Made by a program: the position numbers and the translations under genes. The notes beneath the pieces were generated by a model. That model saw nothing but the letters and a program-made list of their open reading frames with translations. It had not been told where the DNA came from and ran no database searches. Below are positions 1 through 57,219 of a DNA stretch of 57,219 bases, piece after piece. Each line of letters opens with the position of its first letter. The stretch's first letter is position 1. Source of the DNA: Bacillota bacterium (GTDB taxonomy: Bacteria; Bacillota; UBA4882; UBA10575); the NCBI GenBank assembly GCA_012735135.1, contig JAAYHY010000042.1:1-57219 (forward strand), read 5' to 3'.

Positions 1-4
1 GCAG

Positions 5-78
5 CGGGGAGTGGCGCAGCTTGGTAGCGCGTCTGCTTTGGGAGCAGAAGGCCCAGGGTTCAACTCACTGCGCCCCGA
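5..78 (+). tRNA. tRNA-Pro (anticodon TGG)
   Basis: A cloverleaf can be drawn. The anticodon stem TCTGC/GCAGA encloses TTTGGGA with anticodon TGG, the D-arm is GCGC/GCGC, and the T-loop is TTCAACT. The acceptor stem CGGGGAG/CGCCCCG has one A-G mismatch (10/72). The T-stem CAGGG/CACTG has one G-A mismatch (57/67). CCA is not encoded. Two unpaired positions are unusual; it may be functional or slightly degraded. Confidence 0.85.
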
Positions 79-146
79 ACATCCCCTAAAGAACTTTCAT
101 GCCAAGGGAACAAGCGATCATTTATTATTTAAAGGTCCACTAAAAT

Positions 147-222
147 GCGGGAGTAGCTCAGTTGGTAGAGCGTCAGCCTTCCAAGCTGAATGTCGCGGGT
201 TCGATTCCCGTTTCCCGCTCCA
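147..222 (+). tRNA. tRNA-Gly (anticodon TCC)
   Basis: A full cloverleaf is visible. The acceptor GCGGGAG pairs with TTCCCGC with one G-T wobble. The anticodon stem TCAGC/GCTGA carries CTTCCAA (anticodon TCC), and the T-loop is TTCGATT. The 3' CCA is encoded at 220-222. It lies 68 nt after tRNA-Pro and is followed at once by a terminator, so the two tRNAs probably share a transcript that begins outside the window. Confidence 0.95.
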
Positions 223-224
223 GA

Positions 225-264
225 AAAGAAAAAACGGCTTTACTTCGGTAAAGTCTTTTTTTTT
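225..264 (+). terminator. Rho-independent terminator of the tRNA-Pro/Gly transcript
   Basis: The hairpin stem 236-243 pairs with 248-255 around a stable TTCG loop. An A-run precedes it and a run of nine T residues follows. It begins directly after the tRNA-Gly CCA end. Confidence 0.9.
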
Positions 265-393
265 GCCATCATCACGGGCCGTATTTGCCGCCGGTGGGGC
301 AATCCGTTCTCCGCTTTACGCGCGGGGTGGCGGTTATTTGTAAAAATAAGCCACTACTTACTGGAAATCCTAAGGGCTCTTGTCCCCTATAAA

Positions 394-423
394 TTGACAA
401 GTGGTAACAAAAAAGCGTATAAT
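394..423 (+). promoter_or_regulatory. Sigma-A type promoter upstream of the small ORF and secDF
   Basis: A perfect -35 TTGACA (394-399) and a perfect -10 TATAAT (418-423) are separated by 18 bp. Transcription would start near 430. This excludes upstream start codons for the next gene and supports its GTG start at 461. Confidence 0.85.
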
Positions 424-460
424 GAATAAAGATTGTCCGAATCAGGAAGGAGGAGCTTCA

Positions 461-595
461 GTGGGGGAATCGTTAGTCGTTACGGCGTTGATCCTGCTTT
501 TCTTTGGTTTTTTCGCCCTTTTAAGCCGTAAAGCCGAACGTGAAGTAGACCGTTACTATGGAGAGAAATTGAAAACCGGGAAAACATCCCGTTAA
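461..595 (+). CDS. Small single-pass membrane protein, unknown function
   Basis: A 44-residue protein. The GTG start at 461 is chosen because AGGAAGGAGGAG ends a few bases upstream and the promoter at 394-423 places the transcript start downstream of any earlier in-frame start. Residues about 4-21 (LVVTALILLFFGFFALLS) form one membrane helix, followed by a charged cytosolic tail rich in Lys, Arg and Glu. It lies 60 bp upstream of secD, probably in the same transcript, so a role linked to the translocon is possible but is inference only. No family is recognised. Confidence 0.6.
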   Translation: MGESLVVTALILLFFGFFALLSRKAEREVDRYYGEKLKTGKTSR

Positions 596-655
596 TTCTG
601 GTGGTCTTATTTGGGATTGAAAAAAGAAATGACCTAGAATAAAGGAGGAGTTCCA

Positions 656-2200
656 GTGCGACGGGATTTACGCCGGAAAGTATGGTTCATCCTCATCCTT
701 CTGGTGGCGGTGGGGGTTTATACCATTCTTCCCATTTTTAACCCGACTTTAAAACAGCTCTTTTTTAAGGGACAAGACCCCTTACGGCGGGGTCTGGATT
801 TAAAAGGCGGCCTCGAAGTAATTCTGGCCCCCGATTACCGGGTGGAAGCAAGGGTCTTATCCGAAGTTGAAAATTATGTCCGGAAAGCCTTTAGTGGTTT
901 AGGGGTGGCGGAGCCGACCGTTCGCCGGTTGGGCAAAGCCAATGACAATAACCGTTACGAAGGACTGGCCTTTAAATTTGCCTCGGCGGCGGAAGCCAAC
1001 CGGGTACTCAAGGCCGGAACGATCAAGGAGAACCTGACGTGGCGTTCGGGGATTGAAGAGAAGAAGTTGAAGGTCAATACGACGGTGTCAGCAGCCGATC
1101 CGTCGGTGCTTGAGGTATTGGTCCAGGAAGACCCGGCCAATTTCCCGGAGGATGCTTTGTACCAGGCGAAAGTGATTATTGAAAACCGGATCAACTCCTC
1201 CGGACTCTCAGAAACCCTGGTCCGCCTTGACCAGAATAAAGGCCGGATTGAAGTGCAACTCCCAGGGGTCCGCTCCCAGGAAGAAGCAGAACGGCTGATT
1301 AAATCGACCGGGCGTTTGAATTTCCGTCTTGACGGGAAGATTGTGATGTACGGCAACGATCTGGTGAAAGCCGAAGCGGGGCGTCATCCCCAAACCGGCG
1401 CGCCGGTAATTGATATCAGCTTTGGAAAAACCGGGGCCAAAATGTTTGAACAGATCACCACTGAACATGTCAACGAAATCCTTGCCATCTATATTGACGA
1501 GGAAGAGTTGATGGCGCCGGTGATCTCGGAACCGATTCTTAATGGAGACGCTCAGATTACCATGGGTTCGGGCACAACGATGCAACAAGCCAGGGACTAC
1601 GCCATCTTAATGAAGTCCGGGGCGCTTCCCATCTCCCTCCGTTCAATCTTGGTGACGCAAGTGGCGCCGACCTTAGGGACGGAAACCGTTAAACTAAGCT
1701 TGATCGCGGGCGCGATCGGCATTGCGCTGGTTTTCCTCTTTATGCTTGGTTTCTATGGACGGATGGGCGTGGTGGCCGACTTGGCTTTAGTCATTTATAC
1801 CCTGTTGGTCTTGGGAGTGCTTGCCCTGTTCCGCGGGGTACTGACTTTACCGGGGATCGCCGGTTTGATCCTGGGGATCGGGATGGCGGTGGACGGCAAT
1901 GTCATTATCTTTGAACGGATTAAAGACGAAGTCCGGTCCGGAAAGGGGATCCACTCGGCGGTCCAAGCCGGGTTTAACCGGGCGTACGTGACGATTTTGG
2001 ATTCGAATATTACCACTTTGATTGTGGCGGTGGTCTTATCCTACTTTGGCACCGGCGCCGTTAAAGGGTTTGCCGTCACTTTAGCCATCAGCATATTAAC
2101 CAGTATGTTTACGGCCCTTTTTGTCAGTAAAACCTTCCTGGAAATCTGGGTCGATAAGGCGCCCGAGCGCTTTTTGGCCAAATACGGGGTTAGGGGGTGA
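656..2200 (+). CDS. secD: Protein translocase subunit SecD
   Basis: SecD works with SecF, and usually YajC, as the membrane partner of SecYEG that uses the proton gradient to complete protein export. The 514-residue product has an N-terminal membrane helix (about residues 9-27) and the GLDLKGG signature near residue 46. A large extracytoplasmic region follows, then a C-terminal block of five helices from about residue 340 that contains the conserved GIGMAVDGNVIIFERIKDE segment. The GTG start at 656 follows AAAGGAGGAG with good spacing. secF follows directly. Length and domain order are normal for the stand-alone SecD form. Confidence 0.97.
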   Translation: MRRDLRRKVWFILILLVAVGVYTILPIFNPTLKQLFFKGQDPLRRGLDLKGGLEVILAPDYRVEARVLSEVENYVRKAFSGLGVAEPTVRRLGKANDNNRYEGLAFKFASAAEANRVLKAGTIKENLTWRSGIEEKKLKVNTTVSAADPSVLEVLVQEDPANFPEDALYQAKVIIENRINSSGLSETLVRLDQNKGRIEVQLPGVRSQEEAERLIKSTGRLNFRLDGKIVMYGNDLVKAEAGRHPQTGAPVIDISFGKTGAKMFEQITTEHVNEILAIYIDEEELMAPVISEPILNGDAQITMGSGTTMQQARDYAILMKSGALPISLRSILVTQVAPTLGTETVKLSLIAGAIGIALVFLFMLGFYGRMGVVADLALVIYTLLVLGVLALFRGVLTLPGIAGLILGIGMAVDGNVIIFERIKDEVRSGKGIHSAVQAGFNRAYVTILDSNITTLIVAVVLSYFGTGAVKGFAVTLAISILTSMFTALFVSKTFLEIWVDKAPERFLAKYGVRG

Positions 2201-2205
2201 AAGGG

Positions 2206-3150
2206 ATGAATTTGATGAACTTGATGAAATACAATAAAATCTTTATCGCCGTTGCCGTAGTGGCCATGGCCATAAGTGTCGCGCTCTGGATCGGCAAAGG
2301 ACTGAATTTCGGGATTGAGTTTACCGGCGGGACCAACATCCGTTACCCGCTGACAGCTAAAGCGACCACGGCGGAAGTGCGGGCGGCTTTGGAGCCCTTA
2401 CAGGCGCTGGATTTGGAGCTGAGCCCCCCCCAACCCTATAGTTATCTGGATCCGGAGACGGGCGCGCAAAAGCATGGGGTTCTGATCCAAACCCGCTTTC
2501 TCGGTCAGGAAGAACAAGAACAGGTGTTGAGGGCGCTGGAAACTGCCTTCGGTCCCCTGACGGACGACGCGGCGCGCCAGATCAACCAGGTGGAACCGAT
2601 TATCGGAAAAGAGATGCTCCTCAACGCTATCTATGCGGTTATCATCGCCTGGGTTTTTATGCTAATCTATATTGCCATCCGCTTTGAATGGAAATCCGGC
2701 GTTACCGGTTTGGTAGCCTTAGTCCATGATGTTTTGTTGATCATCGGGATCTTTGCCTTGCTTGGGAAAGAAGTCGATCTGAACTTTGTCGCCGCGCTCC
2801 TGACGATCATCGGTTACTCGATCAACAACACCATTGTTATTTTCGACCGGATCCGGGAGAACCTGAAGACGAAGACCCGGTCCCAATCCTATGGAGAAAT
2901 CACCAATCTATCCTTGCTCCAAAGTATGCGACGGTCTTTGAACACCTCCATTACGACGGTCTTGGCGGTCCTGGTCCTCTATTTACTGGGCAGTCCGGCG
3001 ATTAAAGACTTTATGCTGGCGCTGTTGATCGGTTTAACGGTGGGCACCTATTCCAGTCTCTTTCTGGCCCCGCCCCTCTGGTCGGTCTGGAAAGGTAAGG
3101 AAGAGGGAAAAGGCCGGACGGGTAAAATGGCGACCGCGACCGGGAAATAA
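2206..3150 (+). CDS. secF: Protein translocase subunit SecF
   Basis: SecF is the partner of SecD in proton-driven protein export. It is 314 residues from ATG 2206, chosen because GGGGGTG lies 6 nt upstream. A GTG at 2197 overlapping the secD stop, and further ATGs at 2215 and 2224, are alternatives. The protein shows an N-terminal helix, the FGIEFTGGT motif near residue 36, a periplasmic P-domain, and five C-terminal helices containing the conserved GYSINNTIVIFDRIREN segment. It is tightly linked to secD and ends in a strong terminator, closing the transcript. Confidence 0.97.
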   Translation: MNLMNLMKYNKIFIAVAVVAMAISVALWIGKGLNFGIEFTGGTNIRYPLTAKATTAEVRAALEPLQALDLELSPPQPYSYLDPETGAQKHGVLIQTRFLGQEEQEQVLRALETAFGPLTDDAARQINQVEPIIGKEMLLNAIYAVIIAWVFMLIYIAIRFEWKSGVTGLVALVHDVLLIIGIFALLGKEVDLNFVAALLTIIGYSINNTIVIFDRIRENLKTKTRSQSYGEITNLSLLQSMRRSLNTSITTVLAVLVLYLLGSPAIKDFMLALLIGLTVGTYSSLFLAPPLWSVWKGKEEGKGRTGKMATATGK

Positions 3151-3165
3151 TTTATTGGGCGTCGG

Positions 3166-3197
3166 AAACCCCTCCCTTGTTGTGGGAGGGGTTTTTT
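3166..3197 (+). terminator. Rho-independent terminator after secF
   Basis: The 11-bp stem AAACCCCTCCC pairs with GGGAGGGGTTT around the loop TTGTTGT, and is followed by a T-run. It lies 15 nt after the secF stop codon. Confidence 0.92.
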
Positions 3198-3418
3198 CTA
3201 CACCGCCCGGTTTTGGTCAGGTCTGGAGTAGGCGGCGCTGACCAGATTTCCACGGCGAGAAGGAAATGGCCGGTTTGCACCGAACTTATTTACTTAAAAT
3301 CCCTTCGATATGTGCCGATTCACCCGGCTTTGAAGTCTCATCCTACTGGATAGCTGGCCGGCTCACCCAGCGGCCGTAGCTTTTGCCTTATTATCCGCGG
3401 AAGAGTGGAGGTGGCCCC

Positions 3419-3814
3419 ATGCAGTTAATTTTTATTTTGATCTTAATTTTCGCCGTTTTAGTGGCGATTTTTGCGATCCAAAACGCTTATCCGGTGACGA
3501 TTTATTTTCTGAAATGGCAATTTGAGGCCTCTTTAGGCTTGGTCATTCTGATCTGTCTCTTAATTGGAGCGGTTTCTTTAGGCAGCCTTAGTCTAATCCA
3601 TCAAACCAAAGCTAAGCTGAAGGCGCGGGCCCAAAGTAAGGAAGGGGAGAAAGCGGACCAGGCAAGTGAAGGGGTGGAGTCCGGGGAACTTCCAGCCGGA
3701 GTCAAGGGCGAAACACCCCCGGAGATACTGGCCGCCGGGGCCGGCGAGGAGCGGGACACCACGATGAACGCGCCGGGAGGTGTAGACGATCCATCCCAAG
3801 CAGTGGAAAGTTAG
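3419..3814 (+). CDS. LapA-domain membrane protein
   Basis: A 131-residue protein. ATG 3419 is chosen because GTGGAGGTGG sits just upstream; an in-frame TTG at 3383 lacks a ribosome site. Two membrane helices (about residues 2-20 and 39-62) flank AIQNAYPVTIYFLKW, which matches the LapA (DUF1049) pattern of N, P and F residues. The C-terminal half is a polar, Glu/Gly-rich tail of low complexity without obvious fold. LapA proteins are linked to envelope assembly in proteobacteria; in Firmicutes the role is unknown. The end of the gene carries a strong Shine-Dalgarno that appears to serve recJ. Confidence 0.75.
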   Translation: MQLIFILILIFAVLVAIFAIQNAYPVTIYFLKWQFEASLGLVILICLLIGAVSLGSLSLIHQTKAKLKARAQSKEGEKADQASEGVESGELPAGVKGETPPEILAAGAGEERDTTMNAPGGVDDPSQAVES

Positions 3815-3872
3815 TGTTGTTGATCACCAATGTCCTCCCGAATTAATCGCGGAGTTCGGACTCTCCCCTTTA
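3776..3872 (+). other. recJ: Probable translation start and N-terminal extension of recJ from a non-standard codon
   Basis: The recJ frame stays open upstream of its first ATG (3873) back to a TAG at 3783. The 28 extra codons encode a sequence containing WKVSVVD and ELIAEFGLSPLMAKILAKR, which resembles the conserved N-terminus of RecJ proteins. No ATG, GTG or TTG exists in this stretch. GGAGGTG at 3776-3782 lies 6 nt before ATC at 3789, an ideal position for initiation at ATC. The stretch overlaps the 3' end of the LapA gene. A sequence error or frameshift is the alternative. Confidence 0.5.
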
Positions 3873-5486
3873 ATGGCGAAGATTCTGGCCAAACGGAAGA
3901 TCACCACCCGGGAGGAAGTCCGCTTCTTTTTCCAGGGTGGAAGGGCGGATTTGCCATCCCCCTTTCTCCTGCCGGGGATGGAGGAGGCGGTCGAACTACT
4001 GGCCTCCGCCCTTGAGCGGCGGGAACGGATCTTGATTTACGGGGATTATGATGCCGACGGGATTACGGCGGTGGCCTTGCTTTTACGGACCTTGCGCCCC
4101 TTCAATACCGGAAATATCCTATATTACCTGCCGAAAAGATTGGCCGAAGGGTATGGTTTGCATCAACAAGCGCTGGCGAAAGCCGTAAAATATGGATGCC
4201 GGCTGGTTATTACGGTGGACTGCGGGATTACGGCGGTGGCGGAAGCCGCCTACCTACGGGAACAGGGGGTAAACCTAATCCTCACCGACCACCATGAACC
4301 GGGTTCCCAATTGCCGTGGGCGGCGGCGCTCCTGAACCCGAAAGTCGCCGCTGCTTACCCCTATCCCCAACTGGCTGGCGTCGGGGTTGCCTTCAAGCTG
4401 CTCCAGGGTTTGGCGGTCAAGCGGCCGGAGTTGGAAGAGCTTTTATGGGAAAATATAGATTTGGTAGCCCTCGGGACCATTGCCGATGTTGTTCCGCTCC
4501 TGGGCGAAAACCGGGTCTTGGTGAAAGAGGGGCTGAAACAGATGGCCAAGACGGCCAACACCGGGCTGAAGGCTTTGCTCACCCAGACCGGGTTGGCCGG
4601 AAAACGGATCGAGGCCGGCCATGTCGGCTATATTTTAGCCCCCCGGGTCAATGCGGTGGGACGGTTGGGTGATCCCACGGTTGCCCTCCGGCTCTTCCTG
4701 GAGGAGAATCCGGTTCGTGCCGGTAAACTGGCGGCCTTGCTGGAAACAATGAACCAGAAACGCCAGCGGATCGAGGAAAAAGTGCAGCAGGAAGCGGAGA
4801 AAGCGATCGCGGATGCCGGGCCGGTCGGGAAGGCTTTGGTGCTGGCCGGTCCCTGGCACCCGGGGGTGATCGGGATTGTGGCGGCCCGGCTGACCGAAAA
4901 GTATTACCGGCCGACGGTCCTGTTGAGTCTGGAGGGGGAGAGGGCCCGCGGTTCGGGGCGGAGTATCCCCGGGTTCCATCTGTTTCATGCTTTAGAAGAA
5001 TGCGCCTGGTGTTTGGTTAAATATGGCGGTCATGAGTGTGCCGCCGGGCTTGAGCTGGAGAAGAACCGTCTGGATGATTTTAAAAGGGCCTTTACCGCCG
5101 TGGCCGAAGACCGGCTTACCCCGGAACTCCTTACCCCCGCATTGGAAGTGGAAGAGGTGATTCCGGTGGAAGCGGTGACGAAAGCTCTCCTTACGGATCT
5201 GGCCCGGTTGGCTCCTTTCGGGGAAGGAAATCCCGAGCCGGTCCTGGCCTGCCGGGCCGTTAAGCTTTTGGCTTGTTATGGGGTGGGCAAGGATGCCAAG
5301 CATTTAAAACTTAAACTGGGAAACCCGAACGCTTCCTGGGAAGCCATTGGCTTTAATTTTGGCGCCCTCACCGGAGAGCTGGAAGGGGCCAAGAAGGTGG
5401 ATTTGGCCTTTAACCTGGAGCTCAACGATTGGAACAACCAATTGCAATTGGTCCTGAAAGACCTGAAACTACCGGAAGTCAGCTGA
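3873..5486 (+). CDS. recJ: Single-stranded-DNA-specific 5'-3' exonuclease RecJ
   Basis: RecJ degrades single-stranded DNA 5' to 3' in recombination and mismatch or base-excision repair. The coordinates give the longest form from a standard codon (537 residues); the natural start is probably the ATC at 3789 (565 residues). The DHH phosphoesterase core shows GDYDADG near residue 53, VDCGIT near residue 109, and TDHHEP near residue 137. The DHHA1 domain shows GHECAAG near residue 386, and a C-terminal OB-like segment follows. The length from ATC 3789 fits bacterial RecJ. It lies between the LapA gene and rel, as often seen in Firmicutes. Confidence 0.96.
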   Translation: MAKILAKRKITTREEVRFFFQGGRADLPSPFLLPGMEEAVELLASALERRERILIYGDYDADGITAVALLLRTLRPFNTGNILYYLPKRLAEGYGLHQQALAKAVKYGCRLVITVDCGITAVAEAAYLREQGVNLILTDHHEPGSQLPWAAALLNPKVAAAYPYPQLAGVGVAFKLLQGLAVKRPELEELLWENIDLVALGTIADVVPLLGENRVLVKEGLKQMAKTANTGLKALLTQTGLAGKRIEAGHVGYILAPRVNAVGRLGDPTVALRLFLEENPVRAGKLAALLETMNQKRQRIEEKVQQEAEKAIADAGPVGKALVLAGPWHPGVIGIVAARLTEKYYRPTVLLSLEGERARGSGRSIPGFHLFHALEECAWCLVKYGGHECAAGLELEKNRLDDFKRAFTAVAEDRLTPELLTPALEVEEVIPVEAVTKALLTDLARLAPFGEGNPEPVLACRAVKLLACYGVGKDAKHLKLKLGNPNASWEAIGFNFGALTGELEGAKKVDLAFNLELNDWNNQLQLVLKDLKLPEVS

Positions 5487-5562
5487 AAGGCGGCTTGACC
5501 CTTAACCTTGTCAATGAACCGGAAGGTTAAAATTACCGGGAGTAGTTTGAAAGGTGAGCCCG

Positions 5563-7701
5563 ATGACGATTGAGGATTTATTGCAAAAAGCAGAAAAGTA
5601 CCCTCCGGAAGCCCGGGAGGAGATCCGGCGCGCCTACGCCTTTGCGGCTTCCGCTCACCAAGGACAGCGGCGGGATTCGGGGGAAGCCTACATTAACCAC
5701 CCCTTAGCCGTGGCCAACATTCTGGTGGAGATGGGGCTTGACCCCACCTCGGTCATCGCCGCCCTCCTCCATGATGTGGTGGAAGACACGGAGATCGGTC
5801 TGGAAGAGATTGCCGGTAAGTTTGGAGAAGAAGTGGCCGCATTGGTCGACGGGCTGACCAAACTGAGTAAGATTGTTTTCCAAAACAAGCAGGAGCAACA
5901 AGTGGAGAATCTCCGGAAAATGTTTTTGGCGATGGCCAAAGATGTCCGGGTCATCCTGATTAAATTAGCCGACCGGATGCACAACATGCGTACTTTGCGT
6001 TTTCTTCCGGTGGAACGGCGGAAGCGGATTGCCCGGGAAACGCTGGAGATCTACGCCCCCCTTGCCCACCGGCTGGGGATGTACCGGATGAAATGGGAAC
6101 TGGAAGACATCGCCTTTCACTATCTGGAACCGGAGAAATACTACGAGTTGGTCCAGAAGGTGGCCCAGAAAAGATCCGAACGGGAGCGGGAGATCGAGGA
6201 GAACATCAAAGTCCTCGCCGACCACCTGGCCGAGTTGAATATCAAAGCGGACATCCAGGGCCGGCCGAAGCATTTCTACAGTGTCTACCAGAAAATGGTC
6301 AAGCAGAACAAGGATTTTTCGGAGATCTATGATTTGATGGCTTTGCGGGTGCTGGTCGATACGATCCAGGATTGTTACGAAGTGCTGGGGGTCGTCCATA
6401 CGCTCTGGAAACCCATCCCCGGCCGCTTTAAAGATTATATTGCCGTGCCCAAGTCCAATCTCTACCAGTCTTTACACACCACCGTGATGGGGAACCAAGG
6501 GGCGCCGCTGGAGATCCAGATCCGGACCTGGCAGATGCACCAGGTGGCGGAGTACGGGATTGCCGCCCACTGGCGCTATAAAGAAGGAAAGACCGTCAAG
6601 GATGAAGACTTTCTGCAAAAGATCGCCTGGCTTCGTCATCTTCTGGAATGGCAGGGGGAAGCCAATGATGCCGACGAGTTTCTGGAGAACCTCCGGGTTA
6701 ACCTTTTTGAGGATGAAGTCTTCGTTTTCACCCCGAAAGGGGATGTGAAAAGTCTACCGGCGGGGGCGACCCCGGGTGATTTTGCCTATACGGTCCACAC
6801 CCATATCGGCCACCGTTGCGTGGGAGCCAAGGTGAACGGGCGGCTGGTCCCCCTGGATCATCAGTTAAAAAACGGGGATATTGTGCAGATTCTCACCGCC
6901 AAACAAGATGCGGGACCGAGCCGGGACTGGTTGAAATTTGTCGTCACTTCCAAGGCGAAGAGCCGGATCCGCCAATGGTTGCGGGAACAGAGCCGGGAAG
7001 AGTATATCCTTCTAGCCCGGGAGCAATTGGAGCGGGAGCTGAAAAAGAACGGCTATGACCCGCAGAGCTTATTAAAGCCCGAACTGCTCCAGGAGGTTGC
7101 CTCCCGTCTCGGCTTTGTGCAGGGGGACGATCTTCTGTTTGCCGTCGGCGATGGGAAGCTGGCTTGTGGCGCGGTCGCCGCGAAACTGGTGGCCGCGGTG
7201 GAGCCGGAGAAAAAACAACCCCCCATTCTTCCCGGCGAAAGGCCTTTGGGACGGCCGGGGGGGGTTAAGGTGGAAGGAGTTTCCAACCTGCTGGTCAGGT
7301 TTTCCCGGTGCTGTAATCCGGTCCCCGGCGACCAGATTATTGGGTATATCACCAGGGGAAAAGGGGTGGCGGTGCACCGCGTCGATTGTCCCAGTCTTCC
7401 TACGGAGACGGAACGGTTCATCCGGGTGGAATGGGACCAGGAAGAGACGGGTGTTTATCCGCTCACCATCGAAGTGGAAGCGCTGGACCGCAACAACTTG
7501 CTGCTGGATATCATGAATGTCTTTTCCCAGCTCAAGTTGAACGTCAGCGCCGTCAATGTCCGGACCAATAAAGGCCTGGCTTATCTGGACTTCACCGTCG
7601 AGGTCCGGCACTTGAACGAAGCGCAGGAATTGGTTAGGAAATTACAGCTTATTAACGGGGTGCAGAAAGTTTTCCGGACGACAAAAGCAAGAAAAAGATG
7701 A
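5563..7701 (+). CDS. rel: Bifunctional (p)ppGpp synthetase/hydrolase Rel
   Basis: This enzyme makes and degrades the stringent-response alarmone (p)ppGpp. It has 712 residues from ATG 5563, which has AAAGGTGA 6 nt upstream; a GTG at 5554 would sit inside that site. Domains in order: HD hydrolase with conserved His and the HDVVEDTE motif near residue 70; synthetase with [20 protein letters not shown] near residue 290; TGS domain from about residue 385 ([10 protein letters not shown]); a Cys/His zinc-finger-like segment (CCNPVPGD); and a C-terminal ACT domain. The intact HD motif argues for hydrolase activity. dtd follows 10 nt later, as in many Firmicutes. Confidence 0.96.
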
Positions 7702-7711
7702 GGGGAAAGCA

Positions 7712-8170
7712 ATGCGCGCACTTATCCAACGGATTAGTTCCGCCCGGGTCCGGGTCGGCGACGAGCTTATTGGCGAGGCCGGCCCGGGGCTGCTGGTTTT
7801 TCTCGGCGTCGGCCGTAAGGACGGCCGGACCGAACTGGGACAATTGGCGGAAAAGATTGTCCATCTAAGGATCTTCGAAGATGAAGAGGGGAAAATGAAC
7901 CGGTCTGTGTTAGAGATCGGCGGGGAGATTTTAGTTGTTTCCCAGTTTACCCTTTATGCTGATTGCCGGAAAGGAAGGCGCCCCAATTTCCTGGAAGCGG
8001 CCCCTCCCGAAGTCGGCTGTGAACTCTATGAGCAGTTTGTCGCCGTTCTCCAGGAAAAGGGGGTAAAAGTGGCCACCGGCCGTTTTGGCGCCCATATGGC
8101 GGTGGAATTGACCAACGACGGACCGGTCACCATCATGCTTGATACCGAAGATTGGACGAAATCCCAATAA
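7712..8170 (+). CDS. dtd: D-aminoacyl-tRNA deacylase Dtd
   Basis: Dtd hydrolyses D-amino acids from mischarged tRNAs and also removes glycine from tRNA-Ala. The 152-residue product carries both family signatures: SQFTL near residue 77 and NDGPVT near residue 132. The N-terminal [13 protein letters not shown] is typical. The gene is 10 nt after rel and probably co-transcribed with it. Length is normal. Confidence 0.97.
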
Positions 8171-8262
8171 AGGTTTGGTCTAAAGGAGGTTTCCGCACTG
8201 GCTTACGGAATATTAAAGCAAAAGGGAGAACAGGATAGCATATGGAAAATGGGGTGATTCTC

Positions 8263-9789
8263 ATGAAGACAATGCGACGCAGGATCTTATCCGGATTAAT
8301 CCTGACTTTGGTGTTGATGATTAGCGGCTCAATTGAGGCCGGATTTCTTCCCCCGGTGACCGAAGCGGTGATCTATCCCGACGGGGTGGCTTTTTTGGTG
8401 CGGAAAGGGGAGACCGTTTTAGAAAAGGGCGAGTGTGTGCTTGAGCTGCTCCCCCCGGCGCTGAACGGTAGCTTAAGAGTCTTCTCGGACGATCCGGGTT
8501 TGGAATTGGAACAAGTCGTCGCCTACCGGGAGGAGGTGGCACAGGAAAAACCCCTGGGCAGCCTGGAGGAGCTTTTCCGGGAAAATACCAATAAACCTTT
8601 ACAATTGATGGTCAACGGCGAGTTGGTTGGCGGGGTGCTCAAAGGCTTTCTGGAACCCTCTTTTTTAGTGCTGACGGTTACCCATCCCAATGGGGTCAGC
8701 ACCGATGAGATCTACCCCCTTGAGGCCATCGATTCATACCATTTTTTGGCCCCGGTTGCTTTAGAGAAAACAGAGATCGGCTATGCAGGGAAATTAAGGG
8801 TTCGTTTCCGGGAACCGGCGGTGCAGAAAGGCGCCTATCCCGTGGGGATCAGTTACCTTCAGACCGGCCTTTCCTGGTTCCCCGAATACATTGTGAACCT
8901 TGATTCGGAGCAAAGCGGCGTTCTTTCCTATTCCGGCGTGGTCTGTAATGAGGCGGCCGACCTGACTAATACCACTGTTTACCTGGTGGAAAAGGGAGCG
9001 CAGTTTTCGCCCGAACTCTCCCCACTGGTCTTCTTCCCGACGGACCAAGGCTATGTGGCGAAACGGGCCGAGCTTAGCGCGACGGGTCTCCGGGTGGGAG
9101 AGAGTATGGCTTATGCGCCTAATACCTCTGTGGTCGACGCCTCTTCTTTGATCATGTATAAACATAATAATGCGGTGAACTTGAAAAAAGGGGAAAGAAT
9201 TCAACTCCCCCTCTTCCGCGGCGCCGTGCGGGTGGAACCCCTTTATCAGGTCCGACTCTCCCGGACCCTTTTCAGCCAGGAGGTGGCGGTGGAGCCGGTT
9301 TGGAAAGTATACCGGGTTTATAATAACTCCTCCATCCCCTGGATCGAGGGGCGGGTGCTGCTCATGATGAGGGACCGGCCGTTGGGCGCGGGCGAATTCC
9401 CCTCCATCGCCATCAACCAGAGCGGTGATATCCGGGTGATGACGGAACCGGAGATCCGGGTTCAGGCCAGCGAGGTTGAATTTGAACGAGTCCAGGGTTC
9501 CCTGGTTTATAAAGAGCAAGAATATGCCTTTATCCGGGTGCGTGGGGAGATTACGGTGGAAAACACCAAAAATAGCCAGGTTAAATTGAAGGTTACCCAC
9601 CAAGTCCCCGGGGAAGTTCTCGCCATCGGGGAAGGTGGTTCCGCGGTGAAAAAGGCGGTCTTCCAAACCGGGCTGAATCCCACTTCCGAATTGAATTGGG
9701 AGGTTACAATTTGGCCCCAGAGCCAAAGTAAGTTGACTTATACCTACCAAACTTATATCCCGCTCAACGACAACGGGCTGGTTAAATAA
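8263..9789 (+). CDS. Secreted DUF4139-like beta-rich protein, function unknown
   Basis: A 508-residue protein. ATG 8263 has GGGGTGAT a few bases upstream; ATG 8242 in the same frame is an alternative. The first about 26 residues (positive start, ILSGLILTLVLM core, small residues) form a Sec signal peptide. The rest is beta-rich without membrane helices. The segment ISYLQTGLSWFPEYIVNL near residue 200 and the C-terminal motif-poor beta region resemble DUF4139/MuiA-like proteins, but the similarity is weak. It follows dtd by 92 bp and precedes tRNA-Leu. The likely location is outside the cytoplasmic membrane; no biochemical role can be given. Confidence 0.6.
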   Translation: MKTMRRRILSGLILTLVLMISGSIEAGFLPPVTEAVIYPDGVAFLVRKGETVLEKGECVLELLPPALNGSLRVFSDDPGLELEQVVAYREEVAQEKPLGSLEELFRENTNKPLQLMVNGELVGGVLKGFLEPSFLVLTVTHPNGVSTDEIYPLEAIDSYHFLAPVALEKTEIGYAGKLRVRFREPAVQKGAYPVGISYLQTGLSWFPEYIVNLDSEQSGVLSYSGVVCNEAADLTNTTVYLVEKGAQFSPELSPLVFFPTDQGYVAKRAELSATGLRVGESMAYAPNTSVVDASSLIMYKHNNAVNLKKGERIQLPLFRGAVRVEPLYQVRLSRTLFSQEVAVEPVWKVYRVYNNSSIPWIEGRVLLMMRDRPLGAGEFPSIAINQSGDIRVMTEPEIRVQASEVEFERVQGSLVYKEQEYAFIRVRGEITVENTKNSQVKLKVTHQVPGEVLAIGEGGSAVKKAVFQTGLNPTSELNWEVTIWPQSQSKLTYTYQTYIPLNDNGLVK

Positions 9790-9831
9790 GGGAGAAAAAT
9801 TCCCCCGCCATAAAGTTCAGGGGAAAAGGGC

Positions 9832-9860
9832 TTGACATTGGCGGGGAAAGGTTGTATAAT
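9832..9860 (+). promoter_or_regulatory. Promoter of tRNA-Leu
   Basis: A perfect TTGACA (9832-9837) and a perfect TATAAT (9855-9860) are spaced 17 bp apart. The tRNA begins 17 nt after the -10 box. Confidence 0.92.
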
Positions 9861-9876
9861 TCTTTTTGCTGAACGT

Positions 9877-9959
9877 GCCCAGGTGGCGGAACTGGCAGAC
9901 GCGTACGTTTGAGGGGCGTATGGGCAACCGTACCGGTTCAAGTCCGGTCCTGGGCACCA
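9877..9959 (+). tRNA. tRNA-Leu (anticodon GAG)
   Basis: The acceptor GCCCAGG pairs with CCTGGGC. The anticodon stem TACGT/GCGTA (one T-G wobble) encloses TTGAGGG, giving anticodon GAG. The T-loop is TTCAAGT. A long variable arm identifies class II Leu. CCA is encoded at 9957-9959. It has its own promoter and terminator. Confidence 0.95.
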
Positions 9960-9976
9960 ATTTTAAGAAAAGTAGG

Positions 9977-10015
9977 ACTGCTTTAGTACGAAGCCAGTAC
10001 GGAAGCAGTTTTTTT
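9977..10015 (+). terminator. Terminator of tRNA-Leu
   Basis: The outer stem ACTGCTT (9977-9983) pairs with AAGCAGT (10003-10009), with an inner GTAC/GTAC pairing, followed by a T-run. It starts 18 nt after the tRNA. Confidence 0.85.
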
Positions 10016-10089
10016 ATGTTGTGAAAGGTTGGTACAACGGTTGATTGCTTCCCCTCCGGTTCTGCTTCAATTTTAATAGAAATTAAAAC

Positions 10090-10125
10090 AAAAGGAGAGA
10101 CGTCTGCCTTGACGTCTCTCCTTTT
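10090..10125 (-). terminator. Terminator of the TM2 gene
   Basis: A perfect 15-bp inverted repeat, AAAAGGAGAGACGTC and its complement, with a 6-nt loop. Read on the - strand it follows the TM2 gene by 15 nt and ends in a T-rich stretch. Because it is symmetric it may also stop + strand transcription past tRNA-Leu. Confidence 0.85.
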
Positions 10126-10140
10126 CGCTTAGGCTGAGGT

Positions 10141-10545
10141 TCAGGCCGTATAATTTTGCCGCTCGAAATCGGCAAGCATTTTTTCTTTTAACTGTTGCTC
10201 GTGTTTTCGGATCTGTCGCGGAATGGTGAAAAGATCGATCAGGAGAAAAAGACCTAAGAGGGCCAGTAAAACAAGGCCTACTGTGGCCATTCTTTCGGCC
10301 TCCATCTCCCCGGTCAGGACAAGGAGGAGGCCGGCCCCTCCGGTCGACCAGCCGAAGACCGTCAAGAGCAGGTAAACGATTCCCCAAGCAGTTTTCCCCA
10401 GGTAAAATTTGTGGATACCGAGAGTGCCCAGGAAAAGCCAGAGGAGATAGGCGGTTAACGTACTTTTCCTTCCTCTCTGTAACTCCCCGTTCAGAATCGT
10501 CAATTGTTTTTCCGATAATCTGCTCATGCGTTCTAGATCACTCAT
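10141..10545 (-). CDS. TM2-domain membrane protein
   Basis: A 134-residue protein. The ATG at 10545 is preceded by AAGGAGGG with ideal spacing. The TM2 signature is present near residue 41 (FLGTLGIHKFYLGK). It includes the first membrane helix; two further helices follow (about residues 51-73 and 81-104), then a charged C-terminal tail. TM2 proteins are small membrane proteins of mostly unknown role. The gene stands alone on the - strand between tRNA-Leu and the fumarase genes. Confidence 0.8.
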   Translation of the reverse strand: MSDLERMSRLSEKQLTILNGELQRGRKSTLTAYLLWLFLGTLGIHKFYLGKTAWGIVYLLLTVFGWSTGGAGLLLVLTGEMEAERMATVGLVLLALLGLFLLIDLFTIPRQIRKHEQQLKEKMLADFERQNYTA

Positions 10546-10689
10546 CAAAAACCCTCCTTATTTTTTTCGTTATAATGAGAAAAACCGTTTTTATTTTTCC
10601 CCCCCGGTTGCCAAACCGGGACGTTTTTTGTAATATAATGGGTTTAAGAACGAGCGGAATTGACTATACACGGAAGAGGGGAGAGAGGC

Positions 10690-11529
10690 ATGCGGGAGCT
10701 TAATGTGGCGATGGTCACCGAGGCGGTGGCCCGTTTGACGGTGGAAGCCTGCCGGTATCTGGGGGATGATGTCCGGACCCTCTTGGAGAAGGCCAAAGCC
10801 GAAGAGGTGTCGGACTTCGGGTGTTTTATCCTCGAACAGATCCTGAAGAATCTGGAGGTGGCCGCTAAGGAGGAACTTCCCATCTGTCAGGATACGGGGA
10901 TGGCGGTGGTCTTTCTGGAGGTGGGGCAGGATCTGCACTTGACCGGAGGGGATTTGACGGCGGCCGTCAATGAGGGGGTCCGCCGGGGTTATGAAGAAGG
11001 TTACCTGCGGAAATCGGTGCTTTCTCCCTTATCCCGGATCAACACCGGTGATAATACGCCGGCGGTGATCCACACCCGGATTGTGCCGGGAGATCGTCTC
11101 AAAATTACGGTGGCGCCGAAAGGGGCCGGCAGCGAGAACATGAGCCGGGTCCGGATGCTGGAACCGGCGGATGGGATTGCTGGAATCAAACGGTTTGTCC
11201 TGGAAACGGTCAAGGCGGCCGGGGGCTGTGCCTGCCCGCCGTTGATTGTTGGCGTTGGAATCGGCGGGACAATGGAGAAGGCCGCTTTGCTGGCGAAGGA
11301 GGCCTTGCTCCGTCCGGCCGGAGAGCCAAACCCCGAAACGGCGGTGGCCGCTTTGGAAAAAGAACTGCTGGTTTTGGTCAATAAAACCGGGCTGGGCCCG
11401 CAAGGTTTAGGGGGAAAAGTAACGGCTTTGGCGGTACATATTGAGACTTATCCGACGCATATTGCCGCCCTCCCGGTGGCCGTTAATCTCCAGTGCCATG
11501 TTGCCCGCCACCGGACCATTCTGCTGTGA
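10690..11529 (+). CDS. fumA: Class I fumarate hydratase, alpha subunit
   Basis: This is the N-terminal catalytic subunit of the two-subunit, [4Fe-4S] fumarase that interconverts fumarate and malate. It has 279 residues from ATG 10690, just after GGGGAGAGAGG. Conserved segments are ICQDTGMAVVF (near residue 65) with one cluster cysteine, the RINTGDNTPAVIHT segment, GAGSENMS, and CPPLIVGVGIGGTMEKA. The beta subunit follows after 11 nt. The same family includes L(+)-tartrate dehydratase; fumarase is the more likely role in a general metabolic context. A TATAAT at 10634-10639 may be the promoter -10, with a poor -35. Confidence 0.9.
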   Translation: MRELNVAMVTEAVARLTVEACRYLGDDVRTLLEKAKAEEVSDFGCFILEQILKNLEVAAKEELPICQDTGMAVVFLEVGQDLHLTGGDLTAAVNEGVRRGYEEGYLRKSVLSPLSRINTGDNTPAVIHTRIVPGDRLKITVAPKGAGSENMSRVRMLEPADGIAGIKRFVLETVKAAGGCACPPLIVGVGIGGTMEKAALLAKEALLRPAGEPNPETAVAALEKELLVLVNKTGLGPQGLGGKVTALAVHIETYPTHIAALPVAVNLQCHVARHRTILL

Positions 11530-11540
11530 GGTGAAATAAC

Positions 11541-12134
11541 ATGCGAACACCGAAAACTCTTCATACTCCGGTCAGCCCGGAAGCGGTAGCCGCCTTGGTC
11601 AGCGGGGATCTGATCCATTTATCGGGGGTCGTCTATACGGCCAGGGATGCCGCCCATCAACGCTTAGTCGCCCAGTTACAGGCAGGGCAACTTTTACCCT
11701 TTCCTTTGCGCAACCAAGCCCTCTTTTATGTCGGTCCCAGTCCGACGCCGCCGGGGAAGATCATCGGGGCGTGCGGACCTACCACCGGACGCCGGATGGA
11801 TGTTTATACCCCAAGCCTCTTGGCGAACGGGTTGAAGATCGTGATCGGGAAGGGCCCCCGTTCCCGGGAGGTGATCGCTGCCTTCAAAGAATATCAGGCC
11901 GCCTATCTGGTGGCCATTGGCGGGGCCGCCGCCCTGCTGGCCCAGTCGGTCAAAAAGGCTGAGTTACTGGCCTATCCGGAACTGGGCCCCGAGGCCGTCT
12001 ACCGTTTAGAGGTGGAAAAGATGCCTCTGATTGTGGCCATTGATTCCCAAGGCCGGGATCTCTTTGCGCTGGGCCCCAAGGCCTACGCGGAAGAAGGGGC
12101 GGAGGGAACCGGGGAAACGGCAAATGACGCATGA
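11541..12134 (+). CDS. fumB: Class I fumarate hydratase, beta subunit
   Basis: A 197-residue partner of the upstream alpha subunit; together they equal the single-chain class I fumarase. Typical segments are SGVVYTARDAAH near residue 30, FYVGPSPTPPGK near residue 60, CGPTTGRRMD near residue 77, and IGKG near residue 97. The ATG at 11541 has GAGGTGA upstream. The last about 15 residues are a polar tail. Like the alpha subunit it could serve tartrate dehydratase, but the fumarase assignment is favoured. Confidence 0.9.
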   Translation: MRTPKTLHTPVSPEAVAALVSGDLIHLSGVVYTARDAAHQRLVAQLQAGQLLPFPLRNQALFYVGPSPTPPGKIIGACGPTTGRRMDVYTPSLLANGLKIVIGKGPRSREVIAAFKEYQAAYLVAIGGAAALLAQSVKKAELLAYPELGPEAVYRLEVEKMPLIVAIDSQGRDLFALGPKAYAEEGAEGTGETANDA

Positions 12135-12273
12135 AACCACCGCTTTCCGAAGAATACTATGCCAAGGGATTTCAAGTGGCCGGAGAAGACTACTCTGTCC
12201 GGTGATCTAAAAGTCAGCGCGGATGAAAGAGAAGGATAATTACGGAGGAGAAAAAAGGAAAGGAGACAAATTG

Positions 12274-12525
12274 ATGCCGGAGGTAACGGTTTACACCACG
12301 TCGACTTGCCCATGGTGTAGTAAACTTAAGAGCTTCCTAAAAGAAGAGGGGATTTCTTTTACCGAAGTCAATGTAGGGGAAGACCCGGAAGCGGCCCGGC
12401 GGATGGTAAAGCTTACCGGACAGCGGAGTGTGCCGGTGACTACCATTGATGAGCAAATCATTATCGGCTATGATCCGGACGGGATCCGGGCGGCGCTTGC
12501 GGACGTGGAGGCAGGGGAAAGCTGA
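12274..12525 (+). CDS. Glutaredoxin-like thiol-disulfide protein (CPWC)
   Basis: An 83-residue thioredoxin-fold protein. ATG 12274 has AAAGGAGA 7 nt upstream; a longer reading frame from 12223 has no comparable site. The active-site motif TCPWC is near residues 11-15, the cis-proline motif SVPVT near residue 52, and an acidic C-terminus follows. It is the small redox-carrier type found in clostridia next to an AhpF/TrxB-like reductase. The next gene overlaps its stop codon by one nucleotide, indicating coupled translation. It probably reduces peroxiredoxins or ribonucleotide reductase; the target is not shown by the sequence. Confidence 0.88.
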   Translation: MPEVTVYTTSTCPWCSKLKSFLKEEGISFTEVNVGEDPEAARRMVKLTGQRSVPVTTIDEQIIIGYDPDGIRAALADVEAGES

Positions 12526-13469
12526 TGAGTACGGCCCTATATGATGTGCTCATTATCGGGGCCGGCCCCGCCGGCATGACGGCGGCCTTGTATTGCCGGC
12601 GGAAGGGGTTACGCACTTTACTGCTGAGTAAGGACTTTGGCGGTCAGGCCAACTGGACGACGGTGGTCGAAAACTATATGGGCTTTATGGAGATCGACGG
12701 ACCGGAGTTAATGCGCCGCTTCAAGGAACAACTACCGGGTGAGAACTTGGTTTTAGTTGAAGATGAAGCTGTTGTCTTCCGCGCGGAAGACGGCCTTTTT
12801 TTGGTGGAAGGGAAGGAAAGCGGTTCCCACCGGGGGACGGCGGCGATTGTGGCAACCGGAAAAAGGCCAAAAAAACTCCATGTTCCCGGGGAGGAACATT
12901 TACGGGGGAAAGGAGTCAGCTACTGCTCGACCTGTGATGCCCCCTTATTTCGTGACGCGGAAGTCGCCGTCGTCGGTGGGGGGAACTCCGGGGCCCAGGC
13001 CACCTTGGACCTGCTGGCCGTAGGGGCGCGGAACGTTTATTTGATAACCGATCTTGAGGTTACGGCCGATGCGGCGCTGGCGGATCAGATCCGGAACCAT
13101 CCCCGGGTCCGGCTTTACCCCTATTCCCAGGTCACAACGGTCCATGGGGAACAGATGGTGAGCGGGGTGACCATCCGGTCGGTCCGGAGCGGCACCGAAG
13201 AAAAGCTGGCGGTGGAAGGTGTCTTTATTGAGATCGGGCTGGAACCCAACAGCGAGATCTTCCCGGAATTGCAGAAAAACCAGCGGGGAGAGATTATGGT
13301 GGACTGTCACTGCCGGACAAGTAGCGCAGGGATTTTTGCCGCCGGTGATGTGACCAACTTGCCGGAGAAACAGATTATCGTAGCGGCAGGGGAGGGGGCG
13401 AAAGCCGCCATCTCCGCCTGGGAGTATGTAACCAAGACCCGGGCTAAGAACGCAACCGCCGTAATATAA
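12525..13469 (+). CDS. AhpF/TrxB-type flavoprotein disulfide reductase
   Basis: A 314-residue FAD protein that should reduce the adjacent glutaredoxin-like protein. FAD motif IIGAGPAGMTAA is near residue 9, redox pair YCSTCDA near residue 131, dinucleotide motif VVGGGNSGAQ near residue 147, and the second FAD motif GIFAAGDV near residue 265. The HRRxxxR motif used by thioredoxin reductase to bind the NADPH phosphate is absent; in its place is ITDLEVTADAAL, like AhpF. The end PEKQIIVAAGEGAKAA is also AhpF-like. NADH use is therefore inferred. The N-terminal AhpF domain is missing. The ATG overlaps the preceding stop (TGATG). Confidence 0.88.
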   Translation: MSTALYDVLIIGAGPAGMTAALYCRRKGLRTLLLSKDFGGQANWTTVVENYMGFMEIDGPELMRRFKEQLPGENLVLVEDEAVVFRAEDGLFLVEGKESGSHRGTAAIVATGKRPKKLHVPGEEHLRGKGVSYCSTCDAPLFRDAEVAVVGGGNSGAQATLDLLAVGARNVYLITDLEVTADAALADQIRNHPRVRLYPYSQVTTVHGEQMVSGVTIRSVRSGTEEKLAVEGVFIEIGLEPNSEIFPELQKNQRGEIMVDCHCRTSSAGIFAAGDVTNLPEKQIIVAAGEGAKAAISAWEYVTKTRAKNATAVI

Positions 13470-13470
13470 T

Positions 13471-13491
13471 ACCCCCCGCCGTGCGGGGGGT
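13471..13491. terminator. GC-rich hairpin between convergent genes
   Basis: A perfect 9-bp inverted repeat, ACCCCCCGC and its complement, around CGT starts 1 nt after the reductase stop codon. The downstream T-run is weak (CTTCTTTT at 13497-13504), so efficiency on the + strand is uncertain. It may serve both the + strand reductase gene and the - strand gene ending at 13527. Confidence 0.6.
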
Positions 13492-13526
13492 AAAGGCTTC
13501 TTTTGGTGTTGGCAGAAGATTACCTT

Positions 13527-13904
13527 TTAGGAACAAAGACAGAGGGTATTAAAACGGCCTGAAGGATGGACCGTCACAAAACCCTGTGGGCATGGCAGTT
13601 TCCGGTTTTTAACTTTAAAAGCGGATAACTGTAAGATCTGCAAAACGGATAAAATCCGTTCAATCGCGGTAAGACCTAAGGTCCCGTTTTGCAGAATAAA
13701 TTGGGCTTGATTCAACCGGCGCAAGATATCGTTTTTCGGACCTGCGGCCAAGGGTAGGTTGCGCACAGCGCCACGAATCAGCTCAATCCGGGTGATCAGA
13801 TCAGCGGCTACGGCCGGGGTAAAGGCCCCCGGATTGCCGAGAAATTCGGCGACCGCCTGGGAGACCTCCTCAATACGCCGTAAAACACTGCAGGCGCTAC
13901 TCAT
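13527..13904 (-). CDS. Small helical protein of unknown function
   Basis: A 125-residue protein. The ATG at 13904 is preceded by GGGAGGTGAT with good spacing, which supports a real gene. It is mostly amphipathic alpha-helix with no signal peptide or membrane helix. The C-terminus is basic and carries Cys-Pro and the ending LCLCS, so several cysteines could be exposed. It is not part of an obvious operon; it lies between the convergent reductase gene and murG. No family is recognised. Confidence 0.6.
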   Translation of the reverse strand: MSSACSVLRRIEEVSQAVAEFLGNPGAFTPAVAADLITRIELIRGAVRNLPLAAGPKNDILRRLNQAQFILQNGTLGLTAIERILSVLQILQLSAFKVKNRKLPCPQGFVTVHPSGRFNTLCLCS

Positions 13905-14028
13905 TTCATCACCTCCCGCTTTATTCTATGAAAAAAACAACGGGAGGAACGTAAGCCAAGTCCAAATCAAGCAAATATAATAAGGAGTTCTTCTTATTTC
14001 CTACGTCCAAGGGACCAAACCGGGAGCC

Positions 14029-15117
14029 TTAAGCCGTCGGGGAGGGTAAAGCGGGCGCCGCTGTCTTTTCGATCACCCGGATAATCTCCGTGGCGGCATC
14101 CGAAAGGTTACTCCCGCCCATGGCTTTGATATACTCCAGCCGGTTTTGGTAAAGAGCGTCGATCTGTTTTTTAAGGAGGGCTTCGGTGATCTCCTCTTCG
14201 TAAAGGACCATGCTGAAGTTTTGGGCCTTAAAGGACTGGGCGTTGAGAATCTGGTCACCCCGGCTCGCCCGCTTCGGCAGCGGGATGAGGAGATGGGGTT
14301 TTTTCAAAGCCAGCAGTTCAAAGAGGAAATTGGCGCCCGCCCGGGAGAGACAGATATCGGCGGCGGCCAGCAGATGGGGGAGTTCCGGGCCGACAAAGGC
14401 AAATTGCTTATACCCTTTGTAATTGGTTAAGGTGGGGTCGATGTTCCCCTGACCGCAAATATGCGCCACCTGGAATTGGAGGAGGAGATCGGGGAGGATG
14501 GCGCGGATTAAACGGTTGATCGTAAGCGAACCAAGGCTTCCGCCCATGACCAGCAAGACCGGTTTCTCCGGGGTAAAGCCACAGAGTTTAAGGCCTTCTT
14601 CTTTGGAACCGGCCAGTAATTCCGGGCGGATGGGGTTCCCCGTCAGCACCCTTTTCTCTTTCGGCAGATGCTTCAAGGTTTCGGGAAATGAGGCGCAGAC
14701 GGCGGAGGCGAAGGGAAGCGCCAGCCGGTTGGCGAGGCCGGGGGTGAGATCCGACTCATGAAGGACCACGGGGATCTGATTGAGCCAGGCGCCAATGGTC
14801 ACCGGCACCGCGACAAAGCCGCCTTTGGAGAAGACGACCTGGGGACGGAGTTTTTTCAGTAAACGGTAGGATTGGATCAAACCCTTCACGACCCGGATCG
14901 GGTCGGTTAAATTTTTCCCCGAAAGATAGCGCCGGAATTTTCCGGTGGCCACCGGATAATAAGGGACCTGCCGTTCCTCAATCAGCTGTCGTTCCATCCC
15001 GTCGTAACTGCCGATATATAAAACTTCCCAACCATTGTTCCGTAGTTTAGGCAACAGGGCAAGATTCGGCATGACATGACCGGCCGTCCCGCCACCGGTT
15101 AAGACGATTCTTTTCAT
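14029..15117 (-). CDS. murG: UDP-GlcNAc:lipid I N-acetylglucosaminyltransferase MurG
   Basis: MurG adds GlcNAc to lipid I to make the peptidoglycan precursor lipid II at the inner face of the membrane. It has 362 residues; the ATG at 15117 has AGGAGGG 7 nt upstream, and in-frame upstream sequence is not conserved. The GGGTAGHVMPN loop begins near residue 7, the GSYDGMERQLIE segment near residue 36, FSKGGFVAVP near residue 97, and the UDP-binding GGSLGS near residue 190. It belongs to the clostridial/second-copy subtype (GSYDGMERQLIE) and is not in a division-cell-wall cluster, so another MurG may exist elsewhere. Confidence 0.93.
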   Translation of the reverse strand: MKRIVLTGGGTAGHVMPNLALLPKLRNNGWEVLYIGSYDGMERQLIEERQVPYYPVATGKFRRYLSGKNLTDPIRVVKGLIQSYRLLKKLRPQVVFSKGGFVAVPVTIGAWLNQIPVVLHESDLTPGLANRLALPFASAVCASFPETLKHLPKEKRVLTGNPIRPELLAGSKEEGLKLCGFTPEKPVLLVMGGSLGSLTINRLIRAILPDLLLQFQVAHICGQGNIDPTLTNYKGYKQFAFVGPELPHLLAAADICLSRAGANFLFELLALKKPHLLIPLPKRASRGDQILNAQSFKAQNFSMVLYEEEITEALLKKQIDALYQNRLEYIKAMGGSNLSDAATEIIRVIEKTAAPALPSPTA

Positions 15118-15284
15118 GGATGACCCTCCTTCAAAAACTACCGGGGAAAAGGAGTATCCCTTTCCGCGGTCTAATTTATATTCGCGTTCGACCCGGATAA
15201 ACCTTTTGACAGAAGTATTAACGAATCGCGACAATTATAACCGGATCCCCGGTAAAGGTGGCAACACCGCTTTTTTCTGCAAAA

Positions 15285-15312
15285 TTGACAAATAAGCGGA
15301 AGGTGGTATAAT
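15285..15312 (+). promoter_or_regulatory. Promoter of glyA
   Basis: A perfect TTGACA (15285-15290) and a perfect TATAAT (15307-15312) are 16 bp apart. The start codon of glyA is at 15362, leaving a short leader without riboswitch-like structure. Confidence 0.88.
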
Positions 15313-15361
15313 TCTTAGAATAAGAATCGGTACAAGATGAAAGTGAGGAATTATAACGACC

Positions 15362-16876
15362 ATGACGAGCTCTGTCCTTAAAGACTACTTAACAGCCACG
15401 GATCCGGCCCACTGGCAAACAGGATTCATTGCTTATTTAGCCAATTTAACGGCCGTTGCCGAAGTTGCTCCGGCGGTGGCGCGGGATATTGTGTATGAAT
15501 TACGGGACCAAAGGAGCAATTTGAAGTTAATTGCCAGTGAGAATTATTCTTCTCTCCCCTGCCAACTGGCGATGGGGAATTTATTGACCGACAAATACGC
15601 GGAAGGGTTTCCCTTTCACCGTTTTTATGCCGGTTGCGATAATGTGGACCAGGTCGAAAGCTATGCTGTGGAACAGGCCTGCCGTTTGTTTGGGGCGGAA
15701 CACGCTTATGTGCAGCCGCATAGCGGCGCCGATGCCAACTTGATCGCCTTCTGGGCGATCTTAAACGCCCGGGTGAAAACCCCGACTTTGGAGCAGTGGG
15801 GCGTGAAGGATCCGACCCACTTAACCAGGGAAGACTGGAATAAACTCCGTTCCCTCTTGGGGAACCAGCGGCTTTTAGGGATGGACTATTATGCGGGTGG
15901 TCACTTGACCCACGGGTACCGGCATAATGTCTCCGCCCAAATGTTTGAAGCCTTCAGTTACGGGGTGGACCGGGAGACCGGGCTTCTCGATTACGACGCC
16001 ATCGCCAAGCAGGCGGAAGAGGTTAAACCCCTTATTTTATTAGCCGGTTACAGCGCTTACCCCCGGGCGGTGAATTTTAGACGTTTGCGGGAGATCGCCG
16101 ACAGGGTGGGCGCTGTTTTGATGGTGGACATGGCCCACTTTGCCGGTTTGGTGGCGGGCGGAGTCTTCACCGGTGATTATGATCCGGTTCGCCATGCCCA
16201 GGTGGTCACGACGACCACCCACAAAACCCTACGGGGGCCGCGGGGAGGCTTGATCCTCTGCACCAAGGAGTTTGCGGAGCATGTGGATAAGGGTTGTCCT
16301 TTGGTGATGGGGGGGCCGCTCCCCCATGTCCTGGCGGCGAAGGCCGTCGCTTTAACGGAAGCCAATACCCAGGAATTTAAGGCTTATGCCCGGCGGATTG
16401 TGGAGAACGCCCGAACGCTGGCCGAGGCCTGTCTCGCCCAGGGGATGCGGGTCCTCACCGGCGGGACCGACAACCATCTGCTCCTTATCGATGTCCGCCC
16501 CTTCGGGTTGACCGGCCGTCAGGCCGAGAGCGCGGTCCGCGAGTGCGGGATTACCCTCAACCGGAATTCGCTACCCTATGATTCGAACGGGGCCTGGTAC
16601 ACCAGTGGCTTAAGGATTGGGACACCGGCCGTCACCACCCTGGGGATGGGCGCCGCCGAAATGAAAGAGATTGCCGCCTGTTTGTACCAAGTCTTAAGCA
16701 ACACCAAACCGGAACGTATTACCCAAGGCGACAAAGCCGGACAGGAAAGTAAAGCCCGTTACTGTCTGGAGGAACGGGTGAAGTCCGAAGTCCGGGCCCG
16801 GATCCATGCTTTACTGGACCGTTTTCCGGTCTATCCCGAGCTTGATTTGGCGTTTCTATTGCAAAATTTCGGTTAA
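15362..16876 (+). CDS. glyA: Serine hydroxymethyltransferase, long form
   Basis: A PLP enzyme converting serine and tetrahydrofolate to glycine and methylene-tetrahydrofolate. The protein has 504 residues against about 415 in common bacteria. Core motifs are [33 protein letters not shown] and the PLP-lysine [14 protein letters not shown] (Lys near residue 287). The extra length comes from an N-terminal extension of about 50 residues, a roughly 30-residue insertion between NARVKTP and the GGHLTHG motif, and a longer C-terminus. This long architecture is known from Chlamydia and some other lineages. It has its own promoter and terminator, so it is a single-gene unit. Confidence 0.95.
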
Positions 16877-16898
16877 CAATTAACGAAGCGGAGAAGGG

Positions 16899-16926
16899 AA
16901 GGGAGGAAGCGCCAATCCTCCTTTTT
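16899..16926 (+). terminator. Terminator of glyA
   Basis: Stem AAGGGAGGA (16899-16907) pairs with TCCTCCTTT (16916-16924) with one G-T pair, followed by further T residues. It lies 23 nt after the stop codon. Confidence 0.75.
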
Positions 16927-16966
16927 CCATCTCTAAAGCTTTTTGCGTTGTAACCATAAAATTAGG

Positions 16967-17039
16967 ATTTCAATACAATATATATTTTTGTTTTAGATTA
17001 GGCTATCAATATATCGTTATCACTAGATCGTATTGAAAT
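16967..17039 (+). promoter_or_regulatory. AT-rich upstream region with inverted repeat
   Basis: A 10-nt perfect inverted repeat, ATTTCAATAC (16967-16976) and GTATTGAAAT (17030-17039), flanks a strongly AT-rich stretch before the radical SAM gene. Base composition differs sharply from the surroundings. It may hold the promoter and a regulator site; no clear -35/-10 pair is assigned. Confidence 0.4.
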
Positions 17040-17088
17040 AATAAAATCAAAGGAGAACGCAATAAGCCCGATAAGGGAGATTTAGTCC

Positions 17089-18384
17089 ATGGAAGATTTT
17101 AAAGTAGTTTACGCCACCGCCCAGGGAGAAATGGCCTTTGATCCCGAGTTGACGGCGGTGGGGGCCGACGGGGAAGAGTACTGGGAGCTGACAGCGGCCG
17201 ATTTAATTCCCCTTCCTGCCGGGGCGACCCTTTTTTCCCTTCCGGGCCGGCTGCCCTTGGGTTTATCGGCCCAAGGGGAGATGGAGACCATTGCGGAGAA
17301 GGGGTTCACCGCGGTGGCGGCCATTCTGCCCCAGGGTTATACCCGTCTCTTTTTACCCGCGTATGAACGGACACCGGCCGCCCCCCGTCTGCCTTTGTTC
17401 GGTTATACGGCGGTGGCTTTTAAGGATGAAAAGCTTTGGGTGGCCGCCTGCCGCACCGATGACCCGGAAAAATGGGACCCCCGGTTTTACAACACGCCGG
17501 AACTTTCCGAGCTCGTCCGGGAAAAACTGGCGCGTTATCCTTCAAACCGGATCCTTCGCCAGTTGGCCCGCTGCGCCGAAGAGTATCATTGTTTTACGGC
17601 GCAGAATATCTTTTACGGCCGCTGGGAAGGGGGGATTCCGGTGTCACCCGTTTGTAACGCCCGGTGCCTGGGGTGTATCTCGAAACAGGTCTCCGAATGC
17701 TGTCCCGCGCCCCAAAGCCGGATTAGCTTCAGGCCCACCGCCGGCGAAGTGGTCGAGATCGCCCTTCCCCATTTGACCACAGAAGAAGCGATCATCAGTT
17801 TCGGTCAGGGGTGTGAAGGTGAACCGTTACTGGCTGGAGCAGTGATCAAGGAAGCCATTACTTCGCTCCGGCAAAAAACGGAGGCGGGGACGGTTAATAT
17901 CAACACCAACGCCGGTCTCCCCGAGGTGCTGGAAGATCTGGCCGTGGCCGGCTTAAATACCGCCCGGATCAGCCTCTTCTCGGCCGACCCGGAGTATTAC
18001 CGGTTTTACCACCAACCCCGGGGATATGGTCTGGACCAAGTAGGGGAGGCGATCAACCGCCTCCGGCGGCACGCCGTTTTTGTTTCGTTGAATTTATTGA
18101 CGATGCCCGGCTTCACGGACCGGGAGTCCCAAGTGGAGCAGCTTTTTGCCTTTCTCCGGAAGTATCCCGTTGGGATGATCCAGATCCGGAACCTGAATTT
18201 CGATCCGGATTATCTCTGGGCGCAAATGCGCCGGGCGCAATTGGCGCCGGCCGGGGAGTTGCTCGGGATCGCCGGTTTTCTTTCGGAATTAAGAAAAGAG
18301 TTTCCCGGCTTGCTCGTGGGGAACTACAGCCGGTCCCGCGGGGATGTTAGGACGCCGGCGCCGTCGGATCTTGACCGGAAATAA
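17089..18384 (+). CDS. Radical SAM protein of unassigned function
   Basis: A 431-residue protein. The radical SAM cluster motif CNARCLGC (CxxxCxxC) lies near residue 190, unusually far from the N-terminus, and is followed by SFGQGCEGEP near residue 240 and INTNAG near residue 269, in keeping with a partial TIM barrel. The first about 185 residues form a separate domain without known motif; a cluster of extra cysteines (CISKQVSECC) follows the cluster motif. The ATG at 17089 was chosen by position, with only a weak ribosome site (AAGGGAG). Its 3' end overlaps cwlD on the other strand by 38 bp. The substrate is unknown. Confidence 0.82.
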   Translation: MEDFKVVYATAQGEMAFDPELTAVGADGEEYWELTAADLIPLPAGATLFSLPGRLPLGLSAQGEMETIAEKGFTAVAAILPQGYTRLFLPAYERTPAAPRLPLFGYTAVAFKDEKLWVAACRTDDPEKWDPRFYNTPELSELVREKLARYPSNRILRQLARCAEEYHCFTAQNIFYGRWEGGIPVSPVCNARCLGCISKQVSECCPAPQSRISFRPTAGEVVEIALPHLTTEEAIISFGQGCEGEPLLAGAVIKEAITSLRQKTEAGTVNINTNAGLPEVLEDLAVAGLNTARISLFSADPEYYRFYHQPRGYGLDQVGEAINRLRRHAVFVSLNLLTMPGFTDRESQVEQLFAFLRKYPVGMIQIRNLNFDPDYLWAQMRRAQLAPAGELLGIAGFLSELRKEFPGLLVGNYSRSRGDVRTPAPSDLDRK

Positions 18385-19081
18385 GGGCCGGCAACACCTG
18401 GAGGATGCCCCGGGCGATCCCAAAAGCGATCTTGTTTTGGTAATCCGGCCGCTGGAGGAGAGCGGCTTCCTCCGGATGGGAGAGAAAACCGACTTCGATG
18501 ATGACGCCGGTGACCCCCGGTTGTTCCAAGATAAAATACCGGCCCGGAGCGGCTTTTTTGGGTGTGGGTTGGATTTTATTCAACTCTTCCTGGATGGCGA
18601 AGGCCAGATTTTTACCGGCCGGGTTCCGGTAATAATAAAAAGCAACCATTCCGCGGCGTTTGGGGTCGGCTGACCAGTCACAATGAATACTCACCAAGAA
18701 GAGGGCCTTTACTTTTTTGGCCCGCTCAATCCGGGAGCTTAGGTCCCGGCGGTGCCTTCCGCTCCGGCCCGGCTCGTAAGCGGCCAGTTCCCGATCGTCT
18801 TCTCTGGTCATTGCCACATTGACCCCGCTTTGCCGGAGATAATCCCGGATTTTTAGAGCAATAGCCAGATTAATATCCTTCTCCAAATGGCCGTGGGCAT
18901 CCTGGGTTCCGCCATCGATCCCCCCGTGGCCCGGATCAATCAGGATGGTGGTCTGCTTTAGTTTACTTTCGGCCGGGGTGATCCGGAGGAGAGAGAAGGC
19001 GAGGAAGGCTAGGGTGAGCCCGAGCCCCAGGAGAGAAAGGATGAAGAGGATTTTATCTTTGCTCAGGATAAGGATGCGCAC
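18347..19081 (-). CDS. cwlD: N-acetylmuramoyl-L-alanine amidase CwlD
   Basis: A germination-related amidase that, in spore formers, helps create muramic-delta-lactam in the spore cortex. It has 244 residues from GTG 19081 (GCGGTGAGC upstream); TTG 19084 is an alternative. An N-terminal membrane anchor (about residues 11-33) is followed by the Amidase_3 fold: IDPGHGGIDGG near residue 47 with a zinc His, a zinc Glu near residue 68, SIHCDW near residue 131, and the catalytic-region IIEVGFLSHPEE near residue 194. It is evidence for sporulation. The gene is divergent from cca. Confidence 0.92.
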   Translation of the reverse strand: MRILILSKDKILFILSLLGLGLTLAFLAFSLLRITPAESKLKQTTILIDPGHGGIDGGTQDAHGHLEKDINLAIALKIRDYLRQSGVNVAMTREDDRELAAYEPGRSGRHRRDLSSRIERAKKVKALFLVSIHCDWSADPKRRGMVAFYYYRNPAGKNLAFAIQEELNKIQPTPKKAAPGRYFILEQPGVTGVIIEVGFLSHPEEAALLQRPDYQNKIAFGIARGILQVLPALISGQDPTAPAS

Positions 19082-19185
19082 CAAAGCTCACCGCCGAAGC
19101 ATAAAGATAATTACTTATTTCTATGCCGGTCCGGTTTTTTTATGCCTCCGTGGTGGCTTTGGGCATGGGTGGGGAGGAGATCGCT

Positions 19186-20556
19186 TTGCGCTTGAAGGGG
19201 GGAAGATGGGGATGGTGGGGAAAGTGGCGCCGGATCCGGCGGCGGATCCCGGCGGCTGTCCTGACCGTCCTTCACCACTTGCAAAGTAGTGGTTACCAGG
19301 CTTATCTGGTGGGGGGCGCTCCACGGGATCTCTTGTTGGGGCGGGTGCCGCAGGATTGGGATATCACGACCGACGCCCGGCCGGAACAGGTGAAGGCGGT
19401 TTTCCCCCGGACCTTTCCTTTGGGGGAGAAGTTCGGAACGGTGGGGGTGTTGCTGGACGATACCCAGGTGGAAGTGACCACTTTCCGGCAGGAAGGCGGC
19501 TACAGCGACGGACGCCGTCCCGATTGGGTCGCCTTCACCCCGGCGGTCGGGGATGATCTGGCCCGGCGGGATTTTACCATCAATGCCATTGCCCTTGACC
19601 CTCTCGGGGAAAAACTGGTCGATCCCTATGGCGGGGTAAAAGACCTGAAGCAGCGTTTGGTGAGAGCGGTGGGGGACCCCCGGGTACGCTTTGGGGAAGA
19701 CCCCTTAAGGATGCTCCGCTTTTACCGTTTCCAGGCGACGCTGGGCTTCCGTGGGGAAACCGGTACGGAACAGGGGATTACCGCCGGGCTGATCGGGAAA
19801 GTCAGCGGGGAACGCCTCCGGGACGAATTGACCAAAATTTTGACGGCGGCGGCGCCGGCCCTTGGCTTGGAGGGACTGGCCCGATCCGGATTGCTGACCG
19901 TAATTTTACCCGAGTTTGGCCCGGTCTGGCCGGCGGATCCGGCTTTGTTCCGGCACTTGGTTGCCACGGTGGAAGCAATTAAACCCTGTCCGGAACTGCG
20001 TTGGGCCGCGTTCCTGCATGACCTGGGGAAAGTGACCACCCGCCGGGTGGCGGCAGACGGCCGGATCCACTATTATGGTCATGACCGGGTTAGCCAAGAG
20101 TTGGCCGCGGCCATTCTGGAACGTCTCCACTTTCCCAACACTTCCCGGCAGAAGATTTTGACGTTAATCCGCTGGCATATGTTTGCCGCCGACCCCGCGC
20201 TGACCGATGCGGCCCTCCGGCGGTTGGTGGGCAAGGTGGGGCCGGAGCACATCTTTGACCTTTTGGAATTAAGGCGGGCCGATATTGTGGCCACCGGGAG
20301 CCCATCCTACCGGGCCCGGGAAAGTCTGGCCTTCCTGGCCCGGCGCATCGAAGCGCTGCTGGCGGGGGAGACTGTTTTGACCCGGAAGGATTTGGCGGTG
20401 GACGGCCATGAGGTCATGGCCTTTCTCGCTTTACCCCCCGGCCCGGAGGTGGGGGCGGTCTTGAACGAGATCTTCCGGTGGGTGACGGAAGACCCTGCCC
20501 GGAACCGGAAAGACCGGATCCTTGCCTTTCTTGCCGAACGGTACCGGGGGCATTGA
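19186..20556 (+). CDS. cca: CCA tRNA nucleotidyltransferase
   Basis: Adds or repairs the 3' CCA end of tRNAs. TTG 19186 is preferred because GGGGAGGAGA lies 5 nt upstream, giving 456 residues; ATG 19165 and ATG 19123 in frame are alternatives. The class II nucleotidyltransferase motif LVGGAPRDLLLGR and the catalytic DWDITT are near the N-terminus, followed by RRDFTINA and EDPLRMLRF. A C-terminal HD domain (FLHDLGKVTT) is present. tRNA-Pro here lacks an encoded CCA, so the enzyme is needed for addition, not only repair. Confidence 0.93.
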   Translation: MRLKGGRWGWWGKWRRIRRRIPAAVLTVLHHLQSSGYQAYLVGGAPRDLLLGRVPQDWDITTDARPEQVKAVFPRTFPLGEKFGTVGVLLDDTQVEVTTFRQEGGYSDGRRPDWVAFTPAVGDDLARRDFTINAIALDPLGEKLVDPYGGVKDLKQRLVRAVGDPRVRFGEDPLRMLRFYRFQATLGFRGETGTEQGITAGLIGKVSGERLRDELTKILTAAAPALGLEGLARSGLLTVILPEFGPVWPADPALFRHLVATVEAIKPCPELRWAAFLHDLGKVTTRRVAADGRIHYYGHDRVSQELAAAILERLHFPNTSRQKILTLIRWHMFAADPALTDAALRRLVGKVGPEHIFDLLELRRADIVATGSPSYRARESLAFLARRIEALLAGETVLTRKDLAVDGHEVMAFLALPPGPEVGAVLNEIFRWVTEDPARNRKDRILAFLAERYRGH

Positions 20557-20654
20557 CCGTTTTCTCCGGAAACTCTTCCTCCCTTCTACTCATTTTCCCG
20601 CCGCGGAAAGCATATTTTGGTAAAAGCAGAAGAGAAAATGGGGTAGTCGCGCAC

Positions 20655-20733
20655 GCCGGCTACCGGGTCACCCACGCCGCCTACATCAAATTTCACGAAG
20701 GGAATTAACTCGAAACCGGGTGAGGTGGCCGGC
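20655..20733. repeat. Imperfect inverted repeat between cca and yqfC
   Basis: Arm 20655-20673 and arm 20718-20733 are complementary over GCCGGC, ACC and TCACCC with one mismatch and a 3-nt bulge. No T-run follows. The 236-bp gap between cca and yqfC otherwise shows nothing recognisable. Confidence 0.45.
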
Positions 20734-20792
20734 GATCCGGCAAGATCAAAAGCGGAAGCCGGGTGGGTCGGCAAGTAGCGTAGGCAGGAAGG

Positions 20793-21098
20793 ATGGAAGA
20801 AGTGGGAAAGGGAAAACGGAACCAAAAAGCGGGATTTGGGGCGAAAGTCGCGGCCTTCTTCGAATTGCCGTCCGAGGTTGTCCATAACCTTCCCCGCTTG
20901 GTCCTCATTGGGGACCAGCAGCTGATCGTGGAAAACCACCAGGGACTGCAGGTGTATACCGGTACGGAGATCCGGCTCAAAACGGCGGTGGGCGCCCTTA
21001 AGGTGACGGGGGAAGGGTTGGAGATCAAATTAATCACCCAAGATCAAGTAAATATTGACGGCCGGATCCAGACGGTAGCCTGGGGGGAAGGCCAATGA
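20793..21098 (+). CDS. yqfC: Sporulation protein YqfC
   Basis: A 101-residue member of the YqfC/YabP family, produced in the mother cell during sporulation. The family pattern is visible: LPRLVLIGDQQLIVENHQGL followed by a short beta-rich segment ending in NIDGRI. The gene overlaps yqfD by 4 nt (ATGA), as expected for this conserved pair. The ATG at 20793 follows AGGAAGG. Function at the molecular level is poorly defined. Confidence 0.9.
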   Translation: MEEVGKGKRNQKAGFGAKVAAFFELPSEVVHNLPRLVLIGDQQLIVENHQGLQVYTGTEIRLKTAVGALKVTGEGLEIKLITQDQVNIDGRIQTVAWGEGQ

Positions 21099-22276
21099 TC
21101 GCCCGGCGTCTCAGTGCCTTTAGCCAAGGTTATTTGGTGGCGATGGTGAAAGGCCCCCGGAGTGAAGAGCTGATCAACCGGGGTCTGGCCGCCGGCGTCG
21201 TTTTTTGGGATATTAAGCGGAAAGCCCCCGGAATCATCCTTTTTAAAGTTTACGCCCGCCAATATCCCTTGCTTCGCCCCTTTTTCTTCCGGACCCGGAC
21301 CAAAGGGAAGATCTTAAGGAGAAAGGGGTGGCCTTTTTTCCGGCAAAGGGTGTGGCGGAAAAAAGGCTGGCTCCTGGGGATGGCCCTGTTCCTGCTTTTA
21401 CTAAAGAGCCTGTCTTCTTTCATCTGGTTTATCCAGGTTGAAGGGGTTGAGCAGATCGAACCGTCGCGGGTCTTAAGGGAGTTGTCGGCTTTAGGGCTCT
21501 CCCCCGGGGTTTCCCGCAGGGAGATCCAAGGTAAACGGGACTGGCTCATCCGGGAGCTCCGGATCCGTCTGCCGGAAGTCGTCTGGATTACCATCGGGCT
21601 GAAAGGGGTGGTTGCCGAGGTGACCATCGCCGAAAAAACTCTGCCGCCACCGGTGAAGGAAAGCAGTTACTTGTTGGCGGGAAAGGACGGACTAATCACC
21701 CGCCTCTTGGTGCTTGGCGGCACGCCCCTGGTCCGGGAGGGTGATACGGTCGCCCGGGGGGATCTGCTGATCTTGGGGGAAACCAGACTGGTCCATTTGG
21801 ATGGTTCCGTTGAGACCAAGATGGTGAAGGCCGCGGGGGAAGTATGGGCCCGGGTCTGGTATGAGCTGGAGATCGAGGAGCCTTTGACGGTTCTGGAGCC
21901 GAAGGTGACCGGCGGGCAAAGGGTGGTTTACAGTTTACGTCTGGGCCGCCGCCTGCTTTCTTTTTTCGCCCGCGGGCAGGCCGGTGACCTTGTTCGCCAG
22001 GAGCGGGCGGTAAAGACAATTTTGCCCGGGAGGAATGGGCCGGGTTTGGTCGAACTTATTAAAGATACCTACCAAACGGTGGAGTGGACGGCGGTAAAGA
22101 TTCCGCCCGATGTTGCGCTTGCCAAGGCGGAAAAGAAAGGACAGGAAAGAATCGGACTTACGCTTCCCCCTGGTGTGCAACCGAAGACGCTCCGCAAGAG
22201 CTGGATCGTCGAAGGAGAAGTGCTGACTTACCGTTTGTTGATCGAGACGGAAGAAAATATTGCCGTTTCCGAATAA
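21095..22276 (+). CDS. yqfD: Sporulation protein YqfD
   Basis: A 393-residue membrane protein of the YqfD family, required for normal sporulation. It has a basic N-terminal cytosolic part, one membrane helix near residues 92-112, and a long extracytoplasmic part that includes VEGVEQIEPSRVLREL and the sequence PPPVKESSYLLAGKDGLITRL, typical of the family. The start overlaps yqfC by 4 nt. It is followed 20 nt later by phoH, as in most sporulating Firmicutes. Confidence 0.92.
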   Translation: MIARRLSAFSQGYLVAMVKGPRSEELINRGLAAGVVFWDIKRKAPGIILFKVYARQYPLLRPFFFRTRTKGKILRRKGWPFFRQRVWRKKGWLLGMALFLLLLKSLSSFIWFIQVEGVEQIEPSRVLRELSALGLSPGVSRREIQGKRDWLIRELRIRLPEVVWITIGLKGVVAEVTIAEKTLPPPVKESSYLLAGKDGLITRLLVLGGTPLVREGDTVARGDLLILGETRLVHLDGSVETKMVKAAGEVWARVWYELEIEEPLTVLEPKVTGGQRVVYSLRLGRRLLSFFARGQAGDLVRQERAVKTILPGRNGPGLVELIKDTYQTVEWTAVKIPPDVALAKAEKKGQERIGLTLPPGVQPKTLRKSWIVEGEVLTYRLLIETEENIAVSE

Positions 22277-22296
22277 AAGGAGGAGTAGAAGAAAGG

Positions 22297-23286
22297 TTGC
22301 GTCATTCCGAAATCACACTGGAGATTAACCCCAAGATTGCTCCGGTTCTCTTTGGGGAGTACGATCAGAACTTAAAGGATTTAGCCACCGCCCTTGAGGT
22401 GACGCTGACGGCCCGGGGCAACCAACTGTATCTGGCCGGTGACGAGCAAAAGGTGGATAAAGCGTTGGCGGTCTTAGAGGAATTACGGAATCAGGTGGAA
22501 AAGGGGGTGGCCCTTGGCCCCCATGAAATCCGCTATGCGGTTGATGTATTTATGCGCGAAGACCAGGGACCGGAGGCGGAGACGGAGTTGAGCGCGACGC
22601 CGATCCAGGTGACCAGCCGGGGAAAACGGATTACCCCCCGTACCTACGGACAGAAGAAGTATGTGGAAGCCATCCGCGATCATGTGCTGACCTTTGGGAT
22701 TGGGCCGGCCGGGACCGGCAAAACCTATTTGGCGGTCACGATGGCGGTAGCCGCCCTCCAGAGTAAACAGGTGAACCGGCTGGTGCTCACACGGCCGGCG
22801 GTGGAAGCCGGGGAGAAACTTGGCTTCCTCCCGGGCGATCTCCAGGAAAAAGTCGATCCCTATCTGCGGCCTTTGACCGATGCCCTCTTTGATATCTTAG
22901 GGGCCGAGTTATACCAAAGATATATAGAACGCCGGGTGATTGAGATTGCCCCCCTTGCTTACATGCGGGGACGCACCCTTGATGATTCCTTTATCATCCT
23001 GGATGAAGCGCAAAACACCACGACCGAGCAGATGAAGATGTTCCTGACCCGGATGGGTTGGGGGTCCCGGGTCGTGGTTACCGGTGATGTTACCCAGATT
23101 GATCTGCCCAAAGGACAAGCTTCCGGCTTGGTGGAAGCTGCGGAGATCCTCAAAGACGTGCCGGGGATCGCTTTCGTCTATTTGGGCGACCGGGATGTGG
23201 TCCGCCATGAAATGGTGCAAAAGATTATTAAAGCTTATGAGTCCAGAGCGAAAATAGAGGAAAAGGGAGGCACTTCCGGTTCGTAA
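22297..23286 (+). CDS. phoH: PhoH-family ATPase
   Basis: A 329-residue P-loop ATPase (PhoH/YlaK type), thought to act in RNA metabolism with the neighbouring YbeY. TTG 22297 is chosen because AAAGGAGGAG lies about 11 nt upstream and homology begins soon after (LRHSEITLEINP). Walker A GPAGTGKTY is near residue 139, Walker B FIILDEAQNTT near residue 235. An N-terminal KH-like segment precedes the ATPase. It is part of the yqfD-phoH-pgpH-ybeY run. Confidence 0.95.
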   Translation: MRHSEITLEINPKIAPVLFGEYDQNLKDLATALEVTLTARGNQLYLAGDEQKVDKALAVLEELRNQVEKGVALGPHEIRYAVDVFMREDQGPEAETELSATPIQVTSRGKRITPRTYGQKKYVEAIRDHVLTFGIGPAGTGKTYLAVTMAVAALQSKQVNRLVLTRPAVEAGEKLGFLPGDLQEKVDPYLRPLTDALFDILGAELYQRYIERRVIEIAPLAYMRGRTLDDSFIILDEAQNTTTEQMKMFLTRMGWGSRVVVTGDVTQIDLPKGQASGLVEAAEILKDVPGIAFVYLGDRDVVRHEMVQKIIKAYESRAKIEEKGGTSGS

Positions 23287-23299
23287 AGGAGGCCTGAAC

Positions 23300-25609
23300 A
23301 TGGAGAATAAGGAACCCCGCCCAGGGGAGAAAAACAGGGTTAACCGGCGGCAGTTGCGCAGCCTGCTCGCCAAATGGTTATGGGTGCGGCGTTTTTTTGG
23401 CCAAAAGATGGTTCGCCAGCGCATCCTGGTGATCACCAGTTTTCTGGCGATTGTTTCCATTTTACAGATTGAACTGGTGCCCAAGGCGATCCAGGTCCAA
23501 TTGGGTGAACCCTATGTTGGAGAGGATATCAAGGCCCCGCGGACCGTGGTGAATACGATTAAAACGGAAGAGTTGATGGACCAGGCGGCCGAGCGGGCCT
23601 TTGAGGAGAACAAGGATAAACTGGAATACCAAACCATCAGTATTGAAGCGGGGATCCAAGCCGGGAACCGCTATAACCACGTGGTGGAGATCTTTGGGGA
23701 TTACCGGAAGATCCTCCGTGAACAAGCGGGGGATGAAACGTCAGCGGAGGACGGAACATCAGCGGAGGATGAGACATCAGCGGAGAACGGGACGAAAGCG
23801 GAAGACAGAAAAACACCGGACCTTGATGCGCTCCGGCCGACCCTCCGTAAGGAACTGGAGTTGGTGGATGGAAAGTTTGCCGAGGTTTCCGACGGGGTCC
23901 TGAATACGGTGCTGACAATGGAAGCCGCCGATTATGACCGGATGATCAAAAATTTGCGCCAAGTCTATGTTGCTTTTGAAACCGAGCGGAAAATCGGTCC
24001 CCAGACGATGGATACTGTTGATGAGGAACTCCGCCGGTATGTGGCTTTGGAACGGTTTTTGGTGTTGCCCCAGGATCAAATGGTGATTCAACCGCTCCTG
24101 ACGGCGATGGTCTTTCCTAACCTGACCAGGGATGAAACGAAGATCCGGCAGTTACAGGAAGAAGCAAGACGCCGGGTGACGCCGGTCAAAGTCGAAAAGG
24201 GCAATTTGATTTTAAGCGAAGGCGATATCGTCACCAATGAGCATATTCAGCTCCTCCGTGATCTGGCCCTGATTGACAACCGGGGGAACCGGGTGATCAT
24301 CTTTTTTAACTTGGCTGTCTTCTCCCTACTGTTAATCGCCGTTTGTTTACTCTATATTTATTTCTTCAAGAAAGAGATGATCAAAGAGGAACGCCACCTC
24401 TATCTCATGGCTTTGGTCACGGTGGTGGTGTTGGCGGTGGCCAAAGCAATCAGCCTTTTAAATTTGGAATGGTTGGCCTACCTCGTCCCGCTTTCCTTTG
24501 CCGGGATTGTGCTTTCCTTCTTAAGCGAGCCGCAACTGGCTTGGGTCATCACCGCCTTGCTTAGCTTAATGATCGGGCTGATCTTTGATTTTAGCCTGAC
24601 GCTGACGGTCTTTTACTTTATCAACGGGACGGCGGCGATTTATTTGATGTTTAACCTTACCCAACGGAAAGAAATGATCCGGCGGGGTTTGTATCTCACG
24701 GGGATTAACTTTTTTACCGTCTTTTCGTTAGGCTTTCTGTTTGGGATTAAACGTCTGAGCAGTCTTTTTCTCTTTGCCTTGATTGCCGGTTTTAACGGGA
24801 TTCTCACCACGGCGCTGGCCAACGGTTTCCTCCCCTTCTTTGAGCATCTTTTTGGCTTGACTTCACCCATGAGTCTGCTGGAATTGGCCAATCCCAACCT
24901 GCCCTTACTCAAAAGGCTGCTGATCGAAGCCCCCGGTACCTACCACCATAGTATTCTCGTGGGGAACCTGGCGGAAGCGGCGGCCGATGCCATCGGCGCC
25001 GACAGTCTGCTGGTCCGGGTCGGCGCGTATTATCATGATGTAGGTAAACTCCGGCGGCCCTACTTTTTTGTGGAGAACCAAATCACCAACGACAATCCCC
25101 ATGAAAAGCTGGCCCCAAGTTTAAGTACCTTAATCATCACTTCCCATGTGCGGGATGGGGTTGAACTGGCCCGCTCCTACGGGGTACCCAATTGTGTGAT
25201 TGATATTATCGAACAACACCACGGGACCGATTTAATTCGTTATTTTTACCAACAAGCTTCGGAAAAGGTGCAGGAAGAGAGAGAATCGGTGGAGAAGACG
25301 GATTTCTCCTATCCGGGGCCCAAACCGCAAACCAAGGAAGCCGCCCTTGTGATGCTGGCTGATGCGGTGGAGGCCGCCGCCCGGGCGATGGGACAACCTT
25401 CCTCCGCCCGTCTGGAGGCGTTAGTCGATAAGATCCTGAAGGAACGGCTAGAAACGGGCCAACTGGACGAGACTAACCTTACGTTAAGGGATCTGGATAA
25501 GATTAAAGACGCCTTTTTAAAAGTGCTCGGCGGTATTTTCCACCACCGGATCAAATACCCGGAGACCATTTCAACGGAAAGGATGAAGCTGGATGGGGGT
25601 TCTCGTTAA
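23300..25609 (+). CDS. pgpH: 7TM-HD cyclic-di-AMP phosphodiesterase PgpH (YqfF)
   Basis: A 769-residue membrane enzyme expected to hydrolyse c-di-AMP. It has an N-terminal helix (about residues 42-58), a large extracytoplasmic 7TMR-HDED domain, about seven helices between residues 335 and 520, and a cytosolic HD domain with TYHHSILVGNLAEAAADAIG and YYHDVGKLRRP. The ATG at 23300 follows AAAGGAGGCC. A four-copy, 18-bp tandem repeat (23735-23806) inserts 24 acidic residues in the outer domain near residues 146-169. The place between phoH and ybeY is conserved in Firmicutes. Confidence 0.94.
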   Translation: MENKEPRPGEKNRVNRRQLRSLLAKWLWVRRFFGQKMVRQRILVITSFLAIVSILQIELVPKAIQVQLGEPYVGEDIKAPRTVVNTIKTEELMDQAAERAFEENKDKLEYQTISIEAGIQAGNRYNHVVEIFGDYRKILREQAGDETSAEDGTSAEDETSAENGTKAEDRKTPDLDALRPTLRKELELVDGKFAEVSDGVLNTVLTMEAADYDRMIKNLRQVYVAFETERKIGPQTMDTVDEELRRYVALERFLVLPQDQMVIQPLLTAMVFPNLTRDETKIRQLQEEARRRVTPVKVEKGNLILSEGDIVTNEHIQLLRDLALIDNRGNRVIIFFNLAVFSLLLIAVCLLYIYFFKKEMIKEERHLYLMALVTVVVLAVAKAISLLNLEWLAYLVPLSFAGIVLSFLSEPQLAWVITALLSLMIGLIFDFSLTLTVFYFINGTAAIYLMFNLTQRKEMIRRGLYLTGINFFTVFSLGFLFGIKRLSSLFLFALIAGFNGILTTALANGFLPFFEHLFGLTSPMSLLELANPNLPLLKRLLIEAPGTYHHSILVGNLAEAAADAIGADSLLVRVGAYYHDVGKLRRPYFFVENQITNDNPHEKLAPSLSTLIITSHVRDGVELARSYGVPNCVIDIIEQHHGTDLIRYFYQQASEKVQEERESVEKTDFSYPGPKPQTKEAALVMLADAVEAAARAMGQPSSARLEALVDKILKERLETGQLDETNLTLRDLDKIKDAFLKVLGGIFHHRIKYPETISTERMKLDGGSR
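23735..23806 (+). repeat. Four tandem 18-bp units inside pgpH
   Basis: Four in-frame units encode ETSAED, GTSAED, ETSAEN and GTKAED. The first three share the core ACATCAGCGGAG with small changes. The units keep the reading frame and enlarge an exposed acidic loop of the extracytoplasmic domain. Confidence 0.9.
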
Positions 25610-26069
25610 CCAGGAAATCGAGACGGAGGGGGTGTCGGAGGAGACCCTCCGGGCCATCGTGGCCTTGGCCGAGCGGGTCCTCCGGGCTTACGGCCGGGCC
25701 GGCGCCGAAGTGGGGGTCACCCTTACCGACGAGGAGACCATCCACCAGTTGAACCGGGATTACCGGGGGGTGGATGCCCCCACCGACGTCCTCTCCTTCG
25801 CGCTGGAGGAAGGCGAGGAGGAACTGACGGGCTATGCGGAAGCGCCCCCGGAATTATTGGGGGATATCTTCATCTGTCTCCCTTACGCCCGGCGTCAGGC
25901 CATGGAGTATGGCCATTCTTTCAACCGGGAACTGCTTTACCTGACGGTTCACGGGTTACTCCATTTACTTGGCCATGATCACCAAAATGAAGAAGACCGC
26001 CAACGGATGCGGGCGGAGGAGGAGAAGTTTCTTGCCGAAGAAGGTTGGAGCCGGACCGATGAAAAATAG
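25593..26069 (+). CDS. ybeY: Endoribonuclease YbeY
   Basis: A zinc-dependent RNase in 16S rRNA 3'-end maturation and ribosome quality control. It has 158 residues with the metal motif HGLLHLLGHDH near residue 117 and the preceding TDVLSFALEE segment near residue 63. The ATG at 25593 lies inside the 3' end of pgpH (17-nt overlap), and the next gene starts within its own 3' end, so translation is tightly coupled. Confidence 0.96.
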   Translation: MGVLVNQEIETEGVSEETLRAIVALAERVLRAYGRAGAEVGVTLTDEETIHQLNRDYRGVDAPTDVLSFALEEGEEELTGYAEAPPELLGDIFICLPYARRQAMEYGHSFNRELLYLTVHGLLHLLGHDHQNEEDRQRMRAEEEKFLAEEGWSRTDEK

Positions 26070-26766
26070 GAATCTGCTGGAAAGCTTTAACCGGGCTATT
26101 GACGGCTTGGTCTTCTGTTTTCGCACCCAGCGTAACATCCGTATCCATTCTTTGGTGACTATATTGGTGTTGGGCCTCAGTCTGGGCTTGCATCTGACGA
26201 AAACCGAATTTCTCTTTGTCTTCCTGGCCATTGTTCTTGTTTTAGTGACCGAGACGATCAATACCGCCATTGAGGCGGCGATTGATCGCTTCACCCACCA
26301 GTATCATCCGTTGGCGGCCGTTGCCAAAGATGTGGCGGCCGGCGCCGTCCTCTTGGCCGCCGTGAATGCTTTGGTCACGGCGTATTTTGTTTTTTTCCCC
26401 AAATTAAACCCGGTTCTGCCCAAAGTAATCGAGAGTATTATTCAATCCCCGGCCCACTTGACCCTGATCGCCTTGGGTCTGGTCATCTTCTTTGTGGTGC
26501 TTTTTAAGGTATCCACCGGCACCGGCCGGCCTTTTTCGGGAGGGATGCCCAGCGGCCATGCGGCCGTGGCGTTTGCCCTCTCGACCGCGATTATGATGAT
26601 CAGTAAAGATGGTTTGGTGACCAGTCTGGCCCTGCTCCTTGGCTTAATGGTGGTGCAAAGCCGGGTGGAAGGCGGTATCCATAGTGTGACGGAAGTAATC
26701 ATCGGCAGTTTCTTAGGGATGCTGGTGACTTTTCTTATTTTTCAACTTTATCAAAGATGGGGGTGA
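26059..26766 (+). CDS. dgkA: Undecaprenol/diacylglycerol kinase fused to a PAP2 phosphatase domain
   Basis: A 235-residue membrane protein with two catalytic parts. Residues 1-115 are a DgkA-type kinase with the conserved ETINTAIEAAID motif near residue 62 and two to three helices. Residues about 125-235 are a PAP2-type lipid phosphatase with the motif pieces GRPFSGGMPSGHAAVAF near residue 155 and the SRVEGGIHSVTEV His-containing motif near residue 197. ATG 26059 overlaps ybeY by 11 nt. The two activities should act on the undecaprenol/undecaprenyl phosphate pool of wall synthesis. Such fusions occur in several Firmicutes. Confidence 0.9.
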   Translation: MKNRNLLESFNRAIDGLVFCFRTQRNIRIHSLVTILVLGLSLGLHLTKTEFLFVFLAIVLVLVTETINTAIEAAIDRFTHQYHPLAAVAKDVAAGAVLLAAVNALVTAYFVFFPKLNPVLPKVIESIIQSPAHLTLIALGLVIFFVVLFKVSTGTGRPFSGGMPSGHAAVAFALSTAIMMISKDGLVTSLALLLGLMVVQSRVEGGIHSVTEVIIGSFLGMLVTFLIFQLYQRWG

Positions 26767-26772
26767 ACTTTA

Positions 26773-27213
26773 ATGGCGGAAAAAAACTTGGCTCCGCTGA
26801 GCGAGGCAGATGGCCGGCGGTTACTGGCCGAAGCCCAAAAATTCAGGGCGAAGGCGTACGCACCCTACTCCCAATATCAGGTGGGGGCGGCGCTACTCAC
26901 CAAAAGCGGCCGGATCTACGGGGGGTGTAACATCGAAAATGCTTCCTACGGTGCTTGCATCTGCGCGGAACGGGTGGCGGTTGCCCGCGCCGTGGCCGAC
27001 GGGGAAAGGGAGTTTGTGGCGTTGGCGGTGGTCGCCGACGGTCCCGAACCCGGCTCGCCCTGTGGCATCTGCCGGCAATTTATGGCGGAGTTTGCGCCCC
27101 GGCTGACTTTAATCATGGCTAACCTTGAGGGGAAGACGCGCTGGGGGAGCCTGGAACAATACCTGCCTTATGCTTTTAGTAAAGATTATTTAGAGGTTGA
27201 GGAAGCAGAATAA
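26773..27213 (+). CDS. cdd: Cytidine deaminase
   Basis: A tetramer-type cytidine deaminase converting (deoxy)cytidine to (deoxy)uridine. The product has 146 residues. The substrate motif GCNIENASYG is near residue 55, zinc ligands are CAE (near residue 64) and PCGICRQ (near residue 97). It is 6 nt after the dgkA fusion in the conserved Firmicutes order before era. Length is slightly above the usual about 130 because of the C-terminal tail. Confidence 0.95.
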   Translation: MAEKNLAPLSEADGRRLLAEAQKFRAKAYAPYSQYQVGAALLTKSGRIYGGCNIENASYGACICAERVAVARAVADGEREFVALAVVADGPEPGSPCGICRQFMAEFAPRLTLIMANLEGKTRWGSLEQYLPYAFSKDYLEVEEAE

Positions 27214-27270
27214 CTGGGGAGCGCGCACGCCGGCTTCCGTCAGCTTGAGCCAAGTGGTGAAAAGCTAATT

Positions 27271-27361
27271 TCAGATCTAACCTCCGCCGGGGTAGAATGG
27301 TGTTTCCTTGCTTTTCCTAAGGAGCGGAGAACACCATTCTCCCCGGCTGGGGAGATCTGAT
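27271..27361. repeat. Long near-perfect inverted repeat between cdd and era
   Basis: The arms at 27271-27303 and 27327-27361 share complementary blocks TCAGATCT, GCCGGGG and AGAATGGTGTT, with only a few unmatched bases between the blocks. The loop contains a small CCTT/AAGG helix. No T-run follows, so a simple terminator is unlikely. The arms would form one of the longest hairpins in the window. Confidence 0.75.
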
Positions 27362-27427
27362 CAAAATAATTTTCATACGGGAAACGAGTTTATCTTCTAG
27401 GAAACACAGGTGACAAGGAGAGATGGG

Positions 27428-28327
27428 ATGAGCGAATACCGTTCCGGTTTTGTTGGGATTATCGGCCGCCCCAATGCGGGTAAATCCACCTTGATTAATG
27501 CGTTGGCCGGCGAAAAACTGCTGATTGTCTCCGCCAAACCGCAAACCACCCGCGACCGGATCCGGGTGATCCTCACGACCGACCGGGTCCAGCTGATCTT
27601 CTACGACACCCCGGGCATCCATAAACCCTTACATAAATTAGGGGAACAGATGAACAAAACCGCTTTAAATACGCTAAAACTGGTGGATGTCGTCCTTTGG
27701 CTGGTGGATGCTACCCAGCCGGCGGGGAAAGGGGACGCCTGGGTAGGGGAAGCCTTGAAGGAAAGCCGCCAACCGGTGCTGGTGGTCTTCAATAAAAGCG
27801 ACTTGCCACCGGCGGTCACGCCCGAGGAGTTCCTGGCCCGGGTGGAGGCGCCCGCCTGGCCGTGGCTGAAGATTTCGGCCCTGACCGGCGCAGGCCTTGA
27901 TCAACTCCTGGCCGCGTTGGAAGCGATGGTGCCGCCCGGCCCCCGGTATTACCCGGAGGAGATGATCACCGACCGGCCCGAGTCTTTTTTGGTCAGTGAG
28001 TATATCCGGGAGGCGGTTTTAAGCCACGCGGAGGAAGAGATTCCCCACTCCACTGCCGTGTTGATGGAGGAGATGAAAGAACGGCCGAACGGAAAAATTT
28101 ATATCCGCGCCAGTATTCTGGTGGAGAAGGATTCCCAGAAGAAGATCGTCATTGGCCGGGAGGGCCGTCTGTTAAAAGCCATTGGCCAGCAAGCCCGGGC
28201 TCAGATCGAGGCCTTCCTCGGGCAGCCGGTCTATCTCGACCTTTGGGTCAAAACCAGGAAAGATTGGCGGAACTCCCTCCCGGCCCTCCGGGAGTTCGGA
28301 TATTGGGACCGGGAAGCGGGCGATTAG
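27428..28327 (+). CDS. era: GTPase Era
   Basis: A GTPase that binds 16S rRNA and assists 30S subunit maturation. It has 299 residues from ATG 27428, which follows AAGGAGAGA; an in-frame GTG 27410 precedes the ribosome site. G1 GRPNAGKS is near residue 13, G3 DTPGIH near residue 60, G4 NKSD near residue 122, and a C-terminal KH domain includes IVIGREGRLLKAIG. It closes the yqfC-to-era cluster. Confidence 0.97.
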   Translation: MSEYRSGFVGIIGRPNAGKSTLINALAGEKLLIVSAKPQTTRDRIRVILTTDRVQLIFYDTPGIHKPLHKLGEQMNKTALNTLKLVDVVLWLVDATQPAGKGDAWVGEALKESRQPVLVVFNKSDLPPAVTPEEFLARVEAPAWPWLKISALTGAGLDQLLAALEAMVPPGPRYYPEEMITDRPESFLVSEYIREAVLSHAEEEIPHSTAVLMEEMKERPNGKIYIRASILVEKDSQKKIVIGREGRLLKAIGQQARAQIEAFLGQPVYLDLWVKTRKDWRNSLPALREFGYWDREAGD

Positions 28328-28407
28328 GCCGCGAAGCAAGGAGCATGCCAGGAACCGGATGGTTAAAATAGTGGCAACGGATATTTCTAAATGAAGGGGC
28401 GTTCAAT

Positions 28408-29439
28408 TTGCAAGTATCCGATTTTGATTATGAATTGCCGGAGGAGTTGATTGCCCAGGAACCCTTGGCCGAGCGGGATCATTCCCGCTTGCTGGTGGTG
28501 GATAAAATGGCCAAAATCTGGCAGCATGCGATCTTTCCCCAGATTCTTCAGTGGTTGCAGCCCGGCGATCTGATGGTCTTCAACGATACCCGGGTTATCC
28601 CCGCCCGCCTCTGGGGGCGGCGGCTCCCCGGCGGCGGCAAAGTGGAAGTTCTTTTGCTGACCCAGCATGGCCCCGACCGGTGGGAGGCTTTGGTGCGGCC
28701 CGGACGGAAAGTCATGCCGGGACAGACTTTAGCCTTTGGCGCCGACGGGGAGTTGAGGGCGGTCGCGGCCGAACGGACCGCTTTCGGCGGCCGGATCCTC
28801 AAGTTTAACCGGGAAGGAACCGATCTCCGGGGGGCCCTTTACAAGCTGGGCGAGGTTCCCCTGCCGCCATATATCAAAGCGCCCCTCCGTGACCTCGACC
28901 GCTACCAGACGGTTTACGCGCGGAAGGAAGGTTCGGTGGCGGCGCCCACCGCCGGCCTGCATTTTACCCCCGAATTACTGGCCCGGATCAGAGCGGCCGG
29001 AGTGGAAACCGGCTACCTCACCCTCCATGTGGGTTTGGGCACCTTCCGTCCGGTGAAGGCGGAGACGGTGGAGGACCATCAGATGCACGAGGAGTTTTTC
29101 CAGATCAGCCCCGAATTGGCGGAAGCGGTGGCCAAGACCAAAGCCGCCGGCCACCGGGTGATCGCCGTCGGCACCACTTCGGTCCGGGCGTTGGAGACCA
29201 TGGGCCAGCCCGACGGGACGGTCCGGGCCGGGGAAGGGCGGACCGATATTTTTATCTATCCGGGTTACCAGTTTAAGGTGATCGACGGTTTAGTCACCAA
29301 TTTCCACCTCCCCCGTTCCACCCTGCTTATGTTGGTCAGCGCCTTTGCCGGGCGGGAACTGATCCTGGCCGCCTACCGGGAAGCGATCAAAGAACGGTAC
29401 CGTTTTTTCAATTTCGGGGATGCGATGTTCATTATTTAG
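28408..29439 (+). CDS. queA: tRNA preQ1(34) S-adenosylmethionine ribosyltransferase-isomerase QueA
   Basis: Transfers the ribosyl group of SAM to preQ1 in tRNA to form epoxyqueuosine. It has 343 residues from TTG 28408, which has GAAGGGG upstream. Typical segments are FDYELPEELIAQ, VFNDTRVIPARL, GSVAAPTAGLHFT near residue 174 and HVGLGTFRPV near residue 206. tgt follows in the same direction, so both steps of queuosine insertion are encoded together. Confidence 0.96.
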   Translation: MQVSDFDYELPEELIAQEPLAERDHSRLLVVDKMAKIWQHAIFPQILQWLQPGDLMVFNDTRVIPARLWGRRLPGGGKVEVLLLTQHGPDRWEALVRPGRKVMPGQTLAFGADGELRAVAAERTAFGGRILKFNREGTDLRGALYKLGEVPLPPYIKAPLRDLDRYQTVYARKEGSVAAPTAGLHFTPELLARIRAAGVETGYLTLHVGLGTFRPVKAETVEDHQMHEEFFQISPELAEAVAKTKAAGHRVIAVGTTSVRALETMGQPDGTVRAGEGRTDIFIYPGYQFKVIDGLVTNFHLPRSTLLMLVSAFAGRELILAAYREAIKERYRFFNFGDAMFII

Positions 29440-29463
29440 CCAAGCTCAACCGGTTTTTCTTAA

Positions 29464-30633
<1,170 letters not shown>

Positions 30634-30655
30634 GGTAGGATTTTATTCCTTCTTG

Positions 30656-30664
30656 TGGTATACT
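30656..30664 (+). promoter_or_regulatory. Extended -10 promoter element before yajC
   Basis: TGGTATACT (TGn followed by TATACT) lies 37 nt before the yajC start, with no good -35. The same nonamer precedes the EamA gene at 49846. Confidence 0.5.
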
Positions 30665-30700
30665 ATAGTACGATCTTTTGCGATAAGGAGGTTTTGTTTA

Positions 30701-31009
30701 ATGACTTGTCTCGCGGTCTTCGCGTTACAGGCGCCGGCCGCTCCCCAAGGCGGGTCGGCCGCTTCGCTGATCTGGATGTTTGTGTTGCTTGGTATCTTCT
30801 GGGTGATCATGATTGTGCCGCAGCGGAAACAACAGAAAAAACGGATGGAAATGTTGAATGCGCTGAAAAAAGGGGATAAAGTGATCACCGTCGGTGGTAT
30901 TCATGGCGAAATTACCGAAATTGGCGATGAGGACATCCGCTTGCGGATCGCCGATAAAGTTGAGATTAAGCTCACGAAAGGTTCTGTCTCCCGGGTGAAG
31001 GGAGAATAA
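30701..31009 (+). CDS. yajC: Preprotein translocase subunit YajC
   Basis: A 102-residue membrane protein of the SecDF-YajC complex. ATG 30701 has AAGGAGG 8 nt upstream. One membrane helix (about residues 24-43) ends in IVPQRKQQKKR, then the conserved MLNALKKGDKVITVGGIHG and a small beta-rich cytosolic domain follow. It sits in the usual queA-tgt-yajC order, but secD-secF are about 27 kb away in this window. Confidence 0.95.
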   Translation: MTCLAVFALQAPAAPQGGSAASLIWMFVLLGIFWVIMIVPQRKQQKKRMEMLNALKKGDKVITVGGIHGEITEIGDEDIRLRIADKVEIKLTKGSVSRVKGE

Positions 31010-31038
31010 CCGGAGTTTAGATCTTGTTCCCAGTGCAG

Positions 31039-31072
31039 AAAGCCCAAGCAGAACCTGTTCTCTGGGCTTTTT
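31039..31072 (+). terminator. Terminator after yajC
   Basis: The outer stem AAAGCCCA (31039-31046) pairs with TGGGCTTT (31063-31070), with an inner AGAAC/GTTCT helix, and is followed by T residues. It ends the queA-tgt-yajC transcript. Confidence 0.88.
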
Positions 31073-31082
31073 CGCTATTTAG

Positions 31083-31129
31083 GCGGGCCGGAAGGGATTC
31101 CAGCCGGGCTGGGGAGCGCGGCCCGCTAA
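31083..31129. repeat. GC-rich hairpin element between yajC and thrC
   Basis: GCGGGCC pairs with GGCCCGC at the outer ends; GGAA/TTCC and GCCGGGC/GC-rich segments lie inside. No T-run follows. It lies in the 157-bp gap before thrC. Confidence 0.4.
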
Positions 31130-31166
31130 TGGTTAAGAAATGCCATTCGAAAATGGGGAGATGTGA

Positions 31167-32663
31167 ATGAGATATATAAGCACGAGGGGTCAAAGCCCGC
31201 CGGTGACGGTGGCGACGGCGCTTTTAAGCGGGCTTGCCCCCGACGGCGGCCTTTACCTGCCGGAGGTTTTCCCGGTGGCCCCAGACGACCTCTTCGAAGG
31301 GGTTGCCGGTTCCGACTACCCGGATTTGGCCGGTGGCATCCTCCGTTTATTCCTTGCCGGATATACCCCGGAGGAATTAACGGCGTGTATTAACAAGGCT
31401 TACGGGAGGAATTTTGATACGCCGGCCGTCACTCCGCTGACGATGGTCGACGGAAACCTGGGCTTTTTGGAGCTATGGCACGGGCCGACCGCCGCCTTTA
31501 AAGACCTGGCCTTGCAGCTGCTGCCCCACCTTTTGGCGGTGGCGGCGGCGAAAGCGGGGCAAAAAGAGGAGATTGTCCTTTTGGTAGCGACCTCCGGGGA
31601 TACGGGGAAAGCCGCCCTGGAGGGATTTAAGGATGTCCCCGGGACCAAAGTAATCGTCTTCTTCCCGGAGGACGGTGTCAGCCCTGTCCAGAAACGGCAG
31701 ATGGTCACCCAGGAGGGAAAGAACACCTTTGTGGTGGGGGTACGCGGCAATTTCGACCAGGCCCAGGCCGGGGTGAAAGCCCTTTTGGCGGCGGAGGATT
31801 TCCGGCGCGAGATGGCGGCGGCCGGGAAGCGCTTCTCCTCGGCCAACTCCATCAACTGGGGGCGCCTTGTTCCCCAGGTGGTTTACTACTTTAAAGCCTG
31901 GGGCGAGCTCCTCCGGCAACAAATCCTGCCTCCGGGCGAGACTTTTAACGTAGTGGTGCCCACCGGCAACTTCGGGAACATTCTGGCCGCTTACTACGGA
32001 AAGAAACTGGGTTTGCCCATCCATAAATTGATCTGCGCCTCCAACCGGAATAACGTCCTTACCGACTTTATCCGGACGGGCGAGTATAACCGGAACCGCC
32101 GCTTTTATCAGACCATCTCTCCATCCATGGATATTCTGGTCTCCAGTAACCTGGAACGGCTCCTCTATGAGTTGGTGGGGGAGGATCCGGAGGCGGTCGT
32201 GGCTTACATGAATCAGCTGCGGCAAGCGGGGAGTTACCGGTTGACCGAAAGGGAAAGGGCCCGGCTTCAGGAGGGCTTTTGGGCCGGGTTCGCCACGGAA
32301 GAGGAGACCACGGCGGCGATTAAAGAAGTTTATGAGCGGTATCATTATTTAATCGATCCCCATACGGCCGTGGGGTATAAGGTCTACCAGGACTACCGGA
32401 CGAGCACCGGCGATACCCGGCCGGCGGTTATTGCCGCGACGGCCAGCCCCTTTAAGTTTAACCGGGGAGTGGCGACCGCCCTCTTCGGCGCGGAAAGCGC
32501 AGCGGACGCCGATGAGTTTGCGTTAATGGAAAGCTTGGCGGAGGCCACCGGCGCTCCCGTTCCGCCGGGACTGGCGGCCCTGAAAGCTAAACCCGTCCGG
32601 CACCGGCGGGTAATCGAACCGGAGGCGATGGCGGCGACAGTCCGGGCGATTTTAGACGAATAA
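31167..32663 (+). CDS. thrC: Threonine synthase
   Basis: A PLP enzyme converting O-phosphohomoserine to threonine. The 498-residue product is the long form related to the E. coli and fungal enzymes. N-terminal MRYISTRG is typical; the PLP-lysine motif GPTAAFKDLALQ is near residue 110; the phosphate-binding ATSGDTGKAAL is near residue 143; NSINWGRLVPQ follows near residue 228. The ATG at 31167 follows GGGGAGATG. Other threonine genes are not nearby, so it appears to stand alone. Confidence 0.95.
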   Translation: MRYISTRGQSPPVTVATALLSGLAPDGGLYLPEVFPVAPDDLFEGVAGSDYPDLAGGILRLFLAGYTPEELTACINKAYGRNFDTPAVTPLTMVDGNLGFLELWHGPTAAFKDLALQLLPHLLAVAAAKAGQKEEIVLLVATSGDTGKAALEGFKDVPGTKVIVFFPEDGVSPVQKRQMVTQEGKNTFVVGVRGNFDQAQAGVKALLAAEDFRREMAAAGKRFSSANSINWGRLVPQVVYYFKAWGELLRQQILPPGETFNVVVPTGNFGNILAAYYGKKLGLPIHKLICASNRNNVLTDFIRTGEYNRNRRFYQTISPSMDILVSSNLERLLYELVGEDPEAVVAYMNQLRQAGSYRLTERERARLQEGFWAGFATEEETTAAIKEVYERYHYLIDPHTAVGYKVYQDYRTSTGDTRPAVIAATASPFKFNRGVATALFGAESAADADEFALMESLAEATGAPVPPGLAALKAKPVRHRRVIEPEAMAATVRAILDE

Positions 32664-32668
32664 GCCTC

Positions 32669-32697
32669 TTGCCGCCGGCTTCCTATTATGGTATAAT
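32669..32697 (+). promoter_or_regulatory. Promoter of the T-box/paaK unit
   Basis: TTGCCG (32669-32674) and a perfect TATAAT (32692-32697) are spaced 17 bp apart. Transcription would begin just before the T-box stem I. Confidence 0.8.
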
Positions 32698-32707
32698 CCT
32701 ATAAAAT

Positions 32708-32997
32708 TAGCACTAAAGACGAGGAAGAGGAAGAGTAGCCCCGGAGGTAGGGTCGAGCGAGCCTCTGCCGGTGGAAGAGAGGCCCCGATGGCCAGGGTGA
32801 AGTTCTCCTTGGAGTTGCCGGCTGAAGCCCGTTGGAAACGGGTGGTAGGTTGAGCCGGGGGGTGTTCCTCCGTTACCAGTGAACAGCCATCGGGAGGAAG
32901 AGCGCTTCGTCCCCGTGGTGAGAGTGACTTTTTTAGTAAGCGGAGTGGTACCGCGGAAGCATAGCCTTTCGTCTCGCAAGAGACGAAAGGCTTTTTT
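32708..32997 (+). promoter_or_regulatory. T-box leader, apparent phenylalanine specifier
   Basis: Diagnostic features in order: a purine-rich start of stem I (GACGAGGAAGAGG) with AGTA; the AGCGAGCC distal region; a specifier-like segment GTGAAGTTCTCC with TTC at 32803-32805 (Phe); the T-box core AGTGGTACCGCGG at 32944-32956, whose TGGT bulge would pair with an ACCA tRNA end (A73, as in tRNA-Phe); and a 13-bp terminator stem (32963-32975 with 32980-32992) with a T-run. Uncharged tRNA would stabilise the antiterminator and allow transcription of paaK. The Phe assignment is inference from position after GAA. Confidence 0.92.
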
Positions 32998-33025
32998 ATT
33001 ATCAAAAGAAGGAGTGGTGGTTGCA

Positions 33026-34330
33026 ATGTGGAGTCCGGAATACGAAAGCATGGCCCTGAACCGGCGTCAAGAACTGCAATTGAAAAGGCTAAAGGCCGTA
33101 GTCGAACGGGTTTATCAGCAGGTCCCCTTTTACCGGCGGAAAATGGAGGAGGCGGGGATCACCCCCGCCGATCTGCAGAGTCTGGAGGATCTGAAATACC
33201 TTCCCTTTACGACGAAGGATGATCTCCGGGACAATTACCCCTTTGGCTTATTCGCCGCCGACCTGGATGATGTGGTCCGGATTCATGCTTCTTCCGGCAC
33301 GACCGGTAAGATGACGGTGGTGGGTTACACCAAAAACGACCTCGGGGTTTGGGCCGAAGTCATGGCCAGGAGTATCGCCAGTGCCGGGGGCGGACGGCAT
33401 GACCGGATCCAGGTGGCCTATGGTTATGGTCTTTTCACCGGCGGATTGGGGGTCCACTACGGAGCGGAGCTGATTGGCGCCATGGTGGTGCCGACCTCCG
33501 GCGGAAATACCAAACGGCAGTTACAGGTGATGCAGGATTTTGGGGTGACGATCGTGGCCTGTACCCCGTCCTACGCCTTATACATGGCGGAAGTCGCCGC
33601 CGAAGAAGGGATCGACCTGCGGAACTTGCCGGTGAAAGCCGGGATCTTTGGGGCGGAGCCTTGGTCGGAGCCGATGCGGCAACGGATTGAAACCCAGTTC
33701 GGGATTAAAGCCTATGATATTTACGGTTTATCGGAGATCATCGGTCCGGGGGTGGCCATTGAATGCGCGGAGCAGAACGGGTTGCATATTGAGGAAGACC
33801 ATTTCTTGGCCGAAGTGATCGACCCGGAAACCGGACGGCCTTTACCCGATGGAGAAAAGGGGGAACTGGTCTTTACCACCCTGACCAAAGAGGCTTTTCC
33901 GCTCATCCGCTACCGGACCAAAGATTTAAGCTTTCTCCAATCGGAACCTTGCGCCTGTGGACGGACGATGAAGCGGATGCACCGGATCTTAGGACGCACC
34001 GACGATATGTTGATTATCCGGGGCGTCAATGTCTTCCCGTCCCAGATCGAAACGGTATTGCTGGAGAATGGTGACGCCGCTCCCCATTACCAATTGGTGG
34101 TCGACCGCATTGGGAACCTGGATGACCTGGAGGTCCGGATTGAGGTCTCGGAAGCGTTGTTTGCCAGTGAGGTCCGGAAACTGGAAGAACTGGGAGCCAA
34201 GCTTAGACAACGGATCGAAAGCGCCCTGGGGATTAGCGTCCGGGTGAAACTGGTGGAACCGAAATCCATCCCCCGGAGCGAGGGGAAAGCCGTACGGGTG
34301 ATTGATAAACGCAATCTTTACCGTGGATGA
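33026..34330 (+). CDS. paaK: Phenylacetate-CoA ligase
   Basis: An acyl-adenylate enzyme that activates phenylacetate (or another arylacetate) to its CoA ester using ATP. It has 434 residues from ATG 33026 with AAGGAGTGG upstream. The P-loop [15 protein letters not shown] is near residue 91, the adenylate motif [13 protein letters not shown] near residue 230, and the hinge/C-terminal motif [16 protein letters not shown] near residue 325. The gene is under T-box control and is followed by a double-ACT protein, suggesting it serves amino-acid metabolism. In anaerobes such ligases pair with indolepyruvate ferredoxin oxidoreductase; those genes are not in the window. Confidence 0.93.
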
Positions 34331-34392
34331 TTGTTTCCCCGCCCCGTCTATAGTAAAATATAATTGGGGAAACTGGTCAAAGGGGGGAGAAA

Positions 34393-34824
34393 ATGAAGAT
34401 TCAGGAAATCTCTGTCTTTTTAGAGAATAAATCCGGCCGGTTGGCGCAGGTGACCAGGATCCTGGGGACGAACCGGATTAATATTCGTGCTCTTTCATTG
34501 GCCGATACCGCCGATTTCGGCATTTTACGCCTGATCGTCAATGAGCCGGCGAAAGCACTGGCTGTTCTACGGGAAGCAGGGCTGACCGTGCGGGCCACCG
34601 AGGTGATCGCCGTCGAGGTAACGGATCAACCCGGCGGACTCGCCGGTGTGCTCCAGGAATTAGAAGCGAAAGGGATCAACATTGAATATATGTATGCTTT
34701 TGTGGGTAAAGCCGAGGAGAAGGCGATTGTAATCTTCCGGGTGGAAGAGATTGAACGGGCGGTGGAGTTGCTCACCGGTTCACGGGTGCATTTATTACCG
34801 GAAAGCAAAGTATACCAAATATAA
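34393..34824 (+). CDS. Tandem ACT-domain protein
   Basis: A 143-residue protein with two ACT domains (about residues 1-68 and 70-143), each with the beta-alpha-beta pattern and the glycine-rich turn ([16 protein letters not shown]). ACT domains bind amino acids, so it probably senses or regulates through an aromatic amino acid. The ATG at 34393 follows AAAGGGGGG. It is 62 nt after paaK and a common partner of that gene in anaerobes. There is no catalytic domain. Confidence 0.88.
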
Positions 34825-34835
34825 AAAGATAAAAT

Positions 34836-34873
34836 AAAAAGAGAAACGGTTGGTCTCGACCGCTTCTTTTTTC
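34836..34873 (+). terminator. Terminator after the ACT-domain gene
   Basis: The CGGT/ACCG core (34847-34850 and 34858-34861) is extended by A-rich/T-rich flanks that can pair (AGAAA and TTCTTTTTT), ending in a T-run. It closes the paaK-ACT unit. Confidence 0.75.
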
Positions 34874-35063
34874 TATGGACGGTAAATGGTCTACCCGTTC
34901 GTCAGAGGACGAGAATATTCCCGGGTTAGAGCTTTGGCCCTTATTAATGAAAAAGTTAGTAAATAATTTGACCGGAACGGCCGAAATAAATAGAAGGAAG
35001 AAAAGGAACCGGTCTACCCTTTTGTTTTTAGTTTATTTGCACGATTGAAGGGGAGGGGCGGGG

Positions 35064-35915
35064 GTGGAGCAGCGCAAACCCGCATGGTTAAAGGTTACAG
35101 TCCAGTCTAATCAAGGTAAGCTCAAGGTGGAGCGTTTACTGGCCGACTTGGCGCTAACCACCGTTTGTAAAGAGGCCGGTTGCCCTAACCTGATGGAGTG
35201 TTACAGCCGGAAGACGGCCACTTTTTTGATCCTGGGACCCCTTTGTACCCGCCACTGCACCTTCTGTAACATTCAAAAGGGACAGCCGGAGCCCCCCGCC
35301 CCCGATGAACCGGACCGGGTAGCCCAAGCGGTGGCCGCTTTGGCGTTGAAACATGCGGTCGTTACCTCAGTAACCAGGGATGATCTGCCGGACGGCGGGG
35401 CCGGACAGTTTGCCAAGGTAATCACGGCGATCAAGGATTTAAACCCGGAGACCACTGTCGAAGTTCTGGTCCCGGATTTTCAAGGGGATAATCGGGCCTT
35501 AGCGACGGTGGTAGCGGCCGGGCCGACGGTGCTGAACCATAATGTGGAGACCGTGCCCCGGCTTTATCCAACGGTTCGCCCCGGCGCCGACTACCGGCGG
35601 TCATTGGCCTTACTTACCCAGGCCAAAAAGATCAATCCGCGGCTCCCGACCAAATCCGGGGTGATGGTCGGGTTGGGTGAAAAGGAAGACGAGCTGATCC
35701 AAGTATTTAAAGACTTGCGGGCGGCCGGTTGTGAAGCCTTGACGATCGGACAGTACTTGGCTCCTTCCCGCCACCATCACCCGGTGGTGGAGTATGTGCC
35801 GCCAGCCCGGTTTGCCCGGTACAAAGCCCTCGGGCTTGAGCTTGGTTTCCGGCATGTGGCGGCCGGTCCCTTCGTTCGCAGTTCCTACCGGGCGGCGGAG
35901 ATGGTGATGGATTAA
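35064..35915 (+). CDS. lipA: Lipoyl synthase
   Basis: A radical SAM enzyme that inserts two sulfurs into octanoyl groups on lipoyl-domain proteins. The 283-residue product has the auxiliary cluster motif CKEAGCPNLMEC near residue 35, the radical SAM motif CTRHCTFC near residue 62, and the C-terminal RSSY near residue 274. The start is GTG 35064, after a GGGGAGGGG stretch. It is directly upstream of lpdA, so both act on lipoyl-dependent complexes such as glycine cleavage or a 2-oxoacid dehydrogenase, which are not in the window. Confidence 0.95.
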   Translation: MEQRKPAWLKVTVQSNQGKLKVERLLADLALTTVCKEAGCPNLMECYSRKTATFLILGPLCTRHCTFCNIQKGQPEPPAPDEPDRVAQAVAALALKHAVVTSVTRDDLPDGGAGQFAKVITAIKDLNPETTVEVLVPDFQGDNRALATVVAAGPTVLNHNVETVPRLYPTVRPGADYRRSLALLTQAKKINPRLPTKSGVMVGLGEKEDELIQVFKDLRAAGCEALTIGQYLAPSRHHHPVVEYVPPARFARYKALGLELGFRHVAAGPFVRSSYRAAEMVMD

Positions 35916-35941
35916 ACCTCTGGTGAACCTTTAGGGGGGAT

Positions 35942-37315
35942 ATGGTGGTTTATGATTTAATTGTGATTGGCGGTGGGCCGGCCGGCTATCATGGGGCGAA
36001 TCTGGCGGGGAAAAACGGTTTAAAAGTCCTTTTAATCGAGAAAACAGCCTTGGGCGGTGTCTGTTTAAATACCGGTTGTATCCCTTCGAAGACCTGGCTC
36101 CATGCGGCGAAAATTTACGCTGAGGCCAAAAACGGAGCCGCCTACGGCGTCCGCACGGAAGGGATCAGTTTGGACCAGGAACGGGTTACCGCCCGTAAAA
36201 ATAAGGTGGTTAAGATTCTGGCGGCCGGGATCAGAAACCAGCTCCAAAAGAACAATGTGCAGGTGGTGGCCGCGCAAGGAGATATTATCGGCCGGGACGA
36301 AACAGGATTTATGGTCAAGGCTGGCGAAGATTATTACAGCGGAAAGAATCTCCTCATTGCCACCGGATCGGTGCCCATCATCCCGCCGATCCCCGGTTTG
36401 GAGACCGCCCTCCGGGAAGGGATGGTCTTGACCAATGAAGAGATCTTTAATTTATCCCGGGTCCCCGCATCCTTGGTGGTCATTGGGGGCGGGGTCATCG
36501 GTTTGGAGATGGCCGCCTACTTCAATGCGGCCGGCAGTAAAGTCACCGTCATTGAGCTCCGGGACCGGATCGGGGGCGAGATCGACCCGGAGATTGCGGC
36601 GGTCCTTTTGGGCAACTACCGGAAGAAAGGGGTTGACTTCCGGTTAAACGCCAGGGTCACCGCGGTGGAACGCAAAAGAGTGAAATTTATCGCCGGTGAC
36701 GGTGAAGAGGAAGTCGAGGCGGAACAGGTCTTGCTTAGCGTCGGCCGGCGCCCTTTCCTCTCCGGCTTTGGTTTGGAAAACCTCAATCCGGTGCTGGAAA
36801 AGGGCCGCCTCCTGGTGGATCGTTCCGGCCGGACCAGTGTTCCGGGGCTATATGCGGCCGGCGATGTCAACGGCCGTTCCATGCTCGCCCATACGGCCTA
36901 CCGGGAAGCGGAGGTCTGTGTCGGCCGGATTCTGGGCCGGACGGAGGAAGTAAACTATGAAGCGATTCCGGCGGTGATCTATACCAGCCCGGAGGTGGCC
37001 TCCGTCGGCGAGTCGGCGGAGTCGGCCGCCCGGAAGGGCTTGGCGGTTGAGACGGTTACGATCTCGATGCGCTATAGCGGACGTTATCTTGCGGAGCATG
37101 AAGGGGGAGACGGACTATGCAAGTTAGTCTTCACCCGGCCGGAACAGCGGCTCATCGGAGTGCACTTGATTTCGGAATATGCTTCGGAGCTAATTTATGG
37201 AGCAGGGATGATGATCGACCGGAAGATGCAAGCAGAGGAGATCAAAAAGGTGGTTTTCCCCCACCCGACCATTGGTGAAATAATAAAGGAAGCTGTTTGG
37301 TCCTTACCGGGTTGA
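35942..37315 (+). CDS. lpdA: Dihydrolipoyl dehydrogenase
   Basis: A flavoprotein that reoxidises the dihydrolipoyl group with NAD. The 457-residue product has FAD motif VIGGGPAGYHGA near residue 8, the redox disulfide GGVCLNTGCIPSK near residue 38, the NAD motif VIGGGVIGLEMA near residue 179, the second FAD motif GLYAAGDV near residue 302, and the C-terminal HPTIGE base motif near residue 440. It follows lipA by 26 bp. The length is at the short end of the normal range. Confidence 0.95.
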   Translation: MVVYDLIVIGGGPAGYHGANLAGKNGLKVLLIEKTALGGVCLNTGCIPSKTWLHAAKIYAEAKNGAAYGVRTEGISLDQERVTARKNKVVKILAAGIRNQLQKNNVQVVAAQGDIIGRDETGFMVKAGEDYYSGKNLLIATGSVPIIPPIPGLETALREGMVLTNEEIFNLSRVPASLVVIGGGVIGLEMAAYFNAAGSKVTVIELRDRIGGEIDPEIAAVLLGNYRKKGVDFRLNARVTAVERKRVKFIAGDGEEEVEAEQVLLSVGRRPFLSGFGLENLNPVLEKGRLLVDRSGRTSVPGLYAAGDVNGRSMLAHTAYREAEVCVGRILGRTEEVNYEAIPAVIYTSPEVASVGESAESAARKGLAVETVTISMRYSGRYLAEHEGGDGLCKLVFTRPEQRLIGVHLISEYASELIYGAGMMIDRKMQAEEIKKVVFPHPTIGEIIKEAVWSLPG

Positions 37316-37391
37316 GAAGCGAACGGGCTTATCTTGGACTAAACTGGGATGGATTCCGGTGGGCTACAACTATGGAAAGTTGGTGAAGGGC

Positions 37392-38429
37392 ATGCGCTAT
37401 CTGCCATTGTCTGAGATTACCGAGGAGATGTATCTGGCCAGACCGATCTTTAGCGGGGACGGCAAAGTCTTGTTATCCAATGGCGTCAAACTTACCAAAT
37501 CCTACCTGGAACGCTTGAAAGGACTTGGTTACGAACATCTATATGTCTACATGGAGGGGGAGAAAGTAACCACCTTTAGCGCTCCGGTCAGTGATCAAAC
37601 CATCCGCGACGCCCTCCAGGGGGTGAAGGATTCTTTTCTCAAAGCCGCCCAGCAGCGGCAATTAAACCTAAAACAGGTCAATGAAGTGGTCAATTACATC
37701 CTGGATGAGATTCTGACCAACCCCACCGTCCTTTATAACCTCATGGATTTAAAAAACCATGATAATTACTATTACCTCCATTCCGTGAACGTGAGTATCA
37801 TTTCCGCCTTGATCGGCAAAAAGCTGGGTCTGGCCAGGGATAAAATCAAGGAGTTAACCACCGGAGCGCTCCTCCATGATATCGGGATGGTTTGTATTGA
37901 TCCGTTGATTATTAGTCAACCCCGGCGCCTCTCCGATGAGGAGATGGCTGCCGTGCGGGAGCATACCAACTTTGGCTTTCAACTCTTGCGCTCGGCGCGG
38001 AACTTAAGTGTTTTAGTGGCGCACATCGCCTACCAGCACCATGAACGGATGGACGGCAGCGGTTACCCGAAGGGGATCACCGGGAAAGATATTCATTTGT
38101 ACGGAAAGATTGTGGCGGTTGCCGATTCCTATGAGACGATGACAACCGGCCGTGTCTACCGGAAAGCATTATGGAGCCATGAAGCGATCCGGCAATTGAA
38201 GGAAAGCGCGCCGGAGAAATATGATCCGGACGTGGTAGAGGCCATGGCCTCCTCGGTGGCCTCCTACCCGGTGGGAAGTGTAGTTAGCTTGAACACCCAT
38301 GAAGAGGCGGTCGTCGTCGATGTGAACGCCAAAAAAATTACGATCCAGTTTTCCAGCGGCCCGCGGGTCAACGCCCTTTTAGATTTAGAGCCCGACTCGG
38401 AGATTAAAATTGAAGAACGCTTATCATAA
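37392..38429 (+). CDS. HD-GYP domain phosphodiesterase
   Basis: A 345-residue protein predicted to degrade cyclic di-GMP. ATG 37392 is preferred because the conserved family start MRYLPLSEITEEMYLARPIF begins there and GGTGA lies upstream; GTG 37359 is an alternative. An N-terminal DUF3391-like regulatory domain precedes the HD-GYP domain with LLHDIGM near residue 163 and HHERMDGSGYPKG near residue 217. There is no membrane helix or receiver domain, so it is cytosolic. A terminator follows, making it a single-gene unit. Confidence 0.9.
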   Translation: MRYLPLSEITEEMYLARPIFSGDGKVLLSNGVKLTKSYLERLKGLGYEHLYVYMEGEKVTTFSAPVSDQTIRDALQGVKDSFLKAAQQRQLNLKQVNEVVNYILDEILTNPTVLYNLMDLKNHDNYYYLHSVNVSIISALIGKKLGLARDKIKELTTGALLHDIGMVCIDPLIISQPRRLSDEEMAAVREHTNFGFQLLRSARNLSVLVAHIAYQHHERMDGSGYPKGITGKDIHLYGKIVAVADSYETMTTGRVYRKALWSHEAIRQLKESAPEKYDPDVVEAMASSVASYPVGSVVSLNTHEEAVVVDVNAKKITIQFSSGPRVNALLDLEPDSEIKIEERLS

Positions 38430-38447
38430 ATTTGATCGTTACGGTCT

Positions 38448-38473
38448 AGCGCCCGGCGGGGCGCTTTTTTTTT
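38448..38473 (+). terminator. Terminator after the HD-GYP gene
   Basis: A perfect 7-bp stem, AGCGCCC with GGGCGCT, has a 4-nt loop and is followed by nine T residues. Confidence 0.95.
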
Positions 38474-38561
38474 ATCCGGTAAACTAAATAAAACCGGAGA
38501 AAATTGGTCCCAGAGAGAAAAGAATGATAACAAAATTCCATATTCATTATTCAATAGGCCA

Positions 38562-38589
38562 TTTACAGGCGGGACCCCCGTGATAAAAT
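38562..38589 (+). promoter_or_regulatory. Probable promoter of the GH4 gene
   Basis: TTTACA (38562-38567) and TAAAAT (38584-38589) are 16 bp apart, 35 nt upstream of the start codon. The match is moderate. Confidence 0.5.
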
Positions 38590-38624
38590 GATCGTGTTAA
38601 TAATAATTTAGTAGTGGGGGTGGC

Positions 38625-39950
38625 ATGATGAAAAAAATAGCCTTCATTGGGGCTGGTAGCTTTGGCTTTACCAGAGATCTGGTCCGCGATATTCTTTCCT
38701 TTCCCGCTTTGGCCGACAGTACTTTGGCACTAATGGATATTGATCAGGAGCGACTAGCTTTTATCAAAGAAGCGGTGGATAAGATCGTCGCCGCCGGGAA
38801 TTATCCGGCTAAGGTAGTGGCCACCACCGACCGGGTGGAAGCCCTCAAAGATGCGGACGGGGTAGTTTGTACCATTTTGGTTGGTGGCGTTGATGTCTGG
38901 CGCCATGATATCGAAATCCCTAAAAAGTACGGGGTAGATATTAATGTGGGGGATACCCGGGGACCCGCCGGTATTTTCCGCGCCTTAAGAACAATCCCGG
39001 TGATGCTTGATATTTGCCGTGATATTGAAAGATATTGTCCGGAGGCGATCTTTCTAAATTATACTAACCCCATGGCCATGCTCTGCCGGGCGATGCAAGA
39101 AAAGAGCAAGGTTAAGGTAACCGGTCTTTGCCACAGTGTGCAGGGAACCGCAAGCATGTTGGCGCGGTGGATCGGCGCGCCCATGGAGGAGATTACCTAT
39201 TTGTGCGCCGGGATTAACCACCAGGCTTGGTACCTTCAGTATAAATGGAACGGCAAAGATGCTTACCCCCTGATTCGGGAAGCAATCAAGCGACCGGAGA
39301 TTTACAACGAGGAACAAGTGCGCAACGAAATGTTTTTGCATTTGGATTATTATGTGACCGAATCAAGCGGACATAACTCCGAGTATAATGCCTGGTTTCG
39401 CAAACGCCCTGATTTAATCGAGAAATATTGCACCCACGGGACTGGCTGGAATCCGGGGCATCATGCCTATATTTTGAATGAGTATCGCCGCATGGAACAT
39501 ACATGGAAGGATGAGATTAAGGCGTGGTTGGCGAAGGATCAGCTCAACCTTGAACGGGGACAAGAATATGCGGACAGCATCTTTAATGCGGTCTTTGGTG
39601 ACGGTACCGTCTTTGGGTTTAACGGCTATCTGCGTAATTTCGGCCTGATTGACAACCTGCCGGAAGGTTGCTGCGTGGAGGTGCCTGTGATCGCTTCCCG
39701 CCGTGGCCTTGACCCGCTTCATGTCGGCCCCCTCCCCGAACAGCTGGCTATTTTAAATAATATCAGTGCCCGTTGTGAGGAAATGGCGGTGGAAGGGGCC
39801 TTAACCGGGGATCCGCGCAAAATCTTCCATGCCATCTGTTATGATCCATTAACCTCAGCCGTTTTAAGTTTGGCCGAGATCAAGACAATGGTCGATGAGA
39901 TGTTTAAGGTTAATGAAAAATGGTTGCCCCAGTTCAAGCATTTTAACTGA
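38625..39950 (+). CDS. GH4 family glycosidase (alpha-galactosidase/alpha-glycuronidase group)
   Basis: An NAD- and divalent-metal-dependent glycosidase of 441 residues. The Rossmann motif [13 protein letters not shown] is near residue 7, NYTNPMA near residue 148, and the metal motif GLCHSVQGT near residue 167; the CHSV form marks the subgroup acting on non-phosphorylated alpha-galactosides or alpha-uronides, not 6-phosphoglucosides. AGINHQAW near residue 195 fits. It precedes the sensor and transporter genes and probably cleaves the imported sugar in the cytoplasm. ATG 38625 follows GGGGGTGG; ATG 38628 is equally possible. Confidence 0.9.
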
Positions 39951-40066
39951 GGAAACCTTAGTTGCCGATCGATAAAACTATGATGCCGGAATAATCGCTA
40001 CTTGCTGTTCTTTGGGCAGCCTTTGATGTTGATGTAACCAGAACAGGAAATAGCACTTTTTTTGCT

Positions 40067-40100
40067 GAGGTTCTTTTCCCAGGGAGGAACCTCATTTTTT
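40067..40100 (+). terminator. Terminator after the GH4 gene
   Basis: GAGGTTC (40067-40073) pairs with GAACCTC (40087-40093) and is followed by ATTTTTTATTT. It separates the glycosidase from the yesM-like operon. Confidence 0.85.
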
Positions 40101-40148
40101 ATTTAGAATTAATCCTATATTAACCAGTACGAAAGGAATTGGAAACCT

Positions 40149-41966
40149 TTGGCCAGAAGAAAACAGATAACTGGTTTGCTCGAGCGTTTTTTTACGAGCG
40201 TACAAGGGACCTTGATTATATATTTTGTCACGATTGCGGTTATCCCCACCTTTTTGTTGGGGTTGATCACATACTCTACCTTCTCCCGGATCATCAACGA
40301 CAAGGTTCAAATCTATGTTGAACAAATGATTATTAAGGTGAAGGAGAATATTGAATACTACTTCCGGGACTTGCAGAGTCTGGCCTATATGATCTCGGTC
40401 AATAACGACCTGCTTACTGCTTTGCGGGAAGAGACATTCTTAGATAAATGGAAAGAGATTAATTACGAAAACAAGTTAAAACATTTTCTGGCCAGCCTCA
40501 CCAGCACGCGGGCGGAAGTCAGGGGTATTTACGTAATATCCGAGGATAAAAGGAGGATTTACACCAGCGGGCCTCCGATTCTCATCAGTTATTTGCAGGA
40601 CTACGACTGGTACCAAGGGATTCTCAATTCCGATGATCATATCTACATTACTGACATTCATGAAGACGATTATGCCGGCGCCCTTTATGCCAATACCTCG
40701 AAGGTTGTCACCTATGCGCAACGCATCACGGATCTGGACGGACGGAAGCTCGGATGGATTTTGATCGATCTTAACTATAGTTTTGTCACCAAAATGCTGG
40801 AAAAGATGGACTTATGGGAGCAAGGCCAAATTACGGTCTTGGACTCGAAAGGAAAACTGATTTTTGGTGACCAAGCGGCGGCCGCCAAGTATCAGGAGAG
40901 TAACTTCCGCCAATTATACCTTCGGGATTGGGGCAGCCAGTTACAGAAGATCCAGGGCAAGACGGAGCTGGTTGTCTATCAAGCGGTCTCTTTTTGCGGC
41001 TGGAAGATAATCTTCTCCATCGACTATGACATTTTGCAGAAAGAAAACACGACGATTCGTAATGTAATTCTGGTGCTCTCTATTATCCTGCTCGGCGGAG
41101 CCATCTATCTGTCTGTGCATTTTTCCAGAAAGGTATCGAACCCGGTCCAAATCCTTTGTAACTCCATGAAAGAGGTGGAGGAAGGAAATCTGGAAGTCTC
41201 CATCCGGATTAGGAGTATGAAAGAGTTTAACCGGTTAGCGGCCAGTTTCAACCGGATGGTGGAACAGATCCGTAATTTGATGGACAACATTTATGAAGTC
41301 CAGCAAAAAAAGAGGCAAGCCGAGTTAAATGCGCTTCAAGCCCAGATCAATCCGCATTTTCTCTATAATACCCTCGATTCTTTGCGTTGGCTGGCTAAGC
41401 TTCATAATATTGAAGAGATCGCCAAGATCATATCGGCCCTCGAGAGTCTGTTACGGGCGAGTATCAGTAAGACCAATGATCTGATCCCCATTGGCGAGGA
41501 GATTGAAAACGTCCGTAATTATCTGGCCATCCAGTCATTTCGCTATGGGAACAATTTTTCTGTCACCTATATGATCGATCCGGCCGTAACCAGCTACTTG
41601 ACACCGCGCTTGATTTTACAGCCGATTGTCGAGAATGCGATTTATCATGGGGTAGGCAACATCGTTGGCGGTGAGATCGAGATCGGAGTCCATTCGGACA
41701 GTGCCGGAATCATCTTTGAAGTGCTGGATAATGGACCCGGGATCGCCCCGGAAAAGCTTAAAGCAATAACAGAAGGCAAAAATAAAAACAAAGACCGCTT
41801 CAGCGGTTTTGGGTTAATGAATGTCGAGGAACGGATCAGACTTTATTTTGATCAGGATTACGAGTTTGCGATTAACAACCGGGACCCCCGGGGAACCCGG
41901 GTTTTAATCAGGATTCCCCGGATTCGTAAATTTAAAGAAAGGAGCGTCGCCAATTGGGTAAAGTAA
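40149..41966 (+). CDS. yesM: YesM-type sensor histidine kinase
   Basis: A 605-residue membrane kinase. Order: helix near residues 20-42, extracytoplasmic sensor region (about 43-295, Cache-like), helix near 298-317, HAMP linker, then a His_kinase domain with QAQINPHFLYNTLDSLRW near residue 400 (phosphorylated His) and an HATPase domain with VENAIYHGV and the LDNGPGIAP motif. Start TTG 40149 with AAAGGA about 12 nt upstream. The yesN-type regulator starts inside its 3' end. It probably senses extracellular sugar, perhaps via the lipoprotein encoded two genes on. Confidence 0.93.
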   Translation: MARRKQITGLLERFFTSVQGTLIIYFVTIAVIPTFLLGLITYSTFSRIINDKVQIYVEQMIIKVKENIEYYFRDLQSLAYMISVNNDLLTALREETFLDKWKEINYENKLKHFLASLTSTRAEVRGIYVISEDKRRIYTSGPPILISYLQDYDWYQGILNSDDHIYITDIHEDDYAGALYANTSKVVTYAQRITDLDGRKLGWILIDLNYSFVTKMLEKMDLWEQGQITVLDSKGKLIFGDQAAAAKYQESNFRQLYLRDWGSQLQKIQGKTELVVYQAVSFCGWKIIFSIDYDILQKENTTIRNVILVLSIILLGGAIYLSVHFSRKVSNPVQILCNSMKEVEEGNLEVSIRIRSMKEFNRLAASFNRMVEQIRNLMDNIYEVQQKKRQAELNALQAQINPHFLYNTLDSLRWLAKLHNIEEIAKIISALESLLRASISKTNDLIPIGEEIENVRNYLAIQSFRYGNNFSVTYMIDPAVTSYLTPRLILQPIVENAIYHGVGNIVGGEIEIGVHSDSAGIIFEVLDNGPGIAPEKLKAITEGKNKNKDRFSGFGLMNVEERIRLYFDQDYEFAINNRDPRGTRVLIRIPRIRKFKERSVANWVK

Positions 41967-43573
41967 TGATCGTTGACGACGAGCTGTTGGTACGGGTTGG
42001 TTTGCGCTCCACCATCTCCTGGCAGAAATATGATTTTACGATTGTTGCCGATGCCGCCAACGGGCAAGAGGCGATTAAAAAATTTGCCGCCACCGACCCG
42101 GATATCCTCATTACCGACATCCGCATGCCAGGAATGGACGGTATTGAGTTGATCAAGATCTTGAAGCAAAAAAAACCCAAGTTGAAGACGATCATTCTTA
42201 CCAATTACGATGATTTTGCTTACACCCAAGAGGCACTGAAATTGGGAGCAGATGAATATCTGCGCAAGTCGACTTTGGACAACCAAACCCTAATCCCCAT
42301 TTTGGAACGGTTGTGGCGGAAAATCCAACAGGAGTCGGTCGAAGACCAGAGATTACAGCAGTTGCAAAAGCAAGCCTCATTGGGGGTCTTTTTACTCAAA
42401 AAACATTTTGTGGAGAGTCTAATCGGCGATGAATTGGATGAACAAAGATATCAAGAGTTTTTACAGGATTTGGGGTTAAATTGGCAGGAAAACAATTGGC
42501 AGCTCGTCCTCATGAAAGGAGAAAACGGAGCGGAGAACGCTTCCCGCTCCGGCCTTCACCCCTTAAACCTGATTGAAGAGATCACAGATGAAGCCGGGGC
42601 GTTGGTTGCCGAAGGGTCGAGCCCGGCTGAGTGGATCCTGATCTATAGTTTCCCGCAAAAGGAAGCCGGTTATTATCAAAAAAAGATCATCCCCTTTAAC
42701 GTCCGGCAGGTTCAAACCTGCCTTCAGCAATATCTGCAGCTCAAAACCACCGCTGTTTTCGGAACGGTCCTCACCTGTTATAAGCAGTTGCCGGCGGAAT
42801 ATGGAAAGGTGCGGGAGTATATGATGTATCGCTTTTTCTGGCCGGAAAAGAAGATGATCTTTCCGGAAGATATTCCCTGCGACACGAAGGATTATTGTTT
42901 GCCGGAAAGTAACGATCCGAATCTATCCGCTCTGATCAGGATGGGCGAGGAGGAGGAAGTTACGAAGGCCCTGGAGTGCCTATTTAAGAAGGTGACTCAA
43001 AGTGTCTCTCCTTTCCTTTTACGCCAGTTGTGCCAGGAGCTTTATGGGGAAATAGCCCGGCAGTGCCGGGAAGCCGGGATTCGGTTATCAGAGATCCTGA
43101 AGGAAGAAGAGCAATACTCATCCCATCTCGAGAACTTTCCGTCTATTCCGGCGATCGAAGATTGGTTCGTGGAGAAGTTTAATCATTTGATCGCGAAGAT
43201 GAAGAGCACCAGCTTAATGAATTACTCCCCGTCGATTCGGGAAGCGCTAATCTACATAAAGGAAAATTATAAGAATAAAAACTTGAGCCTTTCTTTAGTG
43301 GCCAACCAGGTCGGATTAAGCAAAAATCATTTTTGCACACGCTTTAAGGAAGAGACGGGATATAACTTTGTGGATTTTTTACATGTAACCAGGAGCGAAC
43401 AGGCTTGTGAGTTGTTACTCCATTCAGAGCTGCCTATCGCCGAAATCGCAGAGAGCGTCGGGTACATAGATCCCAAGTATTTTACCAAGGTATTCCAAAA
43501 ACATACCGGCTATTTACCGACAACATACAGGAAATTATTCCAAAAAGGTGGGCACCGGCATGAGATGGTCTAA
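41954..43573 (+). CDS. yesN: YesN-type response regulator with AraC DNA-binding domain
   Basis: A 539-residue regulator. The receiver domain has MIVDDE at the start, the phospho-Asp in ITDIRMPGMDG near residue 55, and the conserved Lys in EYLRKS near residue 105. A helical middle region of about 300 residues follows, then two AraC helix-turn-helix motifs (LVANQVGLSKNHFCTRFKEETG; IAEIAESVGYIDPKYFTKVFQK). TTG 41954 follows GAAAGGAG and overlaps yesM by 13 nt. It likely activates the adjacent transporter genes. Confidence 0.94.
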   Translation: MGKVMIVDDELLVRVGLRSTISWQKYDFTIVADAANGQEAIKKFAATDPDILITDIRMPGMDGIELIKILKQKKPKLKTIILTNYDDFAYTQEALKLGADEYLRKSTLDNQTLIPILERLWRKIQQESVEDQRLQQLQKQASLGVFLLKKHFVESLIGDELDEQRYQEFLQDLGLNWQENNWQLVLMKGENGAENASRSGLHPLNLIEEITDEAGALVAEGSSPAEWILIYSFPQKEAGYYQKKIIPFNVRQVQTCLQQYLQLKTTAVFGTVLTCYKQLPAEYGKVREYMMYRFFWPEKKMIFPEDIPCDTKDYCLPESNDPNLSALIRMGEEEEVTKALECLFKKVTQSVSPFLLRQLCQELYGEIARQCREAGIRLSEILKEEEQYSSHLENFPSIPAIEDWFVEKFNHLIAKMKSTSLMNYSPSIREALIYIKENYKNKNLSLSLVANQVGLSKNHFCTRFKEETGYNFVDFLHVTRSEQACELLLHSELPIAEIAESVGYIDPKYFTKVFQKHTGYLPTTYRKLFQKGGHRHEMV

Positions 43574-44828
43574 GTTTACCATTGTACTCTGCGGGTCATT
43601 GTTTCTGATCGGGTGTTTTAATGTTCACCGCCATGATCCCCAGGAAGAGAAATATGAGACGATCCATCTTTTAGGCACGGTGGGGATCCATGAATTGATC
43701 GTGGAACTGATTGAGGATGAATTGGCCGAGGCCGGGATCAAGGTCGAAAAAAACTTTTTTTATTGGGATACCTATCTGGCCAAAGCCCGTCAAGCCATCT
43801 TGAACGAGACCGGGGAGTATGATGTGATTTTGGGCCCCAATTCCGTGTTGTCCCGGTTCATCCGGAGCGGGAAACTGATTGCCCTAAACGATCTAGCCGC
43901 CCAAGCCGGCCTGCACCGGGATGATCTCTACCCGCAAATCCTGAACAGTATAATCTTCCAGGACAAATGGTATTCCCTTCCCTATTTGGCCGATGTTTTG
44001 ATTTACATTTACCGGCAAGATTTATTTGCCCGGATGGGCATCGATCCTCCCCAAAATATCGCTGAGATGTATGAAATTGCCCGGCGGATGACGACGGATT
44101 CCGTCTACGGTCTGGCCTTTCCCGCCAATCCTGATGACCCCGTAACCTCCATCTGGAGTTATTTTCTCTGGTCACACGGGGGCGATTATTTTACCGGTGA
44201 TTGGCGGCCAATGATCAATTCCCCGCAAAGTGTGGCGGCAACCCGCATCTACTTTTTAATCCTTGAGAACTGTGCGCCGGCGACGGTGGCGACTTGGAAA
44301 ACAGAGGAGGTTGTGGATAGTTTCATCGGGGGGAACCTGGCCGCGATGATCCTTTGGTCCAGTACGATACCGGTCATCGAGAACAGCGAAAAAAAGGGGA
44401 GCGGGGAAGTTGGGGGTGCGCCCTTACCGCCCGGCCCGACCAAGAACGCGATTTCTCCCTTTGCCAGTTGGGGACTGGTGATCCCACGGAGCGCCAAGCA
44501 TATCATCGCGGCTAAAAAATTTGCCCTAACTCTTGTATCAAATGAAACCTTGAGCACCATTGCGGATCTGGGAATGGCGCCTACTCCCTTGCCTAAGCTG
44601 AACCGCGAATCTGCGCAGAAGAATCCGGAAAAACCATTCGCCATTGCCACCGCGGCACTGGAGAAAGCCAAAGAGTGGCCGCTGCCCTTCCTGGAAGCCA
44701 ATCAGTATGTCCCGATCATTGGTTCGGTATTAAATGATATTCTGATGGGCGCGGATGCCGAAACCACGCTGGAAGAAGCAAATAAACAGATTGCCCTGTT
44801 GATCGCCGGGAGCAATGGCCGGCATTAA
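43560..44828 (+). CDS. Substrate-binding-like lipoprotein of the sensor unit
   Basis: A 422-residue family-1 extracellular sugar-binding protein. ATG 43560 has AAAGGTGG 7 nt upstream and overlaps yesN by 14 nt. The lipobox LIGC near residues 15-18 predicts a lipid anchor. The body has the two-lobed SBP pattern (YDVILGPNSVLSRFI; WYSLPYLADVLIYIYRQDLF). Because it is embedded in the yesMN pair and not in the permease block, it may be a sensing component that presents ligand to YesM. Alternatively it is a second importer-binding protein. Confidence 0.87.
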   Translation: MRWSKFTIVLCGSLFLIGCFNVHRHDPQEEKYETIHLLGTVGIHELIVELIEDELAEAGIKVEKNFFYWDTYLAKARQAILNETGEYDVILGPNSVLSRFIRSGKLIALNDLAAQAGLHRDDLYPQILNSIIFQDKWYSLPYLADVLIYIYRQDLFARMGIDPPQNIAEMYEIARRMTTDSVYGLAFPANPDDPVTSIWSYFLWSHGGDYFTGDWRPMINSPQSVAATRIYFLILENCAPATVATWKTEEVVDSFIGGNLAAMILWSSTIPVIENSEKKGSGEVGGAPLPPGPTKNAISPFASWGLVIPRSAKHIIAAKKFALTLVSNETLSTIADLGMAPTPLPKLNRESAQKNPEKPFAIATAALEKAKEWPLPFLEANQYVPIIGSVLNDILMGADAETTLEEANKQIALLIAGSNGRH

Positions 44829-44986
44829 TGGGGTCTTCTTTTATAAGAATATAGTCTACCTCCGCCGGAATATTCCCCACCTCCTTTTGGAACTCTCCTC
44901 GATTATTCATTGTTCTTTTACAATTTCAGAATGACAAAGAAAAAGAGCGGAATTTTAACTCTCTCCTTCTATTCATATATTTGTTA

Positions 44987-45009
44987 CCTTTATTGTAAAG
45001 CCTTTACTG
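44987..45009 (+). promoter_or_regulatory. Possible operator: direct repeat upstream of the transporter genes
   Basis: CCTTTATTG (44987-44995) and CCTTTACTG (45001-45009) form a direct repeat with 14-bp spacing, 76 nt before the start codon of the next gene, within a 256-bp AT-rich gap. AraC-type regulators use direct repeats, but the promoter was not located, so the assignment is tentative. Confidence 0.3.
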
Positions 45010-45084
45010 GTTGAAAGGAGGGAGTCTTAAGCGCGCATAAGTCAGAAGAGAAACCAAAAAGACAAAAAAAGGAGGTAAATTTCG

Positions 45085-46398
45085 GTGAAAAGAGTTACTT
45101 GTATTTTTTCTGTAATCCTGATTACCTTGGTCTTAATCTCAACTGTATGGGCGGCGCCCAAAGTTACCCTACGCTATGCCTTATGGGACACTAACCAACT
45201 TCCGGCCATGGAAGCTTCAATTAAGGAGTTTATGAAACAAAACCCCAACATTGAAGTAATCATCGAACTGACCGAATGGAATGATTACTGGACGAAGATG
45301 ACCACCGGGGTTGCCGCCCGTACTTTGCCTGATGTTTTCTGGGGCCATTTGGCGTATTTCTCCGGTCTCGTCTCCAAAGGAGCTTTGATGGACTTAACCC
45401 CGTATATCCAAAGGGATAAGTTGGATTTAAGCATCTATTATCAACCCCTATTGGAAAACTGGAAGTATCAAGGAAAACAATATGGAATTCCCAAAGACTG
45501 GGATACCATTTGCATCATGTATAACAAAGACGCTTTTGATAAAGCAGGCATCCCCTATCCCAGCGCTGATTGGAGTTGGAACCCGAAGGACGGCGGGGAA
45601 TTCGTCCAGGTTCTCCAGAAGTTGACGATCGACCAAAATGGAAAGAACTGCACCGAAAAGGGCTTTGATAAAAACAGAGTAGTCCAGTATGGAATCGGTG
45701 GGTTGGCCGCCAGTGAAATGCAAACCGGTTGGCTCAACTTTATCTGGATGAACGGTGGTCAGGGGATTCTTGACAAGCCCTATGGCAATAAATTCATCCT
45801 CGATGACCCAAAAGCTGTTGAAGCCATGCAGTTCTACGCCGACCTGGTGAGCAAATACGGGGTGGCACCCACTCCTGAAATGCAAGGCACAAGCGCGTCC
45901 GGGTGGGAATTATTCGTCGCCGGACGGGTGGCGACCATTCCCGTAGGGTCATGGCAGCTTTCCGCAGCACGGGATAATCTCACTTTCAACTGGGATGTCA
46001 TTCCTCTGCCGAAAGGGCCGGCGGGACGGTATAGTTGCTTCAATGGACTGGCGCATAATATTTACGCCAGAACAAAGCATCCGGAAGAAGCCTGGAAACT
46101 TGCGAAATGGATGGATGGCTATGAATCCCAGAAGATCATCTCCGAGTATGGCGTAGTCTTCCCGGCCATCCCCTCGCTGATCGATGTTTATCTGGAAGCG
46201 ACCAAGGAAAAGGGCCCGGACCACATCAAATATTTCATCGATGCCACAGACCAGACCGGACAATGGCCGATGCACGTCAACTGGGCACAAATCTTCGACA
46301 TTATTCAGCGGGAATATGAAATGGCGATCTCCGGTCATTATTCGGCGAAAGAAGCGGTAGAATTAATCAAAGACCAGGTTGGGCCATTCCTTCGCTAA
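45085..46398 (+). CDS. Sugar ABC transporter substrate-binding protein
   Basis: A 437-residue family-1 sugar-binding protein (MalE/UgpB type). GTG 45085 follows AAAGGAGGTAAA, one of the best ribosome sites in the window. The first about 24 residues form a Sec signal peptide ending near VWAAP; unusually for a Gram-positive, there is no lipobox cysteine. The mature part includes PDVFWGHLAYF, GIPKDWDTICIMYNK and GWELFVAGRVATIPVGSW, typical of the family. It precedes the two permeases, with an intervening terminator. Confidence 0.93.
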   Translation: MKRVTCIFSVILITLVLISTVWAAPKVTLRYALWDTNQLPAMEASIKEFMKQNPNIEVIIELTEWNDYWTKMTTGVAARTLPDVFWGHLAYFSGLVSKGALMDLTPYIQRDKLDLSIYYQPLLENWKYQGKQYGIPKDWDTICIMYNKDAFDKAGIPYPSADWSWNPKDGGEFVQVLQKLTIDQNGKNCTEKGFDKNRVVQYGIGGLAASEMQTGWLNFIWMNGGQGILDKPYGNKFILDDPKAVEAMQFYADLVSKYGVAPTPEMQGTSASGWELFVAGRVATIPVGSWQLSAARDNLTFNWDVIPLPKGPAGRYSCFNGLAHNIYARTKHPEEAWKLAKWMDGYESQKIISEYGVVFPAIPSLIDVYLEATKEKGPDHIKYFIDATDQTGQWPMHVNWAQIFDIIQREYEMAISGHYSAKEAVELIKDQVGPFLR

Positions 46399-46414
46399 GG
46401 TAATTAAGAGAAGC

Positions 46415-46457
46415 AGGACGGGGAGCCGGATCATTCAAACAGGCTTCCCGTCCTTTT
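46415..46457 (+). terminator. Intra-operon terminator/attenuating hairpin
   Basis: A 13-nt stem with one mismatch (AGGACGGGGAGCC and GGCTTCCCGTCCT) and a T-run lies between the binding-protein gene and the first permease. It probably lets the binding protein be made in excess, with read-through to the permeases. Confidence 0.85.
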
Positions 46458-46477
46458 AGAAAGGTGAGGAAAACAAG

Positions 46478-47407
46478 ATGGGAACAACAATACAGCCGGT
46501 AACTCATGTATCTATGCCAAAAAGAGCGCCAAAAAAGCGGTGGCGGCAATGGGTAACGGGTTACTCAATGATTCTACCAAACTTTATAGGTTTTTTCATC
46601 TTTATGTTGATTCCAATCATTGCTACGATCGGATTGGGTTTTACCGAGTGGGATCTGGTCAATGACCCGCGGTGGGTTGGTCTTGCCAATTATAAACACT
46701 TGTTTAAAGACCGCATTTTCTGGCTTTCATTCAAAAAAACCATCTGGTTCACCCTGATCAATGTGCCGGTTCAGAGTTTTCTCGCCCTTTTAATCGCGGT
46801 ATTGCTTAATCGAAAATTAAAGGCTTTAAACTTGTTCCGTACTTTATTCATTATCCCCTGGGTTTGCATGTCGGTGGCAGTGGGTCTGACCTGGACCTGG
46901 CTTTTTAATACCCAATTTGGCTATATCAATCATGTGTTGACGAGTTTGGGATTGGAAAGGATTGGTTGGTTAACTTCGGATAAATTAGCCTTGTATGCAG
47001 TAATTTTCGTAAACATCTGGCAATATCTGGGTTGGCACATCATTCTGCTTCTGGCGGGTTTACAAATTGTGCCTCAGGAGTTATATGAGGCCGCCACCGT
47101 TGATGGGGCCAATAACTGGATGAAATTTTGGAAGATCACGATCCCGATGATTAGCCCTTTTTTCTTCTTTGATTTAGTGGTTAACATGATCATGACCTTA
47201 CAGATCTTTGATCTTCCTTTCGCCATGACCAACGGTGGCCCGGGCAACGCGACCCGCGTCTTTAATCTGTATCTATACCAAAAAGGGTTCTCCTTTCTCC
47301 TAATGGGAGAAGCTTGTTCCATGGGGGTTGTCCTCTTTGTCTTGATTATGGTCGCTACTTTTCTTGTCTTTAAGTTTCTTGGGAGCCGGGTCAATTATGA
47401 AATGTAA
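46478..47407 (+). CDS. Sugar ABC transporter permease (MalF type)
   Basis: A 309-residue integral membrane protein with about six helices. The cytoplasmic EAA loop (YEAATVDGANNWMKFWKITIPMI) near residue 206 is the contact site for an ATPase. The ATG at 46478 follows GAAAGGTGAGG. It is paired with the next permease and the preceding binding protein. No ATPase gene is encoded, so a shared MsmK/MsiK-type ATPase from elsewhere is expected. Confidence 0.95.
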   Translation: MGTTIQPVTHVSMPKRAPKKRWRQWVTGYSMILPNFIGFFIFMLIPIIATIGLGFTEWDLVNDPRWVGLANYKHLFKDRIFWLSFKKTIWFTLINVPVQSFLALLIAVLLNRKLKALNLFRTLFIIPWVCMSVAVGLTWTWLFNTQFGYINHVLTSLGLERIGWLTSDKLALYAVIFVNIWQYLGWHIILLLAGLQIVPQELYEAATVDGANNWMKFWKITIPMISPFFFFDLVVNMIMTLQIFDLPFAMTNGGPGNATRVFNLYLYQKGFSFLLMGEACSMGVVLFVLIMVATFLVFKFLGSRVNYEM

Positions 47408-47449
47408 TAACCCGGGGATTTCAGATCTTTTTTAAGGAGAGAGCACGCT

Positions 47450-48277
47450 ATGGAAAAAACTATTTCAGCGAAAAGACTTCTCTTGTATCTCTTGATTATT
47501 GGCATCCTTTTTTTGTACCTTTTCCCCCTCTTCTGGCAGCTTTCCACCTCGTTGAAGGAGAGCGACGAGGTCTTTTCCGGTTATAACCTCATTCCGAAGA
47601 AAGTAACTTGGAAAAACTATAGGATTGCCTGGTCCCAATTTAACGTTAAACGATACCTGCTCAATACCATTTTAGTTTCAAGCATTATTATGCTGGGAAC
47701 ACTAATCTGCTGTTCAATGGCGGGATTTGCTTTTGGGCAATTACAATTTCCGGGGCGGGACTTTTTGTTCTTCCTTTACCTAGGAACCATGATGGTGCCC
47801 GGGGCAGTGACGCTAATTCCATCCTATTATATTATTTTAAGGTTAAACATGGCCAACACCTTTGCCGGGTTGATCCTGCCCTTCTTCTTCGGTAGTGCTT
47901 TTGGTACCTTTCTCCTCCGTCAGTTTTATATGACCCTCCCGAAGGATCTCTTTGAAGCAGCGACCATCGATGGGGCAGGCTATTTCCAAATCTGGTTGAA
48001 GGTTATGTTTCCCCTCAGTAAACCGGCGGTTGCCACCTTGGGCGTGATGACCCTGGTCCAACATTGGAACAGTCTGCTCTGGCCCTTAGTAATTACGCAA
48101 AGTCCCGCGCTTAAGGTTCTGGCGGTTGGGCTCTCGGATTTCCGTCTCTTCCGGAATATACAATGGAACTCCTTAATGGCGGCGGTCATGATCGCGATTC
48201 TCCCGATGTTGTTGATCCTCTTTTTTGCCCAGAAATACTTTGTCAAGGGTATTCAGTTTTCCGGGATCAACCGATAA
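47450..48277 (+). CDS. Sugar ABC transporter permease (MalG type)
   Basis: A 275-residue integral membrane protein, second subunit of the permease pair. About six helices; the EAA motif is FEAATIDGAGYFQIWLKVMFPLSKP near residue 167. The ATG at 47450 follows AAGGAGAG. It ends 2 nt before the end of the convergent AraC gene, leaving no room for a separate terminator between them. The ending FVKGIQFSGINR resembles the conserved C-terminus of MalG-type permeases. Confidence 0.95.
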   Translation: MEKTISAKRLLLYLLIIGILFLYLFPLFWQLSTSLKESDEVFSGYNLIPKKVTWKNYRIAWSQFNVKRYLLNTILVSSIIMLGTLICCSMAGFAFGQLQFPGRDFLFFLYLGTMMVPGAVTLIPSYYIILRLNMANTFAGLILPFFFGSAFGTFLLRQFYMTLPKDLFEAATIDGAGYFQIWLKVMFPLSKPAVATLGVMTLVQHWNSLLWPLVITQSPALKVLAVGLSDFRLFRNIQWNSLMAAVMIAILPMLLILFFAQKYFVKGIQFSGINR

Positions 48278-48279
48278 AT

Positions 48280-49143
48280 TCATCCCTTTTCCTTATGCGT
48301 TAGAAGGTGGTTCTGCCGAAATTGGCTGGGGGATAACCCTTTTACTTTTTTGAAGATTTTGGAGAAGGCCAGGGGATCGTTATAACCGACCGATCGGGCC
48401 ACATCGCCAATGGAGAGTAAAGGGTTGCGTAAAAAATCACAGGCCCTTTCGATGCGAAATTGGATCAGATAATCTTGGGGCCCGATCTGGAGTCTGTTTT
48501 TAAAGAGAACGGTAAGATAACTTCGGCTTAAACCCAGGCTGGCTGCGATCATTTTGATATTGATTGGGCGAGAATAGTTGGTTTTTATAAACTCCAGGGC
48601 TTTGCGGATATAAACATCCTGGAGATCGCCGTTGGAGAGCGTGGTCCGGTGGGGGTCCGCGTTTTCAATCATTTCTGAGATGGCAATGTATAATAAACCC
48701 TGCAAATGCAGGGTTTTACCGTAGTAGTGCCTTTTGTCATTAGGCTCCCCGGCAATTTGGACCAGTTTTAACAGGAAAGCATCGAGCTTATTCCCCGTCC
48801 GTTTAGTCAAAATCGGATTTTCCTTTGAAAAGCCGGCGGCATGGAGATAGGTTTCTACTTTCAGACCGTTAAAACCGACCCACACATAGTGCCAGGGATT
48901 GGCCCGGTCGGCCTCATAGTAAGTGATGATACCGGGATAAATAAGAAAACCCTGTCCTTCGTGGAGCGAATAGCAACGGTTATCAACAAAAAAGCAACCC
49001 TTGCCGCTTAAAATATAATGGAAGAGATAATGATCGCGTACTGCCGGGCCGTAGGAGTGCCCGGGTTTACAGGCTTCACTTCCACAATGGTAAACATTTA
49101 AATCGGTAGTAAACTGTTCGTTGGTAAAAAAGATATCACGCAT
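48280..49143 (-). CDS. AraC-family transcriptional regulator
   Basis: A regulator of about 287 residues. ATG 49143 is preferred because GGTGATGG lies just upstream; a TTG at 49203 that overlaps the rrf2 stop by 4 nt would add 20 residues. The N-terminal cupin sensing domain shows HYILSGKGCFFVDN and EGQGFLIYPG; the C-terminus has two helix-turn-helix motifs (IAASLGLSRSYLTVLFKNRL; DVARSVGYNDPLAFSKIFKK). Its position beside the permeases suggests it responds to the imported sugar and controls part of this island, in addition to YesMN. Confidence 0.92.
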   Translation of the reverse strand: MRDIFFTNEQFTTDLNVYHCGSEACKPGHSYGPAVRDHYLFHYILSGKGCFFVDNRCYSLHEGQGFLIYPGIITYYEADRANPWHYVWVGFNGLKVETYLHAAGFSKENPILTKRTGNKLDAFLLKLVQIAGEPNDKRHYYGKTLHLQGLLYIAISEMIENADPHRTTLSNGDLQDVYIRKALEFIKTNYSRPINIKMIAASLGLSRSYLTVLFKNRLQIGPQDYLIQFRIERACDFLRNPLLSIGDVARSVGYNDPLAFSKIFKKVKGLSPSQFRQNHLLTHKEKG

Positions 49144-49199
49144 TCCATCACCAACCCGGATTCTCTTTTCCCTGTCACCCAAGGGGAACAGCGCTGTGC

Positions 49200-49664
49200 T
49201 CAATTCCCCCGCTCATTCTTCCCTGTGGTCCCCCGGCCCGCCTCCGGGGGCGTTTTTTCTTTGGTCACCAAATCCCGGAGGGTTGTGGAGAACATGACTT
49301 CTTCCATCTTCGCGGAGAGCTCTTTCCAGAAAGGCATGGTCAGACAAGAATCCATCTTCTCACAATCAAGGGGATTTCCGATTTTGGCGCAATTGGCGAG
49401 GGTTAAAGGACCCTCCAGCGCCTGTAAGACTTCGCCGACGGTGATCTGGTCGGCCGGCCGCGCCAGGGTATAACCGCCGTAAGAACCGCGGACCGCATTA
49501 ACTAAACCGGCCTTGCGCAAAAGCGCAAAGACCTGTTCCAAATAGGATTCGGAGATACCCTGCCGCTCGGCAATCTCACGTAAAGGGACGGGGTTTTCTT
49601 GCGCGTATATCACCAGATCAGCCATGGAACGTAAGCCGTATCTTCCTTTTGTTGAGATAAGCAA
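49200..49664 (-). CDS. Rrf2/IscR-type transcriptional regulator
   Basis: A 154-residue winged-helix regulator. TTG 49664 has GAAAGGAG about 8 nt upstream. MLISTKGRYGLR at the start and SESYLEQVFALLRKAGLV near residue 37 are typical. Three cysteines (CAKIGNPLDCEKMDSC, near residues 92-107) match the spacing of Fe-S-ligating Rrf2 proteins. A likely autoregulatory site lies upstream at 49683-49704. No isc/suf genes are nearby. Its last codon touches the longest form of the AraC gene. Confidence 0.92.
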   Translation of the reverse strand: MLISTKGRYGLRSMADLVIYAQENPVPLREIAERQGISESYLEQVFALLRKAGLVNAVRGSYGGYTLARPADQITVGEVLQALEGPLTLANCAKIGNPLDCEKMDSCLTMPFWKELSAKMEEVMFSTTLRDLVTKEKTPPEAGRGTTGKNERGN

Positions 49665-49682
49665 GGTATTCGCTCCTTTCTA

Positions 49683-49704
49683 AACCTAGTAAGTTGGTAG
49701 GATT
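49683..49704 (-). promoter_or_regulatory. Probable Rrf2 autoregulatory operator
   Basis: Read on the - strand, AATCCTACC and CTAGGTT form an imperfect palindrome (CCTA/TAGG core, 9-nt spacer) about 20 nt before the rrf2 start. Similar TCCTA-N-TAGGA sites are bound by IscR-type Rrf2 proteins in Firmicutes; here it is inferred from position and symmetry. Confidence 0.45.
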
Positions 49705-49739
49705 AAATAAAATCTAACATAAAAAGGGCGGAGAATCAA

Positions 49740-49813
49740 GGTGGTTTGGCAAGGAAAGCGCCGGGGCGGCAACCTGAGTTGCCTCGAGTGACCACTCCCC
49801 GGCTACCTCCACC
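49740..49813. repeat. Multi-helix structured element between rrf2 and eamA
   Basis: Nested complementary pairs: GGTGG/CCACC (outer), GCCGGGG/CCCCGGC (49760-49766 and 49797-49803), then two side hairpins GGCAAC-CTGA-GTTGCC and GAGT-GACC-ACTC. This draws a three-way junction with an additional closing helix. It lies between divergent promoters and upstream of the eamA -10 element. It matches no riboswitch I know. Confidence 0.5.
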
Positions 49814-49845
49814 GGCTCCTGGATCTAGCATTAAAAAGAAGCCAA

Positions 49846-49854
49846 TGGTATACT
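49846..49854 (+). promoter_or_regulatory. Extended -10 promoter element before the EamA gene
   Basis: TGGTATACT followed by ATAG, identical to the element before yajC. No good -35 is seen. It lies about 90 nt before the chosen start codon. Confidence 0.5.
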
Positions 49855-49945
49855 ATAGCTAGATCTGTCCAAGGGTTCCCGCTCTGCGATGGGGATAGAC
49901 GTTAAAAAATTCTTACCAAATGCGCGAAGAAAGGATGCAACTAAA

Positions 49946-50845
49946 ATGTCAGAACGAAAAGCCGCCTTCGAACAACCCAACCGGACGCAAGCCCTCTTTT
50001 ACCTGGTCTTAACGGCGGTGCTCTGGAGCACCAGCGGACTGTTGATTAAAATGATCCATTGGAACCCCGTAGCTTTGGCCGGGGTGCGCAGCCTGTTTGC
50101 GGCTCTTTTAATGTGGGGTTATATTAAAAAGCCCAAACTGAACCGGTCGGGATGGCAATGGGGGGCCGCCGCCGCTTATGCCGCCACGGTGATTTTATTC
50201 GTGGTCGCCAATAAAATGACCACTTCGGCCAATGCGATTCTTCTCCAATACACCGCTCCGATTTACGTAGTCATTTTTGCCCGGTTGTTCCTGGGGGAAC
50301 GGACCACCGGCATCGACTGGTTAACGATTATTGTGGTCTTTTTCGGAATGGGCCTATTTTTTAAAGAAGAGTTGGCGCCCGGCGCCTTATGGGGTAATAT
50401 CCTGGCGGTGGTGAGCGGGGTATCTTTTGCCCTGACCGCCGTTCTCCTTCGCAAACAAAAGGAAGCAAAGCCGGTGGAGTCGGTTTTCATCGGGAACATG
50501 TTGACCGCCTTGATCGCCCTTCCCTGGATCTTTAAGGGGCCCTTTCCCGACGCCAAAGGCTGGATAATCCTGGTGTTTATGGGTTTTATTCAGATCGGCC
50601 TCTCTTATATTCTATATAGCATCGCTTTGCAACATGTCTCCGCCATCGAGGGAGTGCTGGTCCCGTTAATCGAGCCGATTTTGAATCCGGTCTGGGTCCT
50701 GATCTTCACCGGCGAGAAACCGGGGGTCTGGGCCCTGCTCGGCGGCGCCATTGTCCTCGTGGCGGTGACCACCCGGAGTCTATTACTGAGCATGCGGGAG
50801 TTGAAGAAGAGAAAAACAAAGGGTAAGACGGTTTCAATCAATTAA
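49946..50845 (+). CDS. EamA/DMT-family transporter
   Basis: A 299-residue membrane protein with ten predicted helices arranged as two EamA repeats (about residues 12-140 and 155-283). ATG 49946 is chosen because AAAGGATG lies upstream; ATG 49889 would add 19 polar residues. Motifs such as LWSTSGLLIK near residue 25 and VLVPLIEPILNPVW near residue 240 are typical of drug/metabolite exporters. The substrate is unknown. It precedes a nitroreductase-like gene by 20 bp. Confidence 0.92.
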   Translation: MSERKAAFEQPNRTQALFYLVLTAVLWSTSGLLIKMIHWNPVALAGVRSLFAALLMWGYIKKPKLNRSGWQWGAAAAYAATVILFVVANKMTTSANAILLQYTAPIYVVIFARLFLGERTTGIDWLTIIVVFFGMGLFFKEELAPGALWGNILAVVSGVSFALTAVLLRKQKEAKPVESVFIGNMLTALIALPWIFKGPFPDAKGWIILVFMGFIQIGLSYILYSIALQHVSAIEGVLVPLIEPILNPVWVLIFTGEKPGVWALLGGAIVLVAVTTRSLLLSMRELKKRKTKGKTVSIN

Positions 50846-50865
50846 GGAAAGGAGGATGAGAACAG

Positions 50866-51435
50866 GTGCTGAAGGATTTAGTCCGGAAAAACCGGAGTTA
50901 CCGCCGGTTTGATGAGCACGAACCATTACCCCGGGCGACTTTGGAGGAACTGGTGGCCTTAGCCCGCTGGACGCCCTCGGCGGCCAACCGCCAACCCCTT
51001 AAGTATCTCTTATCTTGGACCCCGGAGCGGAATGCCGCCATCTTTCCCCACCTCCGCTGGGCCGGTTACTTGACGGATTGGCCGGGCCCGGACGCCGGCG
51101 AGCGGCCCACCGGCTATATTGTGATTCTGGGGGATACCCGGATTAGCAATAATTTCGGTTGTGACCACGGGATTGCCGCCCAGACCATCCTGCTCGGGGC
51201 GGTCGAAGCCGGATATGGCGGCTGTATCATCGGCGCCGTCGACCGGGAGGGGCTGCGCCAAACCCTGGAGATCCCCGCTTTTTTTGAGATTCTACTCGTC
51301 CTTGCGCTGGGCCGGCCCAAAGAAGAAGTGGTCCTTGAAGAGATGGACGGGGAAGGGGATATCCGGTACTGGCGGGATGCCCAGGGGGTGCACCATGTGC
51401 CGAAACGGTCCTTATCCGATCTGATCATCGATTGA
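50866..51435 (+). CDS. Nitroreductase-family flavoprotein
   Basis: A 189-residue FMN protein of the nitroreductase fold. The FMN-phosphate motif RKNRSYRRFD is at the start, SAANRQPLKYLL near residue 38 and the second FMN region GCDHGIAAQTILLGAVEAGYGGCIIG near residue 98. GTG 50866 has AAAGGAGGATGA upstream. The true substrate cannot be told; members reduce nitro groups, quinones or other small electrophiles. It appears co-transcribed with the EamA transporter. Confidence 0.9.
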   Translation: MLKDLVRKNRSYRRFDEHEPLPRATLEELVALARWTPSAANRQPLKYLLSWTPERNAAIFPHLRWAGYLTDWPGPDAGERPTGYIVILGDTRISNNFGCDHGIAAQTILLGAVEAGYGGCIIGAVDREGLRQTLEIPAFFEILLVLALGRPKEEVVLEEMDGEGDIRYWRDAQGVHHVPKRSLSDLIID

Positions 51436-51499
51436 AAGGGAACCCCCGTTCCCCGTCGAAGGAATAAACGGTAAGGGTCAGGTGGAGGATTGATCAGCG

Positions 51500-52318
51500 T
51501 TGAGTATAACCTATGAAGAATTTAAAAGAGAAGCTTCCCGCTTGTGCGGAACCGATCTCTTTCTGTACAAGAGCCAACAAATGGACCGGCGTATCCATGC
51601 CTTGATGTCTTTTTGGGGGATTTCCGATTACGATGAGTACTTAAATGTTTTAAAGACCAATGCCAGCCGTTACCAAGAGTTCGTAAAGCGGCTGACGATT
51701 AACGTATCGGAATTTTTTCGTAATCCCGACCGGTTTATGGAGTTGTGGGAGAAGATTCTGCCGGAATTGCTCCAAAGGCCGGGTTTGGTGAGAATTTGGT
51801 CGGCCGGTTGTTCGAACGGGGCGGAACCCTACTCGGTAGCGATCATCTTAAATGAGCTCAAGGCGCTGGATCGGGCGGTCATCCTCGCCACCGATATTGA
51901 CCAGGAAATCTTGGAAAAGGCGCGGAAAGGCCTCTATTATGCCAATGAGGTGAAAAGTCTTCCCCCGGATTTGCGGGAGAAATACTTCCAGAAAGAGGGC
52001 GATTTCTTCGCCTTCAGTCCGGAGCTGAAAAGACGGGTCGATTTTAAGAAACATAATCTGCTTTTGGACCCCTTCCCCCAGGAGCAGGATCTGGTGATCT
52101 GCCGGAATGTGGTGATCTACTTTACCGAAGAAGCGAAGAACAAGTTGTACCGGGAGTTTAACCAGGCCTTGCGGATGGGGGGTTATCTGCTGACGGGAGG
52201 GACGGAGCCGATTTTGTACTACCGGCAGTACGGCTTTGAAAATGTTTCCCTTTCTTTCTACCAAAAGCGCGGCCTTCCCCAGCCGGAAGAGGAGGTACTC
52301 CGGAGGAGTCTCCCATGA
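51500..52318 (+). CDS. cheR: CheR-type protein-glutamate methyltransferase
   Basis: A 272-residue SAM-dependent methyltransferase that modifies chemoreceptors. The N-terminal CheR domain is followed by the SAM-binding core with RIWSAGCSNGAEPYSVAI near residue 97 and the DLVICRNVVIYFTEE segment near residue 195. TTG 51500 has GGTGGAGGA upstream. No other chemotaxis gene is nearby; instead the stop overlaps the acpS start by 4 nt, placing it at the head of an operon with acpS, nnr and alr. Confidence 0.93.
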   Translation: MSITYEEFKREASRLCGTDLFLYKSQQMDRRIHALMSFWGISDYDEYLNVLKTNASRYQEFVKRLTINVSEFFRNPDRFMELWEKILPELLQRPGLVRIWSAGCSNGAEPYSVAIILNELKALDRAVILATDIDQEILEKARKGLYYANEVKSLPPDLREKYFQKEGDFFAFSPELKRRVDFKKHNLLLDPFPQEQDLVICRNVVIYFTEEAKNKLYREFNQALRMGGYLLTGGTEPILYYRQYGFENVSLSFYQKRGLPQPEEEVLRRSLP

Positions 52319-52692
52319 TTAAAGGGGTGGGGATCGATCTTGTTGAGATCGCCAGAATAGATACTTTAATGCAGAAAAAGAGGGAGGCGGCGGAGAAACG
52401 GCTTTTTACCCCCCATGAGTTGGCCTGCTGTGGCCGGGCCGCACACCGTTTGGCCGGCCGTTTTGCGGCGAAAGAGGCTTTTTTTAAGGCCTTGGGGACG
52501 GGGCTCCGCCGGTATAAATGGCTGGAAGTTGAGGTGCACAACGATCCCTTGGGTGCTCCCCATTTCCAATTTTCGCCCCGGTTACAATCCTATTTACGGG
52601 AAAACGGGGTGACGAAGACCCATTTGACGATCGCCCATAGTAAGGAATATGCGATTGCCCAGGTTATTCTGGAGGGTGATGAGGAAGGATGA
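52315..52692 (+). CDS. acpS: Holo-[acyl-carrier-protein] synthase AcpS
   Basis: Transfers 4'-phosphopantetheine from CoA to acyl carrier protein. The 125-residue product has the metal motif GVGIDLVEIARI at the start and the catalytic RFAAKEAFFKALGTG near residue 50. Its ATG overlaps the cheR stop, and its own end overlaps nnr by 4 nt (ATGA), so translation is coupled through the operon. Confidence 0.96.
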   Translation: MIKGVGIDLVEIARIDTLMQKKREAAEKRLFTPHELACCGRAAHRLAGRFAAKEAFFKALGTGLRRYKWLEVEVHNDPLGAPHFQFSPRLQSYLRENGVTKTHLTIAHSKEYAIAQVILEGDEEG

Positions 52693-54182
52693 AAGTAGCG
52701 CTTGCCCGGGAGATGCGGGAGATTGACCGGCGGGCCATGGCCGAGTTTGACTACCCTGGGCTGCTTTTAATGGAACATGCGGCCTTGGCCTTGTTCCGCT
52801 GGATCCGGGAACGGTTCACCCCGGAAAAAGTGGCTATTATCTGCGGAAAAGGAAATAACGCCGGGGACGGATGGGCGTTAGCCCGGTTGCTGAAACTGGC
52901 CGGAACGGGGGTGCAGGTCTTTTCCCCAACGGTCGGCGTCGAACTTCCGCCCGATGCGGAGGTGAACCGGCGGATGGCTTGTCGATTAGGGGTGAAGGAA
53001 GAACCATGGTTTGCTCTGCTAACCAACCCGGCGCGGCTTGCCTCCTGTTCTGTGCTGGTCGATGCCTTACTGGGCACCGGTTTCCGGGGCGTTGTCACCG
53101 GGGAGATGGCGGCCGTGATCAACACAATTAATGAAACAGGGGTACCGGTCGTGGCGGTAGACCTGCCTTCCGGGGTGGAAGCCGATACCGGCCGGGTCCG
53201 GGGGCCGGCGGTCCGGGCAGAACTCACGGTCACCTTTGGTCTGCCCAAAGTAGGGCTCATGGTCTATCCCGGAAAGGAGTATGCGGGAGAAGTCATCGTC
53301 GACGACATCGGCCTTCCCCCACCCTTACTGGAGGAAACGGCCGGTTCCTATTACACCTTGGACCAGAGGGAACTCCAACCCTTGTTGCCAAGGCGTCACC
53401 CGGAGGCCCATAAGGGCTCCCAGGGCCATCTGTTGGTGGTGGGCGGAGCGCCGGGGATGACCGGGGCGCCGGTCTTAGCCGGTTTGGCCGGTTTGCGAAG
53501 CGGGGCCGGGTTGGTGACCCTCGGCCTCCGCCCGGGGCTGGCCCTCCCGGAGAAACCCCTGGAACTGCTGGTTAAAACCTGGCCGGAGTTGAACTGGGAG
53601 GCCTATGATGCGATTGTGGCCGGACCGGGACTCTCCACCCAACCCGACGGGGCGGAACTTCTAAAGACCATCTTAAGCTTAGAGGGGATCCCCCGGGTTT
53701 TGGATGCCGACGCCCTTAACCTCTTGGCCTTGACCCCCAATTGGTGGGAGGAAGCGCGGGGACCAATCGTCCTGACGCCCCATCCGGGGGAGATGGCCCG
53801 TCTCTGCGGCCTTGCCACCCGGGAGGTACAAGAGAACCGGCTAGAATTAGTCCGGGAAAAAAGTAAAGCATGGGGGGTTACCCTTGTGCTAAAAGGGGCC
53901 GCTACCCTGGTGGGGCAGGGGGAAGAACCGGTCTATATTAATCCCACCGGCAATCCGGCCCTGGCCACCGGAGGCACCGGCGATGTCTTGGCCGGCATGA
54001 TCGGCGGCTTTTTGGCTCAGGGTTTGCCACCGGCGGTGGCGGCGGTGGCCGGGGTCTACCTTCACGGGAAAGCCGGCGACCTTGCCGCCGAAGAGATCGG
54101 TGACGCCGGTCTCCTCGCCGGTGATCTTTTACCCCGCATCCCGCGGGTGATGAAATGGGGGCATCCTTGTGTTAACCGATAA
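52689..54182 (+). CDS. nnr: Bifunctional NAD(P)HX epimerase/dehydratase
   Basis: Repairs hydrated NADH and NADPH. It has 497 residues: an N-terminal YjeF epimerase domain (about 1-210) with GKGNNAGDGWALARLL near residue 56 and VDLPSGVEADTG near residue 155; and a C-terminal ADP-dependent dehydratase domain with GAPGMTGAP near residue 254, LTPHPGEMARLCG near residue 361 and the catalytic GGTGDVLAGMIGG near residue 426. The acpS-nnr-alr order is common in Firmicutes. The alr start lies within its 3' end. Confidence 0.96.
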   Translation: MKVALAREMREIDRRAMAEFDYPGLLLMEHAALALFRWIRERFTPEKVAIICGKGNNAGDGWALARLLKLAGTGVQVFSPTVGVELPPDAEVNRRMACRLGVKEEPWFALLTNPARLASCSVLVDALLGTGFRGVVTGEMAAVINTINETGVPVVAVDLPSGVEADTGRVRGPAVRAELTVTFGLPKVGLMVYPGKEYAGEVIVDDIGLPPPLLEETAGSYYTLDQRELQPLLPRRHPEAHKGSQGHLLVVGGAPGMTGAPVLAGLAGLRSGAGLVTLGLRPGLALPEKPLELLVKTWPELNWEAYDAIVAGPGLSTQPDGAELLKTILSLEGIPRVLDADALNLLALTPNWWEEARGPIVLTPHPGEMARLCGLATREVQENRLELVREKSKAWGVTLVLKGAATLVGQGEEPVYINPTGNPALATGGTGDVLAGMIGGFLAQGLPPAVAAVAGVYLHGKAGDLAAEEIGDAGLLAGDLLPRIPRVMKWGHPCVNR

Positions 54183-55302
54183 AGAAAAGATAATCCGCCC
54201 GGTCTGGGTGGAGGTCGAAGCGGCGGCGATCCGGGAGAATCTCCGGCGGATTAAAGCTTTGGCCGGTCCCCGGCGCAAGGTGATGGCGGTGGTTAAAGCC
54301 GAAGCCTATGGCCACGGGGCCCTTAAAGTAGCCCAACTGGCCATGGCGGAGGGGATCAACTGGTTTGGCGTCGCCACTCCGGAAGAGGGGATCGCGCTGC
54401 GGCAAGCCGGGGTGGAGGCCAATATTTTGGTATTCGCCCCTTTGATGCCGGAGCAGGCGCCGGCCTACTGCCAGTATGATTTGATCGCTACGGTGACCAC
54501 GGGGGCGGGCGCGGTCGCCCTTGACCGGGAAGCGGCCCGTTGCCGGCGGAAGATGCGCGTCCATATTAAAGTGGATACCGGGATGGGGCGGATCGGTTTC
54601 CTCCCGGAACAGGCCGGCGCGGAGATTGAAAAACTGATGGCTTTACCCCATTTGGTGGTCGAAGGTTTATATTCCCACTTTGCCACGGCCGACGCGGCCG
54701 ATCTTTCCTACGCCCGGCAGCAGCTCCGCACTTTCCAGGGGTTGGTGACCGACTTGGAAAAGCGGGGGATCCGGATTCCCCTGAAGCATCTCGCCAACAG
54801 CGGCGGGTTGCTCAACCTGCCGGAGAGTTATTTTGATCTGGTCCGGCCCGGACTCCTCCTGTACGGGATGTATCCGTCCCCGTGGTGCCACCGGGAAAAG
54901 CTGGCGTTAAGACCGGCTTTCCGGTTGAAGACGAAAGTGGTCTATGTCAAAAGGGTTCCCGCCGGAACGGGAATCAGTTACGGCCAAATCTACCACACCG
55001 CCAAGGAGACGACCATTGCAACTTTGCCCATCGGTTATGCCGACGGCTGGATCCGGAAGCTTTCCGGCAAGGCTCGGGTGCTGATCAACGGGGAGTATTA
55101 TCCGGTGGTCGGCACTATCTGTATGGACCAGTGCATGGTGGAGGTGGGTGACGCCCCGGTGCAAGTGGGGGATGAAGTGGTCTTGATCGGGCGGCAAGGC
55201 GGAAAGGAGATCACCGTGGAAGAGGTGGCGGCGCACCTTGACACCATCAACTATGAGGTGGTCTGCCAGATTTCGGGCCGGGTCCCCCGGATTTATGTAT
55301 GA
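54169..55302 (+). CDS. alr: Alanine racemase
   Basis: A PLP enzyme producing D-alanine for peptidoglycan. The 377-residue product has the PLP-lysine motif AVVKAEAYGHG near residue 41 (the usual Asn of AVVKANAYGHG is Glu here), HIKVDTGMGRIGF near residue 131, the catalytic Tyr region GISYGQIY near residue 267 and ICMDQCMVEVG near residue 317. GTG 54169 overlaps nnr by 14 nt. It ends the cheR-acpS-nnr-alr run. Confidence 0.95.
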   Translation: MLTDKEKIIRPVWVEVEAAAIRENLRRIKALAGPRRKVMAVVKAEAYGHGALKVAQLAMAEGINWFGVATPEEGIALRQAGVEANILVFAPLMPEQAPAYCQYDLIATVTTGAGAVALDREAARCRRKMRVHIKVDTGMGRIGFLPEQAGAEIEKLMALPHLVVEGLYSHFATADAADLSYARQQLRTFQGLVTDLEKRGIRIPLKHLANSGGLLNLPESYFDLVRPGLLLYGMYPSPWCHREKLALRPAFRLKTKVVYVKRVPAGTGISYGQIYHTAKETTIATLPIGYADGWIRKLSGKARVLINGEYYPVVGTICMDQCMVEVGDAPVQVGDEVVLIGRQGGKEITVEEVAAHLDTINYEVVCQISGRVPRIYV

Positions 55303-55491
55303 ATGACAGAAGGTTGACCCCATGTACCACGGGTTTTTGTTTGCGTAGATGCAAGTTTGTTCCCGGGCGCTACGGATTGGCGGTGAATGTTGCCAGTTTT
55401 AACCCCGAACGCGTCATGACCAAAGCGGCCGGTTTTGTTCTGAGATTCTGGCGAAAATAAAGGACTATTATTATATTAGGAGGGACCAAGG

Positions 55492-56667
55492 ATGGATAAT
55501 TTTGAATTTTTAAGCCCCACCAAGATTATTTTCGGGAAAGGCGCCGAAGATCAGCTCGTGCGCGAAGTCAAAAAACTGGGGAAGAAGATCCTCCTCCATT
55601 ACGGCGAGGGGAGTATCAAACGGATCGGCCTCTATGATCAAGTGGTCAAGTCCTTACAGGAGGCGGGAATCGACTTTATCGAGCTGGGCGGGGTGAAACC
55701 CAACCCGCGCTTAAGCCTGGTGTACGAAGGAATCAAACTTTGCCGGGAGCATAAGGTTGACGGGATCTTAGCCGTCGGCGGCGGGAGCGCGATTGATTCG
55801 GCGAAGGCGATTGGGGTCGGGGTACCCTACGACGGTGATGTTTGGGACTTTTACTGCGGGAAAAACCTGCCGGAAGAGACCCTGCCGGTCGGGGTGGTTT
55901 TAACGCTCGCGGCGACCGGGAGCGAAGCCAGTAACAGCTCGGTGATCACAAAAGAGGACGGCTGGCTGAAGCGGGGCCTTAATATTGACCTGATCCGCCC
56001 GGTCTTTGCGATTATGAACCCGGAGCATACCTTCACGGTCTCCCGTTACCAGACCGCGTGCGGAGGGGCGGACATTATGTCCCATGTTTTCGAACGCTAT
56101 TTCACCAATACGAAGAATGTGGAATTGACCGACCGTCTCTGCGAAGCGGTGCTGAAGACGGTCGTGAACAACCTGCCGGTCGCCCTTGCGCAACCCGACA
56201 ACTATGACGCCCGGGCCGAACTGTTGTGGGCCGGGACGCTTGCCCATAATGGCCTGTTAAGTACCGGGCGCGGGGGGAACGGAGACTGGGCTGCCCATAA
56301 GATTGAACTTGAGTTGAGCGGCCTGTATGATGTCGCCCATGGCGCGGGACTGGCCGCGATCTTCCCGGCGTGGATGAAATATGTCTACCGTCATGACCTC
56401 AACCGCTTTGTCCAGCTCGCGGTGCGGGTCTGGAATGTCGAGCCCGATTTTGCGAACCCCGAACGGACCGCCCTCGAAGGGATTGACCGCCTCACCAAGT
56501 TTTTTAAGGAATGCGGCTTGCCGACGACCCTGGCCGAGATGAACATCCCGGCCGACCGGCTGGAGGAGATGGCCAGGAAGGCGACGCGCGACGGGCAGAT
56601 GGTCATCGGGCAGTTTGTCAAATTGACCACCGAAGATGTCGTGGCCATCTATAAACTTGCCCTCTAA
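55492..56667 (+). CDS. Iron-containing alcohol dehydrogenase (butanol dehydrogenase type)
   Basis: A 391-residue NAD(P)H-dependent dehydrogenase of the YugJ/BdhA group, reducing aldehydes to alcohols in fermentation. N-terminal FLSPTKIIFGKGAE, the coenzyme motif GGGSAIDSAKAIG near residue 97 and metal ligands Asp and His in CGGADIMSHVFE near residue 193 plus His in AAHKIELELSG and DVAHGAGLA (near residues 264 and 278) are all present. The ATG at 55492 follows AGGAGGGACC. It is a single-gene unit with a strong terminator. Confidence 0.94.
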   Translation: MDNFEFLSPTKIIFGKGAEDQLVREVKKLGKKILLHYGEGSIKRIGLYDQVVKSLQEAGIDFIELGGVKPNPRLSLVYEGIKLCREHKVDGILAVGGGSAIDSAKAIGVGVPYDGDVWDFYCGKNLPEETLPVGVVLTLAATGSEASNSSVITKEDGWLKRGLNIDLIRPVFAIMNPEHTFTVSRYQTACGGADIMSHVFERYFTNTKNVELTDRLCEAVLKTVVNNLPVALAQPDNYDARAELLWAGTLAHNGLLSTGRGGNGDWAAHKIELELSGLYDVAHGAGLAAIFPAWMKYVYRHDLNRFVQLAVRVWNVEPDFANPERTALEGIDRLTKFFKECGLPTTLAEMNIPADRLEEMARKATRDGQMVIGQFVKLTTEDVVAIYKLAL

Positions 56668-56723
56668 TAAGTCGTAAAAACGGTATAAGGTTTAGTGGTA
56701 AAAGAGTATAAGGTATGATGGCA

Positions 56724-56769
56724 AAAGAGGGTTCTTGTTGCGCGATCAACAAGAACCCTCTTTGTTTTT
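56724..56769 (+). terminator. Strong terminator after the alcohol dehydrogenase
   Basis: A perfect 17-bp stem (56724-56740 with 56747-56763) and a 6-nt loop CGCGAT, followed by GTTTTT. Its symmetry and upstream A-run could also serve the - strand GH94 gene. Confidence 0.95.
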
Positions 56770-56907
56770 CACTGGAGCACACGATTTGTCAAGGCTGTTT
56801 AATGCCGGCAAAGATCATCTTCCGTCCGGCTGCTGAAGGTCAAACAATGGATCTCTTTCCCGGGTGATTAACCGGACCAAGGGCGCCCGGCCGGTAACCG
56901 GTTTGGG

Positions 56908-57219
56908 TCAGAGGATGAGCCGGACCCGGTGCGGGAGGCCGTCATTGATAAGCGGGATCCCGTCCTCCACCTTTTCCAGCCGCGTGCCGTCCAGTTCCAG
57001 GACGGTGCCGCCCGTCTGTTTCCGGTTGGGATTTTCGACTTTAATCTCGTAGCTGGTCTGTCCATATTGGTAATGGACGGTGTACTCCGGCCATTCTTCC
57101 GGGATGCAGGGTTTGAGATAAAGCCTGTTCCCCCGCCGGCGGAGACCGAGGATCCACTCCAGCCCCGCTTGGTACATCCAGCCGGCGGACCCGGTGTACC
57201 AGGTCCACCCCCCGCGCCC
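56908..57219 (-). CDS. C-terminal end of a GH94 protein (cyclic beta-1,2-glucan synthase or beta-1,2-oligoglucan phosphorylase type), partial
   Basis: The frame is open to the window edge, so the gene starts outside. About 103 residues are visible, beginning GGWTWYTGSAGWMYQAGLEW, a hallmark of the GH94 catalytic domain in NdvB-like proteins, and followed by LYLKPCIPEEWPEYTVHYQYG and a short beta-rich C-terminus. The cyclic glucan synthase and the shorter 1,2-beta-oligoglucan phosphorylase share this end, so they cannot be separated from this part. The stop is at 56908. Confidence 0.85.
   Translation of the reverse strand, partial: GRGGWTWYTGSAGWMYQAGLEWILGLRRRGNRLYLKPCIPEEWPEYTVHYQYGQTSYEIKVENPNRKQTGGTVLELDGTRLEKVEDGIPLINDGLPHRVRLIL

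Follow-up and report, generated by a model that had tools for sequence, protein, structure and literature searches.

The window, that is the whole stretch of 57,219 nucleotides that was analysed, carries a sensor kinase, a response regulator and a binding lipoprotein (LIPO) in direct succession, followed by a separate binding protein (SBP2) and two permeases (PermA and PermB). The features of the locus are:

38625..39950, + strand: GH4 alpha-galactosidase, PRK15076 subfamily (Pfam 192.9 and 159.3 bits; NCBIfam NF011657 alpha-galactosidase, 530.6 bits, cut-off 486)
40149..41966, + strand: YesM-type sensor kinase, TTG start (Pfam dCache_1, HAMP, His_kinase and HATPase_c)
41954..43573, + strand: YesN-type response regulator, TTG start (Pfam receiver and AraC-type HTH)
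43560..44828, + strand: LIPO, SBP_bac_1 binding lipoprotein, proposed dedicated sensor (SBP_bac_1 112.1 bits; lipobox LIGC; AlphaFold2 model)
44863..44884, + strand: operator candidate, distal repeat, core CGGAATATT at 44866-44874, conserved between LIPO and SBP2 in five genomes
44945..44966, + strand: operator candidate, proximal repeat, core CGGAATTTT at 44948-44956, lying 70-83 bp from the distal repeat in the five genomes that conserve it
45085..46398, + strand: SBP2, SBP_bac_1/8 transport binding protein without lipobox (Pfam)
46478..47407, + strand: PermA, UgpA-like permease (Pfam BPD_transp_1; NCBIfam UgpA-type, 137 bits, below cut-off)
47450..48277, + strand: PermB, UgpE-like permease (Pfam BPD_transp_1; NCBIfam UgpE-type, 159 bits, below cut-off)
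48280..49203, - strand: convergent AraC-type one-component regulator (Pfam AraC_binding and HTH)

YesM, YesN and LIPO all lie on the same strand and, judged by gene layout, would form an operon. YesM and YesN overlap by 13 nt and YesN and LIPO by 14 nt, the latter counted from the LIPO ATG, and identical overlaps were counted from the coordinates in genomes G006 and G012. The ORF tool placed the start of LIPO at a GTG (43548), with the ATG at 43560 as the alternative. Because the GTG falls within a ribosome-binding-site-like AAAGGTGG, which also precedes the ATG in G006 and G012, the ATG is the better start. The initial annotation had described overlaps of 13-14 nt joining kinase, regulator and lipoprotein, and a separate binding protein ahead of the permeases; the former are borne out by the open frames and their Pfam domains, and the latter is SBP2, which follows LIPO after 256 nt.

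Two binding proteins at one locus

LIPO is an SBP_bac_1/SBP_bac_8 protein, with no Peripla_BP_4 match in Pfam at E up to 0.001. Its AlphaFold2 model (mean pLDDT 93.8) has the fold of maltose/trehalose-binding proteins and is closest to disaccharide-binding proteins. The lipobox was read by pattern; the pattern is found in all five LIPO orthologs listed and is absent from all 5 SBP2 orthologs checked. With its SBP_bac_1 domain and lipobox pattern LIPO is a family-1 lipoprotein, as looked for in a sensor binding protein, and the permeases have a different binding protein in SBP2, which lies beside PermA and far from LIPO in a quick tree. This tree held 55 of the 74 binding proteins gathered; most of those omitted came from short loci or were truncated at a contig end. 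LIPO forms one clade in it (SH-aLRT 100), apart from SBP2 and other transport proteins. Between families f1 and f5 identity is 48.8-49.5% for LIPO, 47-48% for YesN and 67-73% for SBP2; by this sequence measure LIPO keeps pace with YesN and changes faster than SBP2. Many aromatic residues of LIPO are invariant despite 49% identity.

Occurrence of the trio in related genomes

LIPO orthologs, 48-79% identical, were found in 7 of 29 genomes of the class (the bacterium's own, G000, included). In all seven, which belong to f1 and f5, LIPO comes directly after YesN, and the gene order is therefore not due to chance. In f5 the two genes do not overlap and lie 66 nt or less apart (at locus L052, YesN ends at 9095 and LIPO starts at 9162). 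Four copies free of cuts by contig ends or junctions (G000, G006, G021 and G028) are full-length open frames. The G012 and G024 copies are cut by contig ends, and that of G005 is cut short by a junction, beyond which the last 28 residues of SBP2 and the permeases are left; these three cuts in LIPO were counted against a sensor. Three further genomes have a YesM ortholog without LIPO: the G001 contig stops just past YesN, that of G004 stops inside YesM, and in G007 YesM is fused directly onto PermB with no LIPO between.

SBP2 orthologs (at least 67% identity) were found in 5 of the 29 genomes, each of which has LIPO, and in every one SBP2 adjoins PermA. LIPO and SBP2 were never found apart where both sides were readable, so a sensory-only LIPO module is not separable by occurrence. 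A survey for the yesM-yesN-lipoprotein order without permeases, as suggested in the initial annotation, yielded no such case, since SBP2 and permeases come after LIPO wherever the locus continues. The pattern named there as speaking against a sensor, with homologs always at permeases and never at yesMN, was also looked for and did not appear. Remoter SBP2 relatives (31-37%) occur with permeases and without the trio in the stretches taken (4 contigs, two of them short).

LIPO could instead serve the same permeases as a second transport binding protein, in a tandem pair that widens their sugar range, with YesM sensing through its own dCache domain. This is the main rival to the sensor reading, and we consider it unlikely. 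The LIPO family is a transport family, and the same loci hold both LIPO and SBP2. In a phylum-wide search, which scored the best four or fewer candidates per genome and so missed weaker relatives, distant LIPO homologs (24-29% identity) were beside permeases in 11 of 11 cases, which counts against a sensor. YesM-YesN operons with a single binding protein in the LIPO position, directly before the permeases, also exist (L098, L131 and L133), and a place after YesN is therefore no proof of a sensor by itself. However, the trio genes overlap or lie 66 nt or less apart, whereas SBP2 stands behind a gap of 202-456 nt (at the 4 loci with a complete gap) that holds conserved repeats. The divergence of LIPO matches that of YesN rather than SBP2, its distance from SBP2 in the tree argues against a recent duplicate, and only LIPO of the two has a lipobox.

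Repeats ahead of SBP2 and the candidate ligand

Two direct repeats with the core CGKAATWTT, 70-83 bp apart, are present in all five LIPO-SBP2 gaps examined, the G024 stretch taking in the end of LIPO. The motif derived from f1 (CGGAATWTT), searched with at most one mismatch, matched 7 times within the 1.13 kb of f5 gaps, with the paired repeats accounting for six, against a background of 0.37 per kb; the motif was defined after the alignment had been seen, and the search was hence not blind. Upstream of YesM, GH4 or GH36 the repeat profile scores in 1 of 18 stretches and is not conserved, the GH36 stretches being two, of 67 and 38 nt, and no motif match lies upstream of GH4. A third match at 39984 raised the idea that YesM controls itself; it was rejected as chance because the profile is without a score upstream of YesM in six other f1 genomes and three f5 genomes. 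No terminator was found in the LIPO-SBP2 gap, nor a promoter pattern on the + strand, so read-through from LIPO into SBP2 is possible. Going by their position and conservation, the paired repeats are a likely YesN operator. The earlier claim that the kinase turns on the transporter thus has a conserved two-repeat operator candidate before SBP2 in its favour; the regulation itself we infer.

The transporter might also be under the convergent AraC-type regulator, with the trio controlling something else. That gene abuts PermB in G000, G006 and G005, and stays beside the shortened G007 locus. The AraC-type neighbour was seen in f1 only (L049, L053 and L128), yet the repeats before SBP2 are present in f5 too, where L052 and L055 show GH36 and no AraC-labelled gene at PermB. 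We regard AraC control as very improbable.

An alpha-galactosidase adjoins five of the 7 LIPO loci, of type GH4 in three (f1) and of type GH36 in two (L052 and L055, f5). These two families are mutually unrelated, and the alpha-galactosidase neighbours point to an alpha-galactoside as the ligand. No described alpha-galactoside YesMN system was found in the open-licence literature; passages of a Lactiplantibacillus plantarum paper mention yesNM and alpha-galactosidases apart from each other (PMC8704671).

Proposed mechanism and known systems

We consider it probable that LIPO, YesM and YesN make up a three-component alpha-galactoside sensor, similar to CuaDSR, that switches on SBP2-PermA-PermB. 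The bacterium encodes an Omp85 protein and therefore probably has an outer membrane. LIPO would be tethered on the outer face of the inner membrane and take the sugar, an alpha-galactoside such as melibiose or raffinose, into its two-lobed cleft. Sugar-bound LIPO would then dock onto the dCache ectodomain of YesM, YesM would bring about phosphorylation of YesN, and YesN would bind the two direct repeats and turn on the transporter genes. SBP2 would be a separate, free periplasmic protein supplying the permeases. The dedicated sensor of the initial annotation stands in part: the position after YesN in 7/7 genomes and a clade of its own speak for it, the permease-side distant homologs speak against it, and the ligand and the contact with YesM we infer.

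The premise that some kinases read a ligand through a binding protein has an experimental precedent in CuaDSR of Ruminiclostridium cellulolyticum. According to passages in PMC10384115 and PMC5663094, a second lipoprotein SBP is there encoded in the operon of a kinase and a YesN-type regulator and interacts with the kinase ectodomain in a two-hybrid test, the transporter is a separate induced unit, and the regulator recognises the stretch that precedes the transport SBP gene. Compared by gene make-up and published descriptions, both systems group a second binding lipoprotein, of family 1, with their sensor kinase and YesN/AraC regulator. Both have a neighbouring gene for intracellular sugar breakdown and a distinct transport SBP that goes with permeases, there in a unit of its own and here in what may be one. 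In addition, the YesM ectodomain model has its elements in the order described for the CuaS ectodomain, in which a long N-terminal helix carries two five-stranded sheets capped by two helices (PMC10384115). However, the order is SBP-kinase-regulator there and kinase-regulator-SBP here, the ligand is cellobiose there and probably an alpha-galactoside here, and the CuaS ectodomain was reported without a predicted domain whereas YesM scores dCache_1.

The YesM ectodomain model (mean pLDDT 82.8) has dCache/tandem-Cache domains as its Foldseek matches. The titles of these matches indicate that in many solved structures the dCache domain itself holds a small ligand, so that YesM could sense alone, which counts against LIPO as a sensor. 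LIPO would then be vestigial or accessory, for example a kinase brake or a mere sensitivity booster. The kinase and regulator without CuaD still answer cellobiose, less efficiently (PMC10384115), and LIPO diverges fast and is broken in G005. However, the four uncut copies are full length, with many invariant aromatics and a confident model of the window copy, and two families would hardly both have retained a vestigial gene. Direct sensing by YesM with a vestigial or accessory LIPO is quite improbable in our view. We give a slim chance to YesM having two inputs, its own dCache pocket and docked sugar-loaded LIPO, and acting as a coincidence detector. If so, with a membrane-anchored sensor SBP and a free transport SBP, import could not deplete the signalling pool.

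Other systems resemble the proposed sensor. In the XylFII-LytS-YesN system of Clostridium beijerinckii a dedicated binding protein reportedly acts on a LytS/YesM-type kinase and YesN to control a sugar transporter. The sensor proposed here would share that scheme, but XylFII is of the Peripla_BP_4 kind and LIPO of the SBP_bac_1 kind. No XylFII-LytS chain (5xsd, 5xsj or 5xss) is among the Foldseek and VIA-align matches listed for LIPO, a mere absence from the list that is not evidence. AraPST of Geobacillus stearothermophilus is likewise said to be a trio of sugar-binding protein, kinase and regulator controlling a separate transporter, differing in its ligand, L-arabinose, and in having the SBP gene first. 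The AraPST genes are mentioned in passing in a passage of PMC4194401, and the discussion of PMC10384115 names a two-SBP system of G. stearothermophilus. Passages of PMC9602780 describe sensor kinases activated by SBPs as widespread, with only about ten characterised.

A few other bacteria are already known to have this arrangement, which makes the locus a sound further example and not a novel type of system. As read from its genes, the bacterium appears to detect a plant-type sugar through a binding protein tethered to the membrane, which signals to a kinase and switches on the matching importer. The locus is a clean candidate in that its ligand class and operator can be predicted and orthologs are available to compare it with.

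Within the bacterium's own genome, 4 of 10 YesM-type kinase genes are directly beside a binding-protein gene not followed by permeases, and the binding proteins concerned fall into no fewer than three kinds (LIPO, the L069 type and Peripla_BP_4). Coupling to a binding protein thus looks like a way in which kinases often gain specificity, and one that has been taken up on more than one occasion. The Peripla_BP_4 proteins beside kinases at L068 and L072 match the chains 5xsd, 5xsj and 5xss and are XylFII-like. L069 is a second SBP_bac_1-kinase pair. A single origin of all kinase-side SBP_bac_1 proteins was unsupported, LIPO and the L069 type being separate clades (2 label changes in the quick tree). 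The idea that every kinase-side binding protein is marked by lipidation was rejected, the L069 protein having no lipobox. Among the 22 SBP_bac_1 proteins with a readable start, of 23 in this genome, three have the lipobox pattern (LIPO, L079 and L137), and L143 is lipobox-like by eye.

Gene order of the locus and the known system type

In the window the genes of a sensor kinase (YesM), a response regulator (YesN) and a binding lipoprotein (LIPO) overlap one another and are followed by those of a transport binding protein (SBP2) and two permeases (PermA and PermB). This gene arrangement is real: the reading frames, gene order and 13-14-nt overlaps claimed in the initial annotation are borne out by the ORF coordinates, the overlaps being 13 nt for YesM/YesN and 14 nt for YesN/LIPO, with identical lengths in the related genomes G006 and G012.

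Features of the locus
Upstream of YesM: GH4 alpha-galactosidase, NCBIfam match above the family cut-off
40149-41966: YesM, sensor kinase (Pfam dCache_1, HAMP, His_kinase, HATPase_c)
41954-43573: YesN, response regulator (Pfam receiver and AraC-type HTH)
43560-44828: LIPO, binding lipoprotein (Pfam SBP_bac_1)
45085-46398, forward strand: SBP2, transport binding protein (Pfam SBP_bac_1)
3' of SBP2: PermA and PermB, permeases
48280-49203, reverse strand: AraC-type regulator

The LIPO ORF opens with GTG at 43548, and judged from sequence the ATG at 43560 is the best start; AAAGGTGG precedes this ATG in the window, G006 and G012 (3/3).

YesM, YesN and LIPO probably form a three-component sugar sensor, for which we infer the LIPO-YesM contact, the ligand and the control exerted. 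The idea of a sensor SBP is already known, since several described systems precede this one. According to PMC10384115 and PMC5663094, CuaD of Ruminiclostridium cellulolyticum, the second SBP of its system, carries a lipoprotein signal, binds cellobiose tightly and improves CuaSR signalling; in a two-hybrid test it interacts with the CuaS ectodomain whether or not cellobiose is present. Expression of cuaDSR is constitutive and that of cuaABC-cbpA induced, the sequence recognised by CuaR lying 5' of cuaA. Two more two-SBP systems, from C. beijerinckii and G. stearothermophilus, appear in the discussion of PMC10384115, and PMC13068155 points out SBP genes next to YesM-YesN in the Parageobacillus thermoglucosidasius lipoproteome. 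The window locus is probably a further member of this system type, with a gene order unlike that of CuaDSR.

LIPO was modelled with confidence (mean pLDDT 93.8), and by Foldseek its fold resembles maltose/trehalose and other sugar-binding proteins, with VIA-align giving Z 44.6, rmsd 3.2 and 388 aligned residues for 4rya, and Z 44.2, rmsd 2.8 and 383 aligned for 1eu8. For the YesM ectodomain (model of mean pLDDT 82.8), the similar structures are dCache domains from chemoreceptors and from histidine kinases. In this model a long N-terminal helix is followed by a pair of short helices and then by two five-stranded sheets, the order given in PMC10384115 for the CuaS ectodomain model, a likeness by description and not by coordinates; in the CuaS model it is mainly through the cap helices that CuaD is contacted (PMC10384115).

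Conservation in the class and comparison of LIPO with SBP2

LIPO orthologs were found in 6 of 29 class genomes at E <=1e-40, own genome counted; G024, where the gene is split by contig ends, is a seventh. YesN lies directly 5' of LIPO in all seven, and SBP2 and the permeases come after LIPO wherever the contig continues, with the exception of G005. There (L053:1430-2141) the first half of LIPO runs up against the final 28 SBP2 residues, which lie in another frame, and PermA comes next, the permeases being intact; either the two SBP genes have been joined by a deletion or the contig is misassembled at this junction. Orthologs of YesM were found in 10/29 genomes, weaker matches of 21-25% identity having been set aside as paralogs. 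Three of these genomes are without LIPO: the G001 contig stops just past YesN, that of G004 (L129:1-1342) stops inside a YesM broken into two frames around residues 108-175, and in G007 (L128:6321-7484) the N-terminal part of YesM directly abuts the end of PermB, everything in between having been lost from the locus.

In a quick tree of 55 of the 74 gathered binding proteins, the five LIPO orthologs group together (SH-aLRT 100), and the five SBP2 orthologs make up a distant clade of their own; LIPO and SBP2 are not twins. Between two families within the class, f1 (which includes the own genome) and f5, identity on the sensor side is 48.8-49.5% for LIPO, 47-48% for YesN and 58-59% for YesM, whereas on the transport side it is 67-73% for SBP2 and 68-72% for the permeases; the divergence of LIPO therefore tracks the regulator, not the transporter. 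A lipobox is present in 5/5 listed LIPO orthologs and was found in none of five SBP2 orthologs searched. Because the own genome carries Omp85 family matches (contigs C131, C91, C83 and C20; two clear, at 100 and 49 bits), the organism, with near relatives listed as Bacillota, likely has an outer membrane and with it a periplasm for free SBPs.

Repeats before SBP2 and the candidate ligand

Alignment of the LIPO-SBP2 gap in five genomes revealed two direct repeats with the core CGKAATWTT in every gap, starting 184-220 and 112-137 nt 5' of SBP2 at a spacing of 70-83 bp. When up to one mismatch is allowed, the f1 core CGGAATWTT has seven occurrences in the f5 gaps (1.13 kb), and the paired repeats account for six of them; the background in loci of at least 8 kb is 0.37 per kb per strand. 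This motif was defined only after the alignment had been seen, so the f1-to-f5 comparison was not blind. The repeat profile was also run on 18 sequences taken 5' of YesM, GH4 or GH36 (a second alpha-galactosidase) and scored in one only (window, 39984), a site that is not conserved. The paired repeats are a candidate operator, and the natural reading is that YesN would act on SBP2-PermAB while YesM-YesN-LIPO would be a unit of its own. It is possible that in f1 the AraC-type regulator is the regulator, or a second one, of the transporter, its gene being convergent with PermB and retained among f1 relatives; however, the repeats are present in f5 too, where no AraC gene is labelled beside PermB in loci L052 and L055.

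GH4 adjoins YesM in three f1 LIPO loci (own genome, G006 and G012) and also on contigs of G001, G004 and G005. In L052 and L055, GH36 lies 3' of PermB (Melibiase domain at 571 bits, and at 274 bits on a shortened frame), and the contig of the third f5 genome, G028, stops before the GH36 position. Since two unrelated alpha-galactosidases adjoin one sensor-transporter module, these neighbour genes suggest an alpha-galactoside as the ligand.

Distant relatives and other kinases of the same genome

In a phylum sample of 398 genomes (E <=1e-22, at most four candidates scored per genome), LIPO matches were obtained in 11 genomes at 14 places, namely three orthologs and 11 relatives of 24-29% identity. 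Permease genes adjoin all 11 distant relatives, so LIPO derives from a transport family. One of the 11, L098 (G072), also has YesM-YesN; in L098, L131 and L133 a single binding protein stands in the order YesM-YesN-SBP-PermA-PermB. Because the distant relatives are permease-side, one of them with YesM-YesN, the position of LIPO after YesN is, taken alone, weak evidence for a sensor.

All ten His_kinase genes of the own genome were surveyed with their surroundings as far as contigs reach, and four directly adjoin a binding-protein gene that has no permeases after it: the window locus, L069, L068 and L072. In L069:4884-12980 (C67) an SBP_bac_1 gene ends 21 nt 5' of YesM, YesN is divergent, and PermA-PermB and another SBP lie further along. 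Relatives of this kinase-side SBP occur in L106, L110 and L146, with a further permease-side SBP in L110 and L146, that of L106 being outside the stretch taken. As the L069-type clade is separate from the LIPO clade, kinase-side SBPs probably have two or more separate origins.

In L068:2570-5394 (C85) and L072:6178-8715 (C83), a Peripla_BP_4 gene adjoins the YesM of a YesM-YesN pair, and both proteins match PDB chains 5xsd, 5xsj and 5xss. We take the first two to be XylFII chains. The third, 5XSS, is XylFII (PMC9601137). L068 holds one more Peripla_BP_4 gene, and a search that did not cover RbsC-type permeases recognised no transporter gene on its short contig. In L072 two more Peripla_BP_4 genes and an ABC ATPase come after YesN. 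The L072 kinase is split into two frames.
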